Source: Pseudisothecium myosuroides
Lineage: Eukaryota > Streptophyta > Bryopsida > Hypnales > Lembophyllaceae
NCBI GenBank assembly: GCA_951799445.1
Contig: OX637288.1
Coordinates: 14,200,501-14,264,500 of the forward strand
Reading direction: 5' to 3'
DNA length: 64,000 nucleotides
The notes below the pieces were generated by a model, which was given only the letters and a program-made list of their open reading frames with translations, searched no databases and was not told the DNA's origin. A program made the translations under genes and the position numbers. Of this stretch, positions 1 through 64,000 are shown piece by piece (position 1 is the stretch's first letter; every line of letters begins with the position of its first letter).

Positions 1-3000
1 CCTGAATTAAAAACCAAGCAGGATTTACATGAGCTGGGAAGGTGGCCTGAAATGCCAGGTCCCCCCAGGAGCTCTTGTCTATGCTGCTTAAAGAAATTTA
101 CTGAGACAACGTAACAAAACATTCGACAGAATCAGAAAGATGGTTTCAGATTCTTGGGGACGCAGCACGGACCTTGTAAAGAATGGCATAATGGGAGAAC
201 AAATTTCAATGAGATGCAGGGTGATTGAGTTCATACCTGGACTGGATTCTGAAGTGGTGCAGGTTTCGTCATCGAAAGGCGATTGCAAGACCGAGACAGG
301 GCTGGGTTGCCCAGCTGCTTCATCCACTAAGCGCTGTTCCAGAACCTTCTGCACTGGTGGTGACTTTGGTTCCGGGTCCAAAACTTCGGCTTCCACTTCC
401 GGTTCCTTCACCTGGGAAGAAAAGAACAGCAGAATCAAGCAAAACCATCATAAATGCACTCTAAGACCTGATCCCGTCTCCTTTACTGACCCCCGCTAGC
501 AACAGCAACTCAACTATTCACACACTAAGTTGCTTTCAATTACCAAGAGGCGTAAGCGCAAACGACCACTACTCTTTCAATGTATACAGATTTTTGTTAC
601 CAACGACAACTTGAAATCTATTCAAACACTCAAATACTTTCAATTAGCAAGTGCAGTAAGCATGATTTGACTAAATCACTATGACCACTAACCTTTGAAT
701 GTACAGTACACTGGCCCATGTTACCAACAGAAACTCATCTATTAATTAAATACACAAGATTGACTTCAATTAGAGAGTGGAGTATGTGACTTAGCTAGAT
801 GGCTAATCCCTAAAATTGAACGGAAAAGAGGTTGTCCACTGTCTCTCCAATAGTGGTCTACAACCTCCCATTTTGAAAGATTGCATAAGAAATGCACGAA
901 AATTGATCTAAAGAGAGTCTAGGTCTTGATGTCTCCAGTGAGAGTGCTCAATACAGTGATCTCCCAATGAGAGCACACTCCTACACTGAAAGTTAAATGC
1001 TTAAATAGCATCCTCTACCTAAACAATTGTGGAATCAATGGCCAAATGAATGGAACTCTACGTACCTGGAGTTTCGTTTTCGGTGAATCACTCATCCCAT
1101 CACTCGGTGCATCACACTCTCCCGGGTTGTACGAAGCGCAGGAGCTCCACGAGTCTCCGTTTCGTTCCTCTTCAGAGAACGTCAGACTCCGTGACGAAAT
1201 CGAAGGGCCAGAACAGCTTCGTTCACAACATCGCCCACTCAGAATGGTTTCCACAATCTCATCCTCCCAACACACAGGGAACGATTCCACGGAGATTGAT
1301 TCGGTCTCCGCAGTGGGGACATTACAGTCACTACGAAGCTCAACACAATCAATCAAAGGTCTAGTCGAAACCCGCTTTCCAGACTCTGCAGAGTCACGAA
1401 GCTCGGCATAGTCAATCAGAGGACTCATCGAAATCTGGGGAGCGTCTCCGGTGCTGCACTCTGTGAAATCAAAGTCTGGGCTGAATAAGACATTTTCAAT
1501 TGGTCGACGGAGCCTTATTGTATCAGTCTCCTTGGATTCACTGTCTAGAGGAAGCTCAGGAAACAGAGCATCCACGCTTCGTGGTTGAGATTGCGAGGGC
1601 TTCGGGACCGTGATCTTGATTCGTTTTGAAGTACTCAGAACTGGGGGTTCAGATTGACTCGCCATGTCCTGTGCGTTCATATTATTGCCCGTCTTTAGTC
1701 GGTCACCGAAACCTTCCACTTGCTGAATCCCTTTGGGTTTAGTCAAAACGCCGCTGGCAGCAGCTTTTTCAGTGAACCTTTGCAACTTCAGCGGCGACGG
1801 GGGCTTACTGTGCACGAGCTTACCGTGGCTGTGCAGACTTGGTTTGGGAACATGATGAAGTCGATCTGCCGAAATGTCACCCTGAGGGTCTAGAGATGGT
1901 GATCCTTTTGCTTTTGGCTTTCCAACTTTGCCTGGCGGTGGCTTTCCTGGTGCCATAGCTGGAGACTTTACCAAATGCTCCTTGCTCTTCATCTTCGCCG
2001 TCGTCGTCGTCTTTCCTACTTGTGATGTTGCATTCTTCATGGGGGAATTCTTACCAGACTTGCCACTCGGGCGCCCTGCTCTGGAGCCTCTTGCCTGACC
2101 TGCCATGGGCGGAGTTTTCGAAGAGACGGACCGAAACTCACTATTTGAGCTCTGCGAAGTACCTGTCAGTTTGCACAAATTTTAGCCAAAATGGCTAGTA
2201 GAGAAAACACTTGTCTGATTTCATTAATGGAGACATGAGCTGATGAGCCAATAGATTGTCTAAAGTTGACCAAACATAGTACTCGTACTTTTCTACAAAG
2301 TTATTTGAAGAATCTAGATGATGACACCAAGAAAATGGCTATCAAAAGTTACAAGGCTCCGACAATTTTGCGACTTTTGCAAAAAACAATAAACACAACT
2401 GGTAAGTCACCTGTAGACGCAAATGATACAGTTCTGGAAATTTCCGATGGAATCATCAAAGGCTGCCGCTCGCCAGGGCTCCTGGCACCCCCTCGACGTC
2501 TCGAACCTTTGAATTCAGGCTCAGCAATTGGTTTGGACCGCCTGTTTGTGTGACGAGCAGCTTGTGACTGCTGCGACGGCGGCGAGGTTTTCTTCACGTT
2601 TCGTCGCTGTCGTCTCGGCGGCCCCTCAATGGTGGAATCACTGTCGTCACTTCCATTCCACGAGGAGCTTCGTCTCCTCCCGTGCACCATTTTCGAATTC
2701 ATCAACAACGGTTTCGACGACGCGGAGTCCGTTGGTTTGCTACCCACGCTCTCACTCTCCTGCGGGCGTTCCGAGCTCGAGGTTTCCGTCTCGCGGTACA
2801 GATCCGGCGGAACATTGTGTTGTCCCCCGAGTGGCCACCCTTGCAGCACAACGTCTCTCCCCGTTGACCGCGCTTGCAGCAAGCTGAGCTCCGGAATGGC
2901 CTCGCCGGATGTGGGAAGCCGCGACAGGAAGGGTTTCTGTTTCTGCGTCACGGAGTACATGAACCGGGACTGCGCTTGAGGGATGTCGACGAACGCCGGG

Positions 3001-4136
3001 GAGATACACCATTCCTCCGATCGGCAACGAAACGTCGGGAAGGAGCTTCGCTTCCGACGAGTGACGCGTTTGCAGAAGAGACGCTCTCGCAGGGATTTGT
3101 TGGGTTTGTTGGGTTTGGAGGGTTTGAAGTCTTGTTGGAGAAGGTCTTGGAGCAGCACGGGGCTGGTGATGGGGTGATCAAGGCGAGATGTGGAGGAGCC
3201 CTGGGATTGGCGATGGTGAGCGTAGGGATCTTCTGGGAGAGACTCTAAGCCCATCAGCCGGGCCACCACGCCGGGTGGTCGCATCGGTGCGGCAACGTGC
3301 TCGTCATGTCTCTGCAACGTAGCAATGGCGATGACGTAACCTTGTCAAAACTCAATTCGAAACATCATGGCACAACGAGCACCATGGGTTATAACAATTG
3401 GGAGCTAGTGAGACGTTTCGTCACATAACCCCGCAAAGCAAAAACATTAGAATTGGGAACCATGATATAATACCTTTCGCGTTTTGCCATGGTCGGTGCG
3501 AAAGCTCCTTGATCGTCGAAATGAGCCTTTCCCCGACTTACCTACATCACCAGCACTCAATGGATCATCACTTGGTCACAAGGATTGAGACGGAAATCGA
3601 ATGTGCGCTTCAATTTTCTGGCTCTGGAGTAGACTCAATAGAGAGTGGTGTCCTCTCTTAGGGCTCTGGAGCACCATACCTAAGCCGACGACGACTCCCC
3701 GATCGAAAAGAGTTAAGACGCAGTGCAGCTTTTGTAAAAGATGACTAGTGCAGTGAATTCTTACGACTCTGTTCTTACTCGATTTTCCATCACACGACCC
3801 ACTTGTACTTAATCTTCAATCTTCGGGCTTGTATCTCAGAAACAGGGTAAGCACGAACCAGCCATTTGTGGCTGAACCGTGCATTTCCAGTTCTGCAGGC
3901 CATTGCAGGCCATTGCAAGAATATTCCAAGATGAAACTCACTAGCTCGGACAGCGAAAGGAAAGCTTATGCCCAGTGGTACTCACTTGCAGGGAGGCGCT
4001 TCGTGGAGGAGAATCGTTTGGCCGAGGGCCAGTCAAACAAATGGAAGAAGGAGCTCACGCAGCCTCCATATCTCGGAGACTGTACCACAGGCGAGACGTA
4101 AGATGGCGTTCCTCGCCCCTCCCCCATCATCACCAT
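1..4136 (-). CDS. TRM/LONGIFOLIA-like protein (DUF4378 family), 5' portion; continues off the left edge
   Basis: Five exons join in phase: 4136-3986, 3541-3474, 3311-2411, 2162-1066 and 411-237. A sixth exon begins at base 1, because the acceptor AG is at bases 3-2. The visible protein is about 797 aa. It starts MVMMGEGRGTP, then has an N-terminal block GGCVSSFFHLFDWPSAKR (about residues 24-41) like the Cys-x-x-x-FxxFDW start of TRM19/20-type proteins, then GVVARLMGLESLP (about 88-100), the family hallmark. Next comes a long basic, Ser/Pro-rich disordered stretch, and near residue 774 QPSPVSVLQSPF, the conserved PSPVSVL motif. The C-terminal DUF4378 domain should lie beyond base 1. Known members (TON1-recruiting motif proteins) bind cortical microtubules and the TON1-TRM-PP2A complex and affect cell elongation and division-plane orientation. 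The ATG at 4136 is the first in frame. Family assignment is firm; the exact orthologue is not. Confidence 0.88.
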
Positions 4137-7100
4137 CTTCAAAGCTACCTTGCGCTCACTACCCGGCGTTCTCTGGCAACTTATGCAGCTCTAGGTTGAG
4201 CCCAAACTGACAACGCATCCAACCTAGCGTTGCCAGATTTCTGCACCGCATCCACCACGCAATACAATCAGCATTGACAGGAAGTCGTCGTCGCCATCGA
4301 TGCCTTGATTCCACCACTGATCGGCTCTAAGACAGGTTCTAAACATTCCCTGCTGGAAAAGGAGCAGCGTTCACCGGAACTCCAAACATTCGATCCTGAA
4401 ATTCCACAGCAACTGTAGCCATTGCGGTACAGTGCAAGTGCCGAAACGGACTCGTCATTCTGGAGATTCTTGCACCCAAGTTTCGGTCCGCAGATTCGTC
4501 TGGGAGTGCCACACTCGGCCATTCACGGCAATCGTTCCCCCTTTCTAAACATTCGCCTCGTCTCTCTCAAAACTTGCACACGTACACACTACACAGGTCT
4601 TCACTTAATCCTCCATCACCCAAAGCCCGACTAGCTAGCTGCACGAGAATATTTAACAAGCTAGCTAGCTAGACTGCCAAAATGCGCACTTCCGATCAGT
4701 GACCATGTCCAATACTACAACCATACAGTACATCAAAACTTGGCTTCTAACGAGTCTATACATGAAGCTCTCTCATAGACTGAGATCAATACAGGTACTA
4801 GTCCTTGTTACCCCGTGTCCTGTACTGTACGTTTCTCGCGATCTCAGTACTAGACGTGACACAAGCTAGTAGCAACAGCAACCACGAGGCGATCTTCCTG
4901 AATCTCTAGGAAGAACACGAGGAGCGCCCTTCCCCTGAAAAGCAAGCATACATACTTACATACATACCAAACAGTGGGGGCTCTTCATGCCTGCAGGCAC
5001 AACTGCCGGCGACTACGCTCCAAAAGCACACCCACCGAAGTCGACCACTGAAAAGTCTTGGCTAGCTACTGATGAGATGGGGCCGCTCGATCACTGCTCC
5101 TGCACCAGCCGGTAGCTAGCTCCACCAGGCCTGCAATGGAATCATAGTTTTGCGTAATTGGTAATAACGAATTCAATTCCAGAGTTACTGACTCTCACTC
5201 AGTTTTGTGCTTGCATGCTTTCCGAATGTGTAATAGTTCCACAAGGTGCTCTGAATCATGACCGTCTGGGAGTCACATCTGTATGTGACCAGGAGCTGAC
5301 AGATTCTCAGCAAGCATGGGGGAACAAACGGAAGGGTCGGCGCTGGTGCTGTAATAGATCTCTCAGTGAAGACCACGCCGGCCATGGCAGGAACGGACGC
5401 TAGGCTGTGTCCTGGTTGAGGAAAACTGGGGATTCACCAGGGGACTCAGGTGAGAGTCTGGCGTCGTTGCGGAAATTCTTCTTGTCTCTTTGTATTTGTT
5501 TGCAGAGAGATTGTAACTTCGATTCTATTTGGAATTTGGCTTATGTTTACAAGTTTGTTCGTTTGTGATCCCACGGTTGTCCCACACGGTTGCTATTATG
5601 TGAGCCTAGAATCATGAACATAGGAGTCTATATACCTATATTATAGGTGTTTATACTATAGAACCTCCAATGGTTGTAGAGTATCTACTTATACTTATGC
5701 TCGAGGCTCATAGGCTTGCATTTCCATACTCACATGCTAGCATCATTGAGTTGTCTCATGCATGCATTGTAATAGGAAGTATTGCATTGTGATAGAAAGT
5801 AAGGTAACTTTTACACTAAAGTAGGACGTGTTGCGAAAACCGATCTCTAGTGATTCTTGCCTTAAATATACAATTTTTGTTTGTAAGAGCCTTAGGATGG
5901 GTGGGTATTTGACATGTCTATTTTCAACACTTTGAACATTCATAGTTTGTTCATATAATGTCCTACAATGCTTGCTTAGATTAAATCTAATTTCTTATTT
6001 TGATTTCAAACATGGCTCAACAAATATATTTAAACAAATTAATAACTGGAATCATGTTCAAATGTGGAAGTGTTGGCTAATTTTAAATGTACTTAAGACA
6101 ACTTAGGCTCTTATATTTAGAAGGTGTATAGTCTAGAAAAGAATTCATAGAAATCAATTTTGCAACGAGTTATCTAAAGCACCAAAAGCATATTAAAACT
6201 TAAGTATATGGAAGGAGAAGATAAATGGGAGGACATGGCAAGAGATATGTGTTAATAGTCAAGGTCAAGAACCAACCTTAAAAAACAACTTTGTTACTCA
6301 TTTTTGAACATTTAGAGATTTGGAAGCTTATATCATAAACTCTCAATTTCGTTTTTATTCACATCATATGTTGGTTCCTTGTGGAATGTTCAATGGTACA
6401 TAGATGATTTTAATTTACTGAATTTAGAGTAAGTTAAGGCTACTTTCGCCCTTGATAGAATCAACCAAAATTTGACTCGACTGTGTTAATGACTGACTGA
6501 AATGCTCATCTGCAATGAGAAGTATCTTCATTTGAGTAGAAATAAAAGAAAACCTGTCGTTTGCTTCGATAGTTAGTAGATTCCGTTTCTATAATTACAG
6601 CCGGAGTCATCCAGTCGTATGTCTTTACCATCCTTTAAGCTTATCTACAGTAGGTCGAATTAAGAGTGATGCGTACGAAATTCCGTTTCATTTGTAAAAA
6701 AAGGAAAAGAAACAGAAGAGTGATGGGTAAGTTACTTCGTCAAATTGCTGCCGTGAGCCAGTGCATCAATGCTGACTGAACAGGACTGCTTTTGTACTCT
6801 TTTTGCAAGAAGTTTTCTGTCTGTTCGAGCCCAAGAAAGACTTAAAAAATAGCCTGAACGGAATTCCGCTTCAGTTGCCTGTTCTCTGCTTTCTCACGGT
6901 CTGAACTTCTGAAATGTCCGTCTGATGGTCAAGTCGAGAAGCGCAAGGTGTCGACTGTAGCGTCACGGAATCTCGATTGCAGGAACAGCCAGGCTCATAA
7001 TTGAGCATGGAAGCAGCAGCTCTGTACTTTCCTGGGACGGAGAGGGAACAATGGAACATGTTCTCCAGTTCTACACAGTAGACACCTACAGTACTAGAGA

Positions 7101-8500
7101 CTTAACGTAAACAAAACTAGACTTATTAATTCTAGAACTAGCTGAGATTTGGGGTTCAGTTTCGGGTTAGAGAACCAATGTAATTAAGTTACTTACTGGC
7201 AGCTCTGAAACATGGATTTGCGTGCATTGACTTTGGAGTAGTTTCACACAGTAGAGTCAGGCAGAGTTCAGTGACTTCAGTCTTAAGTTACAGTTTGTTC
7301 TATGGAAGTGTGGACTGTGGAACATTCGAAGTGGCTGGTGGCGGGTCTCTCGAAGTGTTCACACTTTCACCAAATATGGCTAAATTTAGTAAAGTTTGAC
7401 CAACTGAAAGAATTTTCTTTCTCTCACTGAAATGTGAGTACTCCGACGGAAGTATGTGAATACCAGTGTTAAATTCGAAGGTATACCGGTAGTCTATTTC
7501 AGCAGACTTGTTTTAGCAGCTTGAGCAATTTATGAAAATCACATTCGGGATCACCGTCTCTTGGGTGCAAAGTGCAAACATCATGTGGACATTCGGTGGA
7601 ACAAATAATTGCTAATAACAAATTGTATTTGTATTAGATGTGTAATAGATACATAACTGAAATACTCAGAATACCCGAATGTCAGGCCTTGTGCTTGGCA
7701 ATTATTTCATAATGTGTTGACTTGCTACATTTTTAAAATTTGAAACAGAGGAAAGAGTGGATATCCAGTTCTAAAGCCCGAATTCAAGAGTGCAAGAAGT
7801 GAGTTGGACACCGACATTTCACGGGAAACAAAGGGAAAGAAAGAAAGAGGAAATAAAGAATAAAGGAATAAAGGAACAAAGGAACAAAGGAAAGAAAGGC
7901 ACAGAGCAATTTTGATGTTAGCATTTTCATGTCGAGAACAGCAAATTTAGTACTCCGTATTTAGTTTAGGTGTTTGATACATAGCCCAACCAGATTATGA
8001 CAGACGGCACATTTTGTGTTCCCCAATGCATTTTATGATGACGTAACTTAACTTTAAAATCCATATTGCAATCAATCAATTCAACAGCCAGCCAGCCAGC
8101 CAGCTCTCAGTCGGTTTCAGTCTCTTTTTTTGAGGAAATTTGAATACCTGGGAACCATCATTGAATCATGTGCCTGGCCATCCAGCTAGATTGCCACAGT
8201 CGGTTGAGTTTCTATCAACAAATGAAACTTGACTTCATTGCAGAGCAAGCATGCCGGTACTGTAGGACATACGTACATTCCTGATTTACGCACAGACTCT
8301 CACTCTGCTTGCTGAAACTAAGGTAGGAGGTCCATAAAGCGCCCATTTAACAGCTGAAACTGAATTTGGGGAGGTGAAACTTCATGAATTATTTTTTTAG
8401 TATGTTTTTCTTGAAAGAGAAATGAAATTGGCATCTAACCCAAGTTGTTTCATATTTTTTGGAGCTATGGGGAATTAGTTATGAATTTTTAAAGTTGAAA
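4137..8500. other. Intergenic, no gene seen
   Basis: No open frame here has coding character. The part next to the TRM start (4137-5400) is richer in G+C and is probably promoter and 5' UTR. Small repeats include GCTA-type repeats around 4628-4672, an A-rich run of ATAAAGGA/ACAAAGGA units at about 7830-7900, and five CAGC units at about 8088-8104. One MITE copy at 5588-5744 is listed separately. Confidence 0.6.
5588..5744. mobile_element. Small MITE, family with GCTAGCATATGAGC-like ends, copy 1
   Basis: About 157 bp beginning GGTTGCTATTATGTGAGCC and ending with the imperfect inverse GGCTCATAGGC...CACATGCTAGCATC. The interior is rich in TATAGGTGT and TATAG words. Two relatives with the same outer sequence and interior lie at 13911-14142 and 26586-26802, so it is a dispersed family. 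The superfamily is not clear. Confidence 0.55.
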
Positions 8501-8769
8501 TGGCATTAGAGGAGATTTGGGCTTCTAAAAGCCCGCGAGTTCCTGGACTGTGGGAACTCTGCAGGACTGTTGGGACGTTGCCGCATGGCCAAGCGACTGC
8601 CACATCATTTTTTTTTTTGAATTTTTTGATTTTTTTTAAAAAGTATTCTTTTAACATTTTAATTATTTTTTTATTTTTTTAATAATTTTTTTTCTAACAG
8701 CAGGGGCTGGTTCCCAACATTCGGAACAACCCTGAAACGGTCTTCCAGAGGCTCAAATCTCTTCTAATG
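8501..8769. mobile_element. MITE with GCATTAGAGGAGATTTG termini
   Basis: The left end GCATTAGAGGAGATTTGGGC and right end CAAATCTCTTCTAATGC are inverted repeats of about 25 bp. The interior is G+C-rich near both ends with a T/A-only core at about 8610-8695. Elements with the same ends occur at 10938-11206 and 51415-51791, and a right end is visible near 24142. It has no coding capacity, so it is non-autonomous. Superfamily not assigned. Confidence 0.62.
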
Positions 8770-9037
8770 CATAGGGCTATTTGTACATTGCTGGTGTAAC
8801 AAAAAAGAGACATGTACAAACAATGTACTTTTGAGGAGGTAGGCGATTTTAGAGCATGAGCGCTTAGAGCAAGAGTGAATAAGGGCTTCTTTGTAGCATC
8901 TCCATTGTTTCTCTGTAAACAAGCTCGTGTATGCACTTCATTTTGTCCCCACCACAAACTTGCCATTGCCCAATTCTAAAGCAGACTCCTCAAAAACCAT
9001 ATTGCACATAAAATTGTGTCGTGCCAAGCATGATTAA

Positions 9038-10342
9038 CCTCTAAAGGCCCATTTCCTTTCAAGGGACAAATGGGATTTCGGGCAGGTACCTACATGCCGA
9101 ATTTTTGTCGTGATTTTTTTAAACTTTTTTTAGAGGTAGAAAAGTTGATTAGCTTTGTGGGAATATCATTTTTTTCACAATCGGTGCCCGGGAACGACAG
9201 TCATGACCAAATAAGCTCAAAACAGGGGACGGCGGGTAGCCCGGGCAACAAAAAAAATTGGCAAAAATTTGAATTTTTTTTTTAATATTTTTTTTTCATA
9301 GATTATATTTTTTCTATCTGGAAAGCTTTGATTCATTTTCATTTGGATTTGTTATGAGAAAGTTATGGACATTCTTGTTTTTTAGGCATCTTCTTGAAAA
9401 AAATAACTTGTAGGATTCATTTCTGAATGCAATTTTTTCAATTTTTCAATTTCTTTTTTATTACATGGTTTGATTTACTTGCTAGAACAATCTCACCATT
9501 GGGATTAGTGCATTTTAATTCCATCTAAAATATATGAATATTTTAGATTTTCCTTCTATCTCGTACCTACTTCTATTTAACAATTTTTTTAAGAATGATA
9601 ATTAAGTTTTTTTGAATCTTTTTTTTCCTAGACTCTCAACTCAATTCTCCACTATAATGATTTAAAGCTCAAAACTCTGTAGTGCAAAAATTTTAAGTTA
9701 AAAATGTTCAAAGTAAAAAAATCTAGGGGAGGCAACCCATTTCCGATCAAATAAGGAATTACACATATTTGAAGGGTCGGTTTCTTCGGTGAGGAATTTT
9801 CCTGTGTGCAGAAATAGAGTTCAAAAGGTTTCTATAATTTTCAAGATTTTTTTTTCTTAAAATATAATTACTATGAATTTTTCAGCGAAAGATTCTATTT
9901 TTCCCATACCGGTGATGTGGGGCTTGCTATTTCCGACCATGGACTGAAAACAAAATTGACAATAGGTGGTTACAATATTGAGAGTCTTGTGGCCAATCAT
10001 TATGAGCCACAACTGCATTGAGAATCATGCCACAATGAATCATTGTTCACAGAAAGAGAACAGTACACATAGCCACCTTGGGGAGGGTGATCAGGAGTGG
10101 GTTGCCTCCCCTAGTCTAGCAAAGTGCTGAAAAACTTGTTTTTTCACTTTAAACGCAGATATCTTGCAATCTGTGCGGTCAAAAATTCTGAAATTTTTTC
10201 CACACACTCTCATACTAGTTAGGTGTAAGATCCTACGATTAGATGTGGAAAAAAAACAATTTTCAACTTTTTTTACTCTTTGCTATAGATATGGTAGTTT
10301 TGAGTGTTTTTTGGCAGAAAAAAGGCCTTGGTCCTTTAGGGG
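9038..10342. mobile_element. TTAA-flanked element, long subfamily (copy G)
   Basis: About 1305 bp starting CCTCTAAAGGCCC and ending GGTCCTTTAGGGG, flanked by TTAA at 9034-9037 and 10343-10346. The ends belong to the recurrent CCCCTAAAGGACC family. The interior matches other long copies (52497-53426, about 18985-20530), with the phrase TTTTTGTCGTGATTTTTT near the left. A second element (9723-10114) is inserted inside. No transposase frame is present. Confidence 0.72.
9723..10114. mobile_element. MITE with GGGGAGGCAACCCA termini, nested in the TTAA element
   Basis: The left end CTAGGGGAGGCAACCCA and right end TGGGTTGCCTCCCCTAG are perfect inverted repeats. A related long element at about 20510 has the uninterrupted host sequence AAATCTAGTCAAG, showing that this piece was inserted at TA or CTAG. 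Relatives with the same interior lie at 11619-12023 and about 45622-46028. Confidence 0.7.
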
Positions 10343-10937
10343 TTAAAAGGCTCCCGTATTCTCATGATCCTATCTTATCCATATGTTGTGAATCCATTCA
10401 CAAGCTTTTAATTCCTAACTGTAGGTGAAGACATCTCTATGAACAATTGCAGAGTGGTGTTCCAAATCTCTAAGTGAACAATGATGACAATGTGGAATAA
10501 CTCCTCCTATTGTGTGAGGTTGGCAGGATTGAATGGAGGATCAACTATTCTCACCGGATCACTCGCAATTTTGAGCTTTGCAGAGTTCCTTAGGCACGTC
10601 AATATTGGAGAGAGTAATAGAGTTGCTTTCAATGGAGCCACTACTTGCCGCCAACAATGGCATTAGTAGGATAGGTTCCAAACATAATTCAAAAATGGTG
10701 CCTCAACACGGATGCTTGTAAACTTGGCAAGTTTGCGACATTGTTTTTTTTGGCTTCTCACCGGCTTTTTGGCAAACTCACCAATGCCTTCATCACGCTC
10801 TTGATTCAATGACAAAGGCAGTAAATCCTACCTCTATTATTTCTTGGCCCTTGCACCAAGACAACCAAACTCCACATCTTCTCTTTGAAGCAATTCAGAG
10901 TGCCATAGTAGTTTGACAACAGAGGCACAAAGCTCAC

Positions 10938-11206
10938 CTTAGAAGAGATTTGAGGGCAAGGGAGGGCACTTCAGACCTACTCTCTTGTTGTGAACCACAA
11001 TGCAATTGTCAAATTATTTAATAATGAAAATATAATAAGAATTTAAAATAAAATTTAAATTAATTTAAATTAATTTAAATTAATTATCAAAAATCTGATG
11101 TGGCACTTTTACGACCACGTTAGACTGCAAATGTGGCAGAGTTTCCAAAGTTCCTACATTCTGAGAACTCGCAGTCTTCCAGAGGCCTCAAAAATCCTCT
11201 AATGAA
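10938..11206. mobile_element. MITE with TTAGAAGAGATTTGAGG termini
   Basis: The left end TTAGAAGAGATTTGAGG and right end CCTCAAAAATCCTCTAA are imperfect inverted repeats. It matches the family of 8501-8769 in ends, length (about 270 bp) and AT-rich core; 11050-11087 is a tandem TTAAATTAAT run. Non-coding. Confidence 0.58.
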
Positions 11207-11618
11207 GATGGTTGTCTTTGTTGGTGTGTAGTGCATTACACAAACTACAATACTAGTTAGAAAAAGAAGTACGATGCAATGTGTGCTTGGAAAGTATTAG
11301 TGTTGGTACTATATGTTGATGCCCAATTGAAGATGCCCCAAGATAGGAGACCCTATTTGTGCCATGATTCAGAAGCCACCCTATTTATGTCAATATGTAT
11401 GAATATGTACATTTCAAAATTCAAATGTATTCAACTAAAACATAGTCATTACAAAGTGGCACAAATACCTTAATCATCAATTATCCTTACATTAATTGAT
11501 GGTTAATCAATTGTAGCTTTTATGTCCTTCCAAAACTTGAAGAATCTCTTACAAAGGACACTTGTTGTTTGGTAGCATCATGAGGTTTCTCAATGGAGGA
11601 ATACAAAGATAATGTGTA

Positions 11619-12023
11619 GGAGGCAACCCATTAATTCCAAATCACCCCCCCCCCCATTTTGACTATGTAGAGTGTTTACTTTCCGTAAAGGAGGAGAAGA
11701 ACAATGATTAATTATGGCATGGTTCCTGAGGCAGTTGTGGCGCAGTTTGATTGGCTACAAGATTCTTGATATTGCAACCAACCCTTGGTTGATTTTATTT
11801 TTAGCCTATAGTCAGAAATAGCAAGCCCTATATCACTAGTATGGGAAGAATAGAATCTTTCGCTGAAAAATTAGTAATAATTAAGTTTTAAGAATTAATA
11901 ATCTTGAAAATTTTGGAAACCTTCCAAACTCTATTTTTGCACATGGGAAAATTTTCCCAACAAAGAAACCCACCCTTCATATGGTCAAAACTGCTTAAGT
12001 GGTTGGAAATGGGTTGCTTCCCT
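11619..12023. mobile_element. MITE with GGAGGCAACCCA termini, second copy
   Basis: Starts GGAGGCAACCCATT after a TA, contains an 11-base C run at about 11645, and ends AATGGGTTGCTTCCCT before TA. The interior phrase around 11850-11990 (a TTTCGCTGAAAAATTAG block, then AACTCTATTTTTGC) matches the nested copy 9723-10114 in reverse and the copy at about 45622-46028. Its right edge abuts the palindromic element at 12027. Confidence 0.62.
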
Positions 12024-12026
12024 TAT

Positions 12027-12486
12027 GGGTGATTGCAAGAAACACTTGTACTATTTGTTGCGTTTTGTCACACCTTAGTTTTTTATTTTTGTTTTGGCTA
12101 TAACTTTTGTGTTTTAGGTCCAAATGACTTAAAATTTATAGGAAAGCTACTTATAACCATTATATACTTTACCTGATTTTTGAGGATTTTTCAAAAATAA
12201 TTTATTATTTTTAAACAACCCCGATAATTTCTCACAATGGCTGATTTAGGGGGTTTTAGCACCATTTAAGCGCAAAAAAAACAAATTTTGAGCTGGAATT
12301 TTGAGAAATTGTTCTCTTAGTAGACTTATAGATATTTTCCAAAGGAATTTTAAAAATACTTATTTTTATGTGGTGTAGAGGTCCACAAAGAGAGCTTCTT
12401 TCTATATTTTTTTTCAAAGATACAAAACAATATTTCGGTGATTTTTTTGTCAAATCTTATCACCAAAAAGTCTTCTCAAATAGTCA

Positions 12487-12543
<57 letters not shown>

Positions 12544-13172
12544 TAATTTTTAAATTTTTTTTTTTTTTAAATCCTATTTTTTACAAATTAAAATGTTAGA
12601 AGTGGTATTTTCTTCACTAGACTTTTGGACATAGAATTCACATAGAATTCCGGTGAAGAAAATACCACTTCTAACATTTTAATTTGTAAAAAATAGGATT
12701 TTTTTTTAAATACATAAAAATTAAATATTTGAGAAGACTTTTTGGTGATGAGATCTGACCAAGAAACTCACCATAATATTGTTTTATATCTTTGAAAAAA
12801 AATTTAGAAAGAAGCTCTCTTTGCGGACTTCTACACCACATAAAATAAGTATTTTTAAAATTCCTTTGGAAATTAGCTATTAGTCTACTAAGAGACCATC
12901 TTCTCAAAATTTCAGCTCAAAATTTGTTTTTTTGGGTTCCAATTAGTGCTAAAAAACCCTAAATCACCCATTGTGAGAAATTTTTGGGGCTGTTTAAAAA
13001 TAGTAAATTATTTTTGAAAAATCCTCAAAAATTAGATATGGTATATAATAGTTATGAGTAGCTTTCCTGTAAATTTCGAGTCATTTGGAGCTAAAATACA
13101 AAAGTTATGGCCAAAACAAAAATAAAAAACTAAGGTGTGACATATCGCATTAAGTGTTTCTTGCAATCACCC
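12027..13172. mobile_element. 1.15 kb palindromic fold-back element (GGGTGATTGCAAGAAACAC ends)
   Basis: Nearly the whole stretch is one inverted repeat. The left arm runs from GGGTGATTGCAAGAAACAC inward and the right arm mirrors it to GTTTCTTGCAATCACCC, with arms of about 560 bp around a centre near 12615-12635. TTAT follows the same pattern on both sides (12023-12026 and 13173-13176), a likely target duplication. The left arm carries a (TA)n run at about 12488-12527 followed by poly-T, which interrupts arm symmetry. No coding frame. Relatives with the same ends but non-palindromic interiors occur at 44542-45320 and about 48338-49078. Confidence 0.75.
12488..12560. repeat. (TA)n microsatellite followed by poly-T
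   Basis: About 20 TA units run directly into long T tracts within the left arm of the palindromic element. Probably grew after insertion, since the opposite arm has no equivalent run. Confidence 0.9.
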
Positions 13173-16100
13173 TTATGTACCACCAAGATGTTGTTTTTGA
13201 TCTATTTATAGATGAAAAGCAATTAAAAAATAATTTTGGAGAAAATTTGGCACGTTATATCCATTTTTGCAATGATGGAATGTTTAAATTGTTGAAAAAT
13301 ATACATTGCTCCATTTTGAATGAAGGCATGCATAAGTTAACTACACCTAATTTCAACCGCGTTCTAAAACTGCACAGTCTAGATTATTGCCTAAAATGTA
13401 CTTCCACTATTCATAAGAGTCTAGAATTGGTTACCGTAAACCTTATATTTTGTACTTTGAAAATTTGTAGTTTATTCATTCCGTGTACAAAAATTGCATT
13501 CTAAAAGAATCTAAAATCTTTTTTTGACTACCAACAAGAATACAAGACCCTACAAAAAGTTTTTCAATATAATAATGGAACTCATGTTCAATTGCTTATT
13601 TATACAATGCAGTTACCTTATTGGGATGTGTAAATGAGCTTCATGACTTCAGTGAAGATTATTTTTTGCAATACCCAAAAATATGAAACAAAAATCTCCG
13701 TAGTGCACCAATTAGGTGTTATAAACTTAAATTGGTTTGAATGTAAGCCACACACTCATTTCATAACATAAATCTACAAATGTCAAACATCTCTTATGAT
13801 ATTTTACAATATGAAGAAGAGATCTTAGACTTTCTTAAATTTTTGATTTAAAATGAATGCACGATATACATCCAAGCTTGTTTAAGTTCAAACACCTAAT
13901 TGTGTACAGAGGGTTGCTATTATGTGAGCCTAGAAGCGTGAATCTATGAGCTTAGAAGACTATACACCAATATTATAGGTGTCTATATTATTAAAAACTT
14001 CTATGATTATAGTGTAACTATGTTATAGATACCTATATTATAAGTGTTTATAATATAAGCACCTTCAATGGTTGTAGGATATCTACTTATGCGTATGCTC
14101 CAGGCTCAAATGCTCACATTTCCATGCTCACACACTAACATCGTTGATTGGGTACATCAAACTTATGAATATTTATAGAGCTAGGATTCACTTGTATTAA
14201 ATCAGATGAATTACACCAATTTGCATTGACAAAATGAGAAGATATTTTCAAAAAATATGATTATTTATTTATTTTTGAAAAAATAAGAGGCTCTAGAATA
14301 CAATACTTGATATACTATTGGAATGGTCACCTCAAAATTCTTCCTTACTCAAAGAATTGAAATTCCATGAAGCCGGACCACTGCTAAGGGTTTTAATAGA
14401 CTCCTATTCATGCGTTTGAATATTGATGTCCAAAATTTTTCCACTATTTTTGTTTGTTTTGCCTACCCCATACATAGATGAGAGTATGACATTTAAACAT
14501 GACATTTTTAGACATTTTTTTTGTTGCTACCATTCATAAATCACAAAACACATTAGCAAGTTATTACAAATTTTATATGGATGTGAAATTAGTACTTTAG
14601 ATTACTATTGGTGGAAGTACATCATAAAATAGGCACAAGAATATATAGATTTGAACTTTAGACAATAAAAAATAAACCCCATTAGAAGCAAGATATAAGA
14701 CAAACATTACATAGGCCTTAAAAAATTATGCCCAAGAAAGGAAATCATGCAAATGGCTTGAAAATTGATATGATGCACAAGCATGCCTTAATTGTTGGCC
14801 AAATTGACATTTTAATTATTACTTTGTATGACCAAATTTTGGATTTTGTACCATTTAGAAGCTAAAAAGTGAAAGGAAAAATTCAAGGTGATACAAAAGA
14901 TAAGAGTGAAAAGATAATTCTACTATACATTGTAAAATGGAATCTTTAGCATTTTGTGTTGCGAAGAAGTCAATACTGACATTTAATTTTTATCCCCAAA
15001 TGACTGGGGGTGATTATCAAGAGAAATTGTCAAAAACTACCATCTTTTAGTGCATTGCCAAAATTGAATATAAAATTTTTGTTTTAAACTTTAAACATAC
15101 AAAAGTGTATTAGACTACTATGGCAATGTGTTGATAAAATTTCAATCCATTAATTTTGACTATGTGGGTTGAAAGATTATAACATTTGAAGTGAATTTTT
15201 TTTCATTCCTGCAAAACGAGATTAGCGGACTTCGAGCCCTTTTGGAGTAAAATTTTTGCTCTTGCTGAATTTGAATCTCTCTGCCATTGAGTTCTGATTC
15301 TTGTTAGGTACACTCGTGCAAAATTTTAGAAACAAATATAGAGTCTAGCTTATTCTAAATCACCCTGCAACGCAACGAGGTTAGGTAAATACGGAATATA
15401 CTAGTCATTTTTTGATGATTTATTATGCAATGAAGAAATTTTTTATTTGAAATACAAATGGTGAAAATTTGGAGACAACAATTGGCATATCTGGAATTTT
15501 TCTTAAGAACTTTAACTTCACAATTTGCAAGATAATAGGGCTTGATCATGAAGTTAGAAGAAGATGTTTTTTCTTGGAACAGCTCCAATATAGCTAACAA
15601 AGTTTAACTCCTCTTAGAATGTAATTTAAGAACTAAATTTTTTTGGTAGAGGACAATTGCATGCCATATTTTATTAATTATGTATATGCCAAATTTCAAA
15701 AGTCAATGCGGGTTTTAGAAAAAGATGCCCCAAAGATGCCCAATTTGCCCAATTTTTTTGGGGCAACATAATTTTTGATTTGGACACTTGATTAAAAAAA
15801 ATCACTAAGGAGGTACATGTTCACACCTTGTGTCAAAATTTCATGAACATCCGACCAAAATTGACTTCATAAGAATCTACGTGAGATTCTTGTGTCCGTT
15901 GAATGGACACGTGGTCTTTTAGGGATAAAACAATCTTTTATAGTAAGACATTATATAGCTTATGAAATAGAGTTTCTATTCTTTTTATAAAGTATTGAAT
16001 TTTTCTAAAATTGGATATTTCATTGGAATTTGAAGTTTAAACCGTAAACATATTTGACTATGTTTTTACCAAAAATGCTCTCAAATTGCCATTTCTAGTA

Positions 16101-18080
16101 CAAGTACCAAATTTTAGAAAAAAAACATTTTTGGACACATATAACCATAGGATCTTGTAGTGCGTCGATTTAAAAACATGTGGAAAAAATTTCAGAGATT
16201 TCCATTGTGTGAATTGCAAGATACTAGCGTTTGAATTGACAAAAATCCTTTTTTGGCCCTCCAATTTTTTTTTTTAAATCCTTTTTTTGCACTTCACAAG
16301 GTCACACTTGTATAAAAGAATGTCCTAAATGGTGGTGCTTCTTTGGATTCATTCTTCAAGGCAAGTTGGCTACATACTTGAAAATTTTCAAATCATTTGG
16401 AATTGTACAACATATAGGAAAAAAATAGCAAATACAAAGAAGTAGAGAATGATTCAAAATACTAAATTGTCAAGAATTTAGTTATGGAATTGAAAAATGC
16501 CAATCCCAGTGGTTGTAATGTTGTATGGAGTAATAAATAATCTACACCTAATGTTTTTAATTTTTTTCAAAAATATTAAAAATTGAATTAAATAAAGGTC
16601 TTCAAAGTTTATTGTAGAGCAAAGATTCTATAACCGCCTGCAAACTAAAACTCCTCATAACTTTCACCTTATTGATCAAAATGGAATGATTCAAAGCTTT
16701 CCACTTATATATGAATCTATAAAATCAATTTCAAATTTTTATTTCTTAGAAAAGTGATTTTTAAAGAACTTTTTTGAGATGCCCAAGCTGCTCACTGAGC
16801 AATGAAAATTACATATCATACAAAACCTTTTTAACCATGTAGTCAAAAGTTATGAAAATTGTCGTGCCTTAAAGCTACTCCTTGGGTATATGTTGTGTGA
16901 AAATTTCAAAGGAAAAAAATAAAAATTCCGTTTGTAGTGAGGTGCCCAAAATTGCCATGTTGCCAAAAAATGGTGTCTGGGCATTTAGAGGTTAAATTTG
17001 ACTGTAGGGATATGTAGGAAACATCCATCCATCTTCTCTCTAATGAGCACCTCCCAAAAACTTTGCAATTCCTTCTACACACATTTCAATGATGGGTTGA
17101 CAATGCCCAAAGTTTGTAAAATAGATATTTCTTTATTGTAATTAGAATTTTCTATTTGCCCTTGACATGGTAACTAATTTTGTACAATTGAGTACTACGA
17201 TACAATTACTTTGCCAAAATCTAGTTAAAATGTAGAGATATCCATTTCTTCAAAGTTTGGTCTTACAACACTTTTCATTGAACTCTTCATAGAAACCTTC
17301 TTTAATACTCAAGGGGATATTTTTTAATATGAAAGATGTGAGTATAGATATTCCCTATATAACTATGCAATTGAATTAAATGATTCATCAACAATTGTTG
17401 TCAATAAAATAATATGTAAAATCATGAAAATTGACTTTAAAAATTTACCAAAAATGAAATATTGCTTTTTAAATTTGGTATACTTGAATGGAATTGGGTA
17501 AAAATTGAGTATTAATTATGTAGGACAAAAATTGCCAATTTTATTTATATATTATGTATAAATCTTTGAATGGCTCAAATAGGCAGTTCGTAAATGAGCT
17601 TGACTTGACTATACAATATTTGTGTTTGATCAATGCCTCCTCTAAAAAAAATGGTTAATAGTCCCAGTTTGACACAAACAGGAGCATCAATGAATATTTT
17701 TTATTTTTTTTTAATTTTATTTTGGGTGCCTTGGAGTCAAACTCTAGTGTTGTGGCACAATTAAAGTGGTTTAAAACTGGAAGGTACATCCTCCTTTTTC
17801 CGCTAGGTGGACTACTACAGTGCAAAAAAACCCACCTAGTGGTTAATGCTATAGTCTTTATATACATAAGGAGTGTGAAAATAAAGAACTACAATTGTTT
17901 ATGCGAGTAGGAAATTTTTGCATTACAAGAGGTTGATTGTAATTTATGGAAGAAACATCATTTATTTGTTTAAAGTATGTATTTTCATCCAAATGTGGAG
18001 TCAGGACTACCAATGACATTATTTCGGGTAAAATTTGGCAATCTCATCCATTTCAAAATGAAGAATATTATGCAAAACAT
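13173..18080. other. Intergenic AT-rich DNA with element fragments, no gene seen
   Basis: No supportable gene. Recognisable pieces are the MITE at 13911-14142, a right terminus GGTCTTTTAGGGA near 15912-15924, and a right terminus GGGCATTTAGAGG at about 16977-16990 followed by TTAA. The block 16640-16990 repeats at 40865-41170 and, inverted, at about 25000-25350. These are old fragments of TTAA-flanked elements whose other ends I cannot place. Confidence 0.55.
13911..14142. mobile_element. Small MITE, GCTAGCATATGAGC-like family, copy 2
   Basis: Starts GGGTTGCTATTATGTGAGCC and ends CCATGCTCACACACTAACATC. Same outer and inner phrases as 5588-5744, with an extra internal TATAG-rich segment. Confidence 0.55.
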
Positions 18081-18082
18081 TC

Positions 18083-18190
18083 TAACATTTTATTTTTTTT
18101 GAAACAAAAGAAACGAGTTCCATTGCAGAGAGGTGAAATACAAAGCCCATCAGCCACAAGTGGCCTGACAGGAGAACCTAGACTTTGTTT
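18083..18190 (-). mobile_element. LINE 3' end fragment with poly-A
   Basis: Read on the minus strand, this shows a short 3' UTR-like sequence with CTCTGCAATGGAACTCG, then TTTTGTTTC and an A-rich tail. This is how plant non-LTR retrotransposons end. A similar tail (GCAATAAAAGTTCTCC, then an A run) lies at about 18365-18412. No reverse transcriptase frame is left. Confidence 0.42.
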
Positions 18191-19090
18191 GGTAAACATT
18201 CTAACATTAGTTCCAACATCCGACTGAGCAAAACATTGTGACAAATAAAATCCCTGGCTGGCTGACTGGTCCTGAGTCCTGACCCTGGGGCAGTTTTTTG
18301 GGATCCACCAGCTCATCAGTGAACTTCAGTTATGGCATTCCAGGTTGACAGAGCATTTTAATTTTTTTAGTTTTTTTGGACACAAATAAAGGAGAACTTT
18401 TATTGCAGAGCATTTAAATTTCAATACATGCTTGGGCCTGACCATACACGTAAGATTTCAGCGTCACTGATGTTGTTGTATGGGCACACAAACAAAGACT
18501 TCAAGCTTATCCGCACTCATGCTCCAAACAGGTGGCCTTGTCGACAACTCGCCGAGGGTCCACATGAGACTGAAAGGTCCCCAACTCGGGCCCTTGCAAC
18601 AAGCAGAATTTGAGCGGGCTCCAGGAAAACATGGTCCGAAACAACTTTAGAGCATAGATTCGGCACATTTTTGGCATTATTTGGTCTTATGAGAGGTTGG
18701 TTTCTTGCTTTAGAGCATTGTGAGTTGTTGTGGGAGGCCGCAACACTGATGATTTTCTTGGAGTTGGGAGTGTGGGCAAGGATGGGTGATTCATTGTGCG
18801 ACTTGTTGTAGACCTTGAAAATGAATCCGGTGTAGGCCCTCTATGTCATAAAGTGAGGGCTACTTAATTTCCTTGCATATGGGTGTGGGTGTTTTTTACC
18901 CCTCAAACTAACATATTTCATTTTATAGTTGCTTCTAGCTTAGAAGAATCCAATTTGTTTATTTGGATCAATGAGAAACTATGTAGACCAATCACGAGGG
19001 ACAAAATGGATTTTGACCAAGCTCCTAAGGTCTCAATATTTTTGTCGTGATTTTTTGAAACTTTTCTGTGAAAATAGAAAAATAGGCATT

Positions 19091-19947
19091 ATGCCACATT
19101 TAACTACTTCTGGACTTTTGAAAGTTCATAATTAATACTCCCTCCGTCCCAAAATGATCTTCCAATTGACTTTCATTTTTTGTCCCAAAATGATCTTCCT
19201 ATTGCACTTTGTGACTTGCGAATTGGTCAAAATTGGCTTTTGATTGCTATTTGGGACCAATGAAACAACTCCAAGAAATAGTCCCCCCTCCATCTATACA
19301 ATCATCAATCGAAAGACAAATGAAATGATTAAAGGGGTCAATCAACGTTGTTCATTCTTATTTTTTGCTTCTCTTTGAATATTGCCCAATTGAAGGAAAT
19401 GAAGCTTTGGAAGGCGGAATAGAGGTCCACACATGGTCTTAGGTTCATACTAAATGCCTACAAAATGATGACTTCACACTCAACAATTAAGTGCCCATTG
19501 GTGCTCTTTGAAAATGCTCAAAATATTTCACTTTTCAATAGTCCCAAACTACACTTTAAAAAGGGCATTGAAACTCAAAATTTATAGCAAGCGAAGAGAA
19601 CCCTGAACCCTACTTATAGTGCGAATCAGGTTTAAAAAATGTTATTTTTAGCCTTAATCTGGAACATTTTGTCCAACAGGGAAGATCATTTTGGGACGGA
19701 GGTAGTAACAATTATCAAGAGAAAAAAAATGATCATCATGAGATAATGCAAAACATCAGGAGATCACCATGCAAAACATCGGGAAATCAATATAAAACAT
19801 CCAGAGATCTATACAAATATTGAAATATCTATACAAACATTATGGGATGTTTTAACATTATGGGATCTCCCGATGTTATCATCGAGAGATCCTACGATGT
19901 TTTGTCCAGAAATCATTGAATAATCCAAAAGTAGTTAAATGTGGCAT
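19091..19947. mobile_element. MITE with ATGCCACATTTAACTACTT termini
   Basis: Left ATGCCACATTTAACTACTT and right AAGTAGTTAAATGTGGCAT are inverted repeats. CATT precedes the left end and follows the right end, a likely target duplication. The interior at 19730-19915 has several short AACATCGGGAGATC-like words in both orientations. A Stowaway-like element lies within. Confidence 0.62.
19138..19705. mobile_element. Stowaway-like MITE, nested
   Basis: Begins CTCCCTCCGTCCCAAAATGA and ends TCATTTTGGGACGGAGGTAG, with TA on both sides (19136-19137 and 19706-19707). CTCCCTCCGTCCC plus a TA duplication is the Stowaway (Tc1/mariner-type) signature. Non-coding, about 568 bp. Confidence 0.85.
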
Positions 19948-20679
19948 CATTAGTTTTGTGAAAATGTAGTTTTTATTTCAATTGGTGCTTGGGAGCAAAA
20001 TTTATTGCACAATGAGCCCAAATTTTAGATCAACAAGTAGAAATAAAACCCCACAAAAACTTAAAACTTAAAAATTTTAAAATTTATTTCTCATAGATTG
20101 TGTGTTTATCTATATAGGAAGCTTTGATTCATTCAATTTGAATTAGTGATGTGAAAGTTATGAACAATCTTCTTTTCTATGCAATCAAGCATCTTCTTGA
20201 AAAAATAACTTGTATGATTCATTTCTTAATTCAATTTTCACAATTAAAAAAAATTTCACAAGGTTAAGATCTCTTGCTAGAACAATCTCACCATTGAGAT
20301 TAGTGTGATTCAATTTCATCTTAGAGCTAGGTTAGTTTTCCCTTCGATTTCAAACCTACTAATATTTAATAAATTTTTATTGATTAAAAATTAAATGTGT
20401 TTATTGTTATTAAAAATAATTTCCTAGATTCTCAACTCAATTCTTCAACACAAAAAATTAGAAATTCAAAATTAGTAGTGTAAAAATCTAAGCTAAGAAG
20501 ATTCAAAGTCAAAAAATCTAGTCAAGTAAGGCCGTGTAAAAAAACTTGCAAAATCATTGATTGCATTGCTGTGATTTGTAAATTTTGGGAGATTTGTACA
20601 CAATATTTTGGAAAACTTTTTGAGGAATTAAACATCGTGTTATTTGCAAGATCTTTATATTGTATAATTTCATTATAAC

Positions 20680-21432
20680 CTCCAGAGTCCTAAGGTCATT
20701 TTTTCAAAATAAAAACCACTCCAAAATTGTCAAGCTTGTTGCGTTCACTTGTCTCAAGTCCTGTGGTAAAACATTTATGAAGTTTGACCATACAAATTGG
20801 AAGATATGAGCATTCAAAGTTGGAAAGAAAGGTCTTTTTGAATGTTGGCCTGCAATTTTAGATGACTTTGACCGCCACTTGTGGAATTTTTTGCACTGTA
20901 GACTTAGAAATAGGTTTCAGATTGAATGGAAAATTAAATCGTTAATAGCTCTAAGATGGAATTGAAACACAATAATTCCAGTGGTGAGATTGTTCTAGAA
21001 AGTGAACTTAACCTTGTCAAATAATGTTTTTTGAAAAACTGTGAAAATTGCATTAACAAGTGATTCCTGTAAATAATTTGTTCAAGAAGATACTTAGATT
21101 GCTCCAAAAACAAGATTCTCCACAACTTTCTAATCACTAGTCCAAATAGAATGAATCAAATGTAAACAAAAATATAATATTTAAGGGAAAAACATTGAAA
21201 TTTTTATTTTGACTATTTTTGATTTTTTTTGTGTTGCCTGCCAAATTAAGTTCTAGGCTTATTGTGGAATAAATTTTTTTGCGGACACCAATTAATATAA
21301 AAATTACATTCCTAGAAAGCTAATAAGTTTTTCTATCTTATGTGAAAGTTTCAAAAAGTTTCACCAAAAATTGAGGTCATAGGAACTTGCTCAAAATCCA
21401 CTTTGTCCCCCGGGGGACAATGAGACTTTAGG
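20680..21432. mobile_element. Eroded TTAA-family element
   Basis: The interior closely resembles the copy at 54114-55030: a GTCAAGCTTGTTGCGTTCAC block, then a CTTGTCTCAAGTCCTGTGG block corresponding to CTTGTCTTAGATCATGTGG there. The left edge GTCCTAAGGTCATTTTTT and right edge GAGACTTTAGGG followed by CTAA are decayed versions of the family termini. Confidence 0.45.
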
Positions 21433-23465
21433 GCTAACTGAAAAGAAACAAGGCATTGCACTACGTTACCTTATCTCTCTAGTGCCGTAGTTTGAGGACA
21501 AGAATACCATTGTCATGGTTGTAAACAAGCACAATGCTTTGCTTATTCTTCAGCTTTTGCTTTTGAGATTGCAACGGGTAGCCAATGAGCCATTTTGGAT
21601 TAAATGATGCAAGATACGATTACGGGTCCTCTTAAACACATCTCCAATGACATTTATTAACTCTAAAACAAAGAACCATAGAAGACCCATAATCAAGATA
21701 GTCACCAAAATACTCCGATTATTGGACCAACAACAACATTTTATATTTCTACAATTATCAATGAAGTCATCCATTTGACCTTTTAGGTCTGGAGGGTCCT
21801 TACAAGGTTGACGTGCATTGACAAAAGCAAAGGTAAAACAACCTTAATGGAATAACTGATTTGCCTTATTTACATAATTGAAAATTTTGAATTTTTTTCC
21901 ATATAACAAGCTAATATACAATGCAAAAGTTAGAAACAAAAAAACACTTGGCTGAGGCTAAGGGGGAAAAAATAAGGACAAGTGTTTCTAGCAATCATCC
22001 TCACGTGGGTTGAAAAGTAATCCATTCACAATGCAAAGAGTCATGCTACCAAGAGTCTAGGTTTTATTACACTCAACATCATGAATCTCAAAGGATTTGA
22101 TGAAAGGTGGGGTAGAAAGAATACCTTCTACAAAAGAAATGGCTATATGATCTAGTGGCAAAATGAGCTTCCCAAGAATGTATTGATTAGGTAGTAGTTC
22201 TGTGTTTGGTATCCGAATCTTCCCTAGCAAGCCTAATTGGCCAATTAGGGGTTTGTCTCTCTTGCTATGGAATTAGGCATTTGTGTAAAAAAAAAAGATG
22301 TTTTCATGAGATATCTTATAGATGCCATATTTATGGTTCTTCATAAGACTAAACTCCTAGTAGGCATTCTACAACTTTAAACCTCAACAATTCAATTCAT
22401 TAAATGCTCAATTTGTATTGGAGTCCTCTTAAAATGGTGACAACACTACAAATACAAAATCATTTTAGTAATAAAAACCACTGAAATAATTAAAAGGCAT
22501 AGGAATAGGTTTGTTCACATCAGCCTGCATAGTAATATGAAAATGTTCAAAGCTTCAATTTTGTTGGAATTTTTTTGAGGAGTGTAAACTAGAAATTGGC
22601 CAAATGTTGAATGAATTTACATACACATACCAGGGCTTTTTTTTCATTTTTTAAGAAGTGCCAAAGTGGCGATTTAAAATATTATAGTGGTGCTTCAAAT
22701 TTCAACATTCATCTACATATTGGATAAAAAATATCACATTAACACATATCACATATCTATAATATGGTTTTCATCAAAAATTTGGCGATTTCATCCAAGT
22801 TTTTTGGCATTCTTTTGGCATTTTTTAGCCAGATTATTTTTTTTGGTGCAATCTGGCACCAAAAAGCCAAAAAAAAAGCCTTGACACGTACATGAACAAA
22901 TACGGCAACCTTATGAAGCTTTGTTCCAAAATTTGTTCCAATTGTTGCAGAATTAAGGTACAAATTTGTGTTGTTAATAGAAGTGAAATTAAAATAATAA
23001 TCAAACTTTATTTTTTTAAATGAACTCCAAAATGAATTTATTTAAATAATTATGCAAAAGATGAAATACTAATTCAATTGCCTCTTTATGTGTGATATTA
23101 TTTTCCTACTTTTTTATAATTGCATAATTGATAAATTTAGTATATAAAATTATAGACAAGTAATTCCATATATAGTGGAAAATTAAAAGGTTATTAGTAG
23201 GTAGTACATAAGTAAATTCAAGACCTGCAAAAATTAAGATAGTTTGAATTTCACACTAAGTTGGATAATTTTGTATGAAATGGGATCTAATTTGTGTGAA
23301 CCTTTGAACAAAATTCAAAAGAAACATGGATGAAAGGTGAATGAATGTTGGATATAAAATGCACCATATTTATACACCTCTAAAATTCCCATAATTTTTG
23401 TGCTCCATAAGAACTATCCGATATTACTATGAGCTAAAGGTTTTTGAGTTCCAACCATTGCACTC
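21433..23465. other. Intergenic AT-rich DNA, no gene seen
   Basis: No coding frame with support. TTTCTAGCAATCATCCTCACG near 21985-22005 looks like a worn right terminus of the GGGTGATTGCAAGAAA family, but I could not locate its left end. Confidence 0.5.
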
Positions 23466-23469
23466 TTAA

Positions 23470-24886
23470 CCCCTAAAGGACCAGACAAATTTTTTTGGCA
23501 ACATAACATTTTTGGGCAGGTCATTGAGAGCAGAAATAGTCACTATATTTTTTGAAACTTTTTTTGGATGTGGGGGCAAGGAGTACCTTGCCGCTATACC
23601 AATTTTTTTCCATTTGAATTTATCCATGAGAAGTTATGGAAGACAATGTCATTTTCAATGGATGGGGGGCAACATGGGCAGGGCTAATTACCCTAGAGCA
23701 AAAAATTGCAGTCCATGCCCAAAAGAGCTTGGGCAAGGCCATGGACAAGCTTTCAACCCAAGTTCAGGCCGGGTACTTCATTGACATTTTTTGGGACCCA
23801 TGCATTCCTATCAATGTCCAAGGATGTAGAATATTGGATTGGTAGGGGGGCCTTTATAGTTGGAGTGCTCTAGAGTGTATACAAACCTTACATGATTATA
23901 CAAGAGCAATCTCTAAAATGACCTTGTAGCCCATCAACTTTGTCAAGGTAGAAAAAACTGTGACCAGTAGAGCAGAAACCAGCACAATGCTGAATTAAAA
24001 ATTAAAATAAAATAAAAATTGCAGTCCAGGTTGGATTGCATTTTTGAAAAATTAAAATTAAAAAATTAAAAATAAATAATTAATTCAATAATTTCTTTAC
24101 TGCTGGTTCATCCCTCTTCAGGGGTATACATCTTCTAATGCAAACTTCATGTATGTCCATGGACTAATTATTATGTCCTTTGATGGAGTAGTATGTAGTT
24201 TTTTAAGGGAGTGGTCTCCATCAACAAGTCAAGCATAGCAACTTTTGACCCAACCTCCTCCCATGGCCAAAACCCAATATTTCAAACTACCATGTAGTTC
24301 AACACCTTTATTTCAAAATACAAATTCATCAAGCTTGCCAAAGCCACGTATTTTGGGCGATTTGCTTTTTTTTTTCCCCAACTTGTAGACCTAGTACAAA
24401 TCTAGAACTCCACCGTTTACATTTTGAAAAGATTAATGTATGTGCAAGCCATAAATTGTTGAAAAAAAGGCTTTGTATGAGAGTTTTCTTCAAGCTAGTT
24501 GCCTAGTGGAATTTTTTGGTACATGTTTCCCAATTTGAAATGTTATGAAATGTTTTGGACATGTGGCCAACTATGTCACAAAAAGCAAGCAAAAAAAGTT
24601 CAAGCAAAGAAGTGATATTAAATTGTGCAAAAGCCTCCCCAAATCAAAGCTGCCCAGAATTTGGATGCCTCCTAAAAACATTTTTTTCACCTTCAAACAC
24701 TAATCTTGCAATTTGTACAATCAAAACCTCCCATTTTTTTTAATTACAACATAGTGAAGTAGTTTACTACTAGATCATACGATAAGATGCAACAAAATTT
24801 CATTCTTCATTTTTTGAAGGTCTTTGCCATCAAAATGGCCCATTTTGAGTGTTTTTTGGTGAAACATAGTCAAAGAATTTTAGGGG
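23470..24886. mobile_element. TTAA-flanked element (copy D)
   Basis: Begins CCCCTAAAGGACCAG after TTAA (23466-23469) and ends GAATTTTAGGGG before TTAA (24887-24890); about 1417 bp. The right inverted repeat has drifted beyond its outer 8 bases. It contains a right terminus of the GCATTAGAG family near 24120-24142, so at least one further insertion is nested inside. Non-coding. Confidence 0.6.
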
Positions 24887-27532
24887 TTAATAGCCATCAA
24901 CAAGAGTTGAATTGGCAAACTTTTGTTGTATTTGCTCAAAAACAATGTTTTAAAGGTACATACCATTTACTCTTACCTCCTAAAGGACCAAACTGCATTT
25001 TTTTGGCAACATGGTGATCAGTTGGGCAGCTCACTACAAATGGAATTTTTTTTTCACACAACATGTGGTCGGGAAGTAGCTATAAGGTCCATCAATTTTC
25101 ATGACTTTTGACTAGATGGTTAAAAAATTACTGTATGATATGTAGTTTATTTCTCAATCCGTGCAATCCAAGCAGATTTGAAAAAATCACTTTTTTCAGA
25201 AATAAAAATTTGAAATTGATTTTTTATATTTATAATGTACAAAGAAGATTTGAATTATTTTATTCTAATTAGTAAGATGAAAGTTACGAGGAATTTTAGT
25301 TTGTGGGCAGTTATGGAATCTCTATTCTAAAATAAACTTTGAAGTCCTTTATTTTACTCAATTTTAAATATTTTTGAAAATAAAACAAAACCATTAGATG
25401 TAAATTGTTTATTACAACATTACAACCATTAGGATTGGAATTTTTTTTCTATAACTAAATTCTTAACAATTTTGTATTTTAAATCATATTCTACTTCTTT
25501 CTACCTACTATTTTCTTAAGCATGAATATGATTTTTTTTTTGAAATTTTTAATATGTATTCCCAACTTATTTCTTCAACATATTATGGAGAGTTTTAAGT
25601 TGTAGAATCTACACATTCTTGGGTAAAATGTTTGTAAGATGTACTCTAACCACTTGGAAAAAGTTGAAAATACTTCTTTTTGAAACCCAAGCATCATGAT
25701 CTTGCAATTGGTAAGGTTTTTAATTGTGAAATTTTAGGAGAGTGTACTCTAGCAAGTTAATTGAAGAATCCTATGGGTGGACTTGCTAAACAACAAATAT
25801 AAATGAAGATTTTAGCCTCACTTTGGAGACTAGTATTTTGAGGCAGTTTTGGGCCTCTAAACATGAAACTTTAGGAATTAATATACTCAATGATCCCTAT
25901 TTTGGAATTAATATGCCACTCAAGCAAACAAACAATAGTTGGTTCCATAATAATTAGTAAAAATGGAATAAATTATTGTAATATAAATAGTATAAAATAG
26001 TACAAATGATGAAAATAGTACAAAAATACAAATATACAAAAGTGAAAAGTTACAAAAGCATATATGAAGTACAAAAATACAAAAATACCACACACAGCAA
26101 ATGAACAACGTTTATGTGGTAAACATATTAAAGACTACATGTTTAAAAATAATAAGCAATAAGGTTTGATGAATTGAAGTAGTGAATCAAGTCTATTGAT
26201 TTTAAGTTATGACTCAATAAAAATCTAGAACTTCCAATGCATGTATTAAATGACTTCAGAATAAAATGAGGCTTTGAAATGCAATACATGAATTTCATCC
26301 AATGGCACATAATTAACTACTCCACTCCTTGAAGTTATGGTAGCCTTTCATCATTTGAATTAAAATTTCAAATTTCAATTTAGTTAAATGAATTCTACTT
26401 GAATTGAAAAGAAACTAATTATAAAAACAAAGTTGACTATGCAACACATTTGCAATGTATTATAACTATCATTAGATCTCTAGAATGATGCAATATGAAA
26501 ATACAATACAATAAATTTTTTGCAAAAAAATAAATTTAAGATGTTAAATAGCCTACTTGTTATTATTGACATCCAATAGCTAAGGGGGAGTGCTAGCATA
26601 TGAGCATATATAAAATCTATGAGCTTATAAGCCTAGGAGTTTATAGTATAGATACCTTATATGGTGATAGGTGTCTATGTTATAGGTATGTATGTTATAG
26701 ACTCTTTCCATGTTATGGTATACATATGTTATAGGTACACATACTATAAACACCTTCAAATGCCTACAACCAGGTTCGTGTTTATATGCTCATGCGCTAA
26801 GATTGTTGGACGCCATAGTCATGAAAACTCCATGTTTTTGCATCACCATACAGGCATACACTAATTAAATGGCATGGGGATGAGGCTGTAGCTAGAAACT
26901 AAAACTTAGTGCAACAAGATGCAACCTGCAATGACAATGAAGAGAGAAGCAAAGTGAAGAAGCCAAGAACGAGAAGCCAAGATAATTTGCAATTGTGTGG
27001 TTCACCTTTGATATACGAAGATTGTAAAGATAATTCAAAATTAGGTTGTGAAGTTCACATTTGATATATACAAAGTGAAGATAACTCAAAAGTTGTCAAG
27101 ATTGTTAGTAGATCTATTTTTAATTAGTGCATAGATTTAGATCTAGATTTAGATCTATATGTAGGCTAAAAGTCTAGAACTTGGTGTTAGACCTATTTTT
27201 GATTAAATTTTAGGTTAAGGCTAAAAGTGTCAAAGGTTACTAAATTATGTAGAACTGATTTCATTTGCCTTTTAGCCTAGAAGTGTCTAAGTTGGTGTTA
27301 GACTTATTTTTAATAAACTAAGTTGAAGATTTTTGGACTTCGGATTTGAGTTTGGAATGTCTGATCATTTGGAAGGGGGGGCAAGGAATTTGCAGAAGGG
27401 ATTCTGTGACAACTTGCCCCAACCTGCCTTGATGTTCCGTTCAAGAAGATTCCATATATTCACAACAAAATTGAATGATTCAAAAGGAATGTAAACAAGG
27501 TTGTAGATAGGAAATGGACTTAATTTGTGTTA
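24887..27532. other. Intergenic DNA with element fragments, no gene seen
   Basis: A further left terminus, CTCCTAAAGGACCA, starts at about 24977. The sequence that follows to about 25350 is the inverse of the block at 16640-16990. Apart from the MITE copy at 26586-26802, the rest is unstructured AT-rich DNA. Confidence 0.5.
26586..26802. mobile_element. Small MITE, GCTAGCATATGAGC family, copy 3
   Basis: Left GGAGTGCTAGCATATGAGCA and right TATGCTCATGCGCTAAG form imperfect inverted repeats. The interior is rich in TATAG/TATGTTATAGGT words, as in the copies at 5588 and 13911. Confidence 0.5.
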
Positions 27533-27930
27533 AGGTAGAGCCACCTATAACCGACCGAATAAGGATTTCCAACATGATATTGATTAGTGAAGGCAAAACA
27601 AATATTTTTTAGAACTACATCGATAGAAATGACAAGGATTGCAATTTTTTTGGTAATTCTATCGCTTGAACTAAAATTACTATGAATTTTGGGAGGCAAA
27701 AAGTGTTCTAGACCCATGACCAATGTCTAGACTCTTCCAATTCCGATCATTCAAGAACTTTTTTCCTAATCATTATTTCCTACTTTCTTTCTCACAACTT
27801 GGAACATGTGTCATGTCTTTATTAGTTCCAACCTTGAAAGGAAAAAAAATAAAATTCTGAGCTTGGTCAGAAATACGTGCACCTATAGGTCAGGAATGGG
27901 TCACTGGTCGGGATTGCGCGGCTCTACCTT
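27533..27930. mobile_element. MITE with AGGTAGAGCC termini
   Basis: Left AGGTAGAGCC and right GGCTCTACCT are inverted, flanked by TA. The interior at about 27600-27800 resembles 29270-29450, including AAAATTACTATGAATTTTGG against GAAATTACTGTGATTTTTGG, followed in both by a shared CCAATGTCTAGAC block. Non-coding. Confidence 0.6.
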
Positions 27931-28689
27931 ACATGAAGTTCACGGGAGGTCAGAATAAAAGAAATGATGTTTTTATCCATGATCTAAGTTACATATTCAC
28001 AGGTGTATAAAGCTTTTCATCATCATTCCAATTAAAGATCGTACCTTATGCAACTTGGGGGCATTGGGAAAATCCACAGGCACTGTGAGTCTGTGACCAT
28101 GATGAGCCATTGAGTATTGAAGTTCCACACTCATGTATGAGCCACTGATGAGTATTGAAGTTCCACTAGTTCACTGCAATGAAATTCTGTTTTCATTTAT
28201 GTCAAAAAAAATAAGAAGTTCCAGTTCACTTCATGCTAAAGGCTGCAGTGTGAGAGGGCATTCGTTGCATTCGTTACACGAGTTTCGCTGCATGGGATGA
28301 AGGTTGGAGAATGAGAGCCTGAGAGGAACTTATGGTCACACACACACAGCAGCAGCTTTACCAGATTGAATGCGTACCAGCCAAAAAGCTTTTATTAATG
28401 GAGCCAACGAACTTGACATATCAAGTGAGGGTCACAGCCTTTGCCACAGATCAAAGTTCGCTTTCCAATTGATCATTGTACTGAACTTGGACGGAAACTG
28501 CACTAATGTACTCTGGTGAAGCTTATGTTAAGTAGCTCTTCAAGGAATTTGTGACTAAAGATTATCAATGTACTGTATTGTTCTGTTTCACTTGTGCCAA
28601 AAAACCAGACAACAATGTACTGTATTGGTAATTACAGGTACTAGTAAGAAACCAATTATGGAATTTTTAGATTGGATTTGTTTTAGTTT

Positions 28690-29155
28690 TTCTTCTTTTT
28701 TTAAACAAATAAAAAATTCCAGTGTTTTCCCCAGAGGTAGAAATGCAGACTTCGACTGACCACTTCAACGTCCTGTGCTCTGCATGTGCTACTATTGATT
28801 CAACTTCCAGGCCAGGGGAACTAGTGTGCCTTTGTCACTGTGTATTCTTCAATGGATTTTAATGATCAAAATAAGGTACAATTCTCCAACTGATGTTCTA
28901 CTCGGGACTGTGCCATTCAAGCAACTGAGATCATGTGTACTCAGTCAGCCTGACCCCCCCAAGGGACGAAGTTCAATGAAACCCATCTATTCTGGGATTT
29001 ATTAGACCTGAAAATCAATTGGAAAAGGACGGCAAGCACAGTATGCTTGGAGGCTCTGCCATTGCAAATATAGCAGCACAGGCAAGGGAGATGGTTCAGT
29101 AAAGCCAACAGTGAGGGCTTTAAAATGGTTCAAATGTAGCCATGGCGATCATTTT
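28690..29155. repeat. Segmental duplication block 1, copy without insertions
   Basis: This stretch, starting around AAAAAATTCCAGTGTTTTCC and ending CATGGCGAT, is collinear with 55346-57605. The other copy is longer because at least four mobile elements lie in it (about 55464-55745, 55898-56118, 56203-56848 and 56933-57574). Here the corresponding sites are single and uninterrupted, for instance GGCTTTAAAATGGTTC at about 29111. Confidence 0.8.
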
Positions 29156-29195
29156 AGACCATCTCCACTGGCATAAATGGGGAAACGGAGGCAGT

Positions 29196-29622
29196 GAGGT
29201 CGGACCACCCATAGTGGACCACTTAAGCAATTATTCAGACAGATTGTGAGCAGTATTGGACAAATACATTTTTTTGCCATGTAGGAAGATAGGAAATATT
29301 GGGACTGCAAATTTTCTGCAATTTTATTCCACAAATTGAAATTACTGTGATTTTTGGAAGCCAAAAAGTTGCCCAGACTAAGAGCCAATGTCTAGACCTT
29401 TCCAATTCCAATCATAGAATAACTATTTTCCCGCTCACTACTTCCTATTTTCTTGCTCACTACTTTGGGACATGTGTCATGACCTTAATAGTCCCAACCT
29501 TGAAAAGGAAAAAAAAAACACATTCTAAGCTTCAGTTGGAAATCTGTTCCAACCTTGGTTGAAAATAGTTGCATCCTATAGGTTGGATATGGCTCTCTAA
29601 GCGGGAGTGGGTGGTCCGACCT
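29196..29622. mobile_element. MITE with GAGGTCGGACCACCC termini
   Basis: Left GAGGTCGGACCACCC and right GGGTGGTCCGACCTTA are inverted. The interior is related to 27533-27930 though the termini differ, so the two are cousins. Confidence 0.6.
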
Positions 29623-32600
29623 TATGTAAAAATTGGTGTATCCCTACTACTCGCAAGGACCTGCCTCTTAAGTGCACCTTATAGAAACCAAATTCCTAGA
29701 TGGGAAACCAAAAAAATAACATGGATGACTTGGAGGTGCTGCCCATAGAGACATACTAGAATGTATAGCCTTCCAATTAAACAACTCTCCAACCTCCCAT
29801 AACATTTAGTGGCATGTGTTGATGTTGCCTTGGTTCTATAGTGATGGTGTGCCTCTACATCCTCCACCTGTCTAATTCATCAATAGCTATTGATGAAGCA
29901 CTGTTGGGGTGTGGAATATACCACACCATGACTGTAGAGCTACTGAATGTTATGCCTTAAAGCAATCAAGCTATAATTTAGGAATTCTTTTTCTGTTTTT
30001 GCATAGTGCAGGTTAAACGTGTAGGACCTTGCAACTTGAAATGTGGCGACGAGATTTTGGAGAGGCTTGGGTTGAAAAAACCTAAGTTAACTGTTAAAGG
30101 ACGGACTCATGACCACTGATTTCAAGCTTCACTACCCATCACTCAGTTTGCTTCCATTTTGCAACTAGATATGAATGAAAATTTTTATATTTATTTTTCA
30201 GGGATGGAATTACATGTCTTCTTTACTTCATAAATTTTTTAGATTTTTTTGAGAATTTTTGAAGAAAAAGTGAAGAAAAATCATATCAAATAGAAATTAT
30301 GTCAAAAAATTGGAAATTTTCACCATGTATGTATATTATAGTGACAAACATCATGGTGTAAACTCAATTTCCGTGTCATTCTATAATTAGAAAATAATAG
30401 ACATTGAAGATACATCCAAAGTTCAAATTGCAATTAAATCTTCAATTGTAGGAATTTTTTCAAAATTCAAATTTGAATAGAAACTACAGTAGATGACCTT
30501 CATTTTGTAAGTTGGACTCAAACTTAAAAAATATCATTTTTGTGGAGAAATTTCAGATTTAGAGCAAGGGGGCAACAACTTCTTAAAATACACTAAAATA
30601 GCAAAATTTTGTAATCCGTTTTTTTTACTAACTTCTCATTTCCATGAAGACAAATACTGGCAAGACTACGAATTCAATTGGATACCCTTCATAACCCACC
30701 ATGAAAGGTCAACAAGAAAAACATGGATGAAAAAATGCTTCCAATCTCTCTATAGATGAAGGCATCGTCATCCAAAAGCCACAAAATGGTTGTGGCGGCG
30801 TTACAGGGTTAAAGTCTCTTCTTGATAGAATTGAAGAAGCCAAGCTTGGTTGCAGAAGACCTTTTGTTGTACATCTCAATGGAGATGTTCTTAGGACATA
30901 AATGCAATCTTGCCTTATTTTTTTGAAAGGTTGTTTTAGATGTCATTCCTATAATATTAGAGCATCTTCACTCCAACCCCTTCGAAAATATTTTTTTCAC
31001 ATGGGATTACAAATTTAGAAACTAGCCAATATATTCACTGAAAGTACAAGAAAATCTAGATTTGGATGTTTGACAATTAAAACAATAAATTTTGAGGTGG
31101 TTGCTATTTTTGAGATGGTTGCTACCTTACAATGGAGGTATTTAACATTGTTTAATCTAGATTTTCAATGTTCAATATTCAAATCTAGATTTTCTTGTAT
31201 CTACTTTATATGAATTTTTAATTCATTTTCAAATATTCTTAAGTTCTAATTCTATGTGAATATCTTTTTGAAAAATTAATGATTTTAAGTGGTTGGAATG
31301 GAGATGCTCTTACACATATTGTTTTTGAAGTTGGACTTTAAGCCCTTAATGTTGAGTACTATATACAATATCTGCAAGAATCATTCTCTTCAAATTCAAG
31401 TTTCATCTATACAAACTTTTCTAGGAAGGTAAGGATGTATATTTATTTATTGGATGCATAAGTAATCTATTATGAAATGTTGATGGTTTCTTATGGATGT
31501 GTACTATTGTATACACTATTCAAAAAAATAAAATCAACCAAGGGCCCAAGATCTTGCACTTAAGCACTCTAACATCCAAATTTTGGACAATGAATAAGAG
31601 GTTCCAAAGACTTTTGCGACCACAAAACTTCTCATTCATCCAAACCAATGCTTGAATTTGATATGAACTATATTATCCACTAGCTTTCAAATTCAAACCA
31701 TTCTCAATCCACAAGTCTTATCTTTCCATGTACATTTGACTTTGAATTCAATTCAAAATGTAAACTTAAGCTTAGTGTGCCCTATGCCATTGCCACAATA
31801 TAATAAAATAAAAATCATATTTCTATAATTTTTTTGATTCATAAAACTTCCAAATTCAATATTTTTTTTGTTGTGAGTCGAAACGCCATAATACAAAGTC
31901 CATGCACCTCTCCTCATAGAAAACTTTCCAACCATACCAAGAACATGATTAGGGGAGGCACGGTTCCAAAGATCTTATCATAAGAAATAAAACAAACAAA
32001 CAACCTAATTTAATGTATAGACAAGTGCCCCATGTGCTATTGGCACAATAAAAATAAAAATAATTTGAAAATTTGAAAATAATTCAAAAATTCATAACTT
32101 TCACACCATAGGTCCAAACACCACAAAACAAAGCCCATGCAATCCTCCTCATAGAGGGCTTTTGAATAGTACCAAGAACATGACTAGGGGACACACGGTT
32201 CTAGAGATCTCACCGTAACAAACAAAACAAACAAACAACCTAACTTAAGGTATGGAAATATAGATTTCATCTTTCAGAATGTTTGAAACATGCTCAAATT
32301 ACTAAAAAGAAGGATCCTTCAGTTTATCTTAGCATTCCTCTAATCGGTTCTACACCAACACACCAATGACACATGCTTCTAATTCATGGCCTTACCTCTA
32401 AGGTAAGTCGATAGGAGAGACATCGACCCTTCAACTCAGTTTCAATTTTACCAAGCATGCAAATGCAAATGCAAACAGTCTTCACTCGACTCTAACGTTT
32501 CACATATTAAGTGACTATTTCTGAGTAACTGAAATGCTAGTAATGCTCACGCTTGTTCTTTGGATTTTCCCCAATCGCTCACCACAGACCATAAGTGTCA

Positions 32601-33012
32601 CGAGAATTACCTGCTAAAAAAATTCTGCGGCAAAAGACTTCAATCTTGTGCCAGCGACAAAATGGATTCCAGGTTCAGATTCACAGTTTCAAGCACTTGC
32701 CTGAGTATCATCTATCCCATACATTGGCTTACTCATTGAATCTACTCAGCTTCACCTTAAATGTGTGTGCTAATCCAAATACTCGCAGACATGTCGACCG
32801 AGCCTTTGGCAAGGCACCAGCAATTCCTGGTATCAACAGCTGTCTAAAGCACGAGCAGCTTCCAATCTGATAAGCAGCGAGCTCTTGCCAATGGCATTAC
32901 CTCTGCTTGAGAAGTCAATGGCAACAAGTAAGGGAGACAATAGGTTGCAGGAAGCACCGGAATTGTTTGTTGGATGGAGACTACCTTGCAAGCTGAGTTT
33001 CCTCTTTACAAT
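29623..33012. other. Intergenic DNA separating the two duplication blocks, no gene seen
   Basis: This 3.4 kb lies between blocks 1 and 2 of the segmental duplication and has no counterpart in the other copy, where only a LINE-like piece separates them. It includes one MITE at 30959-31311 and two similar stretches (about 31740-32000 and 32000-32250), both with the ACCAAGAACATGA phrase, which look like a diverged direct repeat. Confidence 0.5.
30959..31311. mobile_element. MITE with AGAGCATCTTCACTCCAACC termini
   Basis: Left AGAGCATCTTCACTCCAACC and right GGTTGGAATGGAGATGCTCT are inverted, with TA next to each end. The interior has short inverted AAATCTAGATTT-type words. AGAGCATCTCCA-type ends are common in plant MITEs. 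Confidence 0.65.
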
Positions 33013-35149
33013 GTATCATCATCGGTTGATTTTGCGTCTCTTCATGGTCTAATGAGCTTCAATTAACTGATCTGGCGCTATTTACCTGCAGAAGATTCGG
33101 AAGGATGAGGTCAAGTTACCGCCAAGGATCTGAAGGCCAAGGAAAAGCACATCAAAGCAACTGTTTCAGAAATCGGATCGGAAACGCAAAGCCCTAGTTG
33201 GGTTGTCAAGCCTTGCAATGACTTGGGTTGGACATTCCTCAACAACGCGCACGAACCATAAGCCATGGTAGTCCCACACATTTGACTAATGAATCCCTTG
33301 CGCTTGCCAATACAGTATTGCTCATTCATCATAATCCCAATGTGGCATTGTTCGATTAGAGAATGACACAGTTTTGTTTGCTTATAGGCTATGTCAGTAA
33401 GATATTGGATTCTGTGCATCACAAAGACAAAATTATAATCAAATCAGGATGCAATAACTTAATGACCTCCTTACAAGACTTAGGTTGGGGAAAGCAGTGC
33501 CCAAGTAATGCCAGCATAGGACAACTGGACGGGCCTGACTCGGTAGGAAAAGGGGCGAGAAGAAGCGTACACCACTGGTTACAACCATTCCTCGGAAATT
33601 TGTCAAGTCAGAATCAGATTTCTCCAGAGCTAACAAAAATTGGTATTTCAAGAAACAGGAAAGAAGTAAGCGACTAAACCAATTTCCTTGTTCTTGCATC
33701 GCAGTCAAATACCTGCAGTAAGGAAGAGGATTTTAAGTGGCACCTCCCCAAAACCTTGTCTGGTCGACAACAATGATGAAGTGAAGTTGCTTCAGCCTTC
33801 CATGATACTTACTGCAGCGAAGCTGGTTGTCAAACAGCAAATGGAAAAGATTGAATGAGATCTCTTATGGAGATCAGTCTGCACAAAAAAAGCACAGGAA
33901 ACGACAAAATTCAAGAATATAGAAAAAGAGTTAATGATGAACGGTAAGCCAACACAGGTCAGAGGCTCAGAGCCTGTCAAACCAGGTTCACACTCTGCAA
34001 CTTGCCTTCACACAACAACTATACAGGATAGTAAACAGTAGTAAAAACTTCCCAGAAGTATTCTTCAAAAACCTAGCTGCAATGCAGCTAGGTTTCTAGG
34101 ATACTTCTGGTGGGGTGGGTTTTCTAATATTGTTGCTGAAAACATCGGTTTCAACACCAAAATATTCGAGACACCTTCAAGCAAACAGGTGCAAAGGCAA
34201 GTGTTAGACCTAACTTGGCACGATACATGATTTCATCAATTCAGAGCGGTCACATGATCACTTTTGGTGGGATACGTAAGGTTTTATCTTTCACAGCAAT
34301 TCTATATTGAAAGACATGTGAATACAAGCAGAAGTTTCTATCCCTTGTGTTGAACTATTTTAGGCAAAAGATAATAGAAATGAACTCACCACATGATGAT
34401 CTCACACCATATGCTGGGGAATGTCGATTGCACAGTTTCTAGCTTCTCTACTGAGTTGCGTTGAGCTCTCCAAAGGACAGCTTGGATGCAGCACTCCCCG
34501 TCCATAACTGCGTCTCCGATTTGATACTCCACATGCTACGAAAACCGCAGTAGTCATTGATTCTTAGCCGCAGCTTGGCTTATTGTGCATCTTTATCCCA
34601 TAGGCCTTTGGCCTAACGAGGGCCGGCATTTGGATTACGACACAAGAAGAAAAGAAAAATGTAGAAGAAAAGAAGCAGCAGAGAAGCTGCTATATTGATT
34701 TCTCGAGAAATATCAGAGCTTGCCCCGTATTACAGATGATGATTCACAGCCTCTTGGTCTTCATCCTCGCCATGAAGATGCTAGCCTTTAGAAATCGACA
34801 GTCTAAATCGAATATGCCTAAATGGATTCTATGATTACAGAAAGTGAGTTTGGTTAAAAAATTTTAACCGGTTCGTAGATCACAAGGCGCTTGGCCAAAG
34901 ACGTGAACCTTTCGCTCACTTCATTTCTAATGTGCAGACGCCTGAGCTCTTACTCTGGGGTTCCAATGGCAGAGAGTAGGGATGATAAACACTACGGTCC
35001 TCTCCAATCCTTTGATGTCATCAGCATGATAAGCGTTTCGTGAGAGTGCTGATTTTCGATGATCTTGGCTGACTTTTCTAACGGCGTGTGCGATGCCTTT
35101 GCACGTCTCATCTTACTTTGTGCATTTCTGGAATCGCAAATTCGGAGAC
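33013..35149. repeat. Segmental duplication block 2, copy 1
   Basis: Nearly identical, in the same orientation, to 57852-60275. The copies differ by scattered substitutions, small indels and one 284 bp insertion present only in the other copy. On the minus strand there are splice-flanked open stretches: about 35111-34954 (contains KGIAHAVRKVSQD and DDIKGLER) and about 34540-34395 (contains EYQIGDAVMDGE and LWRAQRNSVEK, ended by a GTGAGT donor). About 33411-33385 reads IQYLTDIAYK. The first and third faintly recall the ribosome recycling factor domain, but the invariant RR pair is absent and no full gene can be joined. It may be a decayed gene copied twice. Confidence 0.8.
34052..34110. other. 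59-nt near-palindrome (hairpin)
   Basis: The outer arms CCAGAAGTAT and ATACTTCTGG pair over 10 bp, then an 8/6-nt mismatch, then 12 bp of AACCTAGCTGCA with TGCAGCTAGGTT around one central base. The same 59 nt recur unchanged at 59181-59239 in the duplicated block. There is almost no terminal loop, so a cruciform or fold-back relic is likelier than a microRNA precursor. Confidence 0.7.
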
Positions 35150-35253
35150 CATTCCTAGAGTCCGTGCACACGACCCAAATATACATAGCTAATACCAAAA
35201 GACCTATATACTGGACTTCACAAACGATCAGATAATACCTTGTAACAAAGAAC

Positions 35254-38200
35254 TCAAAACTCATTCAGCTTGGCAATGATGTCCAAAAAACTTGGCCTCC
35301 TCGAAGGATCAGCATGCCAACAATCCACAACAACGCTCTTCAACAAAGGATGGAGGTCTTCAGGCAACTCTGGTCGATTTCCATCCAAAATGAAATCATA
35401 ATCCCGAATAGAACGGCCCTCAAAAGGAATGCATCCAGTAACAAGCTTGTAGCAAACCATGCCAAAGCTATACACATCACACGCCTTGGTGAATTCCATC
35501 GCAGAGCTCCGAACTTGATTCTTCAACTGTTCAAGAACCTCGGGTGCCCTCCAAAAGCTGGTGCCCACAACCCCCACTGAACACTCGAAATCAGCTACAG
35601 TGGCCAAGATCTTCCCATTGATGGATGGTCGTTGCAAGCCAAGCAAAAGGACATTGGAGGTTTTCAAGTCTTTGTGCAAGATGGGTGGCTTTGCAGAGTG
35701 CAACAAGTGCATGTCTCTAGCTATGCAGAACATTAGTCGCCTCACTTGCCACACACTAAAAGGAGGGCCTTGATTGTTTTCTTCTACCATTCGAAGATCA
35801 ATCAACTTTCGCAAATCTCCCCATTGCCTTTCCATCAAAATTGCAAATCGATCCAAAAACCTACTATCTTTCAATAGCATTCCACCTTGTATCAACGAAA
35901 AACGTCTACCTTCACCATAGGCATATTTAAATTCATTTACCATTCCTGGAGGCCATTGATTTTCAAGATCTTCCAAGAGAAAACTTGGACGGAATACCTT
36001 CACCACATAGTCCTTGCCAACTTCATAGATCTCTGCTTGAGCTCCTTCACCAATTTTCTTACCGATGACAATATCATCCCTTTCCGTGAAGAAGCTTATA
36101 CCCTTCCATGAAGGATACTTGTTCTTGAGCACCATAAAGGATGCACGGTTGATATCTCCAAAATTCTCTATGGTAGGAGTTGAATCCATTTCACTCAAAT
36201 GAACTTTTGAATACTCAATCTCAAACTCAACATCACTTTTGAAGTTACTTCTATCCTCAATCATGCTTTGAGTGCGAGTATAGTAACAAGAAGTAGTTGA
36301 TGGAGGAAAACTTGGCTTTGAAGAAGAAGAAGCACCAAAGCTTGCATCTGAAAACAAAAATTCAAAACAATGAGCTATATCATGAACTTCCCAAACCGTA
36401 TCTCTTATTAATTTGACTTGTGTATACATTTGTCTAATTCCATTCATGTTCTATTACAAACTCAAATTAATCTCATCAAGTTTTCAAATTGATCAATGTT
36501 AAATCTCCTCCGGAAGTATACAACTATCTACAACAAGTCCAATTGTGAAAACAATAAAGTCATGAAACATCATCCTATTTACCTCACCACCTTCTACCTT
36601 CTCAAAGTAAATTCTAGATTCAAATTAATTCCTTGGGATTCTACATTGTTGTTTTGCTGTCCATGTATAGACTATTTGCCTAACAACCATACTTTGAGAA
36701 CCAAAAACCACCTCTACAAACTTGATAACCACACCCACAAGGAAACTAACCAATAAACACAAACACTTACCACCATCAAGTGTTGGCACCAAATGATCTT
36801 CCTCAATTTCACACGCCAAAGAATAGAGACGTGGATGACGAGGGTTACATGGACAAAACCTAGAATTCATGAGCAATTAGTTTTTGAAACCTCATGGTTT
36901 ACAAACTTTACAATTCTAAATACCAATATGATTGAAGACCTATCAACTAAAAAAATGTTGTTGAATACTAGGAATAAAGACAACCACTATAACATAATAA
37001 AAAGTTGTTGAACACTAGGAACAATTGAGTCAATGCAAGGTTGATGCAAACAACCTCAACTTCCATCACTTAACTCTAAAAGTTCATCACGCAACTCCAG
37101 AAGTTCATCAGATCTATAAAAACGTACCCAGATTCTCTCCAAAAAGCCGGATCCCCACAGTCGCAGAACCCATCACCTCTACTCTTGAACAACCCTGCTT
37201 ACATCCGAACATCAAACTTCCAATTACAAAGTTCCTACTTTGAGAAGTTTCTAGATCACATCATATGATCATAATCATGATGTTCTCAATTAGTCCGGAA
37301 AAAACCCCTATTAACGAATTAATAGTAAAAAAACAATCAAAAGGAACTGCAGAAATCGAAAGAGACTGTTTCATATATCGCAGTTCTAGAATCAACTGTT
37401 TTAGTCATCTCCACAAAAGATACACTAAACACAAGGAATCAAAAGATTACTCAGAGTCTATAACGTGGACAAAGAGGTAATTACCAAAATCGTGCCCCTC
37501 ATGGTTGCCAAGACGGAAACAAATCCAACATATTGCACTGCGTCACAATATGGCATACAACAACAAAGTTCCACCATGTCAAAAAGAAGAAGCCAAAATT
37601 CAAAAGAGCAGCAAGATTTCATGCGTCAAATAATGGAAGTATCATTATTGGTTGCCAAGCCATCTCCCACAATACTTACTCAACAAATGCAAATATTGAT
37701 TTCATGTCCGTTCTTTTGCAGCACTGAAAACCCCCCACAGGTCCAAATTTTAGCACCATGGTTGGTCTACTTGCAATCACACGTTGAAAGATCCGAAAAG
37801 GAAGGGTTGTTATACGAGACATCAACAAAATGGTTTCCACTTGACGGAGACAGATTTCGGCCCTTCAGTGCGAAGGGACAAATCGAAGACGTTAAGGTAA
37901 GCGCCTTGAGGAACTCAACTGCTGAGTAACAAAGCACCATTTTGGTCGCAATTAGCCATGTAGAAGGAAAACACATAAACGAAACGTCTGTCAAAGGGTT
38001 CTCCCAGCAACCAGCCTCATCCATTGAATCCAACAACGGAAGACTGTTGCACTCAAAATTCTCCGAAATTAGCGCACGTCGCTAATTCTTGACTCAGAAA
38101 TGTGACCATGGCATTGAGGTATGTCCCAGTCGATTTCAGTTTCTGTCTATAAGATTTGTATGGTCATCTCTGTGGACCTTGCTTGCAACTATTTACTGCG

Positions 38201-38432
38201 AAGGGGGGAGTCGCATAGCAAAAAAGCATATCAAATTGACGTACCTCGAAGGGTGCAGTCCACACGTGTAGCATTTCATAAAACAGTATCCCGCCTGCCA
38301 TACGACCCTGCACTGCGATTCTCCTCGATTCCGATACGACTCTGTGAGCGAAAATTGAGGCTCCACCCCACCCACCGACAAAGGAGACTCCTCAAGAGGA
38401 ATCTCGAGGTCCTTCTCGCAATCCGCTGCCAT
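35254..38432 (-). CDS. UBR-box / protein kinase fusion protein
   Basis: Five exons join in phase: 38432-38245, 37537-37485, 37194-37128, 36859-36771 and 36347-35254, giving 496 aa. Every junction has GT-AG. Residues 41-111 form a UBR box: C41-x12-C54-x2-C57, then CWICF (66-70), GNHEGHDF with H75 and H78, GFCDCGDPAFW (89-99), and FCPC at 104-107. UBR boxes bind N-terminal degron residues in N-recognin E3 ligases. After a Ser-rich linker (133-220) a kinase domain runs from about 225 to the end: GEGAQAE glycine loop (232-238), VVKVF Lys249, HKDLKTSN (357-364) in place of HRD, DFE (385-387) in place of DFG, a short activation loop and APE (400-402). It resembles plant Ser/Thr or dual-specificity TKL-type kinases. 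ATG 38432 is the first in the frame. The apparent upstream extension of the last exon is intronic, since a T-rich tract and AG precede 36347. Confidence 0.9.
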
Positions 38433-39980
38433 CTCGGAAATCGCACGCCTGCCGCAACCACAGAGGGTCACGCAGCTATCTCACCAGATCAGGGATACGA
38501 AGCCCACCGATCGAGGACCCCAATCTCCCGCGCGAGCACCGAAAGCCCCGTTGTCGCAGCACGCCAGTTACGAATGCATCAAAGTTGCACCACCGGAGCC
38601 TCGTCTCTTGCTTCACAGACAACAATCCAATCGGTTCAAGCATGAGTCAATCCCTACATTCACCGATAGAAACCGTAAACCCTAGATCCTAAAATCACCA
38701 CATGGACGTCGCCATCAACATAGAAAGCTGTCATTGGGAGATGCAAGTCATTCCACAAAGTCTGAAACCCGAGATTTTGTCCAGGAGACGGTGAGATTTT
38801 CAAGCAAATGAGATGATTCTAAGTTCGAGAGCGTCCAAAACTTCACAAAGAAGTTGAACTGAACAGCTCAGGATTGTCCTTGTGGTTTTCAACCAGTGCA
38901 GCTTCTGAAACAAGGCCGTCGAACTATAAGGTAGGAGGCTCGAACTCCGACCAGGCATTTTGAACCGAACAGGACACAGAGGTACATTTTGCTTTCTTCA
39001 ATTTACCAAAATGTACAAATGATGTACATTCTAGGAGGTGGTCGCTTTTACAGACCTTTGGCTTTTCAACTTCAAAATTTCATAACTAATTCCATAAAGC
39101 TCCGAAAAATATGAAACAACTTGAGCCAGATGCCATTTCTTCTTGTCTTTCAAGGAAAATTTACTAAAAAATATTTCAAGATGTTTTACCTCCCCAAAAT
39201 TTAGGTTCAGCGCTTAGATGGTCGCTTTATGGACCTCCTACCTTGTTAGGGTAGTCACACCTTCTGCTCGGAACTTCTTCTGCAAATTGAGACGTGGCGG
39301 CTCCGCATTAGGTTCCCGGCGCCTGTTTGATGCGGAATATACTTTTCTTGCGAAAGCTTTGCACAGTCCTTTACTCTGCTGCGGAGGTGGATTTTGGGCG
39401 TCGCGAAGGCCTCGCATGCGAAGTTTGTTGTTGATTTCACCCTACATGCTGCCGATTTCACCTCAGAGGCTGCTGATTTCACTCAAGAGGCTGCCGATCT
39501 CACCCTGGACACTCCCGATCCAGTTGCACAAGTAAAACCATTCGCAGGTTTTCAATTCTCCATGCCCGACACGCTAGAAGGGGAGGTCATACCTTCACCC
39601 ACCGTCACTCCCCATTGGCTCTTGTTTTGTCTCCTGAGCTTCTCATTCTCCAAATTTCAGAAACCCGTGAAGAAGGTTTGACTACCCCTATTATACTCTT
39701 CTAACTTCAAATTCTGCAACCAACTTACTCCTCTAAATTTGGAAGGTGATCTCGAGCGAATAAACTTCGTAGGTCCTCCGACCTTGTCTATTGTAGTTCA
39801 ACGAGCCTCTGGCGGAGGCCGTTTTGCCCCCCGTTATACTCTTGGGGAAAACACAGGAACTTTTTATATGCGAGGCATAATGAAATTTGAAAATTTTGAG
39901 TTCATATTTGTGATCAGAGGCCCCAAATTTGCTAGAGAGGGGTAAAACATACCCAAGGGATGGCACAAAGTAGGGGGTCT
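38433..39980. promoter_or_regulatory. 5' flank of the UBR-kinase gene, relatively G+C-rich
   Basis: Upstream of the start codon the sequence to about 39700 is richer in G+C than the surroundings, as expected for a plant promoter and 5' UTR, but I cannot point to a TATA box or transcription start. Around 39445-39525 there are three to four degenerate units of about 24 bp with the core GCTGCCGATTTCACC. No gene on the plus strand is supported here. Confidence 0.4.
39445..39525. repeat. Short tandem repeat, about 24-bp unit
   Basis: Three to four imperfect units reading GCTGCYGATYTCACC, spaced by AGAG/CAAGAG words. One frame would read AADFT repeated with acidic spacers, but the frame has no other coding support. 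Confidence 0.6.
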
Positions 39981-39984
39981 TTTT

Positions 39985-40450
39985 TTATTTTTTTAATTTT
40001 GAAACACATGGACAATTTCCATTGATAGAGGAAAAGGTACAGCGGACCAAGGGAACAAGTCCCCGGCGAAATTTTTTACATTTTCAGAAAACAAACTAAC
40101 ACCTAGAGCGAGCATCAATAGTAACCCGAGAAGAGGATAGGCCGCTCAAGTCACCAACAGCAAAGAGCCGTTTAGTTGAAGCTCCCCAGCTTGGGTAAGG
40201 CAAGCCTCCATCTCATTGAGAGACCTGACCTAGCCCCAAAGAAACTAGTCTGTAACCAAGTGTTGTCGTACCGCCTTAAGAAGATCTCCGTCTTATTGGG
40301 GTAGAGCTCACATAGTTTGGAAGTTTTGAGCCATGCCACTCTGGCATGATCCGTAAGAGCTTCCCAGAGCACAAGGGCTTTTTTTTTTACATTCACCCTT
40401 GGCTTTACCTCCGCAAGAGGCTCGTTGCACTACAATGAACTCGACCTCTT
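39985..40450 (-). mobile_element. LINE-like 3' end
   Basis: On the minus strand a short frame (with WEALTDHARVAWLKTSK) ends at about 40172. It is followed by a 3' UTR-like stretch with CTCTATCAATGGAAATTG and an A-rich tail at about 40010-39980. This arrangement suits the 3' end of a plant non-LTR retrotransposon, 5'-truncated. The motif GCAACGAGCCTC near 40420 recurs inverted near 39800. Confidence 0.42.
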
Positions 40451-40541
40451 CACAGTAGCAGATACATGCGAGATGGAAGCAAGCCTCTTGAGGGTTTTTT
40501 AATAACTTTGGTCACTGTCCCACTACCCCTCTAGGCTGTAC

Positions 40542-40806
40542 ATCACAAAGTTTAGAACTTGTGGTTTGTCAATACTTATCATGTGGTTATCGTTGTTTTA
40601 TGGGTTCGTACGTTAATATACAATTTAGCGCATCATTATGATGCATTATTTTACAATTTATTGCATTGTTACAATGCATTACTTGTAACTGAAAATAATG
40701 CATCGCAATGATGCGCTAAATTGTATATTAACGTGCGAACCCATGAAACAATTGACGATAACCACATGATAATTGTTGACAAACTGCAGGTTCTAAACTT
40801 TGTGAT
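40542..40806. mobile_element. Fold-back element with ATCACAAAGTTTAGAAC ends
   Basis: The 265 bp consist of two inverted arms of about 110 bp, from ATCACAAAGTTTAGAAC to GTTCTAAACTTTGTGAT, sharing the blocks ATGTGGTTATCG and GGGTTCGTACGTTAATATAC. A single arm of the same family is present at 48165-48235. Non-coding. Confidence 0.75.
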
Positions 40807-41176
40807 ATAAGTGCTGTCATTTAATTTACAGTTGTTGTCATACAATTCTAAGTGTAAGTTACCTAACTAAAACTCCTCATATCTTTCATCTCATTAATCA
40901 AAATGGAATGATTCAAAACTTCCGACATATATATAAATCTAGAAAATTGATTTTTAAAAAGTTTTTTGAACCGCCCGGGCTGCCCACCGAACAATGAAAA
41001 TTACATATCATGCAATAACTTTTTAACCATATAGTCAAGAGTTATGAAATTGTTGGGCCTTATAGATATTCCTCGGGCGCATATTGTGTGAAATTTTCAA
41101 AGGAAAAAAATTATTTAATTCGTAGTGAGTTGCTTAAAATCACTATGTTGCAAAAAAATGCTATTTTTACCTGTAA

Positions 41177-41823
41177 CCCCTAAATGCCCAAGGCACCCAA
41201 TTTGGATGTTGACAAAACTTTGAAGTTAAATAAAACCTAACCAAGTTTCTATTTTTAATAATTTATATTTTTGAAAAAATCTTTTTGAAGTCTAGTTTTA
41301 GCATTAGAAGTCCGATTTTGAAAATGATGGATTATGATTTTTCTATTTAAGATTTTGTTCAAGGGGACCCATTGCAATCTTGACTTTCCGTAGTATTGAG
41401 GGCTTTTGGAAATGAGCCTCAAATACAGTAGATCTTGGAGAAAAAATTGCATTAGAAATTCATTTAAAGAAATTGTAGAGTAGATTTTAAGCAACCTTAA
41501 ATTGATTGGGGTTATGCATGTTAGGTCCTTTAACCTCATATTTTTTTGTTGACCAACTTTTTAGATTTGGCATGTGAAAAGAGGATTGAAAGACTTTAAG
41601 TCACTTTTGCATTTTTAACACGCTCATATTCAAACATTATAATCTTTCAATTCATAGGTGATATTCTTGTGTTTTCTTTTCCTATGTGACGTCTAACATG
41701 TCTAGTTTGAATTTGTACGGTTACAATTCATAAAAAACTGAATGAACTTATCAAAATGTTGACTTTTTGTTCAATTTAGAGCAGATTCGTAGAAGTTCAA
41801 AAAAGGGCTTAGGCATTTAGGGG
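41177..41823. mobile_element. TTAA-flanked element, 645-bp subfamily (copy A)
   Basis: 647 bp beginning CCCCTAAATGCCCAAGG and ending AGGCATTTAGGGG. Right flank TTAA (41824-41827), left flank GTAA, so the duplication has one mismatch. It is collinear with 56203-56848 and 56933-57574. Short frames shared by the copies are AT-rich coincidences without known domains. Just left of it, 40865-41170 is a fragment of a different member. Confidence 0.75.
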
Positions 41824-44159
41824 TTAAGGTCAAGTGGTTGGAAATGGGTCGTAAGCTTCTATAAGAAGTTCTTCAAGATATCTGTGACTAAAAATTATCA
41901 ATGTAATGTGTTGCTAATTACAGTTATTAGTAAGAAACCAATGGAATTTTTAGATTGGATTTATTTTAGTTTCTAGCGCAAATGAATAGGAATTTTCTTT
42001 GCAAAATAAAATTATGGTAGGAGGTTCATAAAGCAACCTAGGCTCTAAATTAAAGCATTTTCTATTATATAGGTTTATTTTTCTTTCTTCAATGTCCTAA
42101 ATACATTTATCTATGTACTGACAATAAACATATCAAAGGGATCGGAGGATGCTTTAAGTGACTCCAATTGAAAATTTTATAACTAGCTATTTTCCCAAAA
42201 GTTCAAAAATATGAAATGACTTGGGTTAGATGCCAATTCCATTTGTTGTCTAATAAAAATATGGCCAATTTCATTAAAATGGCGCCATTCCGTTAATTTG
42301 GCACTCTTTTAGCAGTTCAGACTGCGTAGTTTGAACTGTTTTTTTTTTGTACTAGAATCTATACCAATACTAGATTTTTGAAATATATACCAATTCTGAA
42401 TTTTCAGATTGCGCGGTCTCATATCTATGTCAGTCTTAGATTTTTGAAATCTATAACGGACCTAGATGTTAGCAATGTATATTATTCCTAGATGTCATGG
42501 TGTAAAAATGGCATATATGGAATACCGCCATTTTAATGAAATTCTCCATAAATTTACTAATAAATTTTTAGGACCTCAAACCTCAAAAATTGAGAATCTA
42601 CTCATAAATGAGCGCTTTATAGACCTCGAGATAGACCTCCTACCTTACACCACAATTCACATTCTAATCCTAAAGGCTCATAATTTTGTTTTTCAAAAAA
42701 ATGCTCTTGACAAAACTATCACATGCAAAGTATCAAAATGGGGAAGGTGGGGATGGACATTGACTTTTCTTTTTACAACTCATAAGATCTTCAACTACTT
42801 AGAAATGTGTGGAATGATTTTTTTTTTTTAAATTGACCACATAGATTGTGAAATATTAGCATTTGAAACGTTAGTATTTAAATGTTATGGAACATTTTAT
42901 GTTCACTATGACAATGCAAGGTACATAATTCTTTCATGGTGAGGATTTAGGTTTTAATTTTTGGTGTGCTAGTTTGAACCCTAGCAAGTATATCATCTTG
43001 AAAGTTGCAAAATAAATTTCACATCCTCTAAATTTTATTGAATTTTGAAGTTGTTATGTCTCCATGGGCATGCAATAAAAAAAAATAAAACTTTTGACTC
43101 TAAGCTCTTAGATCTCACAAATGGTAAAGGATTTTTGAGATTGAAACTTTTTGTGCTTATTAAAATGGAAGGTGAGATTAAGATCTTTTGGTTACATTTT
43201 TAATTTTTTCCAATATTTTCCATCCAAAAATCATAATCCCAATGTGACCATTTTCTATATTCGTGGGGATCAAAATGCAAAGGAATTTAGGGGTTAAAAT
43301 ACTCAAGTTAGTTTAAACAGTTCAAGAAAGTACTATCACTAATGAAATTTAGATGAATGTGGTTTAATTAGTATTTTTTTTGTCTCAAAATAGATTTGTG
43401 GACCTTTGAGTAGTTTCCCATTAGAAACCGTGAATTTATTTTGAGGCAAAGGTAGTAAGAAGATTGGAATGGAATTAGATTGAAGTTGGATAAAATTGAA
43501 ATGACAATCATATCAATTGAGTTAGTGCAAAAATAATTTAGATGGTATTATGCTAATTTCTTTTAAACTACTAAGTATACACTTCCATGTTTGTGTGCCT
43601 TTCAAATTCACATATTTCCAAAAGTAATGTGAATTTGTGTTATTATTTTGCATCATTCTAATTGGCATAACTTGAGTACTACACATTCAGGTTTTTAAAT
43701 CCATATTTGATTTTATCAATAATTTAGAATACTTTCTTCAAGTTGCACACAAATATACAATATGAAAATTGACAAATATGGAGGATGTTTTGTCAAAATA
43801 CTCAATGTTCCTTTACAACTAACTTGAAATAACTTATCAAATGTTGGGATAAGTTGAATGAATCTTTTAAAGAGAGCAGGGACTAAGTAAGCACTAGAAT
43901 TGTGTAGAGTGGGGAGGTCAGCGATCCCATCATCCACAAACTTTAGAAATGGACTAAGTATAGGGGTATTTATGACAAAGCAAAACATGAGGAATCAAGG
44001 CTCAAGCCATAAATTTCACACCAACCATAATTATTAAAGCTAGTAGATGTATTGACTTATTATTAATTTTTTGAAAACAAGAAAGAGTTAGAAATTAGGA
44101 AACTAATACTAGCATGTACCAAATTTGCATACCAGCTCGCATACCGGTACTAACAAATA
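41824..44159. other. Intergenic DNA, no gene seen
   Basis: The part near 41870-41960 repeats 28530-28690 and so is a third fragment of that low-copy sequence. At about 43363-43450 a worn 90-bp element (TTTTGTCTCAAAATAG against TTATTTTGAGGCAAAGG) resembles a decayed Stowaway derivative. Nothing coding is supportable. Confidence 0.45.
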
Positions 44160-44412
44160 CTCCCTCCGTCCCAAAATAAGTGTCCGCAATTTTGTTGAAC
44201 ACATATGATATTGATGTCATTGATTATATTATGAAAAACATGAATTCAAAAGGATTCAAATTTTTATATCACCAAAATCAATGAAGAGCATTGTATGAGT
44301 TCATTACAACCTAAATAAATTTGGACAAAAAAGACTCTATATGACCTATTCAAAACAACCTTAATAGAACATGAGGTTCAAACTTGTAATAATTTTTTTG
44401 GGACGAAGGGAG
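44160..44412. mobile_element. Stowaway-like MITE
   Basis: Starts CTCCCTCCGTCCCAAAATAA and ends TTTTTGGGACGAAGGGAG, with TA at both sides (44158-44159 and 44413-44414). 253 bp, non-coding. Confidence 0.88.
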
Positions 44413-44541
44413 TATTATTCCCATTGCAAGCTAAGGTAGAGCAGACCATTTTTGCCAACTATCTATTTAAGCCACCCTACTTTTGGCCCCATTTCTAGCA
44501 CCAAACTCATCCAAATTTATTTATTATATGACAAAATTAGT

Positions 44542-45320
44542 GGGGTGGTTGCAAGAAAGACCGCCTTGTTTTTGTAGTGTTTTGCCAAGTATTGTAGTTT
44601 CTGCGTTTAATACTAGGAGTACTATGAAATAGAACAAACTCAGCCGTTGATGCAAAAAATCAACGGCTAAAAGCATTGTTGCGAGTATTATGTCTACTTG
44701 CAAGTCTTGAAGCAATACTATTTGAAAAAAAAGACAATTTATCATAGAAAATAAATACAATGAGGTATAAATTAATAATAAATAGAAAATCATAAACAAA
44801 AAAAACTAAAAATTGACCATTTGTGAAGTCAAAACCGTCTTCAATGTTCAAAAGTGCCCATGTAAGGGAGCCTATTTGCATGAACATGGAGGCTATAAAA
44901 TAATATATTTTTAGATTTCCCTCGGTAGCCACATGATCTTCTATTGTGGAAGTAGACCACAAAAATTTCAGCTCTAGATCATTAATTTTAGGTACTCCAC
45001 AGTACTAAAAAATCCTAAACCTTAAAGTGTGACAAATTAGCAAACTTGATTTTTAAATATAAAATGATTTTTTAAAAATTTATAAAAAATAAGGTATATG
45101 GTTACAATCAAGTTGTCTATCTCCAATCAAAATTTCAACTTCATCGGGTTCTACCTTCAAAAGTTTTAGTGGAAAACAACGCCATCACTGTGAATGTGAT
45201 GCGAAATAGTACTCCCTCTGTCTTAGAATAGTACCAGTGTTTCCTTTGTATTTTTCAAAGGAACACACCGGTATTATTTTGAGACAGAGGGAATACCAAT
45301 CTTTCTTGCAATCACCCTAA
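44542..45320. mobile_element. Element with GGTGGTTGCAAGAAA termini
   Basis: Left GGGTGGTTGCAAGAAAG and right CTTTCTTGCAATCACCC are inverted repeats, as in the palindrome at 12027-13172. The interior around 44930-45000, with TTTCAGCTCTAGATCATTAA, recurs inverted near 48580-48630. A tiny Stowaway derivative lies inside at 45212-45293. Non-coding. Confidence 0.65.
45212..45293. mobile_element. Very short Stowaway derivative
   Basis: 82 bp, CTCCCTCTGTCTTAGAATAG to TATTTTGAGACAGAGGGAA, flanked by TA. Little more than the two termini plus a TTCCTTTG/CAAAGGAA stem, so it is an internal deletion derivative. Confidence 0.78.
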
Positions 45321-45621
45321 GCATTAATGCCCGCAACGAGTAATGTATGAATCCTTGATTGGTGAATACTTAAGTGCCAATAGATACATAGAAAGGTGGT
45401 TATAGGTTGTTTATGGAATGTTTATGACTCCACTCTATGGGCGAATTTGTAATTTTAGGGGAGACCACTTCAAAAATTTCCGGAGTTACTATTTTAATTT
45501 GAAAATTATAATTCCACTTGGGTTTGATTCGTACAACACGCACACAACTTTGAAAAATAGGTGCCCTTCTTGAAGTTGGCCCCAAGGTATTTAGATTGAA
45601 AATCAAGGATTCAAGGTGGTA

Positions 45622-46028
45622 ATATTGGAGCCGACCCCTTTTTGACTAGGCATCTATTTTTGTTATATAGGTTGTTCATTTTCTACTCAACACAAGATGA
45701 ATAGTGATTAACTACGCCATAGTTCCCAAAGCAATTATGGCGCATTTTGATTGGCTACAAGAGTCACAATATTACAACCAACCCTTGGTGGATTGCAATC
45801 AGCCCTTGGTTGGAAATAGGAAGGTCTATGTAACAAGTATAGGTCAAATAGAATCTTCAATGAAAAAATTCATAGCAATTATGTTTTGAGAAATAAAAAT
45901 CTGGAAAATTATAGGAACCTTCTAAACTCTATTTCTACGCACGGGAAAATTCCTCTTTGGAAAAAACCCGCCCTGCAGATATGCATAATTGCTTACGGAG
46001 TATTTGGGAGGAAAGGGGTCGGCCCTCT
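45622..46028. mobile_element. MITE related to the GGGGAGGCAACC family, third copy
   Basis: Ends GGAGCCGACCCCTTT and AAAGGGGTCGGCCCTC are inverted. The interior 45850-45970 (TTCATAGCAATTATGTTTTGAG, AACTCTATTTCTACGC) matches 9723-10114 and 11619-12023. The termini have diverged from the other two. Confidence 0.55.
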
Positions 46029-48164
46029 TAGGCTTGTCTACCTTGATGTCAGGTCTGGAATTTGCAAATCAAATACAATATTAAATCCTGGCTTATCAAA
46101 ATTCCAATGCAAATACCGTAGCTAAAGGTCAGCTTCAGTAAAAAATAATTAAAAAAATTTAAGCCGAATAATTTTGAAAATTAATAAGTCATTATGCTGA
46201 ATTCAAGGAAAATTAATTGTAAAGAAAGCTGAAATGTTGGTAAATATACCAATTCAACTTGATGCCAACGAGCGATCTCAGAACCTGTTTGTCAAATTTC
46301 TATTGGAGGCTATAACCGTGCCATATGTGGGAGCTATTTCTGTGAACCCTATTTCCGTTGGTGGAATAAGGGAGAGAAATTGCAATTCAAAATGTGGAAT
46401 TGTGAATAAATTTTTTTTTTGGTGGTACAACATAACTTGCGACATGTTGGACAATTTGGTGCATACAGAAAACTACTTCATGGTATTTTTTATGCATACA
46501 ATTGCTAAGTGCAAAGACAATCATTCATATAATAGCGAATTTTGAAATGTATAGAATTTGACATTGTCTTATAATTTCAAATAGATTTGTTACATACTTG
46601 CATTTCCATAATCTAAGTTATAAATTCTAAACATACATGTCACTAACAAGGGAGTTGAACCCTTCTAGACTGCCTAAGTGCAGTGTTAGTATTTTGCACA
46701 ACACAACTCAAACAAAACACGTTAAAGGGTTAGTAGAAAAAGTCTCAAAGAAGTGTGTGCAAGGTCTTCTCTCCCACCGCAGCTGGAGAAGCACCATCGC
46801 CAGTAAAAGCAGTCCCCAACGTCGTCAATTACACTAACATGGCCGCATCAAAACTCCCTCTCATCACTGTCGCAGGCAGTAGTGCAACACCATCCGTTGA
46901 GGCCTTAGTGAAGGAAAATTTGAATTGCAAGGGCAGTCTAACCTCATGAAAACTAAGGCAGGCAAAATTCTATTTTGGTCAAGAATTGAGGATACTAGTC
47001 CCACACAGCCAAGATCTAATTTAAGCGTCCCCTTGCCGGCTGACCTTTACCGCACCTTTTCAAGATTCGGCTTCCTTGTAAGGAAAACTCTTAAGTGAAA
47101 AGTATTTCTGGCCAAACATACGCACAACAAGGGGCAAGTGTCTTCCTAATCTATTTCTTTGGCAGGAATTAAGGAACTTTAGATTAGAAAAGCATCTCTC
47201 ATCTTCCACCGAACCAAGAACAAGGCAGTAGCCAATTTCAGCCACCTTAAAGTACTAAGAAATAAGCTTACACAAATGCCGGTTTTGGGACAGTTTCCAC
47301 CACAGCTTTATGATGGGGTTGACGTTGAATGGCGGGCCATACGCTTTTTGTGCATTAAACTTCATTGTCACTTTGAAAAGGCCCTGTTGATTATCCAAAG
47401 CAGAGGCCGAGAGCATTTCAGGAACAGTATACGGCACCTCCCTATCACAGAAGGGTTGTCCCTTGTTTAAAACTTTGGCAGTGGAAAAAAAATCTTTGAG
47501 CACCGCAAGGTGATGCCCAAAACTCAGATCAGCCCCGTCTTGCTGCCAATATTGAGGGTATATGATGCTGAAAGCATCAAGCAAGGCTCCCTGGGGGAAC
47601 CTACAGTCCAGCTCATCAATGAGAGATTGAGCAATCTCTGCACAAGGAAAACACAAAACTAAGCCTTAAAGCACTCACTTATCATTGGCACATTCAATTC
47701 AAGCTTGTAAAATCTGAACCTACTCAAGAATTCAGTTGTCATTCAAGTTATTATTTAAGCATGAGGCTATCATTCAAAAAAAATATGAGAACTGAAATCA
47801 AAAGACTGTGAAAGCATCATTCCAAGAAATTTCAAAACATATGAAGTTATCAATCAAATATATCAAATTATGAAACATATTAAGTTATTCAAAAAAATTT
47901 GATGTTATCATTCAAAAAAATTTCAAGTTACCATTCAAAAAAATATCAAAATTGAAAAACATAAATTGAAATCACATAAGCAACAACCAAAAAAATATCA
48001 AGCAGAAAACAAAGCAAATATAGAGTCACAAATAGTAAAGTGAGAAAAGTTACCTGAAAATTGACACTCGATGGTTTCTTGCGCCCGATTTAACTCCTTC
48101 GGTGTCACAAAAATATGCTGCCCAGTTTGTTTATACACAAAGTTCACTAGTGGTATGAAGCAAC

Positions 48165-48235
48165 ATCACAAAGTTTAGACCCTACAATTTGGCAACAATT
48201 ATCGTGCGGTTATCGTTGTTTCATGGGTTCGTACC
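48165..48235. mobile_element. Single arm of the ATCACAAAGTTTAG fold-back element
   Basis: ATCACAAAGTTTAGACC, then the GGTTATCGTTGTTTCATGGG block, matches the left arm of 40542-40806; no opposite arm follows. It lies inside the gap of the hAT pseudogene. Confidence 0.6.
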
Positions 48236-48337
48236 ATAATCGCACTGACTCAGTGTATTTTTACGCACTGAATCAGTACGAAAATAATGAATATCAATAG
48301 CGTACGGTTTAGGTACTTTAACTATATGATTGCTGTG

Positions 48338-49078
48338 CAGTTTCATTGTAAGAAACAGTGGTACTGGGTGTTTGTCACAAACGAAGTGTCAACTCTTTCA
48401 TTTGCAATAAATTCTTAAGCTTGACTCGCATGAATTTGAAATTTTTATTGGAGATGTATATCTTGAGTGTATTTATATCTCATATTTTTTAGAAATTAAA
48501 AAAAATCATCTTATATTTAAAATCAATTAAATTAATATGTCACGTTTTGCAATTTAGGGGTTTTGAGTATTATGGAGTCCCCAAATTTGATGATTTAGAG
48601 CTGAAATTTCTATGGTCTATTTATGTAGTAGGAAATCATGTTTCTACCAAGGGGCATTAAAAAATAATTTATTTTATGTCCTCCACGTCCTTGCAAAGAG
48701 GGCTCCCTTGCGCGTGCAATTCTGAACAATAAAGATGGTTTCAAGATAATTTTTTTGTTCAAATCTCTTCATCATGAAGTCTTCCCAAATTTTCTATTTT
48801 TATTTTCTTTGAAAATGTTTTTTCCTTATTTTTTACAAATTAAAACGTCAGAATATGTATTTTCTTCAAATTTTCTGCTTTTTTCTTTTGTGAATAACTT
48901 TTGACTCAGATTTTTTTTAGGTCTGAAATTTTGGTGATATGCTATTTATAGTATTATACTAATTATCCTTATTTTATTTTATTTTTAAAAATTCATATGC
49001 AAAAGCTCATGAATACTGGAGTATTAGCCAAAAACAGCCAAAGTAGAACAAAAACTGACGGTGTTTCTTGCAACGACC
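48338..49078. mobile_element. Element with TTGCAAGAAACACC terminus inserted in the hAT gene
   Basis: The right end GGTGTTTCTTGCAACGACC lies exactly where the transposase reading frame breaks. The interior (48560-48650, with GATTTAGAGCTGAAATTTC) is the inverse of the element at 44542-45320. The left end is probably the TTGTAAGAAACAG at about 48346, but it is worn. Confidence 0.5.
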
Positions 49079-50584
49079 TAGCAGAACCTCAATATCTGAC
49101 AGAAGGTCAAAGTTATCGGCAGCCCCCAAGTAGGCCTTTGTAACACATCCGGGAGTCATGTTGACTCCTATTTTTACCAACAACGTGCGATACTCCAAGA
49201 GAATCCTTGATGCTGGGCTCCTCATCGAGATCCACCTAGTTTCAACATTTCTTACCATTTTGTTACCCTTAGTTTCCATGAGATCAGCAAGCCTTTGCAA
49301 TTCAACACGACACTTATTGCTTCGGCAAAAGTATGAATACACGGTCTGGAAGAGACCTTTGAGCCTGAAGATGAGTGGGAACTTGGACATCGTCTCCACA
49401 GCTAGATTAAGCCGGTGACTCACACAGCTTGCTCCAATCAGAAACGGAGCCCACTTCTCCCGTATCTGCGTCGTAACACCTGTCCTGGGCCTTTGGAAAG
49501 TGCTCACACCATCAGCCCCAAATGACACTAATTTTCTAGCAATTTCATGACGCGTCAAGCCTCCCTCATTCATCAACGCATGCATTATCGTCTCAGTCAA
49601 GTGATCTGCAGTTCCACTCTCAGAAACGCAAGCTAACAATAATAGATGTGGAACTCTCTCCCAGTGATCCATGGCATACACGTGAACCCCCAGCCATGAG
49701 GTGTTATCAACTACAGTTACTTCATTAGCAGAGATGGAAATGATAGAGACAGATTGAACAACACTTTTTAGTGCAGCTAAAATCGAGTCGTGAATATGCT
49801 CACTCATCTCCCAGCTTGTCGACTCGGACCAGTGTTTTTTGGGCAAACTTCTTACCTTCAATTGCTTCAACAACTGCTGTTGCCGCTCGTAGTCGCACAT
49901 TGGGCGGCCATGACTGAGAATATGGAACAAGGTAGAGAATTGAACGTGTTTTTGTTTGAACTCACCATCCAAGCCATCCAACAGTTGGTCGGCCACTGTG
50001 GTCGACTGGTTGCATGCAGCTGAAAGCTTCACCAACTTCAAATGTTTGCAATCGTGGACATGATACACATCACCTTTCTTCAAGTGAGGAAGGGGAATGC
50101 CGTCCTCCTGACAGACACGCTTCCCCTCGTGTTTTTCTAGATTGTCTGCTTTTGGAACAAGCACCTTCCGGCGCCCCATAATCGTGGTGCAGCTGCAGTA
50201 GATAATGCCCACGACGTCCCCATCAGCGTTAAATTCCCCCTCGGCCCAGGCAAATTTGCACGTCCACACCTCCTGCCACCTTCTGGTAGTAGTTGCGGCG
50301 GCAGTCTTTGTCTTCTTTCGAGTAGTTCTGGCTTTCTTCGAAGGTGGGCCAACATCCCCGTCGCTCGTTGGAAAAAGCGTCAGAGAAATAACGATCACTT
50401 CAGAAGATGGACCCTGCCCTGGAAGAAGCAGTGAGTGCCGTGTTTCCGTGACGTGAGTGAGCTCGATGCAATTAGGGTCATTGTGCACCACAACATTACC
50501 GTTTGGAGGCAAGTATTTGCCTACACCGCTTGTGTTGCGGCTTGATCCAAATGTGCGCACATGAAAGTTTTCTAGGAGCTTCAA

Positions 50585-51414
50585 CTAGGGAGCCATCGCA
50601 ATGAGCCTGCACCCCAAACAAACAAACAAGCAGAATCCAAGCACAACCGTGCAGCCCAAAAAAACTTACAATCGAGCAAAGTAAGCAAGTAAGCACTCAA
50701 GCTAGAAGAAAATGCTGAAACAAAAGTGTCGAAGGAAAGAACCGTGAGAGGCAGCAGGAGCGCGATGAAGCTGTGAGCACTGAGCAGTCTGAGACTCTGA
50801 GGAACAATCGGAGAGGTGCATTGAGAGCACAAGAGCAGCAGTTAAATCTCATATGAATCCCATCAACAATGGATTCAAAAAAATCAGCAAAACATGGATC
50901 GCCGATTCGCCGCCTGGCGCAGCCCGCCTCCAATTCCGACTTGCAGTGAATGCATGAGTTAGATCCTCATTTCATCAGGTGACTCTGATTCTCTGAAGAA
51001 TTGCACATTTGCACTTCTGCCACAACGAAGAATTGGCGCACTGGCGGCGAAAGTTCAAACAAGAATAATTGCAACAATATTCCTCAAAGCTCATCGGTTT
51101 TGGTATAGAAATCATGCGCAAGGATTGGCACCACGACGACAAATATTCAAATTACCGAGGTCTGTAAGCGCTGTAGACTTACAGAGATTAACTAAGCGCT
51201 AACCAAAAATTACACACAAGTAAACGGGAGTTAAGGGCTTAAGGCTAATGTGGCGCAGTAGAGGGAGAGTGGAAGAGAGAACAGCTAACTAAGGGAGATG
51301 AAGGAGGGGTCCTAAACCCTAGCCTGGGCTAATCCCCACCCTCCGATGCAGTCGCTAAGTGCAAAATCCCGACCCTCCAATGCAGCCATCCAGCTACCAC
51401 ATCAATGGTAGAGG
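50585..51414. other. 5' flank of the hAT pseudogene, no gene seen
   Basis: Moderately G+C-rich and without AT tracts, so possibly part of the original transposon, but I found no further exon, start codon or terminal repeat that would fix the outer end. Confidence 0.4.
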
Positions 51415-51791
51415 TGCATTAGAGAAAATCTGGGGCCTCTGAAGGGCTGCTCCACAACCCTCCGAGGTACCTTGAAATTTATTTATTTTTGGCAAAAAAA
51501 GTCGTTTTTCCCCTATTCCCGCGTAGCTGAAACTGCAGCAACAGTGGCGCAAGAACCGAAATTTACGAGTAAAAATAATTTTATTTTATTTTATTTTTTA
51601 TTTTTTTAATCTTAAAAAAATTATTTTAAAATTATTTTAAAAAAAAATCGCGATTTCTAACCGTTTCGGCGAGCAATCAGCCAAGCTGACTACTCATTGT
51701 GGGACAGTTCTGGAGTGACAAGCCAAGCATTTTAATAGCTTGGCTTGTCACTCCGAAGCAGCCCTCCGGAGGGCTGTTTTTTCTTCTAATG
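51415..51791. mobile_element. MITE with GCATTAGAGAAAATCTGG termini
   Basis: Left GCATTAGAGAAAATCTGGGG and right TTTTTTCTTCTAATGC are inverted. Inside both ends CTGAAGGGCTG faces CAGCCCTCCGGAGGGCTG, and the centre (about 51560-51655) is almost only A/T. Same family as 8501-8769. Contains a short inverted repeat of GTCACTCC/GGAGTGAC around 51713-51755. Confidence 0.65.
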
Positions 51792-52496
51792 CAACCAAGC
51801 GATTGGATGATTTCTGTATCGTAGTGCCAAGCTCCCATCCCCGTGGATGAACAGGGACTTGGGCGACCCTAAAACCGCCCAAGGACAAAATTTTGCTCAA
51901 ATTTTTTTTGGACCCTGCATTTCCACTATGGACAATTAGCACATACTTTTTTCAAGTAAAAATCAAGCGATTTTTAGCCTGTTTTGGGATCGCTAATGCC
52001 AACACATGCCTTCTACAATTTGGGTGGAGAGGTCGTTTTTATAATGAAGTCCATTATTTATACAAAATCCTCAAAGGATATGGGACAATTTGAACATGAG
52101 AGCTTGACCACTCATTGTCAAAATGCACAAATTGTGTTCAATGTAAAATTTCAGACCTCGTTTTGGCATAGTATAATAATTTTTTTCAAAAAACTTTGAA
52201 CTAAGAAAAGTTGAAAAATTAAGATAAACTTCATCTCCAAAAATCCTTTTGTGGACAAAATTCAGAGAGGATGTTTGAAAATGTCCAAAAAAATGTCCCT
52301 CCCAATCCCTCTCTAAATTTTATTCATAACTTTTTATTGGAGACTCTAAATCTCAAACGGATTTTTGGAGATGAAATTTAGACTAAATTCTCAACTTTTC
52401 TTAGTTCAAAACTTTTTGAAAAAAAATATTTTACTATGCCAAAATGAGGTTTGAAGTTCTACATTGAACACAATTTCTGCTTTTGACTTAACTTAG

Positions 52497-53426
52497 CCCC
52501 TAAAGGACCAAGGTGAATTTCCTATGAAAAAACACTCAAAACTGTCATTTCTATTGCAAAGAGAAAAAAACTTTAAAAATAGGTTTTTTTTTGCATATCC
52601 AACCATAAAATCTTATACTTGACTAGTATATGAATAAGTGGAAGAAATTTTAGAAACTTTGACCGTATAGATTGCAAGATATATGCATTTAAAGTGAAGA
52701 AAACAAGATTTTTTGCACCTTGCTGGACTAGATTTTTTGGCTTTGAATCTTTTTAACTCAAATTTTTTGCACTAATGATTTTGATTTTCTAATTATTTAT
52801 GTTAAGTAGTTGAGTTGAAAATCTACAAAAAAAATTTAGGAAAAAAAACACTTAATTTTCACTCATTAAAAAATTGTTAAGTAGAGGTGGGTTCAAGATT
52901 GAAGAAAAAACTAAATTGTTAATAGCTTTTAGATGGAATTGAATCACAATAATCCCAACAGTGAGATTGTTCTGGCAAGAAAATCTAACCCTGTCTAAAT
53001 TTTTTTTTGAAAAATTCTAAAAATTGCATTCAAAAATGAATTCTACAAGTTATTTTTTCAAGAAGATGCTTAGATTGCCCGAAAAACTAAGATTGTCCAT
53101 AACTTTCTCATTATTAGTCCAAATTGAATGAAACAAAGCTTCACAATTAGACAAAATATAATCTTTGAGAAAAAAAATTGAAAAGAAATTATTTTGATTT
53201 TCTGTGATTTTTTTTGTGTTGCCTGCGGACTGCCGAACTCCATTTTTGCTTATTGTGCCATAACTTTTTCTCCCGAGCATCAATTAAAATAAAAATTATA
53301 TATTCACAAGCTCTTGCAAAAACACACAACTTCAAAAAATCCCAAAAAATATCACTAAAAATTGAGACAGTAGGAACTTGCCCGGACCCAAATTGTCCCC
53401 CGATGGGACAAATGGTCCTTTAGGGG
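52497..53426. mobile_element. TTAG-flanked element, long subfamily (copy E)
   Basis: 930 bp with perfect 13-bp inverted ends CCCCTAAAGGACC and GGTCCTTTAGGGG, flanked by TTAG at 52493-52496 and 53427-53430. The interior matches 9038-10342 in reverse. It is the cleanest example of the family's long form. No transposase. Confidence 0.82.
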
Positions 53427-54107
53427 TTAGTGTGAGTGGTTGAGCTTCTACTAATCCTAATTTACATATCCCACATGGATTGTCTTACCTACTACTACCC
53501 CACTTGTATAAACAGATTTTTTGTAACTATCTATATGAGCACATTACAAGTGACTTCCACCTCTACGAGGTAGTTGTTGAATACTGAATCGGAGGTATGC
53601 AATTTCTGAATTTATTTGAAGGGTTGCCGAAAATTAAGAAAAAATATTCAATAATTGCCGAATAATTTAATAATTAAAAATGAACTGCCGAACCACCCAC
53701 TCTAGTTTTAATTAATTATTCGGCAAATTTGTGCCAAAGGTGACCTCCGGGTACAGTAATCAGTAATGAAGTTCGAGTCCTTGGTCATCCTGTATACGTC
53801 CAGTCTTCATATTTTGGCTAAATTTCACCAAATTTTGGCCTTTCTTTTGGTCTTGCTACGATTTGATAGGAAATTCACCGACAAAACTAGTTTTTAAAAG
53901 TTAAAATTCAATAATCTTTCAGCAAATAGACAATTTATAACTGCGTATGGTTTTCCGGATCATTTGTTAACTTGTTTCTAACAACAGTATTCTCAAGTTT
54001 TAATTCTGCATTAATAATGTTTTAAATTTTTTTTTCCATCTTTGAGTGGAGTGCAAATGTTCAAAGACAGAATTTGATACACCTTGCTATGCATGGCAGG
54101 ACATTAA

Positions 54108-55220
54108 CCCTAACCCCTAAAGGACCAGGGCATTTTCTGGCTCCGAAACCACTGAAAACTGCCATTTCTGCTGCGATCACTCCTTAAACCAAAAAAAACT
54201 TTTTATTTAGAATCTAACTGTAGGATCATGTACTTCACTTGTCTTAGATCATGTGGTAAAAATTTTATGAAGTTTGACTATACAAATTGGAAGATATTAG
54301 CATTCAATGTTGAAAAAAAAGTTTTTTTGAGTGCTGGTCTGCAATTTCAGATGACTTTGATCGCCATTTCTGAAAACTTTTTGCACTATATACCATAAAT
54401 TAAATTTTTTTTATACTGAACATTTGAGTTGAGAGTCGAGGAAAAAAATTTCAGAAAAAAAACACTTGATTTTCATTCATTAAAAAATTATGAAGTAGAA
54501 GTAGGTCCAAAATTGAAAGAAATACTAAATTGTTAATAACTCTAAGATGGAATTGAAAAACCATAATCGCAACGGTGAGATTGTTCTTTCCAACAAACTG
54601 AACCTTGTCCAAAAAAAGATTTTGAAAATTTTTGAAATTGCATTCAAAAATGAATTTTGTAAGGTTTTTTTTTTTGAAGATGCTTAGATTGCCTGAAAAA
54701 CAAGATTGTTCATAACTTTCTCATTATTAGTCCAAATAGAATGAATCAAAGCTTCAGATGTAGACAAAAACATAATTTTTCAGAAAAAAATAAAAAATAA
54801 AAAATAAAAATTTTTGTGGTTTTAGTTTTCTGCCTGGCGAACAACTTTTTTGACTTAGGGTGGCATAACTTTTGCTCCCAGGCACTGATTGGAAAAAAAT
54901 TATATTTTTAGAAAGCTAATGTGATTTCCTATCTTCAAAAAAAGTTTCAAAAAATCAGGTCAAAATTTGAGGTCATACAAGCCTGTCCAAAATCCCAAAA
55001 GTTCCTCGAGGGGACTTTGGTGTTAAGGGGTTAAACGTCAAAGTAGATGTTTTGTGGCCGATGAATGACAAGAGAATCTCCTATGTAGGACAAAAGTGCA
55101 ACTATTCATCTTCGGAATTTTGTGTGGAAAGGGAAGATCATGAATAGTAGTTTGACCTCTTGCAAGCACAATTGGTCATTTGAAGTCTATGTCCTCTATT
55201 TATCTTCTTCAAACCAAGGA
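54108..55220. mobile_element. Short-subfamily TTAA element split by copy F, right end lost
   Basis: The start TTAACCC (54104-54110) and the sequence resuming at 55035 (ACGTCAAAGTAGATG, then GCCGATGAATGACAAGAG) together match the intact 221-bp element at 55898. Copy F sits in its TTAA. Similarity to the intact copy fades after about 55160, so the right terminus is missing and the end is approximate. Confidence 0.6.
54114..55030. mobile_element. TTAA-flanked element, long subfamily (copy F), nested
   Basis: 917 bp beginning CCCCTAAAGGACCAGG and ending GACTTTGGTGTTAAGGGG. Right flank TTAA (55031-55034), left flank CTAA. Removing it restores TTAACCCTTAAACGTC, which matches the start of the 221-bp element at 55898. 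It therefore landed in the TTAA just inside another family member. Confidence 0.75.
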
Positions 55221-55463
55221 TAAATACAAAAGATTATTTCTATTTTGTAGTTGCTTAATGTCATCTGTTCTTCACCTCTTCAAACTAATTTGGAGCCTCT
55301 GATTCCAAATGTGAATTCCAAATTTCCAAATTTTATCATAGATGTCAAATAAATAATTCCAATGTTTTCCCAGGGGTAAAAACACAAACTTCAAATGACC
55401 ACTTTAACATCCTGTGCTATGAATGTGCAACTACTGATTCAATTCCCTTTTAGGAAAGTTAAG

Positions 55464-55745
55464 TTAACATGAGGAGAAGAAAAGGGCCTCCGGAAGACCT
55501 CCACTTTTCCGTCGGCAGTGAAAACAACTGTTGAATTAACCCAAAAAAATTATTTTTTTGCAAAAATTTAAAAAATTATTTTTTTATTGCCATCCAACAT
55601 GAATCCAACATGAATGACGGTCTGCCACGTCGGATTGCAATTTTAAAAATATTTTATAAAAATTTACAAAACTTTAAAAAATAAAATAATTTTTTAAAAT
55701 TCTATTCAGCACTATTCAAAGGGAAGAGGCATTCCGGAGGCCCCG
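55464..55745. mobile_element. Element with GGGCCTCCGGAA termini and AT-only core
   Basis: GGGCCTCCGGAAGACCTCC near the left faces GGCATTCCGGAGGCCCC at the right. The centre is A/T-rich with long AAAATT runs. Absent from the collinear copy near 28813, where the flanks are joined. Its build recalls the GCATTAGAG family. Exact ends are approximate. Confidence 0.5.
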
Positions 55746-55897
55746 CATGTGTGCCTTTGTCATTGAGCATTCTTCAATGGAATGGAATGGAATGATAAAA
55801 ATAAGGTACAACTCTCAAACTGATATTCTATTGGGACTGCCCCATTCAAGCAACTGAGATCATGTATACTGCAGCCTGACCTCTGAGACTAAGTTAA

Positions 55898-56118
55898 CCC
55901 TTGAACGACGCGGCGGACGTTTTGAGGCCGATGAATGACAAGAGAATCTCCTGTGTAGGACAGAAGTGCAACTATTCATCCTCCAAATTTTGTGGGGAAA
56001 GGGAATATAATTTACAGTAGCTTGACTTCCAATGAGTGCTTTTGCATTATTTTAATCCAAGAATCCACATGGTGACAAAACAGATGATTTTCACGGTTAT
56101 GAGCCCGTCGTTTAAGGG
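55898..56118. mobile_element. TTAA-flanked element, 221-bp short subfamily
   Basis: Begins CCCTTGAACGACG and ends CGTCGTTTAAGGG, with TTAA at 55894-55897 and 56119-56122. Its ends share only CCC...GGG and the TTAA target with the longer subfamilies. Absent from the collinear site near 28970. Confidence 0.78.
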
Positions 56119-56202
56119 TTAAGTTCAATAAAACCCATCTATTCTAGGATTTATTAGACCTCAAAATCAATTGGAAAAGGACAGCAATCACGGTATGCTT
56201 AG

Positions 56203-56848
56203 CCCCTAAATGCCCGAGGCACCAAATTTTGGTCTCAAAAAAACTTTGAAGTTAAATAAAACCTAACCAAGTCGCTATTTTTAGTAGTTTATATTTTTTT
56301 AAATTCTTCTTGAAGTCTAATTTTAGCGTCAAAAATCCAATTTTGAAAATGATTGATTATGATTTTTCTATCCAAGATTTTGTGCAAGGGTGTCCATTGC
56401 AATCTTGACATTTTGTAGTGTTGAGGGTTTTTGGAAATGAGCCTCAAATACACTAAATCTTGGAGGAAAAAACACATTAGAAATTCATTTAAAAAAATTG
56501 TAGAGTAGAATTTGAGAAGCCATAAATTGATTGGGATTATGCATGTTAGGTCCTTTAACCTCATATTTTTTTGTTAACCAACTTTTAGATTTGGCATGTG
56601 AAAAGAGGATTGAAAGACTTCAAGTCAGTTTTGCAGTTTTAACATCCTTGTTTTCAAATATTATAATCTTTCAATTCATAAGTGATATTGTTGTATTTTC
56701 TTTTCCTAAGTGACCTCTAACATGTCTAGTTTGAATTTGTACGGTTAAAATTCATAAAAAAATTGATAGAACTTATTAAAATGTTGGCCTTTTGTTCAAT
56801 TTAAAGCAAATTCCTAGAAGTTCAAAAAAGCCCTTGGGCATTTAGGGA
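56203..56848. mobile_element. TTAG-flanked element, 645-bp subfamily (copy B)
   Basis: 646 bp, CCCCTAAATGCCCGAGG to CTTGGGCATTTAGGGA, with TTAG at 56199-56202 and 56849-56852. The collinear copy has one TTGG at that point (ATGCTTGGAGGC at about 29045), so insertion with a 4-bp duplication is directly visible. Confidence 0.85.
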
Positions 56849-56932
56849 TTAGAAGCCTTGCCATCACAAATAAGCTTATAACTCAGCAGCACAGGTAAGG
56901 CAAATGGTTCAATAAAACCAACCGGGCTTTAA

Positions 56933-57574
56933 TTCCTAAATGCCCAAGGCACCCAATTTGGGTGTTGACAATACTTTGATGTTAACCTAACCAAGTTGCT
57001 ATGTTTAGTGTTTTATATTTTTGAAAAATCCTTTTTGAAGTCTAGTTTTAGCATCAAAAAACCAATTTTGAAAATGATTGATTATGATTTTTCTATTTAA
57101 GATTTTGTGCAAGGGTGTCCATTGCAGTCTTGACTTTCCACAGTGTTGAAGGCTCTTGAGAAATGAGCCTCAAATACACTAGATTTTGGAGAAAAAATCA
57201 CATTAGAAGTTCATTTAAAAAATCTATAAAGTAGATTTTGAGAAGCCATAAGTTGATTGGGGTTGTGTACATTAGACCCTTTAACTTCGTATTTTTTGGT
57301 GACCATTTTTTTAGATTTGACATGTAAAAAGAGGATTGGAAGACTTCAAATCACTTTTCGCAGCTTTAACTCCTTCATGATCAAACATTATAATCTTTCA
57401 ATTCATAAGCAATATTGTTGTGTTTTCTTTTCCTATATGATTTCTAACATTTCTACTTTAAATTTGTATGGTTACAATTTAAAAAAAATTGATACAACTT
57501 ATCAAAATGTTGGCTTTTTGTTCAATTTAGAACAAATTCTTAGAAGCTCAAAAAAGGCCTTGGGCATTTGGTGG
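56933..57574. mobile_element. TTAA-flanked element, 645-bp subfamily (copy C)
   Basis: 642 bp, TTCCTAAATGCCCAAGG to CTTGGGCATTTGGTGG, with TTAA at 56929-56932 and 57575-57578. The empty site GGCTTTAAAATGG is preserved at about 29111 with a single TTAA. Interior like copies A and B. Confidence 0.88.
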
Positions 57575-57602
57575 TTAAAATGGTTCACATGTGGCCATGG
57601 TG

Positions 57603-57850
57603 ATTTTTTTTGAAAGGAGGCGGTGCACATTAAAAGAAAAGGGGAAACAAAATCAGTCCAGCCTTCTGAACCGATTCAGCTGGGGGGTCGGGGGTAGGCT
57701 AAGAGACAAATACCACCTAGTGTGGAGGAAATTACTCGAGCAAAACACGTCGTTCTTGCACCAAGTGTCTAAGAACTCCTGACAAATAGAACTTTTGCCT
57801 ATCTTCGCTACAACGGAGACAAGGTGGTTCTTGCAGGCCATGCTCGCAAG
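57603..57850 (-). mobile_element. LINE-like 3' end
   Basis: On the minus strand a short frame (HLVSVVAKIGKSS, SNFLHTRWYLSLSLP) runs to its stop at about 57653, then a short 3' UTR and an A run at about 57613-57605. It occupies the joint between blocks 1 and 2 of the duplication in this copy. Confidence 0.42.
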
Positions 57851-58161
57851 GATGTAGCATCATCGATTAATTTTGCGTCACTTCGTGGTCTAATGAGCTC
57901 CAATAAACTGATCTGGCACTATTTACCTGCAGAAGATTCCGAAGGATGAGGGCAAGTTATCACCAAGGATCTGAAGGCCAAGGAAAAACACATCAAAGCA
58001 ACTGTTTCCTGGAATCGGATCAGAAACGCAAAGCCCTAGTTGGGTTGTCAAGCCTTGCAATGACTTTGGGGTTGGACATTCCTCAACAACACACACGAAA
58101 CATAAGACATGGTAGTCCCACACATTGGACTGATGAATCCCTTACGCTTGCCAATACTGTA

Positions 58162-58445
58162 TAGTAGAACCTGTCTTAGTGCATAGGGACTATGCACTAA
58201 GAGAGTTTTTATGCAGTTGTACAGTGGGGTACCAAAATGAATGTCGTCCCTTCAGTGGCAGTGAAGACTGAGTGGACGACAATCTTTTTGGGAGGTCACT
58301 GTACAGTTGTAGTAATGGCATTTGACTAACATGGCTTCTAACTACACTACTTTCCATATTAAATACTTGAAATTGGCCTCATCCACAAACCTCTCTTACT
58401 GCATATTATGCACTAAGAGAGCGTGCAGTAAGAGAGGTTCTACTG
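58162..58445. mobile_element. Emigrant/pogo-like MITE with a known empty site
   Basis: 284 bp from TAGTAGAACCTGTCTTAG to GTAAGAGAGGTTCTACTG, flanked by TA (58160-58161 and 58446-58447). CAGTAGAACCTCT-type ends with TA duplication mark plant pogo/Emigrant (Lemi1) elements. The paralogous block reads AATACAGTATTGC at about 33312 without the insertion. Subterminal ATGCACTAAGAGAG words repeat in both orientations. Confidence 0.8.
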
Positions 58446-59180
58446 TATTGCACATTCATCATAATCCCAATGGGCATTGCTCGCTAAGAGAATGACACAG
58501 TTTTGTTTGCTTATAGGCACGTTTGAGTAAGATAATGGATTCTGTGCATCACAACGACAAAATTATAATCAAATCAGGATGCAATAACTTAATGACCTGC
58601 TTACAAGACTTAGGTTCGGGAAAGCAGTGCCCAACTAATGCCAGCATAGGACAACTGGACGGGTCTGCCTCGGTGGGAAAAGGGGTGAGAAGAAGCGTAC
58701 ACCACTGGTTACAACCATTCCTCGGAAATTTGTCAGGTTAGAATCAGATTTCTCCAGAGCTAACAAAAATTGGTATTCCAAGAAACAGGAAGAAGTAAGC
58801 GACTAAACCAATTTGCGTGTTCTTGCATCGCAGTCAAATACCTGCAGTAAGGAAGAGGATTTTGAGTGGCACCTCCCCAAAACCTTGTCTGGTCGACAAC
58901 AATGATGAAGTGAAGTTGCTTCAGCCTTCCATGATACTTACTGCAGCGAAGCTGGTTGTCAAACAGCAAATGGAAAAGATTGAATGAGATCTCTTATGGA
59001 GATCAATCTGCACAAAAAAAGCACAGGAAACGACAAAATTCAAGAATATAGAAAAAGAGTTAATGATGAACGGTAAGCCAACACAGGTCAGAGGCTCAGA
59101 GCCTGTCAAACCAGGTTCTCACTCTGCAACTTGCCTTCACACAACAACTATACAGGATAGTAAACAGTAGTAAAAACTTC

Positions 59181-59239
59181 CCAGAAGTATTCTTCAAAAA
59201 CCTAGCTGCAATGCAGCTAGGTTTCTAGGATACTTCTGG
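59181..59239. other. 59-nt near-palindrome, second copy
   Basis: Identical to 34052-34110 and carried along with block 2. Confidence 0.7.
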
Positions 59240-60275
59240 TGGGGTGGGTTTTCTAATATTGTTGCTGAAAACATCGGTTTCAACACCAAAATATTCGAGA
59301 CACCTTCAAGCAAATAGGTGCAAAGGCAAGTGTTAGACCTAACTTGGCACGATACGTGATTACATCAATTCAGAGCGGTCACATGATCACTTTTGGTGAG
59401 ATACGTAAGGCTTTATCTGTCACTGCAATTCTATATTGAAAGACATGTGAGTACAAGCAGAAGTTTCTATTCCTTGTGCTGAACTATTTTAGGCAAAAGA
59501 TAATAGAAATGAACTCACCACATGATGATCTCACACCATATGCTGGGGAATGTCGATTGCACAGTTTCTAGCTTCTCTACTGAGTTGCGTTGAGCTCTCC
59601 AAAGGACAGCTTGGATGCAGCACTCCCCGTCCATAACTGCGTCTCCGGTTTGATACTCCACATGCTACTTTGAAAAGCCGCAGTAACCATTCATTCCGCC
59701 GCAGCTTGGCTTATTGCGCATCCTTATCCCATAGGCTTTTGGCCTAGCGAGGGCCGCCATTTGGATTACGACACAAAAAAAAAAAAATGTAGAAGAAAAG
59801 AAGCAGCAGAGAAACTGCTATATTGATTCCTCAAGAAATATCAGAGCTTGCCCCGTATTACAGATGATGATTCACAGCCTCTTGGTCTTCATCCTCGCCA
59901 TGAAGATGCTAGCGTTAAAAAAATCAGAAGTCTAAACCGAATATGCCTAAATGGATTCTATAATTACAGAAAGTGAGTTTGGTTAAAATTTTTAATCGGT
60001 TCGTAAGTCACAAGGCGCTTAGCCGAAGACGTGAACCCCTCGCTCACTTCATGTCTAATGTGCAGACGCCTGAGCTCTTACTCTGGGGCTTCCATTGCAG
60101 AGAGTAGGGATGATAAACACTACGGTCCTCTCCAATCCTTTGATGTCATCAGCATGATAAGCGTTTCGTAAGAGTGCTGATTTTCGACGATCTTGGCTGA
60201 CTTTTCTTACGGCGTGAGCGATGCCTTTGCACTTCTCATCTTACTTTGTGCTTATCTGGCAACGCAAAGTCGGAG

Positions 60276-60889
60276 ATATGAATATTGCGTACACCGGATC
60301 TGTAATCTAGAAAAGAAGAATACAATACCATTGGATGAGCACCTTACCTGGCAATAAAATCTTTCTCTCCATGTCAAAATTGATCTGAACCAAGTAGACC
60401 CAAATTCCCAGCAACAGCATCTGCTGGTGACCAGCAAAAGGGAATCATGCATGCCCTCGCATCTTACACGACAATGTCCGAAGCCCTTATGGAACAAGCC
60501 AAGTGCTCTCCAGCTAGTGCGTCGTCACTCTCGTTGAAGCTGCTCTTGAAGCAAACATCTACATCCTACAACCCCAAACTAGACTGCCTCCCTGAGGATA
60601 CTAGCCAATAAGTTATGCAGCGTAAAACAACCAAATAAGCAGTTGAGTTCCTATTAATAGATTGCCTTTGTTTCAGTTGAGTCTTCTTGGAAATTGGAAA
60701 ACAATTCTAGTGCATTTTCGCGTGGAATATTTTTAGACAATATATGAAAAGACTATGAATTTCTTATACACAATAAAGTGCTAATTGTAGCTGTACCTAA
60801 GTTCAACCCTGGTATGAACATTTTAGGCAAGTATCTAGGGGTCGCATTTGGTTAAGGGTCGCCAATAGGGGTAGTTACCTTAGTTCGGT
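60276..60889. other. 3' flank of RAD51C, no gene seen
   Basis: Holds the presumed RAD51C 3' UTR. At about 60450-60325 on the minus strand an open stretch with a GTAAGG donor can be read in more than one frame. I found no family match and no partner exon, so I do not call it. Confidence 0.4.
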
Positions 60890-63609
60890 TCAGCCGAAAC
60901 TCCGACTTGACCTGGCGTGTGTCTCATCAAGTTTCAGTCTTTTATGACTCTCATGGGCATCTCGCACGCCCTCTTCAGTGATCACGTAGGGCGCAGTCCC
61001 AACTGGTAAAGACGGGGACTTGGCCAAATGGGCATATCGTTGCCCATCCATCCAGTAGACCATCAGCCGGTTGGTGCATACATGAGACCAACTCTCCCCT
61101 GCGCAGAGCAGCCACAGTATCGATTAGGTGTTTATGTAAATCATCAAGCACATTTGATTAGATTTTCAATGAAAACGTACAAAATGAGAGCAATGAATTG
61201 ACCTCAATTGTCACCTGCAATTCAAGATTGACATCCATTACAAAACATAAGTTAGTACATACCTAGGGCTGGAACAGTTCTGGAACCTTCGCTTGTCACT
61301 TTGTGAGTGACTTGATTGACGAGGACAATCTGTACACCAGTACCTTAAAACATTAGTGGCAACTGACAAAGTGGAATTCAGTATGTGTGGAGATGATGTA
61401 GAATACATCATACTTCTTATCGCGCGAAGTAAATGAGATCCTAACCTTTGTGATCCTTTCTCATATTCTAATACACATCAACTTATAAGCAAGGGCAAGA
61501 TACGGCTATCCTAAAATTAGGATCAAGTATGGTCACAGAATATCCATATCTGACGATATCTACTTGTGAAATTCTTTAACTTCTTGGAAAGTAGCCCCAG
61601 CTGACAGAAATATCAACTACTGTAAGTAAAGGACGGATTCAGACTTACAGCAACGTCATAGTTTTCAGCAACCGCCATCAGTTTTTGCGCCATATTGGCT
61701 AAAAGTCTAGTTCTTCCTGCCATATCTTCAAAGTCCTGCCGGAAGTTGAAGGTAACACTATCAAAAACAACGAGCTTCACCTGGCACATCCCCACATTTG
61801 CTTCAGGAATTGGGAGATTACAACATGAAACAGCAGAAATTTACCGTCAAGTTCAACAGTAGCCCGAGGTTCTTAAATTCGTGTCAAGAGACACTAAGCT
61901 CAAGCCTTTTTTCTCTCATCGTACATAACCTGATTGAACTCCAGCTCAAATAGCAGGCTGACCTTACCTCCTTGTGCTTAGTTAGAAGAGCGGGCAAGTT
62001 GTTGACAACAGCAAGTTGCTCAACTGGATCATGAACCCGGAGGAGGTATATGTGTGACAGAACGTCTTCAGCGGTCAAAGACGCTGCGGAAGATCCTGAT
62101 GACATATTCCCAAGATCGTCGATGACGGCTTCTGTGATCTGCGATACGCGTTCCATCATGAAGCTCCCTTCTGTATCTGAAATATGAAACCAGAAAGTTG
62201 TGAGTTGCCGTGTTGAGATGGTGGAAGTGGAATCAACTCGATTTGAGAGGGAAAATCACGATGCTGGTATTCTAGTCTCTGAAACTCCACGCACCTATAT
62301 AAATAGCATGGCCTCCAACTCCACCATATTCTACTGGAATTTGCACATTAACAGCCAACTGCATACTGGCCATAAGGCACACCGATGAAGCTGTTAAAAA
62401 AACATAATATTCTAGAGAACCCTTGTTCGGCACCATCTGAATTGGAATATAAATGAATTTAGACATCTTGTTTTGCAATGTTGAGCTCAATTTGAACAAG
62501 GGAGAGCTCCCTAAGCCAAGGAGCCATTGTCTTCCCATGTGAGAGCATGTCAGAGGTTAATATTGCTTGATTTGGCATGGCTCTGTTCTAAATAACTCAT
62601 AGTTAGCACTATTCTCAAAAGGTGCAGTAGTACACAAGAATGTTACCAAACCAAACGAGAAGCACCAGCCAAATGTTCGGATCACCAAAAGCTAAAAAAT
62701 TTGAGATAACACACGCAAAAAAAATCGGTAGCCATTCAAATTTTTTTCTATAGGTACGGCAGACACCAGGACTTGAATACCAATAGTACCCATCATGAAC
62801 GAAAAATAGGTTAGCAAAATGCATTACCTGAGCTGTGTCTTGCCAACACCAGGTACACCACCTAACCCCAAAATCCACCCACAGCAAATGAAATTCTTCA
62901 CCAGCAAAGCGATTGACACAATGATATGACATTGAATACAATTTCATTGATGACGTTCTTCGATGAGTCTTCATAAAGGTGCAGACACTTACAAATTTCA
63001 GTGAGCTCTTTGGATAAAATCCCCCCGCCAAGAATCTTGTCCACTTCTACACTACCTGTTGCAATTCTCCTCCTTCCCTTCTCACGAATGAGTAGATCCC
63101 ACGCTGTCGTTGACGCTGAAAAGGTGAGGAAAATTCAGGAATTGGCAGGAGCGCAGAATGTATCTTCACGAACCAAGTGCAAGAGGATTGCAAGCTCGAA
63201 AGAGTCTAATGGAAGGGAGAAAGGTTATAAAAGGAAGAATGAAGACCGGCAAGAGGACCACCAATGCCAATGTGATCGCTGGAAGCTCGCGGCACTAACT
63301 TCAACACCACCCGCGCTTCCTCAACTGTAATGTGCGCTTCTGCAAACGGAAACCTCTCAATAGATAATCATCATCTTGATAAATTCAATGCTAAAATTTG
63401 CATCTGAAATCACAGCTTGCTTCGAAAACTAAAATCCAACTGCAGAACATGGATACTTAACGTCTTAGAATGCTTAAAAACACAATATGAAAATCACCAT
63501 GTGCGAGCTGGAAGGGAGTCACAGCGGCAAAAGCAGCAGTCGTATGAAACCCTGCTGCAAGAAGCTTGGATCGCAGCGATGGCGGCAACATCAGTGTCAA
63601 CACGTCCAT
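60890..63609 (-). CDS. RAD51C: DNA repair protein RAD51C, complete
   Basis: Nine exons: 63609-63498, 63339 to about 63262, 63115-62993, 62861-62828, 62365-62295, 62176-61968, 61780-61649, 61329-61263 and 61098-60890, giving about 344 aa. The second donor could also be 3 nt further on, still in frame. Residues 1-50 form the helix-hairpin-helix domain (LPPSLRSKLLAAGF, VEEARVVLKL). The core has VDKILGGGILSKELTEIC, Walker A GVPGVGKT (about 106-113), VNVQIPVEYGGVGG, DTEGSF, Walker B KLVVFD (about 211-216), DFEDMAGRTRLL, VLVNQVTHKVT, then ESWSHVCTNRL. The C terminus HKRLKLD is a likely nuclear signal. RAD51C works in the BCDX2 and CX3 paralogue complexes in homologous recombination and meiosis. Every exon was found by matching the family and all junctions are GT-AG, so the gene looks intact. 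Confidence 0.95.
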
Positions 63610-64000
63610 AGCTGCTGCGCTCGAGCTTCAAGTAACAGACCAAGACCTACTGTTGTCGCCCCCAAAGTCCAAATAGATCCCTCGGAAACCTATATCAAAG
63701 AATTTCCTTGAAGCTCTTTAAGGAATTTCAGCAAGCAGGCTTCTGCAAGTGACAACTCCCCCGCCCAAAGCGAAAGTTCGAAAAACAGGGTTGACGAAAA
63801 GCTCAGGCTGCTTCATCCTCTGTTCATCCATCCCCTGTTTCTGGTGGTCTTTCCTCAATGCATGTGCAGATGTTTTGCAGGTTTTCACGCTGTGAAATTT
63901 GTGGTAACGGAAGCGGCTGTCACGGCGACTGGACAGTTTTTTGTGGTGAGCACCTTCGTGGCTTTGTGTAGAACACATGTTGAAGTCAATTTTGAGGGTG
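63610..64000. other. Upstream region of RAD51C
   Basis: Presumed promoter and 5' UTR of RAD51C. The minus-strand frame at 63978-63718 has no recognisable family and probably no coding role. Confidence 0.4.

Follow-up and report, generated by a model that had tools for sequence, protein, structure and literature searches.

A predicted UBR box–protein kinase gene and its neighbouring copies in the moss Pseudisothecium myosuroides

Work on UBR boxes has dealt mainly with their role as reading heads of ubiquitin ligases. In the human UBR box, the pocket comprises D118, T120, and D153, which set the selectivity, together with F148 and D150 (excerpt of PMC8346999). An excerpt of PMC10687169 adds that the α-amino group is held by D150 and the backbone of F148, that the preference for Arg stems from D153, and that His166 is the last zinc ligand of UBR1–3. 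A different way of combining domains is known from the kinase fusion proteins Sr43, Lr9, and Pm4, in which a kinase is joined to an unrelated domain and for which a decoy logic has been proposed; in the part of PMC10260397 consulted, resistance is shown for these proteins, and they are described as unique to Triticeae. Closest in domain content are some of the sequences retrieved in PMC4506424, an excerpt of which names PF00069 among the domains adjoining UBR boxes.

The gene studied here, copy A, lies in the window C2:14200501–14264500, by which we mean the whole stretch of 64,000 nucleotides that was analyzed. In its predicted protein, a Ser-rich linker connects a UBR box to a TKL-type protein kinase. 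With PRT6, UBR1, and UBR2, the N-degron E3 ligases that are among its best solved relatives, copy A has the Cys/His pattern and the equivalents of F148, D150, and D153 in common. In contrast to these proteins, it carries a kinase in place of a ligase domain, and the positions of D118 and His166 are changed. No ubiquitin ligase domain (such as RING, HECT, F-box, or PHD) was found in copy A or in the neighbouring copy C, for which Pfam reports zf-UBR and two kinase models only. Judged by the defining features of its predicted sequence, the UBR–kinase is not an N-recognin E3. Like Sr43, Lr9, and Pm4, copy A joins an active-looking kinase, as far as its motifs tell, to an unrelated domain, whereas the partner domains of those proteins are others. 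The Pfam pair of copy A is the same as in the sequences of PMC4506424, for which the excerpt gives no mechanism. The earlier note had known of no described plant system of this kind; this stands insofar as none was found in open-licence PMC papers, but the mention of PF00069 beside a UBR box in the excerpt of PMC4506424 means that the pairing is not wholly unprecedented.

Copy A comprises five exons on the minus strand (38432–35254) and encodes a predicted product of 496 amino acids. The exon boundaries are those stated or implied in the earlier note, and they hold: all four introns are GT–AG, the exon phases are compatible, and the joined coding sequence of 1491 nt has no internal stop. The order of cysteines and histidines described there is also found (C41-x12-C54-x2-C57, C66-x2-C69, NHEGH, FCDCGD, FC), and the open coding sequence together with the neighbouring paralogues bears out that the UBR box runs in phase into the kinase. 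The features of copy A are as follows.

38245..38432, minus strand: exon 1, with the start codon (38432), the N-terminal tail, and the beginning of the UBR box; donor GTACGT
37485..37537, minus strand: exon 2, 53 nt, UBR box, SAICWICFRLGNHEGHDF; a 53-nt exon is common to copies B and C and the L029 gene
37128..37194, minus strand: exon 3, 67 nt, UBR box with the variable loop (residues 81–88) and FCDCGD; also 67 nt in copies B and C and the L029 gene
36771..36859, minus strand: exon 4, 89 nt, end of the UBR box (GFCPCNPRH) and linker; donor GTAAGT
35254..36347, minus strand: exon 5, 1094 nt, Ser-rich linker, N-terminal helices, kinase domain, and stop codon
36847..38312, minus strand: UBR box, residues 41–107, across exons 1–4; PF02207 match
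35275..36060, minus strand: kinase domain, residues 229–490, with the motifs GEGAQAEIY, VVK, HKD, DFE, and RAPE
36348..36770, minus strand: intron 4, between the UBR part and the kinase exon, with an in-frame ATG at 36447

A tblastn search of 100 kb on either side of copy A identified two further copies, B (C2:14272615–14275778) and C (C2:14286093–14289340), which lie 34–50 kb from copy A on the same strand and have aligned splice sites. Copy C is intact and consists of five exons, all bounded by GT–AG at the aligned places, with 1503 nt encoding 500 amino acids; its zf-UBR match scores 66.4 bits in Pfam. Copy B has the splice sites of copy A and an open kinase exon, and it shows a net frame shift inside exon 1, within the UBR box, attributable either to a mutation or to an error of the assembly. 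The splice site of exon 1 is thus kept in both copies, with the frame retained in C and shifted in B. Exon 4 measures 89 nt in all three copies without a single indel, and the frame of exon 5 is open in all three. The duplication extends into the 5′ flank, where identity is 78–85% over ∼260 nt.

Searching the genome (388 Mb, 222 contigs) with the whole protein yields at least 89 matches; 86 of 981 candidates were scored, so the size of the kinase family is a lower bound. Among the matches listed, identity over the kinase is above 80% for the three copies only, and the next full match stands at 54%. Residues 1–132 give 16 matches at E ≤10: 12 are UBR exons (four each from A, B, and C), two belong to PRT6 genes, and one lies in the L029 gene; the last, a weak match on C5 (C5:8720861), has an E of 0.3 and contains one stop. 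A fourth place on C2, at 15.74 Mb (C2:15744866), holds a 3′ kinase fragment, and no UBR exon was seen there within the 6 kb examined.

As judged from the genomic sequence, the UBR–kinase fusion is almost certainly genuine at the gene level. The presence of copies C (intact) and B nearby, on the same strand and with the same splice sites, argues that copy A does not represent two genes wrongly joined, and the UBR match of the second intact copy excludes chance. Between A and C, five of five exon indels are multiples of three, compared with five of 20 in the introns; for exon 1, the counts are one of two (A–B) and two of three (B–C), with the frameshift of B included. A short UBR gene mistakenly merged with an intronless kinase gene that starts at 36447 would be in keeping with the kinase frame of copy A, which is open upstream as far as that ATG, but this arrangement is highly improbable. 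The extra stretch behind ATG 36447 has a codon score of −8.6, which is noncoding-like on a scale with means of −8.7 for noncoding (185 stop-free 99-nt windows, copy A introns included) and +9.2 for coding sequence (327 windows, most of the copy A kinase exon included). Its G+C content is 28%, with 32–43% in the introns and 43–54% in the exons. Moreover, the same frame before exon 5 is interrupted by stops in B as well as in C, so that a stand-alone kinase start is closed in those copies, the homology to the kinase family already starts ahead of the first Met in exon 5, and the splice sites are conserved across all three copies. The noncoding codon score and the stops in B and C bring the separate-gene reading close to refutation, and ATG 36447, which lies within intron 4, is very unlikely to serve as a start codon. 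Codon scores of the other parts were not used as proof: those of exons 2–4 are small, the true frame of exon 3 is not favoured, and the 39 codons that open exon 5 have a score of −2.0.

The UBR profile recommended for this protein in the earlier note, zf-UBR (PF02207), matches copy A over residues 40–106 (59.7 bits, 3.1e-16, profile positions 1–67 of 69), well above the curated cut-off of 25.2 bits, which rules out that the N terminus lacks a profile match. The N-terminal 133 residues also match solved UBR boxes, namely 7wuk (1.3e-12; annotated as “E3 ubiquitin-protein ligase”), PRT6 (4e-12), UBR1 (1.2e-11), and UBR2 (3e-10). Once the three introns are removed, the box aligns without gaps from C41 to C105 with boxes that we take to be UBR3-like, to which it shows its best identities among the boxes compared (51%). 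The UBR3 box is not known to bind N-degrons.

Ten of the 11 positions that, His166 apart, we take to be the zinc ligands carry Cys or His in copy A. All ten are kept in copy C, as are GFCDCGD and NHEGH, at an overall identity of 64% between the UBR modules of A and C. A full ligand set ends in a His (C-x2-H) or, in boxes of the UBR4 type, in a Cys. The position of His166 is occupied by Asn in both copies. Close to it, copy A has a Cys two residues past the preceding Cys, and both A and C have a His six residues past it; the box ends in FCPCNPRH in A and in FCVSNPLH in C. When the pocket residues are mapped by their spacing from the conserved cysteines, the positions of D118, T120, F148, D150, and D153 read H, S, F, D, and D in copy A and N, F, F, D, and D in copy C, so that three of five are kept in each, namely the equivalents of F148, D150, and D153. 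The suggestion that an N-degron-type pocket selects the substrates of the kinase is only partly sustained: these three residues are in place, but the D118, T120, and His166 positions are changed. The predicted box of copies A and C could still hold a free N terminus, and a classical preference for basic residues is doubtful. With D118, T120 (Phe in C), and the last zinc ligand changed, binding of N termini may also have been lost.

For the kinase part, a Pkinase profile search, likewise recommended in the earlier note, identifies residues 229–490 (72.5 bits, 4.9e-20), and an AlphaFold2 model of the kinase exon alone adopts a kinase fold with a mean pLDDT of 89, for which Foldseek returns MerTK (1.2e-15) and Roco4 (4.4e-15). 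The catalytic Lys, the HRD Asp, the Asn, and the DFG Asp are all present (VVK from residue 247, LHKDLK from 356, and DFE from 385). In an alignment of 76 sequences, D226, N231, and D252 (kinase-exon numbering) are invariant and the ATP-binding K116 is among the positions conserved in 90% or more; the DFG Gly is replaced by Glu (DFE), which is also the case in at least 90% of the aligned sequences. DFE and APE are separated by 18 residues, which is a short spacing. From these motifs, the kinase should bind ATP and transfer phosphate, perhaps without control by an activation loop.

Protein searches found 117 homologues, the best-scoring named ones from the mosses Ceratodon purpureus and Physcomitrium patens. 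The members of this large TKL-like kinase family (26 members at 38–52% identity over the kinase exon) commonly have DFE in place of DFG and share the N-terminal helix region with copy A but differ in the UBR box, which was detected in none of the 75 other family kinases scanned with Pfam (E ≤0.1; P0002–P0076). The other 42 of the 117 homologues (P0001 and P0077–P0117) were assessed only from the Pfam domains listed for them and from the UBR cysteine pattern. This pattern occurs in eight of the 117 homologues, and a kinase domain is listed in none of the eight. The UBR part of A (six matches) or of C (no matches) also retrieved no UBR–kinase protein; because such searches depend on common five-residue words, they may overlook distant cases. 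In the kinase tree, the copy A kinase is placed without support (no value at the nearest node, 31 and 40 at the two that follow). Six Ceratodon kinases (P0021, P0030, P0032, P0035, P0041, and P0045) have Cys-rich N termini, and a reading of these as decayed UBR boxes was not supported: the hhalign probability is about 0.4%, phmmer gives an E of 0.033 among 72 N termini (drawn from P0001–P0076, four being skipped for want of the motif), and the Pfam matches of P0021 are kinase-type only.

A likely relative of the source of the UBR module resides in the same genome. The L029/L030 gene (C10:15081700–15094700) is a UBR E3-like gene related to P0087, and its UBR box is cut by introns at the same places as that of copy A. 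Exon 1 of this gene ends in the phase seen in copy A, exons 2 and 3 agree with those of copy A in length (53 and 67 nt) and phase, the GESQC lead-in is common to both genes, and DNA identity is 73% over 94 nt around exon 3. Downstream, a frame in L030 matches a UBR1-like winged helix (PF22960, 34.9 bits, cut-off 27); from the order of the frames, we infer that it and the UBR exons form part of one gene. In contrast to copy A, the UBR exons of this gene are followed by P0087-related frames and the winged helix, not by a kinase. The two PRT6 genes of this genome have the UBR box in one uninterrupted frame and a loop that is one residue shorter; PRT6 was set aside as the origin of the box on these grounds and because the phases and exon lengths of L029 match. 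With values of 33 and 53 at its inner branches, a tree built from the UBR boxes alone does not settle where the box came from. The intron places, exon lengths, and phases that L029 has in common with copy A indicate that the module probably came from a UBR E3-like gene or a common ancestor. Most likely, the first exons of such a gene, or of that ancestor, were placed before a family kinase exon.

The two parts of the protein differ in their rates of change. For A–C, dN/dS is 0.30 in the kinase domain, 0.87 in the UBR box, about 1.04–1.06 over exons 2–4, and 1.56 in the linker (residues 108–160); over exons 2–4, it is 0.47 for B–C and 0.89 for A–B. Nonsynonymous and synonymous changes stand at 33:9 in the UBR box versus about 39:32 in the kinase domain (Fisher P 0.015). 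Two patches of the UBR box, residues 46–53 and 81–88, which were picked after looking and from three sequences in all, reach a dN of 0.71 and 0.82 (∼20 sites each) versus an intron K of 0.147 (A–C). By our own mapping, the loop that lies close to the second-residue pocket described in an excerpt of PMC8346999 would correspond to residues 81–88. Within the initial 24 nt of exon 3, there are 10 (A–C), 10 (A–B), and 13 (B–C) differing sites, for which intron rates give uncorrected P values of 6e-4, 9e-4, and 5e-6, respectively; with about 62 windows, the first two become about 0.04 (A–C) and 0.055 (A–B). Divergence as high as that of the exon 3 window is seen in four of 1544 (A–C), none of 1465 (A–B), and none of 1533 (B–C) overlapping intron windows, and an intron 2 window ties with the windows of exon 1 and exon 3 for A–C. 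The kinase exon has diverged as well near residues 208–216 and 268–276.

We tentatively favour, with a little less than even confidence, the reading that the UBR box recognizes a protein or peptide, plausibly by its N terminus, and that the kinase provides the output. The box would be the recognition part and would dock on its partner most likely via a free N terminus, since the residues that hold the α-amino group are kept; the loss of D118 would shift its preference away from the classical Arg/Lys/His class. Such contact would bring the target to the kinase or relieve the kinase, which would then signal by phosphorylation instead of ubiquitination. The dN/dS of about 0.87 in the UBR box (A–C), however, is also compatible with relaxed constraint, and copy B retains an open kinase exon although its UBR frame is broken. 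The same three neighbouring copies, one of them with a broken UBR frame, would fit an immune-type kinase fusion, in which the box imitates, as an integrated decoy, a UBR E3 ligase that microbes attack or recruit, the kinase reports the microbial contact, and the copies diversify by birth and death. Consistent with such a role are the high dN of the two UBR patches, the divergence at the start of exon 3 beyond intron rates, the occurrence of the module in a UBR E3-like gene, and the precedent of the kinase fusion resistance proteins, for which an integrated decoy is proposed in the excerpt of PMC10260397. We regard this explanation as possible but, on balance, unlikely: the patches were chosen post hoc from three sequences, the window-corrected P values for the start of exon 3 are about 0.04 (A–C) and 0.055 (A–B), some A–C intron windows match the divergence of exon 3, patches of the kinase exon have diverged too, B–C shows a dN/dS of 0.47 over exons 2–4, and relaxed constraint or gene conversion could give the same pattern.

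A serious alternative, though one that we consider rather improbable, is that the UBR box merely serves as a structural or protein–protein zinc module under relaxed constraint and that the kinase works like its UBR-free relatives. The changed D118, T120, and His166 positions point in this direction, as do the resemblance of the box to those that we take to be UBR3-like, the lack of a UBR box in all 75 other family kinases scanned, and the state of copy B, which lost the UBR frame and kept the kinase exon open. Yet the ten Cys/His positions, GFCDCGD, and NHEGH are kept in copy C at a module identity of 64%, which speaks for continued use, and the loop encoded by exon 3 has changed more than intron rates predict. 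Returning to recognition of a partner by the UBR box, a more specific form of it, to which we give rather little weight, is a kinase-based receptor for exposed N termini that employs a UBR E3-related box and whose copies diversify the binding loop. The N terminus sensed by such a receptor would possibly be made by a pathogen or by a protease, and the output would be phosphorylation, not degradation.

What appears to be new in the predicted gene is a UBR module moved from a ligase to a kinase context, accompanied by an intact duplicate and a likely related source gene. A multi-copy kinase fusion of this kind would show a UBR reading head wired to phosphorylation and offers a direct test of whether UBR boxes sense outside degradation. 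With the related E3-like gene and both intact and UBR-broken copies in one genome, the origin of the box and the need for it become testable.

Other open frames are found in the window as follows.

1015-2181, reverse strand, second large open frame
2349-3344, reverse strand, large open frame with a VARLMGL motif (PF14383, 37.4 bits in a Pfam scan)
49007-50584, reverse strand, 525-aa open frame

The two large frames may be parts of a single gene of the LONGIFOLIA/TRM type. The 525-aa frame yielded no match in a Pfam scan at E 0.1; by eye, it resembles the remnant of a hAT-kind transposase.

The UBR-box loci L001 and L002 (both on contig C1), L003 (C3), and L004 (C1) of the same genome comprise two PRT6-like genes and two genes that by sequence resemble UBR7. 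The box of the PRT6-like genes matches the PRT6 box found among solved UBR boxes. Among the homologous proteins, P0112 (593 aa) is a single predicted protein that combines an RRM RNA-binding domain with a UBR box.

Six kinases related to that of copy A, all named Ceratodon purpureus (P0021, P0030, P0032, P0035, P0041, and P0045), possess a Cys-rich N terminus, in which profile comparison recognized no UBR box. Maybe these N termini represent another zinc module joined to the kinase family of copy A.

The genome also harbors a truncated copy of the 3′ part of the kinase, located 1.5 Mb from the A-B-C gene group.

C2:15744866-15745255, locus L028, 75-80% identity at the protein level

A genome-wide search revealed several further members of the kinase family close together at C7:18152508-18397409, C5:10471389-10889353, and C1:49189471-49256321. 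This grouping is a sign of local expansion.
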